Shown here: positions 1 to 64,000 of the stretch, one piece after another
Layout of the letters: every line of letters begins with the position of its first letter
How positions within the stretch are numbered: position 1 is the stretch's first letter
NCBI GenBank assembly: GCA_013359255.1
Contig: JABWCF010000003.1
Coordinates: forward strand, 186,001-250,000
Direction: 5' to 3'
Length of the DNA stretch: 64,000 bases
From: Flavobacteriales bacterium
GTDB taxonomy: Bacteria; Bacteroidota; Bacteroidia; Flavobacteriales_E; Vicingaceae
The notes under the pieces: model-generated
Database searches by the model: none
What the model was told of the DNA's origin: nothing
Seen by the model: the letters and a program-made list of their open reading frames with translations, nothing else
Translations under genes and position numbers: made by a program

Positions 1-3000
1 CGGCATCATACATTCTGTACGGACGGTTTACGCGTATCTTTATCCGTGTTTCGGTGGGTATTATTCCATCCTTTATCGGTAACAACTTCTTACCTTCCTG
101 CAACATCGGCATTCCTACATAAGAACAAGCACGCCATACTCTACGCAAGGCGTTGGCACTGCCATCTTCTAAGTTGCTCTTTATAAAGGTGCCTCCATCG
201 TAAGCCGGCATTTTGTCGGTAGGTTGTAGGTTCTCTTCTTCTAAACTTTCTCTAAATACATACAGATAATGCTTGCCTCCCCATCGGGTTTCCTGCACTA
301 ACTGTCCACCTTGAAACACCCAACCGTCTTCTAACACTTCACTAGGGTTCCATAGCATATCTCTTCCGTTCTCTCCGGCTAACCAACTGTCTTCGCCAAA
401 GGCCATGTTTAACCTTGTTCCGCTTACTACATCTATAGCATAGCCCGGAAACCAGCCCATGCCTTGTCCACTTCCGTCCGACTGTCCGTTAATATCTACA
501 CTGGGCGATTTGCGGGGAGCTAATCGTTTGGCTCCGCCTTCGGATAACACTGTGCTCTCCTGGGTCTCTAACACCACACAGCGGGTCCACTTACTTTTAT
601 CGGGGGTAAATACAATATCTATATTGGGTAAATAATCTAGTTTGGATAATTGCACGGTAATGTTATCGTATCCCGGGGTGTGTTTAGCCTGCCCTTGTGG
701 ATACGAAACCAAACGATAGGGGGCAAATGTACGACTGAGCATCTTCTCAAAGTCTTCATTCGGATCAATGCTCAAATAGTCATCGTAGGCTGCACAGGGA
801 TCGCTATTGTCGGCTGTTTTGGTGCCTCCGGAGCGTATCCAGTTGTAATTGCTGCAGCCGTCTTTATCTTCTACTCCACTCAGCCATTTTTGCGTACTGT
901 CGGTATATTCTATCTCGGTAGAAATATAACCACTGCCTTCGTTCTTCTCTTTGCCGGGTACTGCTACCTGAGAAATGTTTACGGATATGCCTAACTCGGG
1001 AATAAGCTGCTCATACCCCACTTTGATAAACTTATCGCTCTTAATCGTTACATTATCGCCTATCACTTCCCAACTCATCGTGTCGGGGTGGTTTGTGGTG
1101 CCTTCCTGCTTAAATTTAATGGTAAACTCGCCTCCAGGTACATTAAGGGGGTCTACTACTTTTATATTTAAAGGACCTTTGCCGGATTGGTAGGTAATCT
1201 CGCCTACTTTGGTCTGGCTTACTATAGCCTCTTCGCTTTCACGCGTTAAAGCTACCGATATACCTCCATTTCCGCGTCCATCTACGCGAGTTATCTGTGG
1301 CTGATCGCCATACTGGGCATGCTGAACTGTGCCGCCTGCCTCGGGGGTGGGTTTATGGGGGATGGCACTGTAACTCCTGATAGATCCTACGGCTGCCTTT
1401 CTGCTTGCTATATAAGGCTTCTTTTGTCCGTCTAGTTTTAATGGGTCGTTCGGATCGTATTTCTTATAGTTGTTGTACGCATATGCTATAGCGATATAAT
1501 AATAGGTCTTATGGTTTACCATGCGCTTGTTCCCGGTGGCAAACTCATCGTTTACAATCCTAAAACTGTGACGTACGCCCTTGTCTTCTCCGTTAACCAT
1601 CATCTGAGGAATATTGGCGTTCATCTCTTCGCTGTACGAAAAGTTTATTAATTTACTTACTCCGTCTTTTACATCGCATTGGGCTACTAAACGAGCCTTG
1701 TCGGGGTTGTTAATGTCGGTAATCGATACCGAAGCATCTTTTACCTGATAAATCTGATACCCCTGAAAGGTATATTTTTTTAACTCTTGCTTTTGTTGGG
1801 GGGTCAACACTACGCCATCTAAGGTATCGGGTAATTGGATAAAAGGGTCTATCTCTACGTACTCGTCTTTAAAGTTGTTTGATATCGTCCGGTTGCTTAA
1901 GTAGATAATTACCTCTCGGTCTAACTCTTGTATCGTTACATCGGGAGCATCGGGACCGTCTAGTACTTTAAAACAGTTATCAAATAATGCCTGGGCCTTA
2001 TCATCGGCTATGCGCAACTTCTCTACCGAGGCAAAGGGGCCTCCACTGGTGGCTCGCTCCCATACTGTTCCCACCGTGATGTCGTTCACGGCTCCGGGTA
2101 ACAAGGTAAAGGGGCCTGCACTCTGAATAAACCTCCGGTCTCCGGCTACATTCCCTGCTGTTTCTTCGGTCCAGTTTGTTCCGGCTGATATCCCTTTGGT
2201 AGCCCAATTTAGAGGATCACTATTACCGGGAAACATGTGTTTGCTTAATACTGTTCCGCCTTTGCCGTTTCCTCCAAAGGTAAAAGGGGTACCGTCTCGC
2301 CAGATGCCTCGCATATAATTATAATGGTCTAAGGCCGTTACTGGATCGCCCTGTGGACCGCCTCCTATATTGTAGTAGTTGAACAAAAACATGCCCATGC
2401 GCTCATTATCGGCTACCCCATCGCCATAGCCCAAACCTAAGCCCGGGTACGGAATGCCTCCCTGCTGAAGGGCTATGCTCACATTTTCGGTAAGTGGGTT
2501 ATCCATTCCATCATTGTCTTGATAAGGACCTTCGAAAAAGTCTATCCCTACGGAAGGAGGCTGGTTGCCGTAACCGATTACGCCATTGCCGTCTTCATCA
2601 AAGGCATCACCATTATATGCATACCCTAAGCCTCGCTGTACATCGCATCCTACATAATCGTCTGCGGCATATCCTAAATCACAATCTACCCACTGACCAA
2701 AAAAGGTATTGGTTAAGGTAAAGGTTGAGCGGTTTATCAACTCATAGTTATAAAAGGTCATATTATTTATCTCATCGTTGGTAGAAAAAGCAAAGGCTTG
2801 TGCCCGTATCTCCATACCTATGGCAGGACTCGTGGGGTCGTTGTGTACGTTCCCTTTATCGTTAAACACCCACCAAAAGGTCTCATCGCCAAATAAACGA
2901 ATATCCCTTACCTTGCGGCAATCTATATTCCCTTTTAAATCGTAATACGGATAATCGCCTGAGCCTTCCGGATCATACACCCCATCCCCATCTCTATCGT

Positions 3001-3586
3001 AAAAAGGAGCTAAATAAAAATCTTGCCCTAAACTCACATCGCCATGGGCTGGCCACTCTAATATGCTCTTGGGCACCTTATAGTCCGAAGGATCTGTCTT
3101 ACCACTCTCAAACCACGCTACAAAAGCATCTACTTCTTCTCGCGTTATCTTGAAATATTTATCCCATTTCGCACAGGTGGCAGGGTCTATCTCCGCAGTG
3201 GTCGTGTTTAAGGGGCCAGCCCAGTAATTATTGCCTCCGGTGCCAAAGGTAGCTGCCGCTAATTTTAACTGACCGTTTACATCCTGACCTCCCATCCACA
3301 ACGCTCCGGCAAAGATCGAATAAGACCCCGAGCCTTTTGGTACTTCATAGCCCGATATAAGGTTCGCTCCGCGTTGAGTCCACATCCTACCGGATGTCCC
3401 GTCTATCCTCGCTCGTACATTGTTTAACTCCAAATACGTAAACGATGTGGCAGGATTACAGTTCGCAGCTATCTTCGAGGTGGAACCGCCTCCATTGGCC
3501 AATACCGTACTTACTTCTTGTACTACCCCCTCTCGGTTTACTTTCTCTGCATTTCGGGCGGTAAGATTCATATATTTAATTATCAT
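1..3586 (-). CDS. Large hypothetical protein, partial (C-terminus beyond left edge), downstream partner of the TonB-dependent receptor
   Basis: Manual reverse-strand translation is open from ATG 3586 (or 3571) to base 1: MIIKYMNLTARNAEKVNREGVVQEVSTVLANGG...NNVRARIDGTSGRMWTQRGANLISGYEVPKGSGSYSIFAGALWMGGQDVNG... ending ...PTETRIKIRVNRPYRMYDA. Absent from the ORF track, apparently because it has no stop inside the window. Starts 10 bp after the TonB receptor stop. Confidence 0.85.
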   Translation of the reverse strand, partial: MIIKYMNLTARNAEKVNREGVVQEVSTVLANGGGSTSKIAANCNPATSFTYLELNNVRARIDGTSGRMWTQRGANLISGYEVPKGSGSYSIFAGALWMGGQDVNGQLKLAAATFGTGGNNYWAGPLNTTTAEIDPATCAKWDKYFKITREEVDAFVAWFESGKTDPSDYKVPKSILEWPAHGDVSLGQDFYLAPFYDRDGDGVYDPEGSGDYPYYDLKGNIDCRKVRDIRLFGDETFWWVFNDKGNVHNDPTSPAIGMEIRAQAFAFSTNDEINNMTFYNYELINRSTFTLTNTFFGQWVDCDLGYAADDYVGCDVQRGLGYAYNGDAFDEDGNGVIGYGNQPPSVGIDFFEGPYQDNDGMDNPLTENVSIALQQGGIPYPGLGLGYGDGVADNERMGMFLFNYYNIGGGPQGDPVTALDHYNYMRGIWRDGTPFTFGGNGKGGTVLSKHMFPGNSDPLNWATKGISAGTNWTEETAGNVAGDRRFIQSAGPFTLLPGAVNDITVGTVWERATSGGPFASVEKLRIADDKAQALFDNCFKVLDGPDAPDVTIQELDREVIIYLSNRTISNNFKDEYVEIDPFIQLPDTLDGVVLTPQQKQELKKYTFQGYQIYQVKDASVSITDINNPDKARLVAQCDVKDGVSKLINFSYSEEMNANIPQMMVNGEDKGVRHSFRIVNDEFATGNKRMVNHKTYYYIAIAYAYNNYKKYDPNDPLKLDGQKKPYIASRKAAVGSIRSYSAIPHKPTPEAGGTVQHAQYGDQPQITRVDGRGNGGISVALTRESEEAIVSQTKVGEITYQSGKGPLNIKVVDPLNVPGGEFTIKFKQEGTTNHPDTMSWEVIGDNVTIKSDKFIKVGYEQLIPELGISVNISQVAVPGKEKNEGSGYISTEIEYTDSTQKWLSGVEDKDGCSNYNWIRSGGTKTADNSDPCAAYDDYLSIDPNEDFEKMLSRTFAPYRLVSYPQGQAKHTPGYDNITVQLSKLDYLPNIDIVFTPDKSKWTRCVVLETQESTVLSEGGAKRLAPRKSPSVDINGQSDGSGQGMGWFPGYAIDVVSGTRLNMAFGEDSWLAGENGRDMLWNPSEVLEDGWVFQGGQLVQETRWGGKHYLYVFRESLEEENLQPTDKMPAYDGGTFIKSNLEDGSANALRRVWRACSYVGMPMLQEGKKLLPIKDGIIPTETRIKIRVNRPYRMYDA

Positions 3587-3596
3587 CACTTATAAA

Positions 3597-6500
3597 TTAG
3601 AAGTTAAGAACTACGCCCAATCGTACACGTCTCGGTAAGCTGAAATATCCGGGATTTTGAAGTTTCAAGCTATACAAATCTCTGAAAGATTGCTCATCGT
3701 TTTGAGAAGAAATAAACGGTTCGTATCGTGGATCATTAAGATAGCTGTCATCATCAGGGTTTCCTGTTGTTGGATATACACTTAATACATTTTTGGTATT
3801 TAAAAGATTTAGAACTTGAATGTACACATTAAGAGCGGCCATTTTTACCTCTTCACCTTCTTTTGCTTTGCCTAACTGCAAATCCAAGTTTTTATCTACT
3901 TTCAAATCTACGGTGTAAATCCAAGGAAGTCTTGAACCGTTTAGAGAGCCTACGGTTTGAGTATTTCCTTGGCTATATAAGCCATAAGGAATAATGTTCG
4001 ACTGTTTTGTATAAGGGGTCCCTGAACCCATTCTAAAAGAGAAGTTAGCTCCTGCATCGGCAAAAATTTCTTTCCCCCCTATTACAGGTCCATTATAATT
4101 TTTTCCTCCTGCAAAACGATAATCAAGTACTCCTGTAAATGCATGGCGTTGATCAAAAGACAACGGAAAAATGGTTCGCAAATTAGGTTGTCCGGAGTTA
4201 ACTAAGTTTAAACTAGTGGTAGCATCTGAACCTGTGCCATCTGCAAATTGAAGTGTGTAACTAGCTCTAATAGAAATGTTTTTTACTCTTCTTAAATCGT
4301 AGGAAACAGTAGTACCTTTAACAGTTCCAAAGTCGAGATTTCCATAAGTTTTATACGAAACAGGATATGCTCCAATTACGTTTTTTACCTGAATCATATC
4401 TCTCATTTCTCTATAGAAACCAGATAATTTTAAAGAGGAGAAATTGTTTAATTTTTGTTGAAATCCTAATTCATAATCAATCGTTTTTTCGGGTTTTAAA
4501 TCAGGGTTATTTATTACATCTCCTGTATTCGATTTAATAAATTGATAATCGCTCGGATCAAAACGTAATCCGGTAGATGGTCTTTGAATTAATATGTCAT
4601 AATGAGCAAAGAATAAGGCTTCATCTGAAATAGGGAAGGAGAAAGATATACGAGGCATTGCGTTTACCTGTGGTTTATAATCTCTGAATGATTGAGAAGT
4701 TAAATCGGTTTGTGGGTTTCTTTTTTCCGGATCAACTAACCATGGGGTAACACCTTCAGCGTTTCCAATAATATTAGGGTCAGTAATTCGTTCGCCTTTG
4801 GCATTATACCAAATATCTCCATCTCGATAACCGGTGATATTATCTGCATTCGGATCATTCACATCACTAACATATACTACAAAATCATCGCCTATGTTAG
4901 AGGGCTTGTCATGATCAACTTCTCCTGCTTTTACTGTAGGGAACATTGAATAAGGATCTGTTAAAACCGGTTGGTTTGCATCAAATCGGTCTACACGAAC
5001 ACCTACGTTGAAGATTAAATCATCAAATGCAAATTTGTCTTGCAAATAAACTGATGAATAGATTGGGTTAAAAGACGGAATTAAACGTGTGAAATATCCA
5101 TTTTCATCTTTTTTAGTAAAATAATCGTCTAAAGATGGTCTTCCACTAATTTTCTTTCCGGTATGGTCGTAGCCCGAATAGCTCACATAACTTGATCTAA
5201 ATCCTTGATTTAATAATTCGTCTGCACTGAAGTAGTCAATTTTCCAAACATCCGGACCATAAGAGTCAAAATCAATAAAATCGGTACCATCAACAGCTAA
5301 TCCTAATGATTCGCGTAAATTCTTATCGAACAAAGACTGGGATTCTGCATCGTATAATCTGTTGTAGGTATATGTAGGGATACCAAAATCATAAGAGATG
5401 GTAGGATTAGATAAATCTAGCTGTGTAATATGGTTGTTTACTAAATTGCGACCTCTTTCCCATAAACCAACTGGAGAAACGGAGTAAAATCGGTCATCTC
5501 GTTGTTCAAATTCAAAACCAAAAGTAAAAGAATGATCTTTAATTTCTGCCGAACCTATGGCACTAATTCTGAATTGACTGTTATTGAAAACCGAATTTTG
5601 ATTCCACAAATACCCGGGAGCTCTCCACATATCATAAATATTGCGTGGCAAATCTCCATTTAGTAAACCTCCACCTTGTCTTACATTTACTGCATTATCG
5701 TAATTTCCTTCTACTTCATCGTATAATTTATAGTACCTTTTTGTGTAATTAGAAAGTACGGGATTAATTGTGCTGTCGTATTCAAAGTTGTAAGCCACTT
5801 GTCTAAAATTATCGTGAACGAAAGCAGGTTGATTATCAATAAAACCAATTCCATAGTTATTAATGTATTCTGAAGTAAACTTACCTACATAACCATAATG
5901 TGCCAAGTTATCCTTGTGTCTTCCATCGAATGTGCGTTGTGTTTGCTTAGTATAGTCTACCTGTACAGAGAAATAAGCATTTTTAATTAATGAGGCCGAC
6001 TCCTCAGTATCTTGAGAAGGATTAGAAAAACGTTGTGTAAAGCGTCCAAAAACACGCCAAGTATTATCATGCCGTTCCGGATTATTTTTATAATTAAATA
6101 AAGAATAATCGTAAACAAATATGTTTCTTTTCTTGTAATCGTACGAACCCCCGAAAGTTAAATTCATACTTTTATTGAGGGTTACATCTAATTTGGCAGC
6201 AAGATTTATACCTCTTCTGGCTACATTCTGCCTATACTTCACCCTTTCGAAATCGTTAATTCTAGTAAATTCTGCATTTGGAAAGGTGCCGGAAGTGTAG
6301 CCAGATGGTCTTAGCGGAGTTTCTTCGATGGCAAGTAACGAGCTATCTTTTATTCTCCAACCACCCATAGCAGAAGGTCTGTCATCTAATTCTGACATTA
6401 ACTCTCCGGATAGGAAAAAACCAAACAATGCATCTTGTTTGTTCCCTGCACTATCTTTCTTTACCAAAAGAGGGCCTGAAACATTAAATCCTAAAAGGTT

Positions 6501-7274
6501 AAAGCCGAATTTATCTAAACCATATACGTTATCCTTTAATCTGAAACCAGAGCCTGTATACTCCAATCCTCCAAAAAATTCTTTAGATGCCCCTCTAGTT
6601 GTTATACTAATAATACCACCTGTTGCATCTCCATACTGGGCTGGCAAACCACCTGTAATAACCGAAACCTGCTCTATAGCAGCTTTTGGAAGATTTTGAG
6701 AACCTCTTACTTTCATTCCATCGATATAAACATCTGTACCATCTTCTCTGGCGCCTCGGATACTGACTGAAGAACCTCCGTCATCTTTTGTATAAACACC
6801 ACCTACGGTTGCAGCGAAGGAGGTGGCATCTCTTCCTGCCATTTTATCAATATCTTCTCGAGTAACCGTACCACCCGATTGGGTTTGGTCTTTAGAAATA
6901 AGAGGCACTTCGTATTCTATTACTTCAAATGCTTCCAAAGCTATACCTTGCAAAAGTTTTACATCTAAAAACTGTATTTTACCGGACATTATAACTACTC
7001 CGGTTTGTTTTTGTTGCTGATATCCTACATATGAAATCAACACATCATAGGTGCCCGGAGGTATAGAAGTTACTGTGTATTTACCGTCAAAATCGGTTTG
7101 GGCTCCTGCCACCTGATTTCCGTTTAACGAAACTACAATATTGGCAAAGGGTAAGCCTTCTCCTGTTTCTTTATCTTTAATTGTTCCCTTTAGAGTTCCT
7201 TGTCCTACTTGTGCATAAACCGAACCAATTATTGAGGCATAGGTTAAGATAGCAATGGTAAATCGTTTAAACAT
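3597..7274 (-). CDS. TonB-dependent receptor with N-terminal carboxypeptidase-regulatory-like domain
   Basis: Signal peptide, CarboxypepD_reg-like domain (GTLKGTIKDKETGEGLPFANIVVSLNG...TDFDGKYTVTSIPPGTYDVLISYVGY), plug (SVSIRGAREDGTDVYIDGMKV), long beta-barrel ending ...RRVRLGVVLNF. Confidence 0.95.
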   Translation of the reverse strand: MFKRFTIAILTYASIIGSVYAQVGQGTLKGTIKDKETGEGLPFANIVVSLNGNQVAGAQTDFDGKYTVTSIPPGTYDVLISYVGYQQQKQTGVVIMSGKIQFLDVKLLQGIALEAFEVIEYEVPLISKDQTQSGGTVTREDIDKMAGRDATSFAATVGGVYTKDDGGSSVSIRGAREDGTDVYIDGMKVRGSQNLPKAAIEQVSVITGGLPAQYGDATGGIISITTRGASKEFFGGLEYTGSGFRLKDNVYGLDKFGFNLLGFNVSGPLLVKKDSAGNKQDALFGFFLSGELMSELDDRPSAMGGWRIKDSSLLAIEETPLRPSGYTSGTFPNAEFTRINDFERVKYRQNVARRGINLAAKLDVTLNKSMNLTFGGSYDYKKRNIFVYDYSLFNYKNNPERHDNTWRVFGRFTQRFSNPSQDTEESASLIKNAYFSVQVDYTKQTQRTFDGRHKDNLAHYGYVGKFTSEYINNYGIGFIDNQPAFVHDNFRQVAYNFEYDSTINPVLSNYTKRYYKLYDEVEGNYDNAVNVRQGGGLLNGDLPRNIYDMWRAPGYLWNQNSVFNNSQFRISAIGSAEIKDHSFTFGFEFEQRDDRFYSVSPVGLWERGRNLVNNHITQLDLSNPTISYDFGIPTYTYNRLYDAESQSLFDKNLRESLGLAVDGTDFIDFDSYGPDVWKIDYFSADELLNQGFRSSYVSYSGYDHTGKKISGRPSLDDYFTKKDENGYFTRLIPSFNPIYSSVYLQDKFAFDDLIFNVGVRVDRFDANQPVLTDPYSMFPTVKAGEVDHDKPSNIGDDFVVYVSDVNDPNADNITGYRDGDIWYNAKGERITDPNIIGNAEGVTPWLVDPEKRNPQTDLTSQSFRDYKPQVNAMPRISFSFPISDEALFFAHYDILIQRPSTGLRFDPSDYQFIKSNTGDVINNPDLKPEKTIDYELGFQQKLNNFSSLKLSGFYREMRDMIQVKNVIGAYPVSYKTYGNLDFGTVKGTTVSYDLRRVKNISIRASYTLQFADGTGSDATTSLNLVNSGQPNLRTIFPLSFDQRHAFTGVLDYRFAGGKNYNGPVIGGKEIFADAGANFSFRMGSGTPYTKQSNIIPYGLYSQGNTQTVGSLNGSRLPWIYTVDLKVDKNLDLQLGKAKEGEEVKMAALNVYIQVLNLLNTKNVLSVYPTTGNPDDDSYLNDPRYEPFISSQNDEQSFRDLYSLKLQNPGYFSLPRRVRLGVVLNF

Positions 7275-7416
7275 AGATAGCCTGTTTGTGTTATACTTTG
7301 TTATTTGTGCAAAAAATATAGGTCGTAAAGATATGAAAATATAATTTTCAATTCCAAATATTTAAACTTCGTTTAATTTAATATTAATTTAAAAGCAAGA
7401 TTTTTAGAGCATTGTG

Positions 7417-7707
7417 TCATTTTTTTCCAAACCACCTCCATAAAAAAAAGGGTTTTTTATTTTGCTTTAATCGTTTTGACTTCTTTTTCGTTTCCTTCAT
7501 TCTTTTTCTAGTTTCTTTCGATTGAATTTTCATGTGTCGCTTTCTGCCTTTCTCCATGGCTTCTTCGCCTGCCTTCTTTTTGGCTTCATCTTGCTTCTCT
7601 AATTGCTTTTGGCGGTTTTTTAATTGCCTTTCGTTTCCTTGCGAATAGGCTGAAAAACCAAATATCAGTAAACAAAAAAGAAAAACTACTTTACATCCGT
7701 TTCGCAT
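7417..7707 (-). CDS. Small secreted Lys/Arg/Glu-rich protein of unknown function
   Basis: Signal peptide ending at ...FSAYSQ, then a highly charged tail ending KKPFFLWRWFGKK. Confidence 0.7.
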   Translation of the reverse strand: MRNGCKVVFLFCLLIFGFSAYSQGNERQLKNRQKQLEKQDEAKKKAGEEAMEKGRKRHMKIQSKETRKRMKETKKKSKRLKQNKKPFFLWRWFGKK

Positions 7708-7748
7708 CTCAAAAAGTATTTTTACAATAATACGTAATTTCGTAAAAA

Positions 7749-8174
7749 ATGAAATCGTTTTTTATATATCGGTTTTGGATTGTTTTTTTATGTGTATTTG
7801 TATCTTGCAAAAAGAATACAGAATCTGCCATACCGTACGTAAGTGTGAACTTTTACATTTATACTTCCGATCCCGATTTTATTGATTTAAATGCCGTTGG
7901 TGGTTGGACTTATGTAACTGGGGGTTCGAGGGGAATTATTATTTACCGATATTCAAATACCGAGTTTAAGGCCTACGATAGGCATTGCACCTATAACCCC
8001 TCTAATTCCTGTGCATTGGTTTCAGTTGATGTAAACAATATTCAAGCAAGTGATGTTTGCTGCGGATCGGTATTTTCTTTGATTGATGGTTCTGTAAACA
8101 ATGGTCCTGCAGGATTCCCATTAAAACAATACCAAACCAGTTTTGACGGAAGCAGGTTACATGTGTATAATTAA
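7749..8174 (+). CDS. Lipoprotein with a degenerate Rieske-like fold
   Basis: Lipobox FVSCKK; YDRHCTYNPSN...DVCCGSVFSLIDGSVNNGPAGFPLKQYQTSFDGSRLHVYN resembles the Rieske CxH...CxxH layout, but without His ligands. Confidence 0.7.
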   Translation: MKSFFIYRFWIVFLCVFVSCKKNTESAIPYVSVNFYIYTSDPDFIDLNAVGGWTYVTGGSRGIIIYRYSNTEFKAYDRHCTYNPSNSCALVSVDVNNIQASDVCCGSVFSLIDGSVNNGPAGFPLKQYQTSFDGSRLHVYN

Positions 8175-8176
8175 AT

Positions 8177-8203
8177 AAAAAAGGTGGGATATCCCACCTT
8201 TTT
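8177..8203. terminator. Bidirectional rho-independent terminator between convergent genes
   Basis: Near-perfect inverted repeat AAAAAAGGTGGGAT/ATCCCACCTTTTT. Confidence 0.9.
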
Positions 8204-8223
8204 ATTTCACAAATTTTTATTGA

Positions 8224-9546
8224 TTAATATCTGTAATATTCGGGTTTATAGGGGCCGTTTACATTTACACCTATATATTCCGCTTGTTCAGAGGAAAGCA
8301 CATCGAGCTCTACACCAATTTTTGCTAAGTGTAAGCGAGCTACTTTTTCATCGAGGTGTTTCGGTAGCATATACACTTCGTTTTTATAATTTGCCGAATG
8401 ATTCCATAATTCGAGTTGTGCCATTACCTGATTGGTAAATGAGTTGCTCATTACAAAAGAAGGATGACCCATAGCACAGCCTAAATTCACCAATCGTCCC
8501 TCGGCTAAAAGAATAATATCTTTTCCGTTAATGGTGTACATATCTACTTGTGGTTTGATTGTATTTTTTGTATGCCCATAATTTTTGTTTAGCCAGGCTA
8601 CATCAATTTCTGTATCGAAATGCCCTATGTTACAAACAATGGTTTTATCTTTCATTTTTTCGAAATGACGACCCACAATAATGTCCTTGTTTCCTGTAGT
8701 AGTTACAATGATATCTCCTTGGTCAATTACATTATCCATTTTTTTAACAGCATAACCGTCCATAGCAGCTTGCAGTGCACAAATAGGGTCTATTTCGGTT
8801 ACAATTACTCTGGCACCGGCTCCTCTCAGCGAGGCAGCCGAACCTTTTCCTACATCTCCATAGCCTGCTACAATAGCCACTTTCCCTGCAATCATTATAT
8901 CGGTAGCTCTTCTTATAGCATCTACCAATGATTCTTTGCAACCATATTTGTTATCAAATTTCGATTTAGTAACCGAATCGTTTATATTGATAGCAGGCAT
9001 TAGTAAGGTTCCATTTTTCATTCTTTCGTACAATCTATGTACACCTGTAGTAGTTTCTTCCGAAAGTCCTTTAATCTCTTTTGCTAATTCGGGATAATGG
9101 TCAAAAACCATATTGGTTAAATCGCCCCCGTCATCTAAAATCATGTTGAGAGGCTTTCCGTCTTTAAATGCAAAAAGAGTTTGCTCTATACACCAGTTAA
9201 ATTCTTCTTCGTTCATTCCTTTCCATGCAAAAACAGGAACTCTCGTAGCAGCAATAGCTGCAGCGGCCTGATCTTGTGTAGAAAATATGTTACACGAAGA
9301 CCAACTTACTTCTGCTCCGAGATGTGTAAGTGTTTCTATAAGTACTGCCGTTTGAATAGTCATGTGTAAACAACCGGCAATGCGAGCTCCTTTTAATGGT
9401 TTTGTATTTCCATATTCTTCGCGAATGGCTATTAAACCTGGCATTTCGGCTTCGGCTAATTTTATTTCTTTTCTGCCCCATTCGGCCAAAGAAATGTCTT
9501 TAACTTTGTATGGTAGTTTTTTCACTTGAGTGTTTTTATCGTTCAT
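8224..9546 (-). CDS. ahcY: Adenosylhomocysteinase
   Basis: SAHH motifs ([54 protein letters not shown]-terminal PYKPEYYRY). Likely start is the internal Met MNDKNTQ at 9546; the ORF extends to 9576. Confidence 0.97.
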
Positions 9547-9599
9547 GATGTTGGGTATATTTTTTAAGAAAATCAAAATTACATTATTTAGCAGTATTA

Positions 9600-10250
9600 T
9601 TGAATTTAATTATGCCTATTTTTTTTGTTAGTAAACCAAGTCCTTTTTCTACTCTTGGTATTTGGAAAATTTCCGAGTCCTTATCGGAACTAGACACAGG
9701 TGTAAACAGTCATTTGTTTTCCAAATTCGAGTTTATCAAATATCCTCCTGTAAAACTTCAAAAAATTTGTACTGCTTTACTTATCGAAAAGATACACCCC
9801 GGATTACATAGTAAAATAACATATACAGAGAATGGAAAACCGGAAATTTTAAATTCAACTCTGCATATTTCTATTTCGCATAACACCCATTTTTCCGTTG
9901 TTTTAATTAGCAATATTGTGTGCGGAGTAGATGCAGAGATTGTAAGCCATAAGGCAGAAAAAATAAAAAACAAGTTTTTATGTCCCGAAGAAATCAAATT
10001 GCTTGAAAACATGGGTGGCAATCAAAACGAAGCTTTCACACTCGCGTGGTGTATTAAAGAAAGTGTTTTTAAATGGTATGCCAAAGGGAATGTGAATTTC
10101 AAAGAACATATCGGTATAAAAAAAATGTTATTTAATGAAAATAAAAGGGAGGCTTCTGTAATATTTAGCAAGGGGAAGGGAGAAAATAAAAACATACGCT
10201 TACATTTACAAAAATTTGAGAATTGTGCAGTAGCATACACTCTTGGATAA
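9600..10250 (+). CDS. 4'-phosphopantetheinyl transferase superfamily protein
   Basis: [25 protein letters not shown] and [18 protein letters not shown] (PPTase motifs). Confidence 0.85.
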
Positions 10251-10263
10251 TATTTTTTTTATA

Positions 10264-11013
10264 ATGACAACAAGTATTTTCGATACTATTTCAACAAAAA
10301 CGAAACAGGGTAAAAAACAACTCGCTGTTTTAATAGACCCCGATAAATGCTCAACCAAACATCTTGAAACCCTTTTTGCAAAACAACATTTTATTGATTT
10401 TTTCTTGGTTGGAGGAAGCTTAATAACCCGTGGTGATTTTTCTAAAACCATTTCTTTAATAAAAGAATTTACTCAGAAGCCTGTTATTATTTTTCCGGGA
10501 AATAACCTGCAAATTTCTGAAGAAGCCGATGCTATTTTATTTCTCTCGCTAATCTCCGGAAGGAATGCCGAATTATTAATCGGGCAACATGTTGCGGCTG
10601 CTCCACATATTCAAAAAATAAATTTAGAAACCATACCAACGGGATATATGTTAATAGAAAGCGGGCAACTTACCACAGCCATTTACCTTAGTGCCTCCTT
10701 GCCTATACCCCGGAACAAAAAAGATGTAGCTTGTGCCACCGCACTGGCAGGAGAATACTTGGGCTTGAAATTAATTTATATGGACGCAGGAAGCGGGGCT
10801 AACAGTACGGTTCCTACCGATATGATTTCGGCTGTAAAAAAAACCATTTCTATTCCTTTATTTGTTGGAGGTGGAATTAGAACAGCCGAATGTGCTTTTA
10901 CAATTTACAATGCAGGAGCTGATGTAATTGTAATTGGAAATAAAGCAGAAAGACATGTGGATTTTTTAGATGAAATGGCTGCTGTAAAAGAACAAATAAA
11001 ATCGGGCATTTAG
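10264..11013 (+). CDS. Geranylgeranylglyceryl/heptaprenylglyceryl phosphate synthase family protein
   Basis: LAVLIDPDK, FFLVGGSLI, PVIIFPGNN, GYMLIESG, LKLIYMDAGSGA, IPLFVGGGIRT, ADVIVIGN. Confidence 0.92.
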   Translation: MTTSIFDTISTKTKQGKKQLAVLIDPDKCSTKHLETLFAKQHFIDFFLVGGSLITRGDFSKTISLIKEFTQKPVIIFPGNNLQISEEADAILFLSLISGRNAELLIGQHVAAAPHIQKINLETIPTGYMLIESGQLTTAIYLSASLPIPRNKKDVACATALAGEYLGLKLIYMDAGSGANSTVPTDMISAVKKTISIPLFVGGGIRTAECAFTIYNAGADVIVIGNKAERHVDFLDEMAAVKEQIKSGI

Positions 11014-11615
11014 TAGCCGCAGTTACAACTTTTCGAAAAATAAATGGTAGTGTTAGGCAACAAGCTTTTTAGTCGCACTTGTTCTTTTTCGTTTATAGCA
11101 ACCACTCTTAAATCAATGAATTTAAGTGTTTCTTTTAAATACTGAATATTGTCGGGAAAATCAGCTATGTGGGTTCCCCATAAATCTAAGGTGTATAAAT
11201 TCTTTAGTTTATCAATGTTTTTGGGCAACTCGTACACATTGGTATTGTTTAAATCAAGCTTCCATAAATTTTTTAAATTACAAATGCAATCGGGCAAAGA
11301 GTCGAATTTATTTCTCGAAACATAAAGTACTTGCAGATTTTCTAACTGACAAATAATCTCGGGAAATTTTTTAAAATGATTTTTACTAATATCTAAATAT
11401 TGCAAATTTTTAAACTTGGTTATTTCTCCGGGAAGCTCTCTAAGATTTTTATTTTTAAAATCGAGCTTATATACCTGCAAACTATCCACTTTAAGAGCAG
11501 CCTGTATATTGGTGTACTTTTTTACAGTATCCAACTGATTCGGTGATAGCAACTGACCAAAAACCGATGCTGAAAGTAACGGAAAAAAGAACGAAAAAAG
11601 AAAAAAGTATTTCAC
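11010..11615 (-). CDS. Leucine-rich-repeat secreted protein
   Basis: Signal peptide plus tandem LRRs (LKNLQYLDISKNHFKKFP, LENLQVLYVSRNKFDSLP, LKNLWKLDLNNTNVYELP). Confidence 0.88.
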   Translation of the reverse strand: MKYFFLFSFFFPLLSASVFGQLLSPNQLDTVKKYTNIQAALKVDSLQVYKLDFKNKNLRELPGEITKFKNLQYLDISKNHFKKFPEIICQLENLQVLYVSRNKFDSLPDCICNLKNLWKLDLNNTNVYELPKNIDKLKNLYTLDLWGTHIADFPDNIQYLKETLKFIDLRVVAINEKEQVRLKSLLPNTTIYFSKSCNCGY

Positions 11616-11626
11616 CTCTTTATTTA

Positions 11627-12559
11627 TTAAATTTTTTGTGCAATTACTGCGTCTTTTTTTAATTGTTCTTTTAATTTTTCTACGCTTCCAAAATCTTTTT
11701 CATCTCTTAATTTCTCTATAAACTCCACTTTTATTTTTTTGTTGTAAATATCTCCACTAAAGTTGAATAAATGCACTTCTATTTTCTTCTCGGAAAATTG
11801 AACCGTAGGGCTAAAACCAATGTTCAACATACCTTTATACTGCCCATTTTCTAAAAGAACACGAACAGCATAAACTCCATCGGCCGGAACCATTTTATGC
11901 TTATCACTCACAAAAATATTGGCTGTAGGAAAACCCATGGTACGCCCCAACTTATTTCCTCCTACCACCACCCCGTTCAATTCATATGGCCTTCCTAAAA
12001 AAGCGGAAGCTGTTTTTACCTCTCCTTTGTTTAGAGCCTCTCTTATTTTGGTAGAACTTATATTCACATTTGCTACATCTTCTGCCGAAATTTCTTCTAC
12101 CTCAAAACCATACACCGGGCTAAACTCTTTTAAATGTTTATAGGTACCCTCTCTATTTCGGCCAAACTGATGGTTATATCCAATAACCAATTTCTTTACT
12201 CTTAATTTGTTTACCAAAACATCTCTCACAAATTCTATAGAGCTAAGTTTAGAAAAAGCCTTATCGAAAGGGTGAATGATTAAATGCTGAACGCCTGCTT
12301 TCTCGAGCAGCCCTATTTTTTCTTCTAAACTACTTAGCAGTTGCAAACTATAATCATCGGGATAAAGCACCATTCTCGGGTGCGGAAAAAAAGTAAACAC
12401 CACACTTTGCCCGGAAACACTCTCAGCTACCTCATTTAAGCGATGAATAATTTTTTGATGCCCCAAATGAACACCATCAAAAGTGCCAGTGGTTACAACC
12501 GCATTTTCAATAAATCCAACCTCCGAAATATTTCTGTACACTTTCACTTTTTCGACCAT
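11627..12559 (-). CDS. ribF: Bifunctional riboflavin kinase/FAD synthetase
   Basis: VTTGTFDGVHLGHQKII, NISSTKIREALNKGEV, GRTMGFPTANI; the ORF extends to 12574. Confidence 0.95.
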   Translation of the reverse strand: MVEKVKVYRNISEVGFIENAVVTTGTFDGVHLGHQKIIHRLNEVAESVSGQSVVFTFFPHPRMVLYPDDYSLQLLSSLEEKIGLLEKAGVQHLIIHPFDKAFSKLSSIEFVRDVLVNKLRVKKLVIGYNHQFGRNREGTYKHLKEFSPVYGFEVEEISAEDVANVNISSTKIREALNKGEVKTASAFLGRPYELNGVVVGGNKLGRTMGFPTANIFVSDKHKMVPADGVYAVRVLLENGQYKGMLNIGFSPTVQFSEKKIEVHLFNFSGDIYNKKIKVEFIEKLRDEKDFGSVEKLKEQLKKDAVIAQKI

Positions 12560-12695
12560 TTTAGAAAAACCCACGACTAAAGCAAGGTTTTACACTACCG
12601 CTTACAATGGCCAAAAGTAGTAAAATAAATTATCAACAAAAAGGTATGTTTTTATTTAAAAAAAGGTACTTTCGCAGCCGAAATTCTGTGTATAA

Positions 12696-14231
<1,536 letters not shown>

Positions 14232-14242
14232 TTAAAAAAACC

Positions 14243-14482
14243 ATGTTCTTAGAAATTATAAGCCCTGATGCTAAAATTTACAGCGGTGAAATTAATTCAG
14301 CCGTTTTTCCGGGAGTAAATGGTTCTTTTGGCATTTTAAATAATCATGCCCCCATTATTTCTACCCTTAAAAATGGAAAAATAAAAGTAGTAGAGAGTTC
14401 CGGAAATAAAGAATTATTTTTCGATATAAACGGTGGAGTAGTTGAAGTGTTGAGTAATAAAATTATTGTACTAGCTGAATAA
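14243..14482 (+). CDS. atpC: F0F1 ATP synthase subunit epsilon
   Basis: PDAKIYSGEINSAVFPGVNGSFGILNNHAPIISTLKNGKI; directly downstream of atpD. Confidence 0.95.
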   Translation: MFLEIISPDAKIYSGEINSAVFPGVNGSFGILNNHAPIISTLKNGKIKVVESSGNKELFFDINGGVVEVLSNKIIVLAE

Positions 14483-14505
14483 ATTTTGTTTTTGTTTGAA
14501 TGAAT

Positions 14506-14538
14506 AAAAAAAGCGGTTTTTAATAAAACCGCTTTTTT
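14506..14538 (+). terminator. Rho-independent terminator after atpDC
   Basis: AAAAAAGCGGTTTT-TAAT-AAAACCGCTTTTTT. Confidence 0.9.
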
Positions 14539-14603
14539 GTTACACAACACCAACTCTACAATATAAATTCCTTTTTGTTTATAGAATAACTGTTCTTTTT
14601 TAC

Positions 14604-14611
14604 TATCTTTG
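14604..14611 (+). promoter_or_regulatory. Bacteroidota-type -7 element (TAnnTTTG)
   Basis: TATCTTTG 27 bp before the ATG at 14638. Confidence 0.5.
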
Positions 14612-14637
14612 TACCATACATTTATAAAATACTCATT

Positions 14638-17600
14638 ATGAAGCATTTACCCCCCCCCATTTTTAGAGTATTAAAAACGACTATAGTTGCGGTATTCGTT
14701 AATGTTACCAGCATGCTCCATGCACAAAACAACAACTCTTGCCAAACGGCAGTAATCCTTTCCGTTGACAGCGTTTGCCATTTTACCTCTCAAAATTTTG
14801 AGCCCGGACAAACCGAAAAATGGACACAATTTAATTCTTTTTCGAATCAAACAATTATAAAACTGGCAGCTAATAATAATCTTTCGGTAGCCTACATAGA
14901 TAGCGTTACGGTATATACCGGCAACTGCACTAATTTGCAATTTATTCAAACATTTTATCCCTCACAACTCGATGTGGACAGTAGTTTTACTGTGAGCATT
15001 AGCAACTTGAGCCCCGGACAAACCTATTATATAGCACTTTATAAAACTATCGGAATGGGCGATGAAGCCATTGATATTTGCACTACATACCCCTCCTTGA
15101 TACCCGGAAACCCGCCTTGCCCTGCTCCCGGAGTGTGCGAAAATATTTTAGCAAACGGAAGTTTTGATTATGCATTTGTTTACACATATTTTTTGGGAGA
15201 TCCCTTTTCAACTTGGACGAATAATGGTATTCCAACCCCGGGTAGTATTTGTTACTGGGAAACAGCTTGGGGTAGTCCTCAGGTTCATTTGGCTTTACCT
15301 TCCACGCCACCTCGCTATGCAGCTATGTGGGCTAATGATGATGAAGGAGAAGCCATTTCAGCTCCTTTAAATATTTCAATGGGAGTGTCTTATTGGCTCT
15401 CCTATAAAGCTAGGCTTATGTTAATGGTGGACAACCTATTTCTATGGCAAACTTAACTTTTATGCTTACGGATGCAAACCAAACTCTATTGCCTTTTGGA
15501 GGTGGCTCAATACCAATTTTTATACCGGGTGGTTCTCAGGTTATTTCTACTACCGGTTTATTACCTTATACTACAAACTGGACTATCTATGGGGCTTGTT
15601 TTACACCCAACGATCCCAACTGGAATCAATTAATAATTTTTCCACAGAATAACTGGAATGCTCAAACTTGGACGAATGTGGATGATATTAGCATTACCCG
15701 ATTAGACGATGCCGGACCGAACGTAAACTTAGTTTGTGATGTCCCTATTCAAATAGGTCCACCTTGTGTTATTCCCGGAGCAACCTACTCATGGAGTCCT
15801 GCTACAGGCTTATCAAACGCTAATGTGCCCAATCCCATGGCTTCGCCATCTCAAACCACCACCTATACTCTTACCATCACTACTCCCGATGGTGCTTGTA
15901 CGGTGTCATCTACCGTTACAGTTACTGTCATTCCTACTCTTACAGTACAACTCGATGGCCCTTACACCATTTGCGAAGGGCAAAGCGTTACCATACAAGC
16001 ACCCCTCGTTACAGGAGGAACACCAAGCTATAATTATTCTTGGAACACCATACCTCCACAATTTACATCTAGCATTACTGTTTCGCCCACCGTTACCACC
16101 ACCTACACCGTTACAGTTACCGATGCTTACGGTTGCATTGGAACGGCAAGTGTTACGGTGTATGTAAACCCCTTGCCTCCGGCTCCTGTTATTACCGGAC
16201 CCAACCCAAGCTGCGATACCTCTTTTACCTGGTGCATCAATAATTTTAATCCCAATTATACTTATGCGTGGTCTGCTCCCAATGCACTTAGCGTTACACC
16301 TACCCCCAACGGGCAATGTGCCGATATTATCTGGAACAATGCCGGTGGTTGGATTAGCGTTACCCTTACCGACCTCAACGGCTGTAACAATACAGGTACT
16401 TTTTATGTGAACGAATGTTGTGTAAAAGAAAGTCCCGAACCCGGCATGACCATTAACCTGATAAACCAAACTGCCTCCTGGCTTATTGCCAATTACCCTG
16501 GCTTTTTTAGCACATTTACTCCGCCTACATTCGACCAAAGCTCGGCATACCTTACTATCAACGGCACCTTTACCATTGATGTACCCTATTTTAAGTTTGT
16601 TCAAATCCCAAACATTTACCTGAGCGAAAATGCCGAAATAATTATTGGCAGCGGAAATCATTTGGAAATGAGGCAATGTACTCTGAAAGCCTGTTCCGAT
16701 AAAATGTGGGAACGCATTTTTATACCTAATGCCAACAGTAAACTTACCGCATACAACTGCCTTTTTATGGATGCCCAACATACCGTTTGGAGCGATAATG
16801 GAGGCGAAATGTTTTTAAACGGTAACACCTTTAAACTAAACAGAGTTTGCGTACAGGTAGAACCCTACAACCAACCTATTATAAGCACTATTGAAAATAA
16901 CCAGTTTATTGGCAATGCTCCACTGAAACAACCTTTTTACGGTTTACGTACAAACATTGGCATTCACTTAAATAAGGTTTACACCACCAATGCCATGGGT
17001 GGTTTTATCATAGGATTAAACAATACTTTTTCCAATATGAACATAGGCATAAACAGCATAGAAAGCATTGTATATGTTTTTGGAAACTCGTTTTCTAACA
17101 TACAAAACTCCCTTTCGGAAGCGGCTATTGCAGCCATAAACATTGCCGGACGCACCCAGTTGCTGTTTACCCCACTGCCCTATGCCGAAATTGGAGGACA
17201 AGGCAACAAAGCCAACACTTTTTTCAACTGCAAAAACGGTATAACGGCCCGTGCTGCCACTAACCTGAAAATAAGCTATAATACCTTTAAAACCATTACA
17301 ACAAGTGGCATTTATTATCAATTTTTCGATAATTTGGTATTTACCTCAAATGTAAATATCTTTAAAAACACTTTTCAGAATAACGGCACTGCCATATACT
17401 CCTACCGCAACTTTTTATGCAAAAGTTCTATTTACAGCAACACCATACAAAGCAATTTAAATACAGGTGCTATTGGCATACGTGCCGAAGAAATGGGTGG
17501 ATCGCCCAACCCCAACCGTACCCAAATTTTTGCCAATACCATTAAGGGGGTTACTAGGGGCATTTGGCTTACAGGTATGGAAGAAACCAAAATAGATAAT

Positions 17601-18912
17601 AATACCATACAAGTTAAAAAATTAGGACTCTTATTAGCCAGAGGTATTGATGTCAGCAATTGCCTGAAAACCGAAATTTCGGCAAACAACATACAATGTA
17701 CGCCACCCACTAATGCAAGCAATGCAGGGGGTATTTATACCAGTCTTAGCCCGGCCAGCAATATTTGTGGTAATGATATTAAAAATCTGGGCTATGCTAT
17801 ACAATGCAACGGACCCCATGGTAAGCAGGGTGGTAGGTAATAAATTTACCAACCTGCCTACAGGTATATGGCTAAACAACGGAGGTATTATAGGGCAGCA
17901 GGGGGCTCCCGGGATGCCCAGCAACAACCGATGGATGACCAATTTTACGAATCATACTTTAACTTCAGGGCTTTCTGATGGGACTTTTTCTCCTATCTTT
18001 TACAGAAATTCTCCTTCATTCTTTGTTCCTTCTAATAATAATATTATTCCTATATCAATTGCAGTTGCTTGTACTTCAACCACAGGTTCCCAATTTGGGC
18101 CTATTTGTCCGGCTATTACCCCACCACCCAATTTACTGTTGCAGGTTGCCAAAGACCAACTTACCTATTCCGGACCCGAAAATCGTTGGCATAGCCGACA
18201 TAATTTATACAGGGAATTACGCTTAGATACCGCATTGCTGCAAAGCGATACCACTTTTACAAACTTCGACTATACCATAAACTACGAAAATACCGGTTTG
18301 TTAGATAGTGTAAAAACCATAGCCACAAACCCTGCTTTAAATAATAATTTGAACCTGCTGCAAAGTGCAAAAACCACGAATAGTGCAGTAAGCCCTTTAC
18401 TGAACACAGAGGACCGGGCAAAAGCCGTAAACAGTATTTTATTAGATATGGCTTTTGCAGGCACTACCTTGCTTACTTCGCAACAACTAAGCATATTGCA
18501 AGGTATAGCAGCCGAGTGCCCCTATACAGAAGGTACAGCCGTGTATGATGCCAGAGTGTTAGTTGCACCTTACGATAGTACGGATTATTTGAATGTTTGT
18601 GAAACGGAATACAGCATAGAGAATAATGGAAGATTTATGCAGCAAGATGAGAAAAGATCCATAAATGAAAAATCTATTTTTGAAATATATCCTAATCCTA
18701 CCGATGATATCTTATACATTAAAGCACATGATAGCACAGAAACTGGGTTAAATGTTTTTATTTATGATATGACAGGAAGATTATTAATTGAAAAAACTAA
18801 CAAGATCGGTTTCTTTGAAGTTAGTGTTGGTCATTTACCCATGGGTATGTATAGCATAAAAATAAGAACGGGCAATACTGTGTACAATAGAAAAATATTA
18901 ATAAATAGGTAG
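14638..18912 (+). pseudogene. Large T9SS-secreted PKD/Ig-like plus right-handed beta-helix protein, apparently one gene split by two frameshifts
   Basis: Three ORFs (14638-15456, 15444-17840, 17713-18912) in frames 1/0/1. Joining them gives a signal peptide, PKD-like domains, parallel beta-helix repeats and a T9SS type A sorting domain (EIYPNPTDDILYI...GMYSIKIRTGNTVYNRKILINR). Confidence 0.85.
14650..14658. repeat. Poly-C tract (C9) inside the coding start of the T9SS cargo gene
   Basis: ATGAAGCATTTA-CCCCCCCCC-ATTTTTAGA. Confidence 0.95.
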
Positions 18913-18920
18913 TTTTAAAA

Positions 18921-18942
18921 GAGAGTATTAATTGATACTCTC
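18921..18942 (+). terminator. Rho-independent terminator
   Basis: GAGAGTAT-TAATTG-ATACTCTC followed by a T-rich tract. Confidence 0.75.
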
Positions 18943-18959
18943 TTTATTTTATAAATAAG

Positions 18960-19997
18960 ATGAAATTTTGTTTGTCTATATTATTGATGATTTTGTTTTA
19001 TTATACAAATGCTCAGCAAAATTTAGTGCCAAATAGCAGCTTTGAAATTTATACTAATTGCCCTGATAACGCAGCTCAATTACATTATGCAACTCCATGG
19101 TTTCAGCCAAATGTTATTTATGGAAATGTTATAAATTCATGTAGTAGTGAGTACTTTAATAGTTGTGCAATTAATAATGCAGTAAGTACACCCTTGAATG
19201 GTGTCGGTTTTCAATTTCCAAGAACAGGTAATGCTTATGTTGGTATTCGTGTATACTTCCTATCTACTCTAACGGATACTACTTATTCTAGAGAATATAT
19301 TGAATGTAAGTTATTAAATCCTTTGCAAAAAGGCAAAGAATATTGTATTTCTTTTTATGTGAGTCTAGCCGACCCATGTGGGTATGCTGTGAGTAACATA
19401 GGAGTCTATTTTTCGCTTGACAGTTTATTGTATTCTTCTGCAATCTACGTTAATATTAATGTTATACCACAAATAAAAAATTCTGAAACAAATATTATTG
19501 AAGACAAAGAAAACTTGGTACTCATTTCAGGGGAGTATATTGCGGAAGGAGGAGAACAATTTATTACTATCGGAAATTTTGATACAAACATTAATACCAA
19601 TAAAAAAAAGTTAGAGAGAGAATATTACTTTTCCTACTACTACATAGACGATGTAAGCGTTTACTTATGTGAGGATACCCTAAACCCCACAGATACTTTT
19701 TACTTGCATATACCCAACATATTTACCCCCAATGCCGATGGGTTAAACGATACATGGCAGGTAAAAGCAAATGGCACACAACAATTAAGTGCAGCCGTGT
19801 ATAACCGTTGGGGCAGCCTGCTTTGGCAACAAGAAGTTTTTGCCGATAGCACCCAACACGAGCTACACCTTAGTTGGAATGAGCATAGCAACACCGGCCT
19901 GCCCGCAAGTGCCGGCACGTATTTTTATCTTGTTAGCTACACCACAAAAGAAGAAGAACTAAAAAAAGAAAAAGGTTTCTTAACATTGGTAAGATGA
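18960..19997 (+). CDS. Secreted protein with T9SS type B (gliding-motility-associated) C-terminal domain
   Basis: Signal peptide; NLVPNSSFEIYTNCPDN...; C-terminus HIPNIFTPNADGLNDTWQVKANG...AVYNRWGSLLWQQE...GTYFYLVSYTTKE...KGFLTLVR. Confidence 0.93.
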   Translation: MKFCLSILLMILFYYTNAQQNLVPNSSFEIYTNCPDNAAQLHYATPWFQPNVIYGNVINSCSSEYFNSCAINNAVSTPLNGVGFQFPRTGNAYVGIRVYFLSTLTDTTYSREYIECKLLNPLQKGKEYCISFYVSLADPCGYAVSNIGVYFSLDSLLYSSAIYVNINVIPQIKNSETNIIEDKENLVLISGEYIAEGGEQFITIGNFDTNINTNKKKLEREYYFSYYYIDDVSVYLCEDTLNPTDTFYLHIPNIFTPNADGLNDTWQVKANGTQQLSAAVYNRWGSLLWQQEVFADSTQHELHLSWNEHSNTGLPASAGTYFYLVSYTTKEEELKKEKGFLTLVR

Positions 19998-20017
19998 AAG
20001 GGGAAAGGAGTTTTTAT

Positions 20018-20252
20018 CGTCATTACGAGGTACGCAGTGCCGAAGTAATCTTTTCATTCTTGCTTCATATTAAAAAGATGGCTTCGCTTCGCTCGCAATG
20101 ACGAAAAAGAAAGATGCTGAAACAAGTTCAGCATGACGCAATGCGAGAAGAAAGAAGGTTATTCGGAACTTGTTTCGGAATCTGAGCGAAGGTTTTTATC
20201 ATCCTCTGTTACTTCGAGTAGCCCGAAGCATGAGGGTGTATCGAGAAGGTAT
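20018..20252. repeat. Composite of several intergenic palindromic repeat units
   Basis: CGTCATTACGAGGTACGCAGTGCCGAAGTAATC...GATGGCTTCGCTTCGCTCGCAATGACG (imperfect IR), TGCTGAACAAGTTCAGCATGACG-type hairpin, TTCGGAACTTGTTTCGGAATCT unit, ACTTCGAGTAGCCCGAAGCATGAGGGTGTATCGAGAAGG unit. Confidence 0.8.
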
Positions 20253-20277
20253 GTAGCATTCTTTTTCCATTTACTCA

Positions 20278-20817
20278 CTAAACCGGTAGACGAACCTCGT
20301 TTGCTTTAAGTGTTTTAGCCGCTTTCAGCATATCTTCAACCACTTTTTTTCCGTATGTTTCCATTTCGAGAGTTTTTACTTCGTAAATGGCATTATTAAT
20401 ATTGGTAGTATAGAAGAAATGATGTTGCACTTCTATTTCGGTATCGGGTATAGAGCGACTGTACAACAGAGCCCCCGGCTCATCTATTAAAATTTCGCTT
20501 TTAAAAACTGCATCTGAGGTAAGGTCTTCTTTTAAGAGGGCAATATTGCCTTCGCCAAACAAAACGGCTATTCCAAAATTCTTTCCTACGGTAATTTCTA
20601 TCGCACCGGAATTGGTGTGTACCACTTCCATTAAGCCCACAGTAGAATCGGGAACCTGAATACTTACTTCCATTCCATATTTAGAAAGATTTAGCCAAGC
20701 ATGGTTGGGCATCAACATGGCCGAAGAATCTTCAACCGGTGTTTCATCTCCACCACCACAAGAAGGAACAACAAACAATGCAGGCAAAAACAACAATGCT
20801 ATTAATAACTTTTTCAT
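20278..20817 (-). CDS. Hypothetical lipoprotein
   Basis: Signal peptide and lipobox VVPSCGGGDE. Confidence 0.75.
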   Translation of the reverse strand: MKKLLIALLFLPALFVVPSCGGGDETPVEDSSAMLMPNHAWLNLSKYGMEVSIQVPDSTVGLMEVVHTNSGAIEITVGKNFGIAVLFGEGNIALLKEDLTSDAVFKSEILIDEPGALLYSRSIPDTEIEVQHHFFYTTNINNAIYEVKTLEMETYGKKVVEDMLKAAKTLKANEVRLPV

Positions 20818-20868
20818 TTGTAAAAAATTTAATTACAAATATAGAATTTCCTTTTAATTGTACTATCC

Positions 20869-23800
20869 TTATTTTAAAACCTTTATGCGAACACCTTCTG
20901 AATGTGAAGTAAATTCGGGAGCATACATGCATTGAATACTTGTAATACCATTAGAAAAATCACCCGGAATATTTACTCTAAGCGGGTATTCAAACACATA
21001 AGTTCCTTTGGGTAAAAAATCGAAAAAGAAATTCGTAGAAGCATCTTTGGTGCTTTCGTAATAGCCCAATCCGTGGCTGTATCGGTAACCCGATAACACA
21101 TTGATGGGTTCTAGTCCAGAGGCACGCATGTCTTTCATGTGTACATATTCCATATCTCTATCCACCCGCAACTCCACTCTTACCATTATTTTATCGCCCG
21201 GTTTTAGCTGCACATTTTTATCAATGGCTTTAATAACAGGACCTGCATCAGTATTTTGTTGCAGAAATAATTTTTTGTTCAGTTTTAATGGCGTTTCATG
21301 TGGTGTAATTTTGTCTAAATCTTCGAAATATTGCCAATACAAGGCTCCCCAGGCTACACCATCATCTTTTTTAGTTACTTTCACATTAGCCATAGAATAG
21401 TTTATTTCGCTGCCTGCCCATGAGGTTTTAAAGTATCCGGTACCGGCTTCTACTTTTACATTTTCCATTTTAGATGGATCTATTTTTAATCCGCCAATGG
21501 TTATTTCAACAGGGGTTGACTGGGCAAGCCAGTCGGTGCCTTTCAGTAACAATGCATAACATGCTTCGGTGGTGGCTTTGGTGGTTTTCCAATCGTTGGT
21601 TTGTTTGTTTTTAAGTAACCATACTTTCATTGCTTCTACCGATTCTTTATCTCCCGCTACCTCATCAAACGCCTCAATTAAGAGTGCTTGTGTTTCAATA
21701 GGTGCCTGATACCAATAATATCCGTAACTTACTTCTTTCCAATACATGCCTAATTCCTCGTGGTACATGGCGTTTTCTTTAAGAGATTTTATAATATCGG
21801 CCGAAACGGTTTTATTTTTCCAACGATGCAGAGCCAATGCCAACATTCCTTGCATATACCTGCTTTTGTTGATCCAGTATTTTTCGGCTTGTTTTTTATA
21901 ATAATCTACGGCTTCTTTGTTGCGTGAAGAAATTTCGGTATCGCCCAAAAAATAGCTGCGGGCGTATAAATACTGTATTTGTGTATAACCCAAATGGTCT
22001 TCGTTAAGGTAATTTTTGTTGTATTTTTTGGTTTGTTCAAAATCTTCGCGAATACGGTTATCCAGATATTTTACGCCATCTAACACCATTTGAAAAGTAG
22101 TATTATCTTCTCTTAAATTTTTTACACCTAATTTATCGAGGTGCCCAAAACCGGTAACAATATGTTGAGTAATGTAGCGATTATCGGGCATTCCTTTAAA
22201 CCATGTCCACCCACCGTTAGGCGTTTGTAAATCCTGAAGTTTTTTAAGAGCCCGTCCAAGTTCATCGCTCATTTTGTTTAAATCGAAAAGCAGGGCTACT
22301 CTTTTTTTACGTTCGGATTCGTTGTTGGCTTCGAGTACCCATGGCGTTTCCTGCAATACCAACGATTTTAATTCTTCGTTTTTGCTAAGGTTTGAAAGAA
22401 AAGCTTCGGGCGATTTGCTTTTCCAACTTTCAAAAACTGTTTTTACTTTCGGACTGGAATTTACTATATGCGAGCCAATAGAATTTGCATAGTACCTACT
22501 AAAAGTTTGTTCGGCACACTCGTAAGGATACTCCATCATGTACGGAAGTGCTTGTATTGCGTACCATGCAGGATTTGATGTAAACTCTAGGGTAAGTTTA
22601 TGATGTGTTAGGGTACTTGATTTTTCCGCTTCGGAAAGTTTTTTAAATACAAAATCTTTGGTTTGTTTTCCACGTATGGGCAATGGCATACTTTCGGTAA
22701 CCAACATACGGTTGGTTAATATGGGCACCATTCGTTCTTCTCCATCACTGAATTTGCCGGCTTTGGCTACTACTTTACAAGCCACCGTTCCGTAGCCTTC
22801 AGGAATGAATATTTCCCAGCTTACTACGGTACTTTTTCCTTTTTCGGTTTTAAATTTTTTGCTTGCTTTTTCTTTTAAAAATTTATCTGAAATAATTTCT
22901 CCGTTTTCCGGATGAGTAAAAACAATTTCAGCCTCTCCCTCTATATTTTCTGCCGCAAGGTTTGAGATTTTTGCTGAAAGCACCATTCCATCGCTTTCGC
23001 GAAAAAAGCGTGGTAAATTAGGGAACACCATCAGTTCTTTTTGTGTTACTGTTTCATTAAATCCAAAACCGTATTTCAACTCTTTGGTATGGGCCATCGC
23101 CATCACTTTCCAACGCGTTAATGCTTCGGGAACCGTAAAGGTAAATTGCGTTTCGCCTTTTTCGTTGGTGGTTAAATGCGGAAAGAAAAAGGCTGTTTCG
23201 TTTAAGTTGGTACGCACACTCACGGGTTCCGAGGGTTTGTTCTTTTCTTTTGCCAAGCTTAGGCTTTCGGTTGTTGTTTCTTCTAAAGGGATATTGGCAT
23301 CTTTTCCGCTGCTCTCTTTATCTTCGCTTTTTTTAGATTTGCTTGCAACCGGTGGTGCTTGTTCGGCTTGTTCGGCTTCTTCTCTCATCATGTCATCTCC
23401 CATTACACCGCCTCTGGGCATGGAAGATTTGGAATATCTGTAGTTATATCTATTCATATAAAAACCAAACCAATTAATATAATCGTACGAGTGCTCGTAA
23501 TGGCCGGCATAGGTATTCCAATCGTGTTGGTATAATTGTGAAGAACCGTTTCCAAAAGCCTTATTGCTTTGCCAATAATGTTTGGCATAATAATGTTGGT
23601 AAATATCAAAACTCCAATAGTGAGGCTTAAATGCGTCTAAAGAGGCATCGTACATACCGGCTAATAATTCGGCAGCTACTTTATCGCCCTTTTTATCTTT
23701 CACCGTAATTTTCCATTCTTCTTTTTGCCCCGGATATAGTTTATTTCTGAAAGTAGAAAATTCCAAATCGAGTTGCTTATTGGTAAACGGCACATGAATA

Positions 23801-26800
23801 GGAATTGAGTTCGTAAAAATTCTTCCGTATTTTACCATTGAAATATGCACCACAAAACCCCCTCTGTGTTTCTCTTCTATCGGAAATTGCAACAACGATT
23901 TATTATTATTTAATTTTATGAAAGTGCTGGTTTGAGTGGTTTCATCGTGTTCTGTTTCTACCAATACGCTTACGTTTTCGGCAGCCGATGAAATAACAAT
24001 TTGAGCTTTTTCTCCCGGTTCGCAGGTAGTTTTTTGTTCATGTATCCACCATAAATTGTTTGCGATGCTTTGGCTTGAAGCGGTGGAGTAAAGTGAAAAA
24101 TATTTTATCTCTTTTACTTCTTCGTTAAAACTATCGGTAGCAGTAAACTCTGCTACATATTCTCCCTCTTGCCATTGATGAATTTCTTTTAGAAGTATTT
24201 TATTCTTTTTAACGGTTGTGTCTGTATTAAATAATGTTTCGAAAACTTGTTTAGATTTTTCCCATTTGAATTTGTTTAACTCATCTGCATACAAATCGGT
24301 TGGAAAAGAATCATCATATTCTTTTTGTGTCAAGATATGTTTATCGGGGCGTTTTACCAAGCGACTTCTAAATACTTTTGTGGGTTCTTTCAACTTCCAA
24401 ATAGTTAACTTACCTTTTGCCGGAACGGGTTGTCCGTTAAGATTTAAAGAATGAACCATAACAGAAGTAGCTACCTCTTTTTCTATTTTATCTTTTACAT
24501 CGGAAAAGAGCGTCATAGCATTATAACCTACCGAAACGGTTGTTGAAGATTCATGTGTTTCTCCATTGATATCGGTAACCGTAGCCAGCACCGTGTAAGC
24601 AAAGGTGGGGTAATATTTTTTACCAACACTTTTATCGGGTAATGCAGTAAATTCTATTTCAAATTCTCCGTTATCGTTGGTTTTTACAATGCCATTTACC
24701 ACTTCGGTAGCGGGTGACGGGGGATAATATCCCCAACGGTAATAACTCCAGTACGGAAAACTTGTGTTTCGGGTAACCCGAAATTGCACCTCTGAATTAT
24801 CAAGATTGGAGCCTGCGTATGTTACCGCCTTTCCTTTTACTTTAATTTTTTCGTTTAGTCTAAACTGCCCTTTTACCGGTTCGAAAAGCACCTCAAAGGT
24901 GGGTCGTTTATATTCTTCTACCGAAATATAAACAGAACCGTACCCATCGGAAATGTACATATTGCCATTAAGCCCACTGCTTGGGGCTGTAAACGAACCG
25001 CTAAATGTGCCGTATTCATTGGTGGTAAGCGATACGTCTTCTATTTTTTGATTATTTACATCGTAAAAAGTAACTAGTGAGGTGTGTTTTGTTTTTATTT
25101 TATTTGAATTCAACTCCGGATTATTTTCAAGTACTATTCCTTTAAAATACACGGTTTGCCCGGGTCGGTAAATGGCTCTGTCGGTATAAAAAAAGGTTTT
25201 GGTTTCGGTGTAATTGTAACGGTATGGTTTGTATTGATAGTAGCTGTCGTTTGTGTTCAACCGATCGTTTTTGTATTTTAAGTCTAGATAAAAAGTACTG
25301 TATTCTTCGAAGGGTTCTACTTTAAAAGAGCCTTTCTCATTGGTTTTATAAGTATTTAATTTTTTCCACTCGTATTTGCGTGAGGTATAATTATATTTTT
25401 CGTAGTACAATTGGGCTTCTACATCTTTTAAAGGATTTCCTTGAGTACGATTCATTACAAAAAACTCGTACTTGCCGTTATCCATTCGTTTGGTAACATA
25501 AGCTAAGTCGCTTACCCAAAAAGGCGAATAGGCTACTGCGTGGTTTTTGAATGTAAACTGGCTATTGTCAGAAACCAGCAATACGTAGTGTCCTAAAGGC
25601 AATGAATCTATTTTAAGTTCGGTAATGTGTTGTTGAAAATCTCCATCATCGGGTAATTCTACCATCCACTCATTTTTGGTTTTAAACGAATTGAAATATT
25701 GTATCAACTTTTCTCCGTAACGGTTTTCGTTGTTTTTGTAATAATCTTCCCAATCTACCTTTATAATTTTACACCATACCTTTTTTACGTTTTTGTAAGT
25801 AAGGCTAGCCTTTAAAAAGGTATTGGAAGGGTTTGCAAATTCAACCTGAAAAGAAAGGCTTTTTTGAAAAATGGTTTCTTTGAGTGAACTGCATTGTTTA
25901 GCACCAAACGATTTCGGAAACTTTTGACTGGTTTGGTTACAAATTTCGAGTGCCTTTTTGGTGTACCACTTAAAGGTATCAGCCTCGAAAGGTTTATACT
26001 GAGAGCCTAACTGATAATAATATTGTGCTATTTTATACGTTACCTCGGCAGAAGCTTCGTGGTATACAAATTGTTTTTCTAAGTTTTCTAAGGCTTGTAA
26101 ATACAAACTGTCTTTTTCGGGAAAAACAGCCTGATTTCTTACGAGCTGCAATCTTTTTAAATCGGCATCTATTAGTGCATTGGGTTCTTTATCGTTTAAA
26201 TGCGAGGCAATAATGTTTTGCAAAATGGTGAGTGCATAAATCTTAAGAGAAAGCGTATCGGCCGATTGTATATTTATTTTAGTGAACTCTTTGGCGGGTA
26301 AAAAATATTCGGGTTTATCTACCTGAAAAGCATATATCGGAGTGGTAATACGAGCTTGTTCGTTCATAAAAAAATCTACTGCACGGTGTGCTAAAAAATC
26401 GTACAAAAAAGGACGAAGCGATCTCGATTCTTTTTGCACAATTAATATATCATCGAAAATGGCTGCAGGTGTACGTTGCAAGTCCTCCGTATTTTTAAGA
26501 GATTCTAAATAGGCTTTTATCGATGCGTCAATTAAGGTTTTGGCATCCCATGTTCTGATGTCATCTGGCTTTGTATCGGCCACCTGACTTCGATCGTGGA
26601 GTTGCCACATATTTTGCTGGTAATAATTCCAATATAGTTCAGCCAATAGCGATTGCAATATATTGCACAAAGGAAAGGCCGATTTATCGGCTTCATTTTG
26701 CACATCGTATATTGCCTTTACAAAAGAATCTTCTTCAATATACGAGTTGAATTTTATTTTATATATAAGGCATTTGGCTACTTGTGCCGGAATGTTTTCT

Positions 26801-27030
26801 TTCACTGCCTTGGCATATATCTTTTCAACCTGCTCTAATGCAGAACGGGTTAATCCTTTCTGTTCCAACGAATCTACCTTTGCCCAATCGGATAGATATG
26901 TTTTAGAATGGTTATACATTAACAAGGTTTTTTGAGGGGTGTACGTTTTCTGAGCAATAAAAAAAGTAAATCCAAGACTTGCAATGGAACACAGAACAAC
27001 GAGTACAATGGTTTTTTTTCTGGATATCAT
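20869..27030 (-). CDS. Bacterial alpha-2-macroglobulin family protein
   Basis: 2053 aa with MG-domain sequence (TKTFFYTDRAIYRPGQTVYFKGIVLENN), FPHLTTNEKGETQFTFTVPEALTRWKVMAMAHT, thioester motif YPYECAEQTFSRYY, TPNGGWTWFKGMPDN. Confidence 0.95.
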   Translation of the reverse strand: MISRKKTIVLVVLCSIASLGFTFFIAQKTYTPQKTLLMYNHSKTYLSDWAKVDSLEQKGLTRSALEQVEKIYAKAVKENIPAQVAKCLIYKIKFNSYIEEDSFVKAIYDVQNEADKSAFPLCNILQSLLAELYWNYYQQNMWQLHDRSQVADTKPDDIRTWDAKTLIDASIKAYLESLKNTEDLQRTPAAIFDDILIVQKESRSLRPFLYDFLAHRAVDFFMNEQARITTPIYAFQVDKPEYFLPAKEFTKINIQSADTLSLKIYALTILQNIIASHLNDKEPNALIDADLKRLQLVRNQAVFPEKDSLYLQALENLEKQFVYHEASAEVTYKIAQYYYQLGSQYKPFEADTFKWYTKKALEICNQTSQKFPKSFGAKQCSSLKETIFQKSLSFQVEFANPSNTFLKASLTYKNVKKVWCKIIKVDWEDYYKNNENRYGEKLIQYFNSFKTKNEWMVELPDDGDFQQHITELKIDSLPLGHYVLLVSDNSQFTFKNHAVAYSPFWVSDLAYVTKRMDNGKYEFFVMNRTQGNPLKDVEAQLYYEKYNYTSRKYEWKKLNTYKTNEKGSFKVEPFEEYSTFYLDLKYKNDRLNTNDSYYQYKPYRYNYTETKTFFYTDRAIYRPGQTVYFKGIVLENNPELNSNKIKTKHTSLVTFYDVNNQKIEDVSLTTNEYGTFSGSFTAPSSGLNGNMYISDGYGSVYISVEEYKRPTFEVLFEPVKGQFRLNEKIKVKGKAVTYAGSNLDNSEVQFRVTRNTSFPYWSYYRWGYYPPSPATEVVNGIVKTNDNGEFEIEFTALPDKSVGKKYYPTFAYTVLATVTDINGETHESSTTVSVGYNAMTLFSDVKDKIEKEVATSVMVHSLNLNGQPVPAKGKLTIWKLKEPTKVFRSRLVKRPDKHILTQKEYDDSFPTDLYADELNKFKWEKSKQVFETLFNTDTTVKKNKILLKEIHQWQEGEYVAEFTATDSFNEEVKEIKYFSLYSTASSQSIANNLWWIHEQKTTCEPGEKAQIVISSAAENVSVLVETEHDETTQTSTFIKLNNNKSLLQFPIEEKHRGGFVVHISMVKYGRIFTNSIPIHVPFTNKQLDLEFSTFRNKLYPGQKEEWKITVKDKKGDKVAAELLAGMYDASLDAFKPHYWSFDIYQHYYAKHYWQSNKAFGNGSSQLYQHDWNTYAGHYEHSYDYINWFGFYMNRYNYRYSKSSMPRGGVMGDDMMREEAEQAEQAPPVASKSKKSEDKESSGKDANIPLEETTTESLSLAKEKNKPSEPVSVRTNLNETAFFFPHLTTNEKGETQFTFTVPEALTRWKVMAMAHTKELKYGFGFNETVTQKELMVFPNLPRFFRESDGMVLSAKISNLAAENIEGEAEIVFTHPENGEIISDKFLKEKASKKFKTEKGKSTVVSWEIFIPEGYGTVACKVVAKAGKFSDGEERMVPILTNRMLVTESMPLPIRGKQTKDFVFKKLSEAEKSSTLTHHKLTLEFTSNPAWYAIQALPYMMEYPYECAEQTFSRYYANSIGSHIVNSSPKVKTVFESWKSKSPEAFLSNLSKNEELKSLVLQETPWVLEANNESERKKRVALLFDLNKMSDELGRALKKLQDLQTPNGGWTWFKGMPDNRYITQHIVTGFGHLDKLGVKNLREDNTTFQMVLDGVKYLDNRIREDFEQTKKYNKNYLNEDHLGYTQIQYLYARSYFLGDTEISSRNKEAVDYYKKQAEKYWINKSRYMQGMLALALHRWKNKTVSADIIKSLKENAMYHEELGMYWKEVSYGYYWYQAPIETQALLIEAFDEVAGDKESVEAMKVWLLKNKQTNDWKTTKATTEACYALLLKGTDWLAQSTPVEITIGGLKIDPSKMENVKVEAGTGYFKTSWAGSEINYSMANVKVTKKDDGVAWGALYWQYFEDLDKITPHETPLKLNKKLFLQQNTDAGPVIKAIDKNVQLKPGDKIMVRVELRVDRDMEYVHMKDMRASGLEPINVLSGYRYSHGLGYYESTKDASTNFFFDFLPKGTYVFEYPLRVNIPGDFSNGITSIQCMYAPEFTSHSEGVRIKVLK

Positions 27031-27125
27031 GATTGTTTTTTTGACTTAGATGAAACAAAAAGTGAATTTGCATAAATTATTTATAAAAAAACCGATAAAG
27101 AAAACGACATCGTCAATACACGCTC

Positions 27126-27518
27126 CTACAAGAACCCATTGAGCCATTTTAGTGCTTTTTCTTCCGATGAAAAAACTTTTACGGGTATTTGTGGCCGATG
27201 TAAATACAAGTACATATTGATAGCAAATGAGGTTACAGTATTCGTTTTCTCATTTACAAAAGCCAAGGCATTCGCCACAGTAGGCAATGTTTTCGTCATA
27301 AAGGCTTTTGCTTCGTTTTCCACATCTTCAATGTTAGTAACATTTCCAAGCAGTGGGGAAACACAGCCGCTTTGTAAACGTAAAATTCCTTCGTAGTTCT
27401 CAACAAAATCGCTTAAATTCAAACTCTTTATCCCCTCTAAATGCTTAAATATAAGCATTCCGTTACTACACTTTTTTATTTGAGCGTTACCTGTGGTTAT
27501 TTCTGTAAGCACTTCCAT
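27126..27518 (-). CDS. Hypothetical STAS-like protein
   Basis: 130 aa, no signal peptide; C-terminal VKVFSSEEKALKWLNGFL resembles STAS-like/DUF7793-type proteins. Confidence 0.55.
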   Translation of the reverse strand: MEVLTEITTGNAQIKKCSNGMLIFKHLEGIKSLNLSDFVENYEGILRLQSGCVSPLLGNVTNIEDVENEAKAFMTKTLPTVANALAFVNEKTNTVTSFAINMYLYLHRPQIPVKVFSSEEKALKWLNGFL

Positions 27519-27610
27519 CCGTTAATTCTACTCGTTTACCTTTTATCCGAAATATTCTCCTTTGGTACAAAGCTAAAGAAAGTATTAAAAAGAAATATAA
27601 CTTTGTTTTA

Positions 27611-29023
27611 ATGAAAACATTGTTTTTACTTCTGTTATCACTGACTCATATTGTAGCTGTACAGGCACAAGAAACTTGGACATTAAAACAGTGTGTGGAG
27701 CAAGCTCTGAAAAATAACTTACAAATCAAACAATCGGCATACAATAAAGAATCGGCCAAGAGGAGCATGGAACAAAGTTATGCCAACACACTCCCCACCA
27801 TAAACGGGTTTGCTACGCATACCTACAATTTTGGTCAAACCATCGACCCATTTACTAACCAATTTGCCAGCCAACAAGTTCGCTCTAACAGCTTAGGCTT
27901 AAATGGGCAGTTAGTATTATTTAACGGACTGCAAAATGTGCACTCCATACAACAAAATAAACTAGCTTACACAGCTTCCGAATTCGATTTACAAAAAACT
28001 AAAAATGATATTTCCATTGCGGTAGCTTCGGCTTATTTGCAGGTAATCTTTGCCGAAGAACAATTTACCAATGTCTCTGTACAAGCTGCACTTACATTAC
28101 AACAACGTAACCGAATTGAAAAACTATACCATGCAGGCAGCCTAGCAAAATCGGCACTGCTCGATATAGAAGCACAATTGGCAATGGAAGAGTTACAGGT
28201 AGTAAACAGCGAAAATCAAGTAAATTTAAGTTACTTGAACTTAAAACAGTTAATAGAAATTGACCCTACAACCTCCATTCGCTTAGAAAAACCGGAAGTA
28301 TATTCTATGGAAGCATACCTGCCTCCACAAACTGCAGCAGGAATTTATGAAATCTCATTAGAAAAAATGCCCGAAATAAAAAGTGCCGAATATAAATACT
28401 ACGCTTCTAAAAAAAGATTGGCTGCCTCTAGAGGAGGAATGAGCCCTCGCCTTACCTTAAGCGGCAACTATGGTTCGGGGTATTCAGGGCTTCAGAAAGA
28501 AATTACCGGCATTTCTCTCTCTGGCACAGATACAATAGGATTTACAGGCTCTGGCGATTATGTGTATCAACCCAAATACACCTTTCAAACACAACCTAAA
28601 TCGTTTAACGATCAGTTGCGAGATAATATCAACCGCTCGGTAGGTTTTACTTTAACGATTCCTATTTTTAACGGTTGGGCAACCAAAACCAACATTGGCA
28701 TAGCAAAACTAACCATGCAAGGAAACGAACTTGCCTTAGAACAAACTAAACGACAGTTACAAAAAAATGTACAAACAGCACATGCCGATGTTTTAGCTGC
28801 GTTTCAGAAATACAAAGCAAGCAACAAATCATACCTTGCGTTTAAAGAAAGTTTTACTTATGCCTCTTCCCGATTTGAACAAGGTGTAATAAATGCTATA
28901 GAATTTAACGATGCAAAAAATAAATTAATAAAATCCGAATCGGAATGGTTGCAAGCCAAATACGATTTGCTTTTTAAAATAAAAATATTAGAGTTTTACT
29001 CAGGTAATCCTATAGAGTTTTAA
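27611..29023 (+). CDS. TolC family outer membrane efflux protein
   Basis: WTLKQCVEQALKNNLQIKQSAYNKESA...TIPIFNGWATKTNIGIAKL; TAACTTTG promoter-like element immediately upstream. Confidence 0.94.
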   Translation: MKTLFLLLLSLTHIVAVQAQETWTLKQCVEQALKNNLQIKQSAYNKESAKRSMEQSYANTLPTINGFATHTYNFGQTIDPFTNQFASQQVRSNSLGLNGQLVLFNGLQNVHSIQQNKLAYTASEFDLQKTKNDISIAVASAYLQVIFAEEQFTNVSVQAALTLQQRNRIEKLYHAGSLAKSALLDIEAQLAMEELQVVNSENQVNLSYLNLKQLIEIDPTTSIRLEKPEVYSMEAYLPPQTAAGIYEISLEKMPEIKSAEYKYYASKKRLAASRGGMSPRLTLSGNYGSGYSGLQKEITGISLSGTDTIGFTGSGDYVYQPKYTFQTQPKSFNDQLRDNINRSVGFTLTIPIFNGWATKTNIGIAKLTMQGNELALEQTKRQLQKNVQTAHADVLAAFQKYKASNKSYLAFKESFTYASSRFEQGVINAIEFNDAKNKLIKSESEWLQAKYDLLFKIKILEFYSGNPIEF

Positions 29024-29047
29024 TTTAACCTACAAGAAAAACCACGA

Positions 29048-30349
29048 ATGAAAAAAAAGAAATTATATATACTTCTTGCCATCGTTTTTTTGGTAGTGCT
29101 TATTATTGCACTTGCCAAGGGTAGTAAAGGCGGCAGACAGCATCAGGTAACGGTAGAACAAGCCGCACTTCGCTCCATTACAGAAATTGTATCGGCAAAC
29201 GGAAAAATACAGCCCGAAACCGAAGTGAAAATAAGCAGCGATGTTTCGGGCGAAATAATAGAAATTACGGTTCAAGAAGGCGATAAAGTAAAAAAAGGGC
29301 AGTTGTTAATACGCATCAGGCCCGACACCTACCAGTCGGCCAGCGAAAGAGCCACTGCATCGTTAAACACCACCAAGGCTAATTTGGCAAACTCTAAGGC
29401 AAGGCTTGCTCAGGCAAAAGCTCAGTTTTTAACCAACGAACTTAATTATAACCGAAACAAAAAGTTGTATGAACAACAAGCCATTTCTCAGGCCGAATTC
29501 GATAATATTCAGGCCTCTTACGAAGTGGCAAAAGCGGAGGTAGAAGCAGCTGAACAAACCGTAATTGCTGCCGAATATAATGTACAAAGTGCATTAGCTA
29601 GTCTGAAAGAAGCCAATGAAAATTTAACCAAAACAACCATCTACGCTCCCATTGACGGAACCGTATCTTCTCTTAGCAAAAAAACCGGAGAACGTGTAGT
29701 GGGCACAAATATGATGGATGGCACTGAAATTATGCGAATTGCCGATTTATCGAAAATGGAAGTAAGTGTGAATGTAAACGAAAACGATATTGTTCGGCTT
29801 TCTTTAAACGATACCGCAATTATAGAGGTTGATGCTTTTATGGGAAAACCCTTTTTGGGTATTGTTACCCGTTTGGCTAATTCAGCCACTGTTCAAGGTA
29901 TTACTACCGACCAAGTAACGAATTTTGATGTTCGCATTCGCATATTGCCTTCTTCATACAAAGAATTGGTTAACGACACCAGCATTTCTTCCCCTTTTCG
30001 CCCCGGAATGTCGGCTACTGCCGATATAACCACCCAAACGGTTAAAAATGTCGTTACAGTACCGATACAGGCCGTAACGACAAGAGAGGATACCACCCAA
30101 AAAGAAGTACCCCTTGAAAAAAATAAAATGAAGGAGTGCGTTTTTATTTCTTCCGAAGGAAAGGCAAAAATAGTTTACGTGCAAACAGGGATACAGGACA
30201 ATAAATTTATTCAGGTAACCTCGGGTTTAAAAGAAGGAGAAGAGGTAATAACCGGTCCTTTTTCGATAGTAAGCAAATTGATTAACCACAATGATAAAAT
30301 TGAAATTGTAAAAAAAGAGACTCTTACAACCGGAATAGAAATAAAATAA
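29048..30349 (+). CDS. Efflux RND/ABC transporter periplasmic adaptor (HlyD/MacA family)
   Basis: N-terminal TM; VSANGKIQPETEVKISSDVSGEIIEITVQEGDKVKKGQLL; coiled coil; TTIYAPIDGTVSSLSKKTGERVVG. Confidence 0.93.
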   Translation: MKKKKLYILLAIVFLVVLIIALAKGSKGGRQHQVTVEQAALRSITEIVSANGKIQPETEVKISSDVSGEIIEITVQEGDKVKKGQLLIRIRPDTYQSASERATASLNTTKANLANSKARLAQAKAQFLTNELNYNRNKKLYEQQAISQAEFDNIQASYEVAKAEVEAAEQTVIAAEYNVQSALASLKEANENLTKTTIYAPIDGTVSSLSKKTGERVVGTNMMDGTEIMRIADLSKMEVSVNVNENDIVRLSLNDTAIIEVDAFMGKPFLGIVTRLANSATVQGITTDQVTNFDVRIRILPSSYKELVNDTSISSPFRPGMSATADITTQTVKNVVTVPIQAVTTREDTTQKEVPLEKNKMKECVFISSEGKAKIVYVQTGIQDNKFIQVTSGLKEGEEVITGPFSIVSKLINHNDKIEIVKKETLTTGIEIK

Positions 30350-30351
30350 AT

Positions 30352-31047
30352 ATGGCTTTTTTTCTTTGTATTGAAACCTCTACCATTAATTGCTCGGTTG
30401 CATTATTCGAAAACAATAACCTTATTGCCATCAAAGAAATTGCCAACGGATACCAACATGCCGAATGGCTCCATACTTTTATTCAGGAAATAATTTCTAC
30501 ACACCCTATTGAAAAGCCAGATGCTATAATAGTGGGAAAGGGACCCGGCTCGTACACCGGATTACGAATTGGGGTTGCTGCAGCTAAGGGTTTATGTTTT
30601 GCATGGAATATTCCGCTTATTGCTGCCGACTCGCTGCAAACCCTTGCTTATGCTGTTTTAAACTCAGTAAAAATTTCGGAAAACGATTTAATTTGCCCAC
30701 TTACCGATGCTCGCAGAATGGAGGTGTACACTGCATTTTATAACTCTTTCGGAGAAAGAATGACTGCCATTTCTGCAAAAATAATTTCTGAAAATTCTTT
30801 TTCCGAAGAATTGAAAAACAAGAAAATTTACTTTGTGGGTGATGCGACAGGAAAGTGCGAACCGATTTTAAGAAACAAGCATGCAAAATTTATTAACTCC
30901 TTACTACCTTCTGCAAAGTATTTAATAAATGAAGGATTAAAAAAATATACTGCCCAACAATTTGAAAACACTGCTTACTTTGAACCCTTTTATCTAAAAG
31001 AATTTGTGAGCACCATCGCTAAAAAAACATTTAAAATCGGAGAATAA
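30352..31047 (+). CDS. tsaB: tRNA threonylcarbamoyladenosine biosynthesis protein TsaB
   Basis: FLCIETSTINCSVALFENN; AIIVGKGPGSYTGLRIGVAAAKGLCFAWNIPLIAADSLQTLA. Confidence 0.95.
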   Translation: MAFFLCIETSTINCSVALFENNNLIAIKEIANGYQHAEWLHTFIQEIISTHPIEKPDAIIVGKGPGSYTGLRIGVAAAKGLCFAWNIPLIAADSLQTLAYAVLNSVKISENDLICPLTDARRMEVYTAFYNSFGERMTAISAKIISENSFSEELKNKKIYFVGDATGKCEPILRNKHAKFINSLLPSAKYLINEGLKKYTAQQFENTAYFEPFYLKEFVSTIAKKTFKIGE

Positions 31048-31050
31048 AAT

Positions 31051-31548
31051 TTACTTGCATTCAGAAATTACATTGTTTTTGCTAATGGCCACTAACTTAT
31101 CTTTTTGGGGAATAGAAATCACTACAAAAGGATATGAAATAACTTCGGCTACTATGCAATTTTGACCTGGAGAGATGTAGTTGGCAAACACCGCTAGTTG
31201 AAGATCTTTCTCTACTACCTTGCTTACTTCTATAGAATACCCTCCGCTGTTTTTTTCGCCCATGGAAAGTATAACCACCATTTGGTTTGTAAAATTAACC
31301 GAAGGCATATCGGGTTGTTCAACAAAATTTGAGAATAATTTTTTCCAACCGGCTTTCATTTCTTCGCCATCTCTTATTAATAATAGGGTATCTTGTTCAA
31401 AGCCTCCGTTATTTCCTTCGGATAAGACAGAAAAAGACACTTCGGACGAATTCCCTTTACCTTGAGAATTATTTTTTTCGGAGTTTTTACAATTCGTAAA
31501 GAGTAGGGTAAATAACAAGAAAAAATAAGAAAAAATGATTCGTTTCAT
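31051..31548 (-). CDS. Lipoprotein with PrcB-C-like domain
   Basis: Lipobox FTNCKN; FTNQMVVILSMGEKNSGGYSIEVSKVVEKDLQLAVFANYISPGQNCIVAEVISYPFVVISIPQ. Confidence 0.75.
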   Translation of the reverse strand: MKRIIFSYFFLLFTLLFTNCKNSEKNNSQGKGNSSEVSFSVLSEGNNGGFEQDTLLLIRDGEEMKAGWKKLFSNFVEQPDMPSVNFTNQMVVILSMGEKNSGGYSIEVSKVVEKDLQLAVFANYISPGQNCIVAEVISYPFVVISIPQKDKLVAISKNNVISECK

Positions 31549-31549
31549 T

Positions 31550-31672
31550 TTACATTAATCCCATTTTTGTTTTTACCCCTTTTTTTCCGTTGCATTTACG
31601 TCCGTTTGATCCGGCACAAGAAACAACAGCCAATGCGGCTACAAAAAGAAATACCCAAATTACTTTTTTCAT
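31550..31672 (-). CDS. 40-aa lipoprotein, below the ORF-track size cutoff
   Basis: Manual translation MKKVIWVFLFVAALAVVSCAGSNGRKCNGKKGVKTKMGLM*; stop lies 1 bp before the start of the next minus-strand gene. Confidence 0.75.
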   Translation of the reverse strand: MKKVIWVFLFVAALAVVSCAGSNGRKCNGKKGVKTKMGLM

Positions 31673-31737
31673 TTTATTTTTTTTAGAACTGTAAAGAAAC
31701 AGAAATTATGCCACATAACAAAAAGCCTCTATACCAA

Positions 31738-31767
31738 ATTAAGCCTCAACATTGATTGAGGCTTAAT
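31738..31767 (-). terminator. Inverted repeat downstream of sppA, likely terminator
   Basis: ATTAAGCCTCAA-CATTGA-TTGAGGCTTAAT. Confidence 0.65.
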
Positions 31768-31788
31768 TGATATAAGTTATTCTGCCCA

Positions 31789-33570
31789 TTAATAAATTTC
31801 AAACTCTTCGGGCATTTTGGCCATAATGCCTCTTTGTTTTTTTACATTTTTAAGTTGCTTGTAATAAATATATTCTTCTCCTAAAAAATTTCTAATAAGC
31901 ACTTCTTCTCCCTGGCCGCTAAGTCCCTTCATTAATTCTTCGAAAGGATCGGGGAGCTCGGGAAATTCCTTTACCCTGTGAGCATCTAAGCCGGCCAGTT
32001 CTTTGGCTGCCAATATCGCATCGCTTAAGCCTCCAATTTCGTCAACTAATCCAATTTTAAGAGCGTCTTCTCCACTCCACACCCTACCTTGGCCAACTTC
32101 ATCTACCTGTTCCTTGGTTAAATTTCTGCCTTCGGCCACTTTGGTAATAAAATCGTCATAAATTTTTTCTACACTCATTTGAATAATGTTTTTTTCTTCG
32201 GCTGTGAGTGGACGAAAAACCGTAAGAATATCGGCATGTTTATTTGTATTTACGGTATCGGTTGTTATTCCAAGTTTGTTTTTAAACATCCCCTGCATAT
32301 TAGGAATCATTCCAAAAACACCTATGGAGCCGGTAATGGTATTTGGGCTTGCAAAAATTTTATTGGCGGCACAAGAAATATAATATCCTCCCGATGCGGC
32401 TACATCTCCCATAGATACTACCACAGGTTTAGCCTGCTTAGCAAGCACCACTTCTCTCCACATTACATCAGAAGCCAAAGCACTCCCTCCGGGTGAATTA
32501 ACACGAAGTACAATAGCTTTTACATTATCATCTAATCTGGCTTTTTTAATAGCTTCCGAAATAGTTTCAGAACCCATACTTTCCTGAACACTCTTGCCAC
32601 TAATTATATCTCCTGATGCATAAATTACAGCTATTTCAGGCTTTTTTTCTAGTTTCGTTTCCTGAAAATCGGCATGAGTGTAACGTGCAAGACTTATAAA
32701 ATTTATTTTATCTTTTTCGCTTTCGATACCCAATTTTGTACGCAATATGGCCAAATATTGATCTCTGAAACATAACTGATCTATCAGTTCATATTTTACT
32801 GCATCTTCGGCCGATTGTACCAATACGCTATCGGCTAACTGGTTTATTCGCTCTACATTTATGTTTCTTGTTTCCGATATGCCGGCCACCAAATGGTTCC
32901 AAATAGAGCCCATATACTTGCGAGTTTGTTCTTTGTTTTCGGCACTCATTTTATCAAGCATAAAGGGTTCTACCGCACTTTTAAACTTACCATGACGGAT
33001 AATTTGAGCCTCTACTTCTAATTTTTCTAATGCTCCTTTAAAAAACATACCTTGGTAGGCCAAACCTCTTAACTCCATCATGCCGGCCGGATTCAAAAAA
33101 ACAGAATCGGCAACACTTGCCAAATAATACGACTTTTGAGTGTACACCTCACTGTAGGCATATACAAACTTTCCAGAACGCTCCTTAAATTTTTTCAATG
33201 CATTTCTTATTTCTTCAACAGTTGCTATACCCGTCTCTATTCCGGTGGTTTCTATGGCTATACCTTTTATTCTGCTATCATCTTCAGCCATTTCCAAATA
33301 TTTAAGAATATCGTTTAACCCCAATTGTGGATTGGCCTGAAAAGTAGAAAAATCAAAATTTTCCAATGGATTGTTTCCAGTTCGGTCACTTATTATCTCA
33401 TCTAACTTAATGAGAAGTACCGAGTTTTCTTTTACATTTATTACTTTTCCAGACGTTCCGGCCGAACTGATTGCATAGCCGATAATGCCTATGAAAATGA
33501 TAAAAACCAAAAAAGAACTTAGTAAAATACCAACAATGGTAGCTAACACATATTTAAAAAATTGCTTCAT
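31789..33570 (-). CDS. sppA: Signal peptide peptidase SppA, 67K type
   Basis: VNSPGGSALASDVMWREV; KPVVVSMGDVAASGGYYISCAANKIFASPNTITGSIGVFG. Confidence 0.96.
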   Translation of the reverse strand: MKQFFKYVLATIVGILLSSFLVFIIFIGIIGYAISSAGTSGKVINVKENSVLLIKLDEIISDRTGNNPLENFDFSTFQANPQLGLNDILKYLEMAEDDSRIKGIAIETTGIETGIATVEEIRNALKKFKERSGKFVYAYSEVYTQKSYYLASVADSVFLNPAGMMELRGLAYQGMFFKGALEKLEVEAQIIRHGKFKSAVEPFMLDKMSAENKEQTRKYMGSIWNHLVAGISETRNINVERINQLADSVLVQSAEDAVKYELIDQLCFRDQYLAILRTKLGIESEKDKINFISLARYTHADFQETKLEKKPEIAVIYASGDIISGKSVQESMGSETISEAIKKARLDDNVKAIVLRVNSPGGSALASDVMWREVVLAKQAKPVVVSMGDVAASGGYYISCAANKIFASPNTITGSIGVFGMIPNMQGMFKNKLGITTDTVNTNKHADILTVFRPLTAEEKNIIQMSVEKIYDDFITKVAEGRNLTKEQVDEVGQGRVWSGEDALKIGLVDEIGGLSDAILAAKELAGLDAHRVKEFPELPDPFEELMKGLSGQGEEVLIRNFLGEEYIYYKQLKNVKKQRGIMAKMPEEFEIY

Positions 33571-33654
33571 TTTATTTTGTTTTTTAATTATTTATTCAAA
33601 ACTACATTCATCTTTTATTAAGTTTACCGCGATTTACATTAATGGTAATTTATC

Positions 33655-34161
33655 ATGATGAGCGGAATTAAAAATATAGCTTTTATACAGTTAGGCAGCA
33701 ATTTGGGCAATCGGTTAGATTTTATAACTCTTGCCAAAGAAGAAATTGAAAAAGTAGGTATTAATATAATACAAAGCTCATCGATTTACGAAACAGATGC
33801 GTGGGGCGAAACCAACCAAGCTCCCTTTTTAAATAGCGTAATTAAGGCCGAATGTATATTTTCTCCTTTTGATTTATTAAAAAAATTATTCGAAATAGAA
33901 ATATTATTCGGAAGAAACAGAAATATAGAAAATAAATGGAATGAAAGAGTGATAGATTTAGATATTTTATTTTACAATAATGTCATAATTAAAAACAAGG
34001 AGTTAACTATCCCTCATCCTCATTTACAAAACAGAAAATTTGTACTAATACCACTGAATGAAATAGCTCCAAACTATGTTCATCCTTCATTGGGAAAAAA
34101 CATAAGCCAACTGCTATCAGAGTGTACCGATACTCTTTCCGTTAAAAAATATAACACTTAA
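33655..34161 (+). CDS. folK: 2-amino-4-hydroxy-6-hydroxymethyldihydropteridine diphosphokinase
   Basis: IQLGSNLGNR; SSIYETDAWGETNQAPFLNSV; RVIDLDILFYNNVIIKNKELTIPHPHLQNRKFVLIPLNEIAP. Confidence 0.95.
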   Translation: MMSGIKNIAFIQLGSNLGNRLDFITLAKEEIEKVGINIIQSSSIYETDAWGETNQAPFLNSVIKAECIFSPFDLLKKLFEIEILFGRNRNIENKWNERVIDLDILFYNNVIIKNKELTIPHPHLQNRKFVLIPLNEIAPNYVHPSLGKNISQLLSECTDTLSVKKYNT

Positions 34162-34265
34162 AGCTATTATTTTTGTCCAATTCCTGAACAAAGCAAAAGA
34201 AAAACTTTTTTTATATTCAAAACATTATTTATTATTGCAGTCTGAAAGAAAAAACCAATTAAACT

Positions 34266-35975
34266 ATGAAATCTAATAAATTAAGCACAGCAATTGTTGT
34301 AGCTATTGCCTTTTTAGGACTTACTGCTTGTAATGCCCTTAAAAAAATGGCTAAAAGAGCAAACGAAGTAAACTACAGTGTTACACCAAATCCGCTTGAG
34401 ATGCATGGCGACACCATTGTAATGAACTTAAAAGGAAGTTTCCCTACAAAATACTTCCATAAAAAAGTAAAAGGAGTGGTTACGCCTGTATATAAATACG
34501 ATGGAGGCGAAGAGAAATTTGAACCCATTACTCTTAAAGGAGAGTCGGTAGAAGGAAATGGCGTAACTATTAATTACGAAAAAGGTGGTAGCTTTTCGCA
34601 CGTTGCAAAAATTCCATATAAACCCGGAATGGGCAACGGAGAACTTACTCTTTCTTTAGAAGGTTTTTTTAAATCAAAATCAAAAATATTTGAACCCGTA
34701 AAAGTAGCAGATGGAGCCATTATTACTCCGCTTCTTGTACAAAAGCAAGATAAAGCCATTTTAGGAAAAGACGAGTTTAAGAAAACTCATCCGGTTAGCT
34801 TGTTTTCAGATATACATTACGTAGTAAACACGTCTAGCCCTGTTAATGGGGATTTAGGGAAAGATGACATTAAAAAAGTGAAAGCTGGAATTAAAACTTG
34901 GTCTAAAAACGAACGTATTAAAATTACCGAAGTATATGCTGAGGCTTACGCTTCACCGGAAGGAGAACTTTCTAAAAATGATAACTTAGCCAACGAACGT
35001 GCCGAGCATGCAACAAAATTTTGGGCTGCTGAATTAAAAGCAAGCAAAATTGAAGCCGGTCAAAATAAAGTAGGAAAAGGAGAAGACTGGAACGGGTTTA
35101 AAAATTTAATGACTGCCTCTGATATCAAGGATAAAGAGTTAATTCTTCGTGTACTTGAAATGTATGCCGATTTAGAAAAAAGAGAATTGGAAATAAAAAA
35201 TTTGGCTGCTACCTACAAAGAAGTTGCAGATAAAATTTTACCTAAACTTAGAAGATCTGAAATTTGGGTTAAAGCCGATAGCTTAAGCCGACCTGATGAG
35301 GAAATAACTTCTCTTTCCGGCAGTAATCCTTCCGCACTAACAGCCGAAGAACTCCTTTATGCTGCTACTTTAACTAATGACTTAAGCAAAAAAGAAAGTA
35401 TCTATAAATCTTTTGTTCAAGTTTATCCTAACGATTGGAGAGGACCGAACAACATAGGATTTGTACATCTATTGAATAATAAAGTAAATGACGCCAAAAC
35501 TGAGTTTGAAAAAGCTTCAAAAATTACCAAAAACGGTATAATCCTAAACAACTTAGGAGTGTGTGAAAGACTGAATGGTAATGCAAAAGCTGCCATGGAC
35601 TACTACAAACAAGCATCAGGTGCAGGACCAGAAGTAGGAGAAAATATGGGCCTAGTTTACATTATGTGGGGTGATTACCCAAATGCAGTAAGTGGTTTTG
35701 GAAGTTCACAAACTTTTAATGCGGCTTTAGCTCAATTACTTAACGGAAATCCCGATGGAGCATTAAAAACAATAGATGGCTCTAATGATAAAAGCACTGC
35801 TATGGGACATTATTTAAAAGCAGTAATTGGTGCCCGTAAAGGTGACAATAATATGGTGGTTGAAAACTTAAAAAGTGCTACCTCTAAAGATGCATCATTA
35901 AAAGAAAAAGCAAAAAAAGACATGGAATTTGCAAAATTGAAAAACAATGCTGAATTCCAAGCTGCTGTAAACTAA
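34266..35975 (+). CDS. Outer-membrane lipoprotein with OmpA-like and TPR regions
   Basis: Lipobox GLTACN; AYASPEGELSKNDNLANERAEHATKF (OmpA-like); TPR-like C-terminus. Confidence 0.75.
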   Translation: MKSNKLSTAIVVAIAFLGLTACNALKKMAKRANEVNYSVTPNPLEMHGDTIVMNLKGSFPTKYFHKKVKGVVTPVYKYDGGEEKFEPITLKGESVEGNGVTINYEKGGSFSHVAKIPYKPGMGNGELTLSLEGFFKSKSKIFEPVKVADGAIITPLLVQKQDKAILGKDEFKKTHPVSLFSDIHYVVNTSSPVNGDLGKDDIKKVKAGIKTWSKNERIKITEVYAEAYASPEGELSKNDNLANERAEHATKFWAAELKASKIEAGQNKVGKGEDWNGFKNLMTASDIKDKELILRVLEMYADLEKRELEIKNLAATYKEVADKILPKLRRSEIWVKADSLSRPDEEITSLSGSNPSALTAEELLYAATLTNDLSKKESIYKSFVQVYPNDWRGPNNIGFVHLLNNKVNDAKTEFEKASKITKNGIILNNLGVCERLNGNAKAAMDYYKQASGAGPEVGENMGLVYIMWGDYPNAVSGFGSSQTFNAALAQLLNGNPDGALKTIDGSNDKSTAMGHYLKAVIGARKGDNNMVVENLKSATSKDASLKEKAKKDMEFAKLKNNAEFQAAVN

Positions 35976-35983
35976 ATTAAAAT

Positions 35984-36024
35984 AAAATACACCTACTTTA
36001 AAACCTTTTGAGTAGGTGTATTTT
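35984..36024 (+). terminator. Rho-independent terminator
   Basis: AAAATACACCTACT...AGTAGGTGTATTTT. Confidence 0.75.
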
Positions 36025-36049
36025 ACTTAATCTTAAAGCACTGATAAAG

Positions 36050-36574
36050 ATGAAAAAGATTTTAGTACTAGTGTTAGCCTCATTATTTTTGGGATTTTTA
36101 CCAGCCTGCAAAAAAAGTTCGGTAAAAAAACAGTTGGTGGGGGAATGGACCGTTACAGAAATTGCTGTAAACGACCAACCCATAGAATTAACTGAAGTAA
36201 CTAATTCAGATTCTTTAGATATTACTTCCATAAGGGAAATGAATTTTTATCATTGCGAAAAAGTAGAAAAGGATAAAAAATGTGCTGGTTATATGACCGG
36301 AGTACTTAACAAATATGATGACCAGTTAAAAAACAAAGTCGTTTCCGGAATTCTTTTCCAATTTGAATACGAGATTCTAAAAAAAGACAAAATAAAGTTC
36401 ATTGTAAACTACGGGGCTCAGGATTTTTTTGGAATCAAATCAAACCTTTATAGTAAATTAACTTCAGAGTTTGAGGCTACCATTAAAGAAAGTTCTAAAT
36501 CTAAATTTATTTTTGAATTCTTAGAGGGAGAAAAAACAATAAAAATTAGCTTGGAAAAAAAAGAAAATAAGTAA
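36050..36574 (+). CDS. Lipocalin-like hypothetical lipoprotein
   Basis: MKKILVLVLASLFLGFLPACKKSSVKKQLVGEWTVTEI. The ORF start at 36008 lies inside the preceding terminator, so 36050 is preferred. Confidence 0.75.
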   Translation: MKKILVLVLASLFLGFLPACKKSSVKKQLVGEWTVTEIAVNDQPIELTEVTNSDSLDITSIREMNFYHCEKVEKDKKCAGYMTGVLNKYDDQLKNKVVSGILFQFEYEILKKDKIKFIVNYGAQDFFGIKSNLYSKLTSEFEATIKESSKSKFIFEFLEGEKTIKISLEKKENK

Positions 36575-36651
36575 TAGTACGTATTTGTAAATTGTAAAAC
36601 ATCTTATACTTTAGCAACCTAAATTTAAACCTAATAAAAAAACCTAAACCT

Positions 36652-36846
36652 ATGAAAAAAGTAATGTTATTTGTTGCCGTAGCTGCTTTTGCTGCTACTA
36701 CTTTCACTTCTTGTAAAAAGAATTGGACTTGCGAATGTTGTGTGGATATTCTTGGAACAAAAACTTGTTCTTCTGCCACTGCTAAACTGACAAAAAAAGA
36801 TGCAAAAGCTTGGTGCGAAAACAACAGCTATTGCAAATTAAAATAA
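36652..36846 (+). CDS. Cys-rich mini-lipoprotein, tandem copy 1
   Basis: MKKVMLFVAVAAFAATTFTSCKKNWTCECCVDILGTKTCSSATAKLTKKDAKAWCENNSYCKLK. Confidence 0.85.
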   Translation: MKKVMLFVAVAAFAATTFTSCKKNWTCECCVDILGTKTCSSATAKLTKKDAKAWCENNSYCKLK

Positions 36847-36863
36847 TTTAAAAACAATTAAAT

Positions 36864-36893
36864 AAAAGCCATTTATGTATACAAATGGCTTTT
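36864..36893 (+). terminator. Terminator after copy 1
   Basis: AAAAGCCATTT...AAATGGCTTTT. Confidence 0.8.
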
Positions 36894-36920
36894 ATTTTAA
36901 CCCCCTTAATCCTAAAACTT

Positions 36921-37121
36921 ATGAAAAAAGTAATGTTATTTGTTGCCGTAGCTGCTTTTGCTGCTACTACTTTCACTTCTTGTAAAAAGAACTGGACTTG
37001 CGAATGTTGTGTAGACATTCTTGGAACTAAAACTTGTGCTGAAACAACTGCTAAAATGACTAAAAAAGATGCAAAAGTTTGGTGTGAAGATAACTCAAAC
37101 AACCTTTGCAAACTAAAATAA
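36921..37121 (+). CDS. Cys-rich mini-lipoprotein, tandem copy 2
   Basis: MKKVMLFVAVAAFAATTFTSCKKNWTCECCVDILGTKTCAETTAKMTKKDAKVWCEDNSNNLCKLK. The ORF start at 36885 lies in the preceding terminator. Confidence 0.85.
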   Translation: MKKVMLFVAVAAFAATTFTSCKKNWTCECCVDILGTKTCAETTAKMTKKDAKVWCEDNSNNLCKLK

Positions 37122-37135
37122 ATTAAACCCTCAAC

Positions 37136-37161
37136 AAAAGCCGTTTACATAAAAGGCTTTT
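37136..37161 (+). terminator. Terminator after copy 2
   Basis: AAAAGCC...GGCTTTT. Confidence 0.7.
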
Positions 37162-37188
37162 ATTTTAACTCCCTTAATCCTAAAACTT

Positions 37189-37383
37189 ATGAAAAAAGTA
37201 ATGTTATTTGTTACCGTAGCTGCTTTTGCTGCTACTACTTTCACTTCTTGCAAAAAGAACTGGACTTGCGAATGTTGTGTGGACTTTCTTGGAACTAAAA
37301 CTTGTTCTTCTGCTACTGCTAAAATGACTAAAAAAGATGCAAAAGCTTGGTGCGAAAACAATAGCTATTGCAAGTTAAAATAA
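37189..37383 (+). CDS. Cys-rich mini-lipoprotein, tandem copy 3
   Basis: MKKVMLFVTVAAFAATTFTSCKKNWTCECCVDFLGTKTCSSATAKMTKKDAKAWCENNSYCKLK. Confidence 0.85.
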   Translation: MKKVMLFVTVAAFAATTFTSCKKNWTCECCVDFLGTKTCSSATAKMTKKDAKAWCENNSYCKLK

Positions 37384-37402
37384 TTTTTTAATTTATTTTA
37401 CT

Positions 37403-37432
37403 AAAGCCACACTTAATGTGTGGCTTTTTTTT
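37403..37432 (+). terminator. Terminator or attenuator after copy 3
   Basis: AAAGCCACAC-TTAAT-GTGTGGCTTTTTTTT; the T-tract ends directly at ATG 37433. Confidence 0.8.
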
Positions 37433-38341
37433 ATGAAGTTTCTTTCTATCATACTAAAGTCTATACTCGGAATATTTTTTATATTCTCGGGTTGGCTCAA
37501 ACTGGCACCCATAGAGCCCTTTGAGTTTATTTTTGTTGATTTGGGATTTGCCAACTGGACTTTTGCCCCTATACTATCAAGACTTGTAATAGGTACCGAA
37601 TTTTTGTTAGGTGTACTATTAATCAGTCAACTCTTTCATAAAAAGACCATCATTGCCTCCTTAGGGTTAATTCTATTTTTCTCCGTTTTTTTACTCTTTC
37701 TTCTTTTCTCAAAAGGAAACGATACCGATTGTGGATGCATGGGGATTCACTATTCAATGTCGCCCATAGAAAGTTTACTTAAAAATGCTGTTATTTTATT
37801 ATTGTTAGCCTTTGTATACCACAAAGGTGTTGAAATTCATTGGAGTTTTCAGAAATATGCACTAACTCTTTTTATTATTGCATCACTCAGTATGCCGTAT
37901 ATTTTAGAAGTTCCGGATTACAATGTACCCAATCCTTATCGCGATGAAACCGGATACAAAATGAAAATAGAATTATTAGATACAGAATGGAAAAATTATT
38001 CGAAAGAATTAGGCAGTGGAAAAAAAATTATTTGTTTCTTTAGCACCGGTTGTCGCTTTTGTCGTTTAGCCGGCTACAAACTTTCTATTATACAAAAAAA
38101 TTACGGAAAGCCAATACCTGCACACTTCGTTTTTTGGTCGGAAGGAGCCAATGTAGAAGAATACTGGCATGCCAGCAAATCTTTCAAATTCCCAAACCAT
38201 ACCCTACCAACCGAAAAATTTTTTCAATTAAGTGGCAGTGAATTGCCCGCTGTTTTTTTAATAAATAATGGTGTGGTTGCAAAAAAATTACCCTTCAGAA
38301 ATTTAGAGGAGAAAGAAATAACCGATTTCTTAAATCATTGA
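37433..38341 (+). CDS. DoxX/MauE-like membrane protein with C-terminal thioredoxin-like domain
   Basis: Multiple TM segments, then IICFFSTGCRFCRLAGYKL (CxxC) and ELPAVFLINNGVV. The ORF extends to GTG 37418, inside the hairpin. Confidence 0.85.
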   Translation: MKFLSIILKSILGIFFIFSGWLKLAPIEPFEFIFVDLGFANWTFAPILSRLVIGTEFLLGVLLISQLFHKKTIIASLGLILFFSVFLLFLLFSKGNDTDCGCMGIHYSMSPIESLLKNAVILLLLAFVYHKGVEIHWSFQKYALTLFIIASLSMPYILEVPDYNVPNPYRDETGYKMKIELLDTEWKNYSKELGSGKKIICFFSTGCRFCRLAGYKLSIIQKNYGKPIPAHFVFWSEGANVEEYWHASKSFKFPNHTLPTEKFFQLSGSELPAVFLINNGVVAKKLPFRNLEEKEITDFLNH

Positions 38342-38866
38342 TTTCTTTTTAAATATTTCCCATAAAACGATTCCTGCACACACCGAAATATTAAACGAAT
38401 GTTTTGTTCCAAATTGAGGAATTTCCACACATTCGTTTGATAAGTTAATAATATCTTGGCTTACGCCTTCAACTTCGTTTCCAAAAACAAATGCACATTT
38501 ATTGAACTTTGAGAAATCTATTTTCTGCAGTTGGGTACTTCCTTCTGTTTGTTCTACAACACAAACCATATACCCACTCTTTTTAAGATATTGAATGGCT
38601 TCGGTTGCAGCAGAAAAATATTGCCAAGCTACGCTATCGGTAGCTCCCAGTGCTGTTTTCTGTATTTCGCGATTGGGTGGAGTTCCGGTTATTCCACATA
38701 AATAAATACTTTCTACCAAAAAAGCATCGCAAGTTCTAAATACAGAACCCACATTGTGCAAACTTCTAACATTATCCAACACCACAATAACCGGAAACTT
38801 TTCGGCAAACTTATACTCCTCCTTACTAAGTCTGCCCAACTCTTCTGTTTTTAACTTCTTGTTCAT
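38330..38866 (-). CDS. TrmH/SpoU family RNA methyltransferase
   Basis: LDNVRSLHNVGSVFRTCDAFLVESIYLCGITGTPPN; FVFGNEVEGVSQ; FNISVCAGIVLWEI. Confidence 0.93.
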   Translation of the reverse strand: MNKKLKTEELGRLSKEEYKFAEKFPVIVVLDNVRSLHNVGSVFRTCDAFLVESIYLCGITGTPPNREIQKTALGATDSVAWQYFSAATEAIQYLKKSGYMVCVVEQTEGSTQLQKIDFSKFNKCAFVFGNEVEGVSQDIINLSNECVEIPQFGTKHSFNISVCAGIVLWEIFKKKSMI

Positions 38867-38935
38867 AACTCCAAGCCTTTATAAATCTTAACTTTTAAGC
38901 GAAGTTCCTAATTTAGCCTTTAAGCTACAAGGAAG

Positions 38936-41566
38936 GTGGAAACCGTGGTAAAAAAAATAAATACAAGCAACGAAACACCCTTAATGAAACAGTATGCAGG
39001 GATAAAAGCAAAATATCCTGATGCCCTTTTGCTGTTTAGAATTGGTGATTTTTATGAAACCTTTGGAGCCGATGCCGTTAAAACAGCCCAAATACTAGGC
39101 ATCGTACTAACCAAACGCCACAACGGTTCGGCAGGAGAAGTTGAATTAGCGGGATTTCCGCATCATTCCCTAGACATTTATCTTCCAAAATTAGTAAGAG
39201 CGGGCCAACGCGTTGCCATATGCGATCAATTGGAGGACCCAAAGCTAACCAAAACCATTGTAAAACGAGGCGTTACAGAGTTAGTAACTCCCGGTGTAGT
39301 TTTTAACGAACAAGTGTTGGAACATAAAAAAAATAATTTTTTGGCCTCACTATATTTTGCAGGAGAAAAAGCAGGAATTTCTTTCTTAGATATTTCTACC
39401 GGAGAATTTTTAATTGCCGAAGGAAACCTCGCCTACATTGATAAACTTTTACAAAGTTTTAAGCCCAGTGAAATTCTATACAACAAAAAAGATAAAAATA
39501 TATTTGAAGAATTTGCAGGAAGCCAATACAACACATTTGCGTTAGAAGATTGGATTTTTCAAAAAGATTATGCCAATGATTTACTTAACAAGCATTTTGG
39601 AACTTCCTCTTTAAAAGGTTTCGGAATTGAAGAAAGTACCTATGGCATTATAGCTGCCGGAGCCGCCATGCACTATCTTAATGACACCCAACACCATCAA
39701 TTAAAACACCTCTCTACTTTAGCCCGTATAGAACAAGAAAAATACGTTTGGTTAGATAAATTTACCATTCGTAATCTAGAACTTCTTCACTCTTACAACG
39801 AAAATGCAAAAACACTAATAGAGGTACTAGATAACACCTTTTCCCCTATGGGAGCCAGACTGTTAAAACGCTGGTTAGTAATGCCGCTAAAAGAAATTCA
39901 ACCTATTAACGAACGACTTGAAGTGGTTGATTTTTTTGTAAAAAACGATTCTGAAATTAACGAACTTTCAAAAATTATAGCACAAATAGGCGATTTAGAA
40001 AGACTTATTTCTAAAGTGGCTGCCATGCGGGTAACTCCCAGAGAACTTCTTCAACTAAAAAAAACAACCAAAGCCATTTCTCACATTAGAAAAGTATGTA
40101 CTGCATCTAAAAATACCGCCTTAAAAATAATTGCCGACCAGCTAAACCCTTGCACACAACTACTTATTAAACTAGAAAAAGAATTGCACTCTGAGGCTCC
40201 GGCAATGGTGCAAAAAGGAAAGGTAATAGCCAATGGAGTAAACCAAGAGCTAGATGAACTTAGAGATCTTGTAACCAACAGCAAAGAAAAGCTGCTGCAA
40301 ATACAACAAAGAGAAATAGAAAATACCGGCATTAGCAGTTTAAAAGTTGCGTTCAACAATGTTTTCGGATATTACATCGAGGTGCGAAACACCTTTAAAA
40401 ACAAAGTGCCTCCTAACTGGATTAGAAAACAAACACTAGTAAGTGCAGAACGCTACATTACCGAAGAACTTAAGGAATATGAAAGTAAAATTTTAGGAGC
40501 AGAAGAGAAAATACTATCTCTCGAAACAAAACTCTTTAACGAACTTGTGTTATCTGCTCAGGAGTATATACAACCTATCCAGATAAACGCACATTTAATT
40601 GCAAAAATAGATTGCTTTATTTCCTTCGCTCTCGCTGCTATAAAAAACAATTACACCAAACCGCAACTTAACGAAACTGAGATTTTAGATATAAAACTAG
40701 GTAGGCACCCTGTTATTGAAAAACAACTACCCGTTGGCGAAGAGTACATTGCCAACGATATTTACCTCGATCATCAAACGCAACAAATTATAATGATTAC
40801 CGGCCCCAATATGAGCGGAAAATCAGCCTTGTTAAGGCAAACGGCCCTAATTGTATTAATGGCACAAATGGGAAGCTTTGTACCTGCAGCACATGCCTCT
40901 ATTGGGTTGGTTGATAAAGTTTTTACTAGAGTAGGAGCATCCGACAATATCTCACAAGGCGAATCTACCTTTATGGTAGAGATGAATGAAACGGCCAGTA
41001 TTTTAAACAACCTATCCTCTCGCAGCCTCATTCTGTTAGATGAAATAGGGCGAGGAACCAGCACTTACGATGGCATTTCTATTGCCTGGGCCATTGCTGA
41101 GTACATTCACGAACACCCCACATGCAAAGCAAAAACCTTGTTTGCCACTCATTATCACGAATTAAATGAAATGGAAACCCATTTTAAAAGAATAAAAAAC
41201 TATAACGTAAGCGTTCGGGAAACCAATAAAAAAGTAATTTTTCTTCGAAAACTAGTAAAAGGAGGCAGTGAGCACAGTTTTGGTATCCATGTTGCCCAAA
41301 TGGCCGGAATGCCCAAAAAATTATTAAATCGAGCAAACGCAATTTTATCTCAACTCGAAAAAAGCCATGCAAATGCAGGAAACGAAAATAAAACAAAAGC
41401 TTCCCAAATAGAAAAAACAGGATATCAGTTAAGTTTTTTTCAGTTAAATGATCCCGTATTAGAACAAATAAAAGAAGAGTTAACCAGTATCGACATCAAT
41501 ATTCTTACTCCTATTGAAGCACTGATGAAACTCAATGAAATAAAAAAATTAGTAGGCGGAAAATAA
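38936..41566 (+). CDS. mutS: DNA mismatch repair protein MutS
   Basis: [69 protein letters not shown]. Track start is GTG; ATG at MKQYAGIK is an alternative. Confidence 0.98.
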
Positions 41567-41616
41567 ACAATTTTATTTTTGTAATAGGTATTTTTTTATA
41601 AATTTGCCCTCCGTTT

Positions 41617-41692
<76 letters not shown>

Positions 41693-41766
41693 AGCAATCC
41701 CTCTCTTATTACCGAGAGGGATTTTACTTCCACAAAAGTGGAAAGAGTACCGTTCTTTATAGAAAT

Positions 41767-41850
41767 GCCCAGGTGGTGGAATTGGTAGACACGCAGGACT
41801 TAAAATCCTGTGGCCTCACAGCCGTGCGGGTTCAAGTCCCGCCCCGGGTA
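41767..41850 (+). tRNA. tRNA-Leu (TAA)
   Basis: CAGGA-CTTAAAA-TCCTG anticodon arm; GCGGG-TTCAAGT-CCCGC T-arm; GCCCAGG/CCCGGGT acceptor with a likely A-C mismatch. Confidence 0.94.
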
Positions 41851-41961
41851 CAAAAACAGAGTAAGAAACGGAACCAAAGTGAAGTTTCGAACTCTGTTTT
41901 TTAAAATCAAATATCTCCGCACATATTTTCCGTAAAACCATTCTCTTTTTACAAAAAAAAG

Positions 41962-41969
41962 TATCTTTG
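41962..41969 (+). promoter_or_regulatory. Bacteroidota-type -7 element upstream of tRNA-Leu(TAG)/tig
   Basis: TATCTTTG, matching TAnnTTTG. Confidence 0.5.
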
Positions 41970-42021
41970 CAGTCCTTTTTTGACTCGGTGATTATTTCAT
42001 TGTTTCATTAAAAAAAATTTA

Positions 42022-42103
42022 GCGGGCGTGGCGAAATTGGTAGACGCACTAGACTTAGGATCTAGCGCTTCACGGCATGGGGGTTCGAGTCCCTCCGCCC
42101 GCA
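42022..42103 (+). tRNA. tRNA-Leu (TAG)
   Basis: GCGGGCG/CGCCCGC acceptor; CTAGA-CTTAGGA-TCTAG anticodon arm; GGTTCGAGTCC T-loop. Confidence 0.96.
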
Positions 42104-42167
42104 CAACCAAAAGGTAAAAGTTTAAAGGATTTTCCTTTACTCCTTTGCCTTTTTATTTTATACACTT

Positions 42168-43511
42168 ATGGATATTATTAAAGAAGACATTGACCAACTT
42201 AATGCAGTTTTAAAAGTAAAAGTGGGTCCGCAGGATTATCAGGAAAAAGTAAACAAGGCACTAAACGAATACCGAAAAAAGGCAAAAATTCCAGGCTTTC
42301 GCCCAGGCATGGCTCCCATAGGCATGGTAAAAAAAATGGTAGGAAACTCTGCCCTAATTGAAGAGATTAACAAACTCCTTTCTGACCATTTAGGACATTG
42401 GATAAAAGATAATGGATTAAATATCTTAGGTCAACCCATGCCTAAGGCATCTGAAAAACCAATCGATTGGGAAACACAAACCGAATTTGAGTTTTTATTT
42501 GAACTTGGTTTAGAACCCAAATTCGAAACTCCAAAACTTGAAGATATTACCATAGAAACTCTTACTGTTAAAGTAAACGAGGAATTAATTAATCAGTCGG
42601 TAGAAGATGCCTGCAAGCGTTTTGGAAAAGTAATAAACCCGGAAGTGGCTGAAGAAAACGATATTTTGTACGGACACTTTGATGCTTGTGACGAAAACGG
42701 AAATTCATTAGAAGATGGCCACTACCACTCTACCATTTTAATAAATATTGTTCCGGATATTGAAACAAAAAACAGATTAATTGGTCTAAAGCCTCAGGCC
42801 GAAATTGTACTTGAACCCCAAAAAATATGGAAAGACAAAGAAGATATTAAAGCCCGATTCCATATTGATAACGAGAAAGCTGAAAAAATTAAAAAATTAA
42901 AATTTCGCTTAGAAAAAATTAACCGTATCGAACCAACTGAAGTAAATCAAGAATTATTTGATAAAATATACGGACCAGGTGTAATAAATAGCGAAGAAGA
43001 GTTTAAAGAAAAAATAAAACAAGAATTAGAAAAAAATATTACACTCGATTCCGATTTTAAATTGCGAAAAGACCTACGCGAGAAACTTTTGTCTCAACTA
43101 AACTTTTCGCTTCCAGATGATTTTTTAAAACGATGGATTTTATCCAGTAATGAAAAACCAATTTCTATACAACAATTAGAAAAAGAATACGATTCTTATG
43201 CCAAAATGCTTCGGTGGCAACTAGTAGAAAACCGCCTTACCAAAGAAAATAATATAGAAGTAAAATGGGAAGAAGTAGTAGAACAAACCAAGCATTTAAT
43301 TTCCATGCAATACGCCAAAATGGGTATACCCACCCCCGATGAACAAGAACTTCAGGCTACTGTTTCAAAAATTTTACAAAACAACGAAGAGGCCAAACGT
43401 ATTTTCGATAATCTCTACGATGAAAAGCTATTTTCCCTTTATAAATCAAAAATTACCCTTCAGCCAAAAGAAATCGGATACGATGAATTTGTAAAAATTT
43501 TACAGGAGTAA
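42168..43511 (+). CDS. tig: Trigger factor
   Basis: KVNKALNEYRKKAKIPGFRPGMAPIGMVKKMVG; located directly upstream of clpP. Confidence 0.95.
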   Translation: MDIIKEDIDQLNAVLKVKVGPQDYQEKVNKALNEYRKKAKIPGFRPGMAPIGMVKKMVGNSALIEEINKLLSDHLGHWIKDNGLNILGQPMPKASEKPIDWETQTEFEFLFELGLEPKFETPKLEDITIETLTVKVNEELINQSVEDACKRFGKVINPEVAEENDILYGHFDACDENGNSLEDGHYHSTILINIVPDIETKNRLIGLKPQAEIVLEPQKIWKDKEDIKARFHIDNEKAEKIKKLKFRLEKINRIEPTEVNQELFDKIYGPGVINSEEEFKEKIKQELEKNITLDSDFKLRKDLREKLLSQLNFSLPDDFLKRWILSSNEKPISIQQLEKEYDSYAKMLRWQLVENRLTKENNIEVKWEEVVEQTKHLISMQYAKMGIPTPDEQELQATVSKILQNNEEAKRIFDNLYDEKLFSLYKSKITLQPKEIGYDEFVKILQE

Positions 43512-43530
43512 TTGCCAAAAAAACGTAACA

Positions 43531-44229
43531 TTGAAAAAAAATCAAACTATGTTTAATCAAAACGAATTTGAAAAATACGCAGTAAAACACAAAGGCATCA
43601 GCAGTGCCACCCTGCACAATTACACTTCTATTACCAACGATTATATTTCGCCAACCATTATTGAGGAACGACAACTAAACATTGCCAGCATGGATGTTTT
43701 CTCGAGATTAATGATGGATAGAATTATCTTTTTGGGCGTGGGCATTAACGATTATGTAGCAAACATCGTACAAGCACAACTTCTGTTTTTAGAATCGGTA
43801 GATAGCAAAAAAGATATTCAAATTTACATCAACTCACCCGGAGGTTCTGTTTATGCCGGATTAGGCATTTACGATACTATGCAATACATTGGCCCTGACA
43901 CAGCCACCATCTGCACAGGAATGGCGGCCTCTATGGGTGCCGTTTTAATGTGTGCAGGTAAAAAAGGCAAACGCACTGCCCTTAAACATTCTAGGGTAAT
44001 GATACACCAACCCATGGGAGGAGCTCAAGGCCAAGCCACTGAAATTGAAATTACACACCGTGAGATTCAAAAATTAAAAAAAGAATTATACGATATTATT
44101 TCCCTTCACTCCGGTCAACCATACGAAAAAGTAGAAAAAGACAGCGACCGCGACTACTGGATGACAGCACAAGAAGCCAAAGAATACGGCATGCTCGATG
44201 AGGTATTAACCCGAACAAAGGAAAAATAA
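43531..44229 (+). CDS. clpP: ATP-dependent Clp protease proteolytic subunit
   Basis: ERQLNIASMDVFSRLMMDRIIFLG; YINSPGGSVYAGLGIYDTMQ; TICTGMAASMGAVLMCAG; RVMIHQPMGGAQGQATEIEI. ATG at 43549 is an alternative start. Confidence 0.98.
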   Translation: MKKNQTMFNQNEFEKYAVKHKGISSATLHNYTSITNDYISPTIIEERQLNIASMDVFSRLMMDRIIFLGVGINDYVANIVQAQLLFLESVDSKKDIQIYINSPGGSVYAGLGIYDTMQYIGPDTATICTGMAASMGAVLMCAGKKGKRTALKHSRVMIHQPMGGAQGQATEIEITHREIQKLKKELYDIISLHSGQPYEKVEKDSDRDYWMTAQEAKEYGMLDEVLTRTKEK

Positions 44230-44247
44230 CACCTGTTTTTTCACAAG

Positions 44248-44272
44248 AAAGCTCACTGTTGTGGGCTTTTTT
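44248..44272 (+). terminator. Rho-independent terminator after clpP
   Basis: AAAGCTCAC-TGTT-GTGGGCTTTTTTT. Confidence 0.8.
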
Positions 44273-44304
44273 TGTATCTTCGTGTAAACCAAAAAAAATA
44301 AACT

Positions 44305-45564
44305 ATGAAAAAACTTTTATCTCTTTGTTTTACCCTTGCTGCAATGTATGCAAATATTTCATCTGTTGTAAATGCCCAAGGAATAATAATGTATTCTGAT
44401 AGTTTTTTACAAGGGCAGACGGCAGCCCCACAAAAATGTACCGATTGGAATACCTTTAAATCTCAACTTACTCCTAAATGCTACACAAAGGTTACCATTA
44501 AAGGAACCTACGATAATGTCGGAAAATTTACGACAGATCCTGTAATTATAGCAGCTATTGCCAATGCATTAAACACAAACACCACCTATATTTCTCCTTC
44601 TACCAACGGCAATGTTTGGCATTACTGCAACATCTCAAGTACTCAAATTTGGATAAACCCGGTTTCATCATGTTCAGGCTCTAACTGTCCGAACCCGGGA
44701 TATATTATTCGCCCTTGTATCGGAAACTCAAACTGGGGAGGAATAAATACTGCCACCTGCAATGGTCTTAACCAACGAATGACTTTAATTTTTGAGTATG
44801 ATTCAACCCTTGGAAATACCACCAATATAATTGGAACAGACAGTATATGCCCGGGCGATACTGTAGCTTATTCCACCACCTGGGTTACAGGGGCTTCATC
44901 TTATACTTGGACATTGCCTTCCGGTTGGAATATCATAAGCGGACAAGGAACTACTTCTATATTTGCACTAGCAGGCTCGAATGGCGGTACTATCTCTTTT
45001 CAAGCTAAAAATCTTTGCGACAGTACTACCATTACAAAATCCGTTTTTGTGGGAGCCTATCCTATTATAACTCTTACTGACGATACTACCATTTGTATAG
45101 GCCAATCCGTACAACTTACTGCTAGCGGTGGAAATTTTTATTCTTGGAACCCCTCTCTTGGTCTAAGTTGTACCAACTGCCCTAATCCTGTTGCAAATCC
45201 TACCAATACCACAAAATACTTTGTTTTGGTAAGCGATTCCGTAGGCTGCGAATCTTTAGATTCGGTTACCGTTACAATAGACCCTTGTGTTGGGATTGAG
45301 AATTTAGCTAGCTCAAAAAATATTAAAATTCTTCCGAATCCTTCTAATGGTAAGTTTGTACTTCAACTTACATCGTTAACAACAGAAGAAACCTTTATTG
45401 AGATAAGTGATATTAACGGAAAAATCGTTTTCAAAGAAAAATTTGCTTCAGAAAACAACCAATTGAACGAAACGATAGACCTACAAAATAATGGTAAAGG
45501 CATTTATCAAATGACTATAAAAAATAACAAAACCACCATTACAGAAAAAATAGTGATACAATAA
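44305..45564 (+). CDS. Secreted PKD-like protein with T9SS type A sorting domain
   Basis: Signal peptide; PKD-like TDSICPGDTVAYSTTWVTGASSYTWTLPSGW; C-terminus IKILPNPSNGKFVLQL...GKGIYQMTIKNNKTTITEKIVIQ. Confidence 0.93.
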   Translation: MKKLLSLCFTLAAMYANISSVVNAQGIIMYSDSFLQGQTAAPQKCTDWNTFKSQLTPKCYTKVTIKGTYDNVGKFTTDPVIIAAIANALNTNTTYISPSTNGNVWHYCNISSTQIWINPVSSCSGSNCPNPGYIIRPCIGNSNWGGINTATCNGLNQRMTLIFEYDSTLGNTTNIIGTDSICPGDTVAYSTTWVTGASSYTWTLPSGWNIISGQGTTSIFALAGSNGGTISFQAKNLCDSTTITKSVFVGAYPIITLTDDTTICIGQSVQLTASGGNFYSWNPSLGLSCTNCPNPVANPTNTTKYFVLVSDSVGCESLDSVTVTIDPCVGIENLASSKNIKILPNPSNGKFVLQLTSLTTEETFIEISDINGKIVFKEKFASENNQLNETIDLQNNGKGIYQMTIKNNKTTITEKIVIQ

Positions 45565-45589
45565 ATTTCTAGTTCTCTAAATTAAATAT

Positions 45590-45618
45590 AAAAACTCCCA
45601 CATTACATGGGGGTTTTT
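45590..45618. terminator. Bidirectional terminator
   Basis: AAAAACTCCCA-CATTACA-TGGGGGTTTTT. Confidence 0.75.
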
Positions 45619-45628
45619 ATATTTATAG

Positions 45629-46435
45629 TCAATAATAAAAAAATTCCTTTTTTTCTTTTCGGTATACAGACAAAATCCATCCTGCCCTAATGCCCAACAA
45701 GGCATCTTTGCGTAAAACAGTATCATACTGCATGGTATCGTAGTTATACCCCCTGCGGTTTTTTGTCCATGCCATAGTATATTCTACTCCTCCAAAAAAA
45801 TTAATTAAACGATTTTCACTTAAATACATATAACCAGCAAACACTTCTATGGCTGGTCCATACGTAAGTCGGTCGTACCCTTTTAACAATTCCTTAGAAA
45901 GTTGAGGCAAATCGCTTTGCCTCCAATCGTACCGTATTTTATGCCTCAGCATTCCGGCCCCAAATTGAACACAAGGCCCCGAATTTGCATTCGATTTGAA
46001 AATAGGAAAAATTTTTCCAACGGTAGTCATTACGGTAAATCCACGCTCATCATTATACACAGTTGCCAACTCTCCACCTTTGTCAATGTGATACCCCTGC
46101 GAAGTAGCTATCCCTTTCAAAATACTATCTTCTCGCACCTGCTTACCAAAAATAAAAGCCCCTTTTACACCCAAGGTAAAATTACTTGCAAACTTTATTT
46201 CTCCTTCGCTACATATATTAGAATTATTGCCAAATCGTTTTGCTAAATCCATAGAGGGAAATTGAAATGCATAAGAGGCCTTAAATAAAACAGTTAATGC
46301 AGCACTATCTTGTTTACCGGTTAGTTGACCAAAAATAGGTTTGAAAATAAATAAAAACAGTACCAATAATATATGATTACTCACTAATATCAAACAATTA
46401 TAGCAGCGGTTTCGCCTTTTTGAATTTAAACGCAT
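45629..46435 (-). CDS. Hypothetical outer-membrane beta-barrel protein
   Basis: N-terminal hydrophobic segment ending FGQ and amphipathic beta-strand pattern throughout. Confidence 0.6.
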   Translation of the reverse strand: MRLNSKRRNRCYNCLILVSNHILLVLFLFIFKPIFGQLTGKQDSAALTVLFKASYAFQFPSMDLAKRFGNNSNICSEGEIKFASNFTLGVKGAFIFGKQVREDSILKGIATSQGYHIDKGGELATVYNDERGFTVMTTVGKIFPIFKSNANSGPCVQFGAGMLRHKIRYDWRQSDLPQLSKELLKGYDRLTYGPAIEVFAGYMYLSENRLINFFGGVEYTMAWTKNRRGYNYDTMQYDTVLRKDALLGIRAGWILSVYRKEKKEFFYY

Positions 46436-46474
46436 TGTACAAAAATAACTATATTCGCAGTTTAATTGAATGCT

Positions 46475-47605
46475 ATGAATGAAATACGTATGGTAGACTT
46501 ATCTACCCAATACAAAAAGATGAAATCGGAGATCGATTCTGCTATTCATAATGTGTTAGACTCTACTGCCTTTATTAAAGGGCCAGAAGTAAAAAAGTTT
46601 GAGGAAGAATTAGCTACTTATCTCAACGTAAAACACGTTATCGGCTGTGCCAACGGAACCGATGCACTGCAAATAGCTATGATGGCACTTAACCTAAAAC
46701 CGGGTGATGAGGTGATTACCGCCAGCTTTACTTATGTTGCCACAGCTGAGGCCATTGCTCTTTTAAAACTCACTCCCGTGTTGGTTGATGTGTACCCAAA
46801 TACATTTACTATTGATGTAGAAGCAGTTGAAAAAGCTATTACCCCAAAAACAAAAGCCATCGTTCCGGTACACCTTTTTGGGCAGGCAGCCGATATGGAA
46901 CCCCTGATGAACCTTGCCAAAAAACACAATTTATTCATAATAGAAGATGTGGCACAAGCCATTGGCTGCGATTACACCTTTAGCAACGGTAAAAAAGTAA
47001 AAACAGGAACCATTGGAGATATCGGCTGTACCTCTTTTTTCCCTTCAAAAAATTTGGGCTGTTATGGCGATGGGGGTGCTCTTTTTACCAATGATGACAC
47101 ACTGGCCGAGAAAATAAAAATGATTGCAAACCACGGTCAAAGCGTACAATATTACCATGATGAAATAGGTGTTAATTCTCGCTTAGACAGCATACAAGCA
47201 GCCATCCTTAGAATAAAACTTAAACAATTAGATGCATACGCAGAAGCAAGAAACCATGCAGCCGCATACTACGATAGTGCTTTTGTAAAACATCTGAACA
47301 TAACTATTCCTGCACGTTTTTCGAAATCAAATCATGTGTTTCACCAATACACCCTAAAAATAGAAGGCGCCAGCCGCGATGAACTCAGAAATTATCTGCA
47401 ATCAAAAAATATTCCGGCCATGATTTATTACCCCGTTCCTTTACACATGCAAAAGGCTTATTCAAACAATAGGTACAAGCCGGGCGATTTTCCGGTAACC
47501 GAGCAACTTTGTAAAAGCGTAATTTCACTACCCATGCACACCGAATTAAACGAAGAGCAACTCAACATCATTACTCAAAGTGTTCTTAGCTTTTTTAATA
47601 AATAA
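46475..47605 (+). CDS. DegT/DnrJ/EryC1/StrS aminotransferase, WbpE/PorR-like
   Basis: GCANGTDALQIAMMAL; EDVAQAIGCDY; GCTSFFPSKNLGCYGDGGALFTND; NHGQSVQYYHDEIGVNSRLDSIQAAIL. Track start at 46466 is TTG; ATG at 46475 is preferred. Confidence 0.93.
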   Translation: MNEIRMVDLSTQYKKMKSEIDSAIHNVLDSTAFIKGPEVKKFEEELATYLNVKHVIGCANGTDALQIAMMALNLKPGDEVITASFTYVATAEAIALLKLTPVLVDVYPNTFTIDVEAVEKAITPKTKAIVPVHLFGQAADMEPLMNLAKKHNLFIIEDVAQAIGCDYTFSNGKKVKTGTIGDIGCTSFFPSKNLGCYGDGGALFTNDDTLAEKIKMIANHGQSVQYYHDEIGVNSRLDSIQAAILRIKLKQLDAYAEARNHAAAYYDSAFVKHLNITIPARFSKSNHVFHQYTLKIEGASRDELRNYLQSKNIPAMIYYPVPLHMQKAYSNNRYKPGDFPVTEQLCKSVISLPMHTELNEEQLNIITQSVLSFFNK

Positions 47606-47609
47606 GTAA

Positions 47610-48923
47610 ATGAAAATTGCAATAGTAGGAACCGGTTACGTTGGATTAGTTACGGGCACTTGCTTTGCCGAAACTGGCAATACTGTTATTTGTGTTGACA
47701 TAGACCAAGAAAAAGTAAAAAAAATGCAAAGCGGTGTAGTGCCCATTTACGAGCCACACCTCGATATGCTTTTTGAGAGAAACATTAAACAAGAGCGGCT
47801 TTTTTTTACCACCCGTCTAGAAGAAGCAGTAGCCCAATCCGATATTATATTTTTGGCTCTTCCTACCCCACCAGGCGAAGATGGTTCTGCAGACCTCAGT
47901 TACATTCTTGGGGTGGCCAATCAACTTGGAAAAATAATGAAAAGCTATAAAGTAATTGTAGATAAAAGCACTGTTCCAGTAGGCACTTCCGAAAAAGTAA
48001 AAAACGAAATTTTTAAAAATGCATCCTGCGAATTTGATGTGGTTTCAAATCCTGAGTTTTTACGCGAAGGTTTTGCGGTAGATGATTTTATGAAACCCGA
48101 CAGAGTGGTTATTGGTACCCAATCGGAAAAAGCAAAAAAAATAATGGAAACCCTTTACAAACCTTATGTTCGACAAGGAAACCCTATTATTTTTATGGAT
48201 GAAAAATCGGCCGAACTTACCAAATATGCGGCCAATGCTTTTTTGGCAACCAAAATTACTTTTATGAATGAAATTGCCAATTTCTGCGAAAAAGTAGGAG
48301 CTAATGTAGATATGGTACGCATAGGCATTGGTTCCGACTCTAGAATCGGAAAACGCTTTTTATTTCCGGGCGTAGGGTATGGAGGCAGTTGTTTTCCTAA
48401 AGATGTGCAGGCCCTTACTAAATCAGGTAATGAAAATAATTATCCTTTTAAAATATTAGAAGCCGTAATAGCTGTAAACGAAAATCAAAAAACTATCATT
48501 CTTCCTAAGATAAAAAAATACTTCGAAGAAAATCTTTCAGGAAAAAAAATAGCTCTTTGGGGGCTTGCATTCAAACCAGATACCGATGATATAAGAGAAG
48601 CCCCTTCTTTATACATTATAAATGGGCTTCTTGAAGCGGGTGCCACTGTTTCCGCCTTCGACCCGGAAGCGATGCCGAATGTACAAAATATCCTATCCGA
48701 TCAAATTGAATTTGCTCCCACCCATTACGATGCTCTTAAAAATGCCGATGCACTAATAATCGCTACAGAATGGCCACTTTTTCGGACCCCCGACTTCGAT
48801 AAAATGAAATCGCTGATGAAAAATTCGGTTATCTTTGACGGAAGAAATATCTACGACCTAGATACCATGAAAGAAAACGGCTTTTACTACAGTAGCATTG
48901 GTCGTAAAACCATAGAAAAATGA
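47610..48923 (+). CDS. ugd: UDP-glucose 6-dehydrogenase
   Basis: [67 protein letters not shown]. Confidence 0.95.
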
Positions 48924-49891
48924 AACGAGTATTAGTTACCGGAGCCGCAGGTTTTTTAGGTTCGCACCTCTGCGAGCGATTTCTGAAAGAAAATTACCAT
49001 GTAATTGGAATGGATAACCTAATTACAGGCGACCTAAAAAATATTGAGCATCTTTTTCCCCTCAAAGAATTTGAATTTTTTCATCATGATGTTTCCAAAT
49101 TTGTACATATTCCTGGAACGTTAGATTATATCCTGCACTTCGCATCTCCTGCCAGCCCTATCGACTATTTAAAAATTCCCATCCAAACCCTGAAAGTAGG
49201 TTCTCTCGGCACGCATAATTTGCTGGGACTTGCCAAGGCGAAAGACGCCACTATGCTTATCGCATCTACCTCAGAAGTATATGGCGACCCTTTGGTTCAC
49301 CCTCAAAACGAAGACTATTGGGGAAACGTAAACCCCATTGGGCCTAGAGGCGTTTATGATGAAGCGAAGCGCTTTCAAGAAGCCATTACAATGGCATACC
49401 ACCGCTTTCATGGAGTACAAACACGCATTGCTCGTATCTTTAATACCTACGGCCCACGCATGCGATTAAACGATGGCCGGGTATTACCCGCCTTTATTGG
49501 GCAAGCCCTTAGAGGAGAAGACCTAACTGTTTTTGGCGATGGCTCTCAAACACGGTCATTTTGCTTTGTTGATGATTTAATTGAAGGCATATACCGTTTG
49601 CTGCTTTCTAACTATGTAGAACCTGTTAACATTGGTAATCCGCAAGAAATAACCATAAAAGAATTTGCAGAAGAAATTATAAAACTTACAGGCACTTCGC
49701 AAAAAATTATTTACCAACCTTTGCCACAAGATGACCCTAAACAAAGGCAACCCGATATTTCGAGAGCAAAAAAAATACTTGGTTGGGAACCAAAAATTAC
49801 ACGTACCGAAGGGCTAAAAATAACTTACGAATATTTTAAGTCTCTTCCACCGCAAGAGTTAAATAAAAAAGAACATAGGCAATTCCACTAA
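48920..49891 (+). CDS. NAD-dependent epimerase/decarboxylase, UDP-glucuronate decarboxylase (Uxs)-like
   Basis: [82 protein letters not shown]. Confidence 0.93.
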
Positions 49892-49895
49892 TTGT

Positions 49896-50471
49896 ATGAA
49901 TACACCTTTCTTTGCACACCCTACCGCAGTAATAGACGAAGGCTGCCAAATTGGAGAAGGAACTAAAATTTGGCATTTTTCGCACATTATGCCCAATTGC
50001 AACATCGGAAAAAATTGCAATATTGGACAAAACGTAGTCATTTCTCCAGAAGTTATTTTAGGCAACAATGTTAAAATTCAGAATAATGTTTCTTTATATA
50101 CCGGAGTAACCTGCGAAGACGATGTTTTTCTTGGTCCTTCATGTGTGTTTACCAACGTGGTAAATCCCCGCAGTGCGGTTAACCGCAGAGGGCAATACGC
50201 CAGAACCATTGTAAAAAAAGGGGCTTCTATTGGTGCTAATGCAACCATTGTTTGCGGACATGATATAGGTGAGTTTTCTTTTATTGGTGCGGGTGCTGTA
50301 GTTACTAAAACAGTTCCTGCATATGCTTTGGTTGTTGGAAATCCGGCCAAACAAATAGGTTGGATGAGTGAATACGGGCATCGCCTTCAATTTGATACTA
50401 ACGGTTTAGCAACATGCCCGGAAAGTGGAGAACAATATCTATTAAATAATAATACGGTTACAAAAAAATAA
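49896..50471 (+). CDS. Left-handed beta-helix N-acetyltransferase, WbpD/WlbB-like
   Basis: Hexapeptide repeats [34 protein letters not shown]...; [29 protein letters not shown]. Confidence 0.92.
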
Positions 50472-50472
50472 A

Positions 50473-51498
50473 ATGAATAAAATAAAATTTGCAGTAATTG
50501 GCCAAGGGCATATTGGAAAACGCCATGCCGAAATGATTCGGAGAAGTGAGCAGTGCGAACTAATTGCACTCTGCGATAATCTTACCCCGCAAGAACTTGG
50601 AATAAACAATGTAAAAGAAAAATTTTATCACTCCGTTAGCGAAATGCTAAACTCGCATCCAGAAATTGATATAGTAAATATTTGTACACCAAACGGGCTA
50701 CACGCCACTCACAGCTTAAAAGCTCTAACAGCAGGAAAACACATTGTAGTAGAAAAGCCTATGGCACTTAATACAGCCGACTGTGAAAAAATTATTTACA
50801 AAGCATTACAAATGAGCAAGCAAGTATTTTGTGTAATGCAAAACCGATATTCGCCCCCTTCCGTTTGGCTTAAACAAATGATAGAAAATAAAATGATTGG
50901 CGAAAATTTTATGGTGCAGTTAAACTGTTACTGGAACCGAGACGAACGTTATTACAAAGCAAACAGCTGGAAAGGCTCGCCCGATTTAGATGGAGGAACA
51001 CTCTTTACCCAGTTCTCACACTTCATTGATATTCTGTATTGGTTATTTGGTGATATTACTAATATTCAAGGTAAATTTTCCGACTTTACACACCAACATC
51101 TTACCGCCTTCGAAGATAGCGGATTTGTAAGTTTTAGCTTTGTAAACGGAGGCATGGGTTGCATCAACTATTCTACAGCCGTATGGGATACCAACCTAGA
51201 AAGCAGCATGACCATTATTGGAAGCAACGGCAGTATTAAAATTGGCGGGCAGTATATGGATAAAGTAGAATACTGCCACATTAAAAATTATACCATGCCC
51301 GAATTACCACCTACTAACCCCGCCAACGACTACGGTGCTTACAAAGGCTCGGCCAATAATCACGGTTATGTAATAGAAAACGTGCTCAACACTCTTTTAG
51401 GAAAAACAACCATTACTACTAACGCATTGGAAGGACTTAAAGTAGTGGATATTATCCAACGAATTTATTCCATCAGAAACACAAATTTTAGAAAATAA
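50473..51498 (+). CDS. Gfo/Idh/MocA oxidoreductase, WbpB/WlbA-like
   Basis: FAVIGQGHIGKRHAEMIRR; DIVNICTPNGLHATHSLKALTAGKHIVVEKPMAL; FSHFIDILYWLFGDI. Confidence 0.93.
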   Translation: MNKIKFAVIGQGHIGKRHAEMIRRSEQCELIALCDNLTPQELGINNVKEKFYHSVSEMLNSHPEIDIVNICTPNGLHATHSLKALTAGKHIVVEKPMALNTADCEKIIYKALQMSKQVFCVMQNRYSPPSVWLKQMIENKMIGENFMVQLNCYWNRDERYYKANSWKGSPDLDGGTLFTQFSHFIDILYWLFGDITNIQGKFSDFTHQHLTAFEDSGFVSFSFVNGGMGCINYSTAVWDTNLESSMTIIGSNGSIKIGGQYMDKVEYCHIKNYTMPELPPTNPANDYGAYKGSANNHGYVIENVLNTLLGKTTITTNALEGLKVVDIIQRIYSIRNTNFRK

Positions 51499-52790
51499 TG
51501 TATCAGCAGTTAATTAACAAAGAAGCAAAATTGGCCGTTATTGGCTTAGGGTATGTAGGACTTCCTATCGCTCTCGAATTTGCAAAAAAAATAAAAGTAA
51601 TAGGGTTTGATATTAATGAAGCACGCATTCAGATGATGCGTAATCATATTGATCCCAGCAATGAACTTCCCAATTCGGCTTTTGAAGGCTGCGATATTCA
51701 CTTTACTTGTAACATAGAAGAATTGAAAGAAGCCCGTTTTTTTGTGGTAGCCGTTCCAACTCCCATAGACCAACACAACCTGCCCGATTTACGCCCACTC
51801 ATTTCTGCCTCTAAAACCGTAGCACAAGCCCTAAAAAAAGGAGATTATGTGGTTTTTGAATCTACCGTTTACCCTGGTTGCACCGAAGAAGACTGTATTC
51901 CCGTACTCGAAAAAGTGTCTGGTTTAACTTTTCCAGAAGACTTTAAAGTAGGTTACTCGCCCGAACGAATTAATCCGGGTGACAAAAACCACACACTAAA
52001 CAACGTAATTAAAGTAGTTTCCGGTTGTTGCAACGAATCGCTCGAAAATATTGCCAAAACATACGAAATTGTGGTGCAGGCCGGTGTACACAAAGCCTCT
52101 TCCATTAAAGTAGCCGAAGCTGCAAAAATTATAGAAAACACCCAACGAGATGTAAACATTGCACTTATGAATGAACTCTCTATCATTTTTAACAAAATGA
52201 ATATTAACACCTACGATGTGCTCGAAGCTGCAGGCACCAAATGGAATTTTCTAAAATTTTCGCCCGGACTGGTAGGCGGACACTGCATTGGAGTAGACCC
52301 TTATTATCTTTCATACAAAGCGAAGGAGTTTGGCTACCATGCACAGGTAATTAACTCCGGACGATTTGTAAACGATTCCATGGGTCCCTACGTTGCAAAG
52401 CAAACTGTAAAAAAAATAATTGCAGCCGATAAAAACATTCGAGAAAGTAAAGTATTGGTTATGGGAGCCACTTTTAAAGAAGATGTAAGCGATATTCGCA
52501 ATTCTAAAGTAGCCGATATTATAAAAGAACTAAAATCGTTTGGAATAAACACCGTTGACGTAGTTGACCCCTACGCCAGCTCGGAAGAATTACTACACGA
52601 ATATGGCTTTTCCCTAGTTCCTCGAACCGATAAAGAGTACGATGCTGTAATTGTAGCTGTTGCCCATAAGCCTTATTTAACCTGCGATGAAAGTTTTTTT
52701 ACTACTTTACTAAGTACAAAAGGAGTATTAATAGATGTAAAAGGTATTTTCCGAAAAAAAATTAATTCCCTTACTTATTGGAGTTTATAA
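51498..52790 (+). CDS. Nucleotide-sugar dehydrogenase, WbpA/UDP-GlcNAc 6-dehydrogenase-like
   Basis: LAVIGLGYVGLPIALEFAKKIKVIGFDIN; FKVGYSPERINPGDKNHTLNNVIKVVSG; GLVGGHCIGVDPYYLSYKAKEFGYHAQVI. Confidence 0.94.
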   Translation: MYQQLINKEAKLAVIGLGYVGLPIALEFAKKIKVIGFDINEARIQMMRNHIDPSNELPNSAFEGCDIHFTCNIEELKEARFFVVAVPTPIDQHNLPDLRPLISASKTVAQALKKGDYVVFESTVYPGCTEEDCIPVLEKVSGLTFPEDFKVGYSPERINPGDKNHTLNNVIKVVSGCCNESLENIAKTYEIVVQAGVHKASSIKVAEAAKIIENTQRDVNIALMNELSIIFNKMNINTYDVLEAAGTKWNFLKFSPGLVGGHCIGVDPYYLSYKAKEFGYHAQVINSGRFVNDSMGPYVAKQTVKKIIAADKNIRESKVLVMGATFKEDVSDIRNSKVADIIKELKSFGINTVDVVDPYASSEELLHEYGFSLVPRTDKEYDAVIVAVAHKPYLTCDESFFTTLLSTKGVLIDVKGIFRKKINSLTYWSL

Positions 52791-52831
52791 TTTTTTCTTA
52801 ACTTGGCTCATAATTTTAAAAAAATAACATT

Positions 52832-53119
52832 ATGAAAAAATTTATTCTAACATCTTTCTGCATTGCCGGTTTTTTCACTTTTGCAAACGCCCAAAGTACT
52901 ACCACGCCCACCCAAGCAAATACAAACACAACAGCCACTCAACAAGCCACTCGCCCACAAATAACGGTTGAAGAACTTAAGACTTGGGAGCTTAAACTGA
53001 AAGAAGGGGAGAAAATTAAGTTACATCCTGTTCGTTTAGATGTGTTTTCTCCGGAGGCAAAGGAGTATGTACTTAAAAACCCAGACAAATACGAAATTCT
53101 GAAAGTAGAAGGAAAATAA
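52832..53119 (+). CDS. Small secreted protein with Thr/Gln-rich linker
   Basis: Signal peptide to NAQ, then STTTPTQANTNTTATQQATRPQITVEELKTWELKLKEGEKIKLHPVRLDVF. Confidence 0.75.
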   Translation: MKKFILTSFCIAGFFTFANAQSTTTPTQANTNTTATQQATRPQITVEELKTWELKLKEGEKIKLHPVRLDVFSPEAKEYVLKNPDKYEILKVEGK

Positions 53120-53141
53120 AGAATCTGATTTTTATCTTATC

Positions 53142-53173
53142 AAAAAAAACGCCAAGAAATTGGCGTTTTTTTT
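53142..53173 (+). terminator. Rho-independent terminator
   Basis: AAAAAAAACGCCAA-GAAA-TTGGCGTTTTTTTT. Confidence 0.92.
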
Positions 53174-53228
53174 GAACTTTTTTGTTTTCGCTTTGTTTAT
53201 TTTACATCACTTTTTAAACCGTTAAGTT

Positions 53229-55414
53229 ATGAAAATTTTTATTCCTTTAGTTTTTATTCTTGTTGGTTCTTTAACCAATGTGGCACACAGCCAATGCACT
53301 GTTTTTATTGAAAATTTTAACAACTCCTTAGGCCAGTTTACTCCACAAAATGGAGTGAGCGGAAACTGGATTTTTACTAATTCGTGCGGGCAAAGCAATA
53401 GTCCAGGACATTCTGCTCCCGGTTCCGCTTTATTTGAAGGCTCCAGCTGCCAGTTTGGCAATGGAGGTTCAACAGTATCCGGAGAAATGGTTTCACCATC
53501 CATTACTCTACAGGAGGTGCTCCTATAGCTTCATTTAAGTACTACATCAGTAACGAATGTGGAATGGGTGGAAATACTTGTTGGTATGATGCATTGTACT
53601 TTGAGATTTCTAACAACGGTGGCATTTCTTACACCACTATTGCCAGCTCTGAAAGCGGACCTTTGGTAAACGGAGGATGGCATTCTTTTCAATATAATTT
53701 ATCATCTTATGCAGGACAAACTATAATTATAAAATTTCGTTTCAACTCTAAAGATGGATGGGGAAATGCTTATGACGGTATCTACGTAGATGATGTAATG
53801 GTAATTCAAGGATTTGCCCCAACACCCACTATTACAGCTCAAGGCCCTGTGGTGTTTTGTCCTGGAGACAGTGTAATATTAAGTTCTACCTCGGCTTCTA
53901 AATACCAATGGTCTAATGGCGACACTACTCAATCCATTGTGGTAACAAATTCTGGCTCATACAGCGTTATGATATTTGATGGTAATGGCTGCCCCAGTGA
54001 ATCTTCAAACATTATCAGTGTAAAAGTGCTTTCTGCAGCACCGGCACCCATTTTAGCAAACGATACCATTTGCTATGGGGACAGTTCTGCTTTAGTTATT
54101 GGAAATACGGGAATTTTTGAGTGGTTTGATACTCCCGGAGGAAACCTACTTTTTACAGGTGATAGCATGATGTTTAATGGTACCACCACTACTACCTATT
54201 ATATACAAAATGCTGATACTGGTGGGTTTGGACCTGGTGTTTACTATCTTACTTCTCAAAATAATGAGCCATGGTGGGATAACTCAAACATTGATGCCAT
54301 GGATCAGGCATTTGGCCCGGGCAACTGGACGACATTATACTACCAAAATGTAAACATTAATTCCTACCTTAACAATTCTACTTGCTTTATATACGTGGAA
54401 GGAAGCGATTGTAATGATGTGTTGATGGAACAGTTTTTAATCAGTAATCTTTCTGCACTAGAAGCATGGGTGAACTCAGGAGGTCATTTATTTTTAAATT
54501 CTGCCCCAAACTGTTTATCGAGTAATATGAACTTCGGTTTTGGAAATACCACCCTGAACTACCCATATTCTTGGCCAGGAGACGTTATAAGCCCTAACCC
54601 AAATCATCCTGTTTTTGTAGGGCCATTCAATACCATATTGCCTATGAGTGGGGGAAGCTATGCCCATGCAACCGTTTCAGGTACCTCTTTAGATACTATT
54701 TTAGTTGACCAATGGAACCCTAATGATGTTGTTTTAGCCGAAAAAACATGGGGAAATGGTAAAGTAATGTTTGGAGCAATGACCAATCATAATTTTCACA
54801 ATCCTGCACCAGAAGTAGGAAATTTTAGAGCAAATGTGCTTACCTATTTAAGTGAATGTGGTTTTGCTTGTGTAAGCCAACTTACTCCGGTTACAGTAGT
54901 AGTAAACCCTTTACCCGTTGTTTCTTATGAAGCCAATCCAAATTTAATTTGTATCTCTTCTAGTGTAGTTCAGCTTACCGGAGGAAGCCCTTCAGGCGGA
55001 GTATATACAGGGAACGGAGTGTTATATGGAGGAGGCAATTACTACTTTGCCTCAAATATTGTGGGCTTTGGAACTCATCCCGTGGTGTACACTTATACCG
55101 ATAACAACGGCTGTGTAAATTCTGATACATCTTACATTACAGTTTATGACTGCGTAGGTATTAATGAGCTAAACACAGAAAACGTATCTGTTTTCCCTAA
55201 CCCTGCAAACAATGAGTTAAATATCCAATTTGGATACATGGTTTCCAATACAAAGATTGAGATTCTTTCGTACAACGGGCAATTGGTATATTCCTCTTTT
55301 GCAGATAACACTAATACTGTTCAATTAGATTTAAGCCAGTACCACAAAGGATTGTACCTACTTAGACTAACCTCTGACAACGGAGAAGTAAACATGAAAA
55401 TAATGAAGCAATAA
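53229..55414 (+). pseudogene. T9SS type A cargo protein (MAM/Ig-like domains), single gene split by one frameshift
   Basis: ORFs 53229-53528 (frame 0) and 53564-55414 (frame 2). Reading frame 2 upstream of 53564 gives ..YSTGGAPIASFKYYISNECGMGGNTCWYDAL. C-terminus VSVFPNPANNELNIQFG...KGLYLLRLTSDNGEVNMKIMKQ. Confidence 0.88.
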
Positions 55415-55440
55415 CATCAAAATCATTATTATAAAAAAAC

Positions 55441-55468
55441 AAAAAGAGCCGATAAATCGGCTCTTTTT
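55441..55468 (+). terminator. Rho-independent terminator
   Basis: AAAAAGAGCCGAT-AA-ATCGGCTCTTTTT. Confidence 0.88.
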
Positions 55469-55496
55469 GTTTTTTTACATACCACTCTAAGTTTTG

Positions 55497-55504
55497 TACC
55501 TTTG
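55497..55504 (+). promoter_or_regulatory. Bacteroidota-type -7 element upstream of rfbB
   Basis: TACCTTTG, 20 bp before ATG 55524. Confidence 0.5.
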
Positions 55505-55523
55505 CTCTCTTATAAAAAACAAA

Positions 55524-56573
55524 ATGAAAATTTTAATTACAGGGGGAGCCGGTTTTATTGGCTCTCATACCATAAGGCTTTTTGTAAATAAATATCCACA
55601 GTATCAAATTTTTAATTTAGACAGTTTAACCTATGCAGGAAATTTAGAAAACCTGCAAGACTTAGAAACGAAAACTAACTACACTTTTATTAAAGGCGAT
55701 ATTACCGACCAACCTTTTATTGAGAATCTTTTTAAGAAACACAGCTTTGATGGAATTATTCACCTTGCAGCCGAAAGCCATGTTGACCGTTCGATAGAAA
55801 ACCCCATGCAATTTGTGCTTACCAATGTAATAGGAACAGTGAACCTTCTTAATGCAGCACAACAGCAATGGGCAAAAGATTCTGAAGGCAAAAGATTTTA
55901 TCATATTTCTACCGATGAAGTATATGGCTCACTTGGAAAAGAAGGTTACTTTACTGAAGAAACATCGTATGATCCACGCAGCCCTTATTCGGCCTCAAAA
56001 GCATCGTCCGACCATTTTGTGCGAGCCTACTACCATACTTACAAATTACCCGTAGTTCTTTCTAACTGCTCTAACAACTACGGTTCGCACCAGTTTCCGG
56101 AAAAACTGATTCCTCTTTGTATTCACAATATAAAAAATTCTCACCCTATTCCCGTATACGGAAAAGGCGAAAATATACGCGACTGGCTTTGGGTAGAAGA
56201 CCACGCCCGTGCAATTGATACCATTTTTCATAATGGAAAAATTGGAGAAACCTACAATATTGGTGGACAAAACGAATGGACCAACATTGATTTGGTTAAA
56301 TTGCTGTGTGGAATAATGGATCGAAAATTACATCGCAAATCAGGCACTTCGGAAAAACTCATTACGTTTGTTACCGACCGCAAAGGACATGATTTACGTT
56401 ACGCCATCGATTCCTCTAAATTACAAAACGAACTCCATTGGAAACCCTCTCTTCAGTTCGAAGAAGGCTTAGAAAAGACCGTAGGCTGGTACTTGGAAAA
56501 CGAGGATTGGTTAAATAAAGTTACCTCTGGCGAATATCGTACATACTACGAAAAACAATATACCACAAGATGA
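55524..56573 (+). CDS. rfbB: dTDP-glucose 4,6-dehydratase
   Basis: ILITGGAGFIGSHTIRLFV; HLAAESHVDRSIENPMQFVLTNVIGT; YHISTDEVYGSLGKEGYFTEETSYDPRSPYSASKASSDHFVRAY. Confidence 0.96.
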   Translation: MKILITGGAGFIGSHTIRLFVNKYPQYQIFNLDSLTYAGNLENLQDLETKTNYTFIKGDITDQPFIENLFKKHSFDGIIHLAAESHVDRSIENPMQFVLTNVIGTVNLLNAAQQQWAKDSEGKRFYHISTDEVYGSLGKEGYFTEETSYDPRSPYSASKASSDHFVRAYYHTYKLPVVLSNCSNNYGSHQFPEKLIPLCIHNIKNSHPIPVYGKGENIRDWLWVEDHARAIDTIFHNGKIGETYNIGGQNEWTNIDLVKLLCGIMDRKLHRKSGTSEKLITFVTDRKGHDLRYAIDSSKLQNELHWKPSLQFEEGLEKTVGWYLENEDWLNKVTSGEYRTYYEKQYTTR

Positions 56574-57562
56574 ATTACTCAAAGGCTTTTCATACTGGAA
56601 GCTTAGCTGATTATACTTTTTTAGTTACCGGAGCTGCAGGATTCATTGGCTCACACCTTGTAGAATACCTACTGCAACACAAAGCCGGAAAAGTTATTGG
56701 AATAGATAATTTAAGCAACGGCTACGAGAAAAATATAGCTGCATTTTTATGCTCAGAAAATTTTGAATTTCATAAAGCCGATATTACCGATTTTAGTGTT
56801 TGTCTTTCTTTTTGCAAACAGGTTAATTTTGTTTTGCATCAGGCTGCATTAGGTTCTGTACCTCGTTCCATCGCAAACCCTCTAGATACGCATGCCTCTA
56901 ACTCAACCGGTTTTTTAAATCTGTTGGAAGCAACTCGTATTTCAGGTATAAAACGAATGGTTTATGCCAGTTCCTCCTCGGTTTATGGTAATAATACCGA
57001 CCTTCCGAAAGTTGAACACAAAATAGGGCTTCCACTTTCGCCTTATGCTGTTTCGAAAATTACAAACGAACTGTATGCCCACACCTACGCACAGATGCAC
57101 AACATGCCTGTAATAGGTCTCCGATATTTCAATATTTTTGGCCCACGGCAAAACACAAAAGGCCCTTATGCCGCAGCCATTCCTCTTTTTATTGAATCGT
57201 TGCTAAATAACCAACCCTGCTACATTAATGGCGATGGAGAACAAAGCCGAGATTTTACCTTTATAGAAAATGCGGTTCAGGCCAACATCAAAGCTCTTTT
57301 TACGAATAAAACCGAAGCATTTGGCAAAGTGGTGAATATTGCCTGCGGACAAAAAATTTCGGTAAATCAGATTTACCATAAAATTTCCAATGCCTTACAA
57401 TTAAAAAAAGAGCCTATTTACCGAGAAGAAAGAATAGGTGATGTGCGTAATTCCCTAGCCGATATATCTAAAGCCAAAGAATGGCTAAATTATACCCCCG
57501 AAGTTTTATTTGAAAAAGGAGTTCAACAAACCGTAGAGTGGTTTCTCGAAAACAGAAAATAA
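56570..57562 (+). CDS. NAD-dependent epimerase/dehydratase, UDP-GlcNAc 4-epimerase (WbpP)-like
   Basis: [72 protein letters not shown]. Confidence 0.93.
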   Translation: MNYSKAFHTGSLADYTFLVTGAAGFIGSHLVEYLLQHKAGKVIGIDNLSNGYEKNIAAFLCSENFEFHKADITDFSVCLSFCKQVNFVLHQAALGSVPRSIANPLDTHASNSTGFLNLLEATRISGIKRMVYASSSSVYGNNTDLPKVEHKIGLPLSPYAVSKITNELYAHTYAQMHNMPVIGLRYFNIFGPRQNTKGPYAAAIPLFIESLLNNQPCYINGDGEQSRDFTFIENAVQANIKALFTNKTEAFGKVVNIACGQKISVNQIYHKISNALQLKKEPIYREERIGDVRNSLADISKAKEWLNYTPEVLFEKGVQQTVEWFLENRK

Positions 57563-57563
57563 T

Positions 57564-58298
57564 ATGCATTGGTTAAAAAATATTTTTTCTAAAAAAGAGA
57601 AAGTAAACCTCGAACTACTTTGTTGCGATATGCACTCGCATCTTATTCCCGGAATTGACGATGGAGCCAAAGATTTAGAACAAAGTATAGAAATGATTCG
57701 TGCGTTTAAAGAACTTGGATATAAAAAAATAATTACTACACCTCATATAATGAGTGATTATTACAAAAACACTCCCGATATAATTTTAAACGGACTGGAA
57801 AAAGTAAAAAATGAGCTGACTAAAAACCATATTGAAATAGAAGTAGAAGCTGCTGCCGAATATTATTTAGATGAAAACTTTGAAGAAAAAATAAAAACCA
57901 AAAAACTACTTTCTTTCGGAAAAAACTATGTACTTTTTGAACTTTCTATGTTTTCGGAACCCCCCCATTTAGCCAATGTAATTTTCGAATTGCAAGTAGC
58001 CGGATATACCCCTGTTCTGGCTCATCCGGAACGCTACCCATACTGGCATAAAAATATTGACCAATACGATGAACTTCGTTCAAAAGGAGTTTTGTTACAA
58101 TTAAACCTGCTTTCGTTAACCGGAGCATACTCCGCAGAAGTAAAAAAAACAGCACAAAAACTAATAGATTTCCAAAAAATTGATTTCTGTGGCAGCGATG
58201 CACACAGCAAATTTCACTTGCAATTACTGAGCGAAAATCTTCACTTACCTTATCTTCATAAATTAATGGCTTTAGAATTATTGAATAAAACACTTTAA
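57564..58298 (+). CDS. CpsB/CapC-type PHP-fold tyrosine phosphatase
   Basis: DMHSHLIPGIDDGAKDLEQSIEMIRAFKELGYKKIITTPHIM; TPVLAHPERY; FCGSDAHS. Confidence 0.93.
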   Translation: MHWLKNIFSKKEKVNLELLCCDMHSHLIPGIDDGAKDLEQSIEMIRAFKELGYKKIITTPHIMSDYYKNTPDIILNGLEKVKNELTKNHIEIEVEAAAEYYLDENFEEKIKTKKLLSFGKNYVLFELSMFSEPPHLANVIFELQVAGYTPVLAHPERYPYWHKNIDQYDELRSKGVLLQLNLLSLTGAYSAEVKKTAQKLIDFQKIDFCGSDAHSKFHLQLLSENLHLPYLHKLMALELLNKTL

Positions 58299-58452
58299 GA
58301 TTTTTTAATATTTCATTGCCACCTTCTTGAACTTAATTGAATTTTTTTTTGTTGTGCTGTATACACAAATAATTAAAACATGTATCCCTATTTTCTTAAA
58401 CTATAACAAAGCCTCTGTACATTTGCTTAGAAACCCATAATATTTAAAGAAA

Positions 58453-59082
58453 ATGAATACGGACTCACTAAACCAAATTTCAGAGTTTCAAACCTCTCCA
58501 AAAATCAAAGAAAAACTAATAGAATACGGGTTTACAAAAATATTTAAAACAGGAGAGATTATTTTAAACGAAAACGCATACATCAAAGCCATTCCCATTG
58601 TAATGAGAGGTAACATAAAAGTATTTAGAGTAGATGATGATGGAAGAGAAATTTTACTTTACTACATCAACACCGGTGAAAGTTGCATCATGTCGTTTTT
58701 GGGTGGAATACACCAAGATACCAGTAAAGTAAAAGCCATAGCCGAAGACGAAACAGAAATTTTATTTATTCCTATACAAAAAGTAACCGAACTTATAAAA
58801 GAATTTCCAGAATGGCTCGATTATATTTTTAAACTTTATCACAAACGCTTCGAAGAACTCTTGGAAGTAGTAAATGCTGTAGCATTTAAAAAAATGGATG
58901 AAAGACTTTTGCATTTTCTGAAAAATAAGGCACTAATTACCCATACAAAAACACTAAACATTACCCACGAACAGTTGGCGAATGAGTTGGGAACTGCACG
59001 GGTTGTTATCTCAAGACTGCTTAAACAAATGGAAACGGAAGGCTATATTTTATTGGGACGAAATAAAATTACTCTTCTGTAA
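58453..59082 (+). CDS. Crp/Fnr family transcriptional regulator
   Basis: Cyclic-nucleotide-binding-like fold plus HTH NITHEQLANELGTARVVISRLLKQMETEGYILLGRNKI. Confidence 0.92.
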   Translation: MNTDSLNQISEFQTSPKIKEKLIEYGFTKIFKTGEIILNENAYIKAIPIVMRGNIKVFRVDDDGREILLYYINTGESCIMSFLGGIHQDTSKVKAIAEDETEILFIPIQKVTELIKEFPEWLDYIFKLYHKRFEELLEVVNAVAFKKMDERLLHFLKNKALITHTKTLNITHEQLANELGTARVVISRLLKQMETEGYILLGRNKITLL

Positions 59083-59152
59083 CAAAAGTAACCGTATAAT
59101 AGCTTTCTGGCTACCGAACTTTGCTCTAATTATTCACCTTAAAATTTAAAAA

Positions 59153-59356
59153 ATGAAAAAAAACATGGGAACTGCCGATAAAATAATACGTATTCTTATC
59201 GCAATCATCATAACGGCATTATATATTACTAGCACCATTTCCGGTATACTGGCTATTGTACTTCTTATTCTTTCAGGAATTTTTATTGCTACAAGTTTTA
59301 TCGGATTTTGCCCTTTATACACCTTGTTTAAAATAAACACTTGTAAAAGCAAATAA
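59153..59356 (+). CDS. DUF2892 (YgaP-like) membrane protein
   Basis: MGTADKIIRILIAIIITALYI...GIFIATSFIGFCPLYTLFKINTCKSK. Confidence 0.88.
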   Translation: MKKNMGTADKIIRILIAIIITALYITSTISGILAIVLLILSGIFIATSFIGFCPLYTLFKINTCKSK

Positions 59357-59358
59357 CC

Positions 59359-59607
59359 ATGAATCAAGATTTTAAAACCATCTTAGACGTAAGAACCAAA
59401 GAAGAATTTATTTCCGGTAATGTATCGGGCAGTATTAATATTCCGTTACAGGATATTCCTAAACAATTAGAAAAAATAAAAAAATTAGCTCCACCTATAT
59501 TGCTTTGTTGTGCCAGTGGAGCACGGAGTTATCAGGCAGAGCAGTTTTTGAAAAACAATGGTATTGATTGCATAAATGCAGGAAGTTGGTTAAACATAAA
59601 ATGTTAA
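59359..59607 (+). CDS. Single-domain rhodanese-like protein (1)
   Basis: ILDVRTKEEFISGNVSGSINIPL; active-site loop CCASGARS. Confidence 0.93.
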   Translation: MNQDFKTILDVRTKEEFISGNVSGSINIPLQDIPKQLEKIKKLAPPILLCCASGARSYQAEQFLKNNGIDCINAGSWLNIKC

Positions 59608-59610
59608 GAA

Positions 59611-59925
59611 ATGATTGAATTACTAAAAAATTTATTTGGAGTAAAAGAAAAAGTAAACCCCAAAGAGCTATTAAATAAAGGAGCCACTATTTTAGATGTA
59701 AGAACTAAAGCTGAATACCAAAGTGGGCATATTAAGGGCTCCGTTAATATTCCTTTAGATAAATTGGAAAGCAATATTTCCAAAATAAACAAAAATAAAC
59801 CCATTATAACTTGTTGTGCTTCCGGTATGCGAAGTGCTTCGGCTAAAAATATTTTAAAAACATACGGTTTTACCGAAGTACATAATGGCGGGGGTTGGAT
59901 TAGTTTAAAACATAAAATAAAATAA
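59611..59925 (+). CDS. Single-domain rhodanese-like protein (2)
   Basis: ILDVRTKAEYQSGHIKGSVNIPLDKL; active-site loop CCASGMRS. Confidence 0.93.
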   Translation: MIELLKNLFGVKEKVNPKELLNKGATILDVRTKAEYQSGHIKGSVNIPLDKLESNISKINKNKPIITCCASGMRSASAKNILKTYGFTEVHNGGGWISLKHKIK

Positions 59926-59926
59926 G

Positions 59927-60223
59927 ATGTCGAAATTCGCAGAATTAATTAATTCGGAAAAACCAGTATTAGTGGACTTTTTTGCCGAATGGTGTGGGCC
60001 TTGTAAAATGATGAAACCTATTTTAGAACAAGTAAAACAAGAGGTTGCGGATAAAGTGAATATCTTAAAAGTGGATGTGGACAAAAACCCTCATGCCGCC
60101 ATGCAGTACAAAATACAAGGAGTTCCTACACTTTTATTATTTAAAAAAGGAAAAGTGCTTTGGAGACAGTCTGGAGTAGTAGACGCAAAAAACTTAAAAA
60201 AAATCATCACTCAATTTGTATAA
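59927..60223 (+). CDS. Thioredoxin
   Basis: VLVDFFAEWCGPCKMMKPILEQV; IQGVPTLLLFKKG. Confidence 0.95.
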   Translation: MSKFAELINSEKPVLVDFFAEWCGPCKMMKPILEQVKQEVADKVNILKVDVDKNPHAAMQYKIQGVPTLLLFKKGKVLWRQSGVVDAKNLKKIITQFV

Positions 60224-60228
60224 TCATT

Positions 60229-60948
60229 ATGAAAAGTAAAATCGTTTATCTCTACACTTTTTTTGCATTGTTACTTGTAGCATGCTCTAACGGACAAACA
60301 CCTGGCACCAACAATACCAACCTTTCGGCATCTGAGTTTTCCGAAAAACTAAAACAAGAAAAAAACGCTCAGTTGATAGACGTAAGAACCCCGGAAGAGT
60401 TTAATGAGGGCTTTATTGCCGAAGCGTTAAACATAAACTGGAACAGTAATTCTTTTGACAACGACATTCAGATATTAGATAAATCAAAACCGGTATTTGT
60501 ATATTGTTTTAGCGGAGCTCGAAGTGCTTCAGCAGCTTCCTACATGAGAAAAAACGGATTTAAAGAAGTGTATGAATTAAACGGAGGCATATTAAAATGG
60601 AGAGCAGCCAAACTGCCTGAAACAACTGTTAAAACAGCTAACCAAAATGAAATGAGTTTAAAAGAATTTCAACAACTCATTGCCGATAATAAAGCCATTC
60701 TTATAAACTACTATGCCGAATGGTGTGTGCCCTGCAAAAAAATGAAACCTTTTATAGATGAGCTTTCCACCGAGTTAAAAGGAAAAATAGAAATTGTACG
60801 CATAGATGTAGATAAAAACAAAAAGTTAGCAAAAGAACTGAATGTAACTGAAGTACCTGTATTAGAGTTTTACAAAAACTCTAATAAAACATGGACTCAT
60901 AGCGGATTTATAGAAAAAAAGGAAATCGAAAAGAATATACTTCGGTAA
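60229..60948 (+). CDS. Lipoprotein with rhodanese-thioredoxin fusion
   Basis: Lipobox LLVACSNG; rhodanese LIDVRTPEEFNEG...CFSGARS; thioredoxin NYYAEWCVPCKKMKPF. The ORF extends to 60160; ATG at 60229 is preferred. Confidence 0.92.
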   Translation: MKSKIVYLYTFFALLLVACSNGQTPGTNNTNLSASEFSEKLKQEKNAQLIDVRTPEEFNEGFIAEALNINWNSNSFDNDIQILDKSKPVFVYCFSGARSASAASYMRKNGFKEVYELNGGILKWRAAKLPETTVKTANQNEMSLKEFQQLIADNKAILINYYAEWCVPCKKMKPFIDELSTELKGKIEIVRIDVDKNKKLAKELNVTEVPVLEFYKNSNKTWTHSGFIEKKEIEKNILR

Positions 60949-60992
60949 GTATATTTTAGAACTTAAAGATTAGCATTTTATGCTTTTTTAAC

Positions 60993-61436
60993 TTATTGAT
61001 TGTTTTCGTTGCTAATCAATTCCCCTTCGTTGTCGTATACTTTCTGAAGGCCAAAGAGTTCGTCATCCACATAATTCGATTCGCGAATTAAAATTCCTTT
61101 TTCGTTGTATTGTTTGAAATATCCATTTAACTTGTCGTTTTTGTACATTCCTTCGCTTCTTAAAATACCGGCTCTATCCCAAGTGTACCAAACTCCTTCT
61201 CGCTTTCCAAATTCAAAATGGCCTTGCATTTCTTTTTTTCCATTTTCGTACCACCAAGTCCAAAGTCCATGGTTTTGGTTATTCAGGGTAGCTCCGTCAT
61301 ATATCATTTGACCGTTTTGGTAAAATTTATTTTCGGCCGAATCGGAAAAATAATAAAAAATCCAAATAACTACCAAGATGATAAGAGCAGTAATTGGCTT
61401 ATGATAACTTTGGTAACGATATTTGAAAATTCGCAT
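60993..61436 (-). CDS. MORN/YwqK-like repeat protein
   Basis: Repeats NGQMIYDGATLNNQNHGLWTWWYENGKKEMQGHFEFGKREGVWYTWDRAGILRSEGMYKNDKLNG. Confidence 0.82.
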   Translation of the reverse strand: MRIFKYRYQSYHKPITALIILVVIWIFYYFSDSAENKFYQNGQMIYDGATLNNQNHGLWTWWYENGKKEMQGHFEFGKREGVWYTWDRAGILRSEGMYKNDKLNGYFKQYNEKGILIRESNYVDDELFGLQKVYDNEGELISNENNQ

Positions 61437-61448
61437 AAAATTAAAGTG

Positions 61449-62345
61449 CTAAACCGGTAGTGTTTTAAACGCATGAAGCACAAAAGGAAATAAAGCGTCT
61501 ATTGTTTCCGATGCCCCATTTCCGGAGCCCGGTATCGCTAAAACCAATGTATTGTTTTTAAGACCGGCAATACTTCTTGAAAGCATTGAAAAAGGTGTAC
61601 GTTGTTGCCCATAACTTCTGGCGTATTCCATTATTCCGGGTATTTCTGAATCAATAATTTTTTTTACTGCTTTGGTGGTTACATCGCGTGCCGAAATACC
61701 CGTGCCACCAACTACCAAAACTAAATGATTGCTTGTGCACAAATCGGTTATTTTTTCAGAAATTACCATTTCATCATCTGGTATATTTACGTATTCAGAA
61801 ATTTGTACATTATTTTCCAATAGCTTTTTTTCAACCAACTTACCAGCCTTATCTTCTTTTTTTCCGGCAATAATCATGTCAGAACATACTACTACAGCCG
61901 CTTTAATATCTTTTCTGAATTTATCTTTAAAATCTGACTTTCCTCCCTTTTTAGACAATAGTTTAATGGAAAGTATCTCTATATTTTTGTCTATGGGTTT
62001 TAACATATCGTAAAATGTAAGAGCTACTACTGCCACTCCATGCATAGCCTCTACTTCCACTCCTGTTTTATAGATGGTTTTTACGTGCATCTCTATAGAA
62101 ATTTCGTTTCCATCTATTTGGTATGAAACTTTTGCAAATTCAACAGGCAGTGGATGACAATCGGGTATTACATTAAACGTATTTTTTACGGCTAATAATC
62201 CGGCTGCTTTAGCCATTTCATAAACATCACCCTTTGGAACTCTACGCTCATTTAGGGCGGTAATGGTATCAGGGTTTCCAACCTTTACTATGGCTCTGGC
62301 TACAGCTTCTCGGAGTGAATTTGATTTATGGGTAATATCTACCAT
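61449..62345 (-). CDS. Bifunctional molybdenum cofactor biosynthesis protein MoaC/MoaB
   Basis: MVDITHKSNSLREAVARAIV...DCHPLPVE...VEAMHGVAVVALTFYDMLKP (MoaC), then VVCSDMIIAGKKEDKAG...LVVGGTGISARDVTTKAV (MoaB/MogA). Confidence 0.94.
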   Translation of the reverse strand: MVDITHKSNSLREAVARAIVKVGNPDTITALNERRVPKGDVYEMAKAAGLLAVKNTFNVIPDCHPLPVEFAKVSYQIDGNEISIEMHVKTIYKTGVEVEAMHGVAVVALTFYDMLKPIDKNIEILSIKLLSKKGGKSDFKDKFRKDIKAAVVVCSDMIIAGKKEDKAGKLVEKKLLENNVQISEYVNIPDDEMVISEKITDLCTSNHLVLVVGGTGISARDVTTKAVKKIIDSEIPGIMEYARSYGQQRTPFSMLSRSIAGLKNNTLVLAIPGSGNGASETIDALFPFVLHAFKTLPV

Positions 62346-62783
62346 TTAAAATTTATTTATTTTCCATGTATGACTTTCATCTTCAAAAATTTCTTTACCA
62401 AAAACCGGCACCTGCTTTTTAATAGCTTCAACCACAAAACGAGAGGCTTCATAAGCCTCGTTGCGGTGAGCCGTTGCCACTAAAACAAATAAGCAAATCT
62501 CTCCGCATTTTACTTTTTGCAAACTGTGTTTAATAACCAATGCTTCGATATCAAACTTTTCATTTGCCTCCTCCATAATTTTAGTAAACGTAGCATAAGC
62601 CATTTCTTCGTAAGCCGAGTATTCTATGGCTATAACCTTTTTCTCTTCTATGGTATCGTTACGCACTTGACCTATAAAAATGGCATGTGCCCCTATCTTT
62701 TTTTTTTGCTGAACAGCCAATATCTCTTCTGCCACTAAACTGGCACCTATCGCTCCTTTTACAAAAATGTTTTCTCTTTTCAT
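62346..62783 (-). CDS. moaE: Molybdopterin synthase catalytic subunit MoaE
   Basis: IGAHAIFIGQVRNDTIEEKKVIAIEYSAYEEMA; LFVLVATAHRNEAYEASRFVVEAIKKQVPVFGKEIFED. Confidence 0.94.
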   Translation of the reverse strand: MKRENIFVKGAIGASLVAEEILAVQQKKKIGAHAIFIGQVRNDTIEEKKVIAIEYSAYEEMAYATFTKIMEEANEKFDIEALVIKHSLQKVKCGEICLFVLVATAHRNEAYEASRFVVEAIKKQVPVFGKEIFEDESHTWKINKF

Positions 62784-62802
62784 CTTTTATTTTTACCTAG
62801 CA

Positions 62803-63144
62803 TCAAAATGTTTGCAATTGTTTGGCAATGTATATTTCAGTATTTTTTACAATTCTAAGATAATTTTTTATTGCTTTTTTTCCCTCTAAGGTAAGAATGG
62901 CGCCTCCTCCACCTTTTCCTCCCGAGGTTTTAACAACCAATGGCTTTTCGGCCTCCATATTTATAGCCGCTACCGATTCCCATGCCTTTCGGTACGACAT
63001 TCCCAATTTTTTTGCCGCTTTACTTATAGATCCCCATTTATCTATTTCTTGCATCAGTTTTACCCTGCCTGCCCCTAAAAATGTACCTTTTTCACCAACA
63101 ATCCATATTCGGCAATCGATGCGATATTTTTGTCTCTTTGTCAT
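62803..63144 (-). CDS. ModE-like winged-helix regulator (HTH domain only)
   Basis: GRVKLMQEIDKWGSISKAAKKLGMSYRKAWESVAAINMEAEKPLVVKTSGGKGGGGAILTLEGKKAI. Confidence 0.9.
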   Translation of the reverse strand: MTKRQKYRIDCRIWIVGEKGTFLGAGRVKLMQEIDKWGSISKAAKKLGMSYRKAWESVAAINMEAEKPLVVKTSGGKGGGGAILTLEGKKAIKNYLRIVKNTEIYIAKQLQTF

Positions 63145-63205
63145 TTATCGTTATTTTATATAAACAATAACGAAGTAAATCTATGCCCTGTAAATAAAGG
63201 AAAAT

Positions 63206-63219
63206 ATGACTCAAATCAT
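63206..63219. promoter_or_regulatory. FNR-like palindrome (imperfect)
   Basis: ATGAC-TCAA-ATCAT, 1 mismatch to TGAT-N4-ATCA core symmetry. Confidence 0.4.
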
Positions 63220-63344
63220 ATCGTATTTTAGGTAGAATATTTTTCAATAAAATATCTGTTTTACTAATTGATTTTAAATACATTATATATATTTAGGTAT
63301 TTTCAGTTGCAGCATTTAAAATTTTCCTAAATCACAACAAATAT

Positions 63345-63358
63345 ATGATTTCAATCAT
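63345..63358. promoter_or_regulatory. FNR-like palindrome
   Basis: ATGAT-TTCA-ATCAT; core TGAT-N4-ATCA is perfectly symmetric. Confidence 0.5.
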
Positions 63359-63419
63359 GTTTAATTATGATAATACTCTTGAATTTTGGTAGCGATTCAA
63401 AAAATCAACATTTGCGATT

Positions 63420-64000
63420 ATGATTTCCAAAAAAATAAGTCCTCCAAACTGTGATACCTGCGATAATAAAGATTCTATTATTCTTTGCAGCATGAACAAA
63501 AGCGAATTAGCTGAGTTTTCGAAAACAAAATCGTTTAATGTTTACAAAAAAGGGCAAATCATTTTTTATGAAGGGAATCAGCCTCACGGTCTTTTTTGTA
63601 TTAAAAGCGGAAAAGTAAAAGTACATAAAATGGGAGGAGAAGGCGATGACCAAATTGTGCGTTTTGTAAAACCGGGGGGCTTGTTAGGTTATAGGGCTCT
63701 TTTGAGCAACGAACCTTATAAAGCATCGGCTACCGCTTTAGAAAACACCCTAATTTGCTACATCCCTAAAAATGATTTTATAGAACAAATAAAAAAGAAT
63801 GGTCAGCTTTCCATGCTTACCATACAAATGCTTACAAATGATTTAAAAGCAGCCGAAAAACGCATTTTAAATATGGCTCAAAAACCTGTGCGCGAAAGAA
63901 TTGCTGAAGCACTTTTATTGATAAAAGAGTGTTACGGACTAGAAAACGATGAGCAAACCATTGCCGCTATTCTTACACGTAGAGAAATTGGCGATGTGGC
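63420..64000 (+). CDS. Crp/Fnr family regulator with N-terminal Cys cluster, partial at right edge
   Basis: MISKKISPPNCDTCDNKDSIILCSMNKSELAEF...FYEGNQPHGLFCIKSGKVKVHKMGGEGDDQIVRFVKPGGLLGYRALL; HTH begins TRREIGDVA at the edge. Confidence 0.9.
   Translation, partial: MISKKISPPNCDTCDNKDSIILCSMNKSELAEFSKTKSFNVYKKGQIIFYEGNQPHGLFCIKSGKVKVHKMGGEGDDQIVRFVKPGGLLGYRALLSNEPYKASATALENTLICYIPKNDFIEQIKKNGQLSMLTIQMLTNDLKAAEKRILNMAQKPVRERIAEALLLIKECYGLENDEQTIAAILTRREIGDV

Follow-up and report, generated by a model that had tools for sequence, protein, structure and literature searches.

Poly-C tracts in the signal peptides of exported proteins, T9SS type A cargo among them, in a Flavobacteriales genus: comparative evidence for probable slipped-strand phase variation

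Some pathogens are well known for switching surface proteins on and off at random. Simple-repeat phase variation has mostly been described in host-adapted proteobacteria, and the familiar device of Bacteroidota is DNA inversion. Among the closest described systems, the autotransporter genes nalP and mspA of Neisseria meningitidis carry poly-C tracts of 6-15 bp in their coding sequence; every third tract length is in frame and immunoblot-positive, and some mspA alleles display a premature stop elsewhere, whatever their tract length (PMC3723659). In the opa genes of Neisseria, CTCTT repeats lie in the region coding for the leader peptide and the copies are switched independently by frameshift (PMC3960869). 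Within Bacteroidota, the FSD adhesins of Ornithobacterium hominis are reported to have a putative phase-variation mechanism (PMC13183296). Searches of a literature collection with few subscription journals turned up no poly-C switch for T9SS cargo.

The locus considered here lies in a 64-kb stretch of DNA (the window) from a genome of 2.92 Mb in 34 contigs (G000). It was compared with a sister species (G001, CAJPFH01), the sole genome of the same genus included. One window gene reads ATG AAG CAT TTA CCC CCC CCC ATT TTT at positions 14638-14664. Its nine Cs had drawn attention in an earlier note as standing four codons after the start, and they were indeed encountered there (Table 1). The tract occupies the n-region of the signal peptide, ahead of the hydrophobic core, and only length changes in multiples of three leave the frame unshifted before that core. 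Tract position and frame check bore out the claim that gain or loss of one C would frameshift the protein before its signal peptide is complete. The start codon is found 26 nt downstream of the putative promoter box, with the tract ~40 nt downstream of the same box, which places the nine Cs in the translated part. They form the longest C/G run of the window; the next longest are a C7, found once, and runs of six, found three times. Runs of C7 or longer were not exceptional within the window (4 overlapping matches against a mean of 4.5 in shuffles), which is why the case was built on the whole genome and on the sister genome.

Table 1. Positions of the tract, its surroundings and the three open frames of the window gene.
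Feature	Position	Strand	Basis or remark
Promoter -7-like box TATCTTTG	14604..14611	+	Bacteroidota TAnnTTTG type; consensus-only assignment
Signal peptide MKHLPPPIFRVLKTTIVAVFVNVTSMLHAQ	14638..14727	+	Sequence read and homologous N-termini
C9 tract, proposed switch	14650..14658	+	Directly after fourth codon; in frame (ON) at C9
First open frame, N-terminal module, 272 aa	14638..15456	+	ORF list and homologue comparison
First frame change, ORF1 frame to ORF2 frame	15411..15456	+	Three-frame translation; exact point somewhere within
Second open frame, 798 aa, Ig/PKD-like and NosD-like beta-solenoid region	15444..17840	+	
Second frame change	17790..17840	+	Near 17814, window one base longer than ortholog
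Third open frame, 399 aa, C-terminal T9SS type A sorting domain	17713..18912	+	

The three open frames together match full-length homologues of ~1,310-1,385 aa in the sister species and are, by this homology, a single gene with two frame changes. ORF2 is 87% identical to the sister-species ortholog (L148). The sorting domain of ORF3 (~18685-18906; Pfam Por_Secre_tail, 8e-13) scored 48.5 bits against TIGR04183, whose curated cut-off is 23, and was assigned to type A; the same domain was present in L121 and L123. Genome G000 encodes the T9SS pore SprA (2632 bits) and 116 type A tails. The earlier description of the gene as a large T9SS surface protein holds for the tail on the third ORF and not for its continuity, as the gene consists of three ORFs rather than one open frame. 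A signal peptide was recognized by eye and from homologues; in the window the two frame changes lie between it and the sorting domain, and in L123 the two are continuous. Since the other window ORFs look intact, with ~90% coding, a general assembly problem is unlikely, though possible at the two frame-change sites. The window copy is ON at its tract and interrupted downstream, and probably yields no working product in this assembly. An AlphaFold model of ORF2 displayed only a moderate beta-solenoid (mean pLDDT 54). A PDB sequence match to the Aureispira grappling-hook protein was discarded as functional evidence; it covers residues 108-316 only, before the NosD-like region. Further along the window, a short repeat (~20100-20250) matched many sites of G001, and some of these sites lie on contigs that also carry genes of the window gene's own family (family 1, below).

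Long C/G runs are clearly in excess throughout G000, which holds 30 of at least eight, 19 of at least nine and 7 of at least eleven, against rough expectations, derived from the run-length decay of the window, of ~4.4 for at least nine and ~0.23 for at least eleven. Tracts in the n-region of signal peptides accounted for 9 of the 19 runs of at least nine and for 5 of the 7 of at least eleven. In both genomes C-tracts, mostly C8-C15, occupied this same place in three unrelated families of exported proteins. Family 1, to which the window gene belongs, displays ATGAARYAYTT followed by the tract, with PKD and a T9SS tail in full-length members. Family 2 (KGTFTPPPNYLKISLLCFFMSIFTFSAISQ) gave weak tail-fibre-like matches, and a Pfam scan revealed no T9SS tail in the members that it covered. 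Family 3 consists of Gly-rich proteins (ALK_LTK_GRD).

Runs were also observed outside these signal peptides. A second tract (G9, L034:3482-3490) was found in the coding region of a Gly-rich family-3 gene, where the open frame stops 78 nt on. A C9 just upstream of an ORF of 733-750 aa (L033, G000 C4:114896-114904; L117, G001 C4:81557) was of equal length in the two species, in contrast to the majority of tracts in signal peptides. L038 and L043 in G000 and L119 in G001 change frame at an internal G8-G9 run and are possible further coding-region switches. Poly-C also occurred in frame inside two similar ORFs of ~1,040 aa each (L040, C12; L048, C9).

Genes were scored one by one as ON when the ATG upstream of the tract was in frame with the signal-peptide core; L047, L065 and L126 were left out of this tally because they lacked an ATG or their tract was absent from the contig. 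Eight of the 25 scorable genes were ON and 17 were OFF, which is the one-third expected of random tract lengths. Seven ON genes (the window gene and L036, both C9; L077, CCCTCTCCC; L032, C15; L037, C12; L052, C14; L055, C11) and six OFF genes belonged to G000. The only ON gene of G001 was L123, whose C9 opens a protein of 1,382 aa, as against the C8 of L121, which is OFF with an intact frame of 1,385 codons; the ortholog of the window gene was among the 11 OFF genes of this genome. Non-repetitive Pro codons in place of the tract, which the earlier note would have counted against a switch, were encountered in a single scored paralogue, L077, with its in-frame CCCTCTCCC of the same length. L078, L049 and L054 were interrupted. 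Some copies look locked, for instance L077 in frame and L078 out of frame by its interrupted CCCCTCCC.

The window gene is flanked by atpC and a T9SS type B gene, as is its ortholog L148. The C9 is in frame, whereas the C8 of L148 is out of frame: its ATG leads to a peptide of 11 aa (MKYLPPPFLGH) and a stop, behind which the frame is open for 1,314 codons. Tract length differed in eight of nine syntenic pairs, the comparison being one between species and not between strains or within a clone. Besides the window gene, these were L034 (C9) and L132 (C12), L036 (C9, ON) and L131 (C8, OFF), L037 (C12, ON) and L115 (C10, OFF), L046 (C9) and L127 (C10), both OFF, and the pairs L049/L118, L054/L124 and L047/L121. 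Only L055 and L128 were unchanged, with C11 in both. Flanks of the pairs other than the window's were mostly 87-98% identical. In the same alignments, length differed in one of 20 C/G runs of 5-6 and in five of 36 A/T runs of 7-8 (Fisher, p ~2e-5 and ~5e-5, respectively, against the tract pairs). Since mutability is expected to rise with run length, this comparison shows mutability, not selection; high mutability is nevertheless the property required of a switch. A constant C9, which had been named as grounds for dismissing the idea, was not observed between the species, and the proposal of a candidate phase-variation switch gained support from the OFF ortholog with C8 and intact frame and from the differing pairs. 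Separately, L047 is a deletion remnant of the intact L121, its signal peptide being joined near the C-terminal end, with flanks 98-99% identical.

OFF genes were found to be under purifying selection. The ratio dN/dS was 0.08 over 348 codons between L046 and L127, both OFF, 0.24 over 1,347 codons between L123 (ON) and L121 (OFF), and 0.13 over 622 codons between window ORF2 and its OFF ortholog. Values of 0.08-0.24 show, therefore, that selection acted on the proteins in lineages whose sequenced representative is OFF. Such constraint is the strongest argument in hand for reversible switching, although a low dN/dS could also persist where both genes of a pair had been silenced only recently. 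Of the marks of a slipped-strand contingency locus, the excess of tracts, the frame-toggling length differences and the otherwise intact, constrained frames of OFF alleles (L121, L148, L127 and others) were all observed, the last of them not at the window copy itself, with its two other frame changes.

Taken together, the two genomes offer strong comparative evidence that T9SS type A cargo, along with further exported proteins, undergoes slipped-strand, translational phase variation. The C9 is very probably a translational switch of this type, one of ~25 in the two genomes and in three families of exported proteins. Slippage of DNA polymerase at the poly-C during replication would alter the number of Cs, and one tract length in three would bring the ATG and the signal-peptide core into a single reading frame. 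An ON cell would export the protein through Sec, with subsequent T9SS delivery to the surface for family 1; an OFF cell would make only a short peptide of ~11-22 aa. The state of each cell would be heritable and reversible, and ~25 switches, with at least one family (that of the window) being T9SS type A cargo, could generate combinatorial surface diversity. The advantage might be escape from phage or predators, or altered adhesion. Slippage rate, reversibility, expression and advantage are what we infer in this scheme.

Three other explanations were considered. Programmed slippage on homopolymer runs is known in general, and the tract could be such a slippery site, at which ribosomal frameshifting or transcriptional slippage would give some full-length protein at any tract length. 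The outcome, low constitutive expression in place of heritable switching, would also account for purifying selection on out-of-frame genes; this mechanism has no need for varying length, yet eight of nine syntenic pairs differ; no stimulatory element was noticed, and we consider the mechanism unlikely. Homopolymer errors of sequencing or assembly, with genes constitutively in frame, are a very unlikely source of the tract lengths and frame states. Counting is difficult in runs of at least 12, tracts lie within ~100 nt of the end of several contigs (one contig end, C26 at L065, begins exactly after a tract) and the reading frame of the window gene changes twice more. Many tracts are, however, just C8-C10, the same architecture recurs in two separate assemblies, the remaining window ORFs show no such damage, and length errors cannot account for the clustering of long tracts at a single place in each of three families.

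We regard as highly improbable a reading in which the Cs simply encode an ordinary Pro-rich n-region and the out-of-frame genes are decaying pseudogenes. This would agree with the two additional frame changes of the window gene, with the deletion remnant L047 and with several copies that are interrupted or lack an ATG. Genes OFF in both species nevertheless keep long open frames at a dN/dS of 0.08, no other lesion was found in OFF genes of 1,314 and 1,385 codons, and random decay would not gather first lesions in the C-tract.

Elsewhere in the family, 27 genomes contained 0-10 nine-C words each, compared with 43 and 41 in the two of this genus. Convincing matches to family-1 signal peptides were restricted to this genus, and homologues of family 2 in other genera displayed no C/G run of at least seven in the loci fetched. 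The rarity of poly-C elsewhere in the family and these homologues devoid of tracts make the switch look like an acquisition of this genus. In a different family of the same class, genome G052 contained 191 nine-C words, far above its neighbours; this may be a poly-C-rich lineage or just a different base composition.

The box TATCTTTG recurs in family 1, as seen when the upstream regions of ten genes of families 1 and 3 were lined up. Both families have a promoter-like box and, immediately ahead of the tract, TCATTATGAARYATTT, whereas the proteins that follow differ. Identity between the window gene and L148 was ~94% up to 14679, undetectable to 15945 and ~85% beyond, so that 14680-15945 looks like a swapped N-terminal module with one edge ~20 nt past the tract. 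A tentative reading, which we regard as possible rather than probable, is that a mobile 5' switch cassette, made up of promoter, start codon, poly-C and signal peptide, has been placed before exported passengers with no relation to one another (PKD/beta-solenoid T9SS cargo, tail-fibre-like proteins and Gly-rich proteins), and that recombination also swaps the adjacent N-terminal module. If so, the genus would combine random on/off switching with antigenic shuffling.

As for the slipped-strand switch itself, about a dozen C-tract switches per genome, genus-wide, would show that slippage can diversify T9SS cargo. Hidden surface heterogeneity would be predicted in environmental populations, with a bearing on adhesion and on escape from phage or predators. 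Annotation also calls for caution, as many such genes would be called pseudogenes or be given wrong starts in any single assembly.

Like nalP and mspA, the genes described here carry poly-C within the coding sequence of large secreted or surface proteins, and the mspA alleles with a premature stop resemble the window gene with its extra frame changes (PMC3723659). Unlike these single proteobacterial autotransporter genes, they comprise T9SS cargo and two further families, with the tract in the n-region and with many paralogues. They share with opa a multi-copy family of surface proteins and a frameshift inside the leader peptide (PMC3960869), but the opa repeat is a pentamer and its products are outer-membrane barrels, whereas here poly-C precedes T9SS cargo and families unrelated to Opa. 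With the FSD proteins of O. hominis they have in common the phylum, a large set of paralogous putative adhesins and suspected phase variation (PMC13183296); the protein family is a different one, and the FSD device may or may not be poly-C/G. The putative signal peptide, the Por_Secre_tail sorting domain and the SprA encoded in the genome agree with T9SS type A cargo, for which the literature covered contained no poly-C switch of the kind proposed here. The mechanism is therefore a known one, while its setting, T9SS cargo of an uncultured member of the Flavobacteriales, appears to be new.
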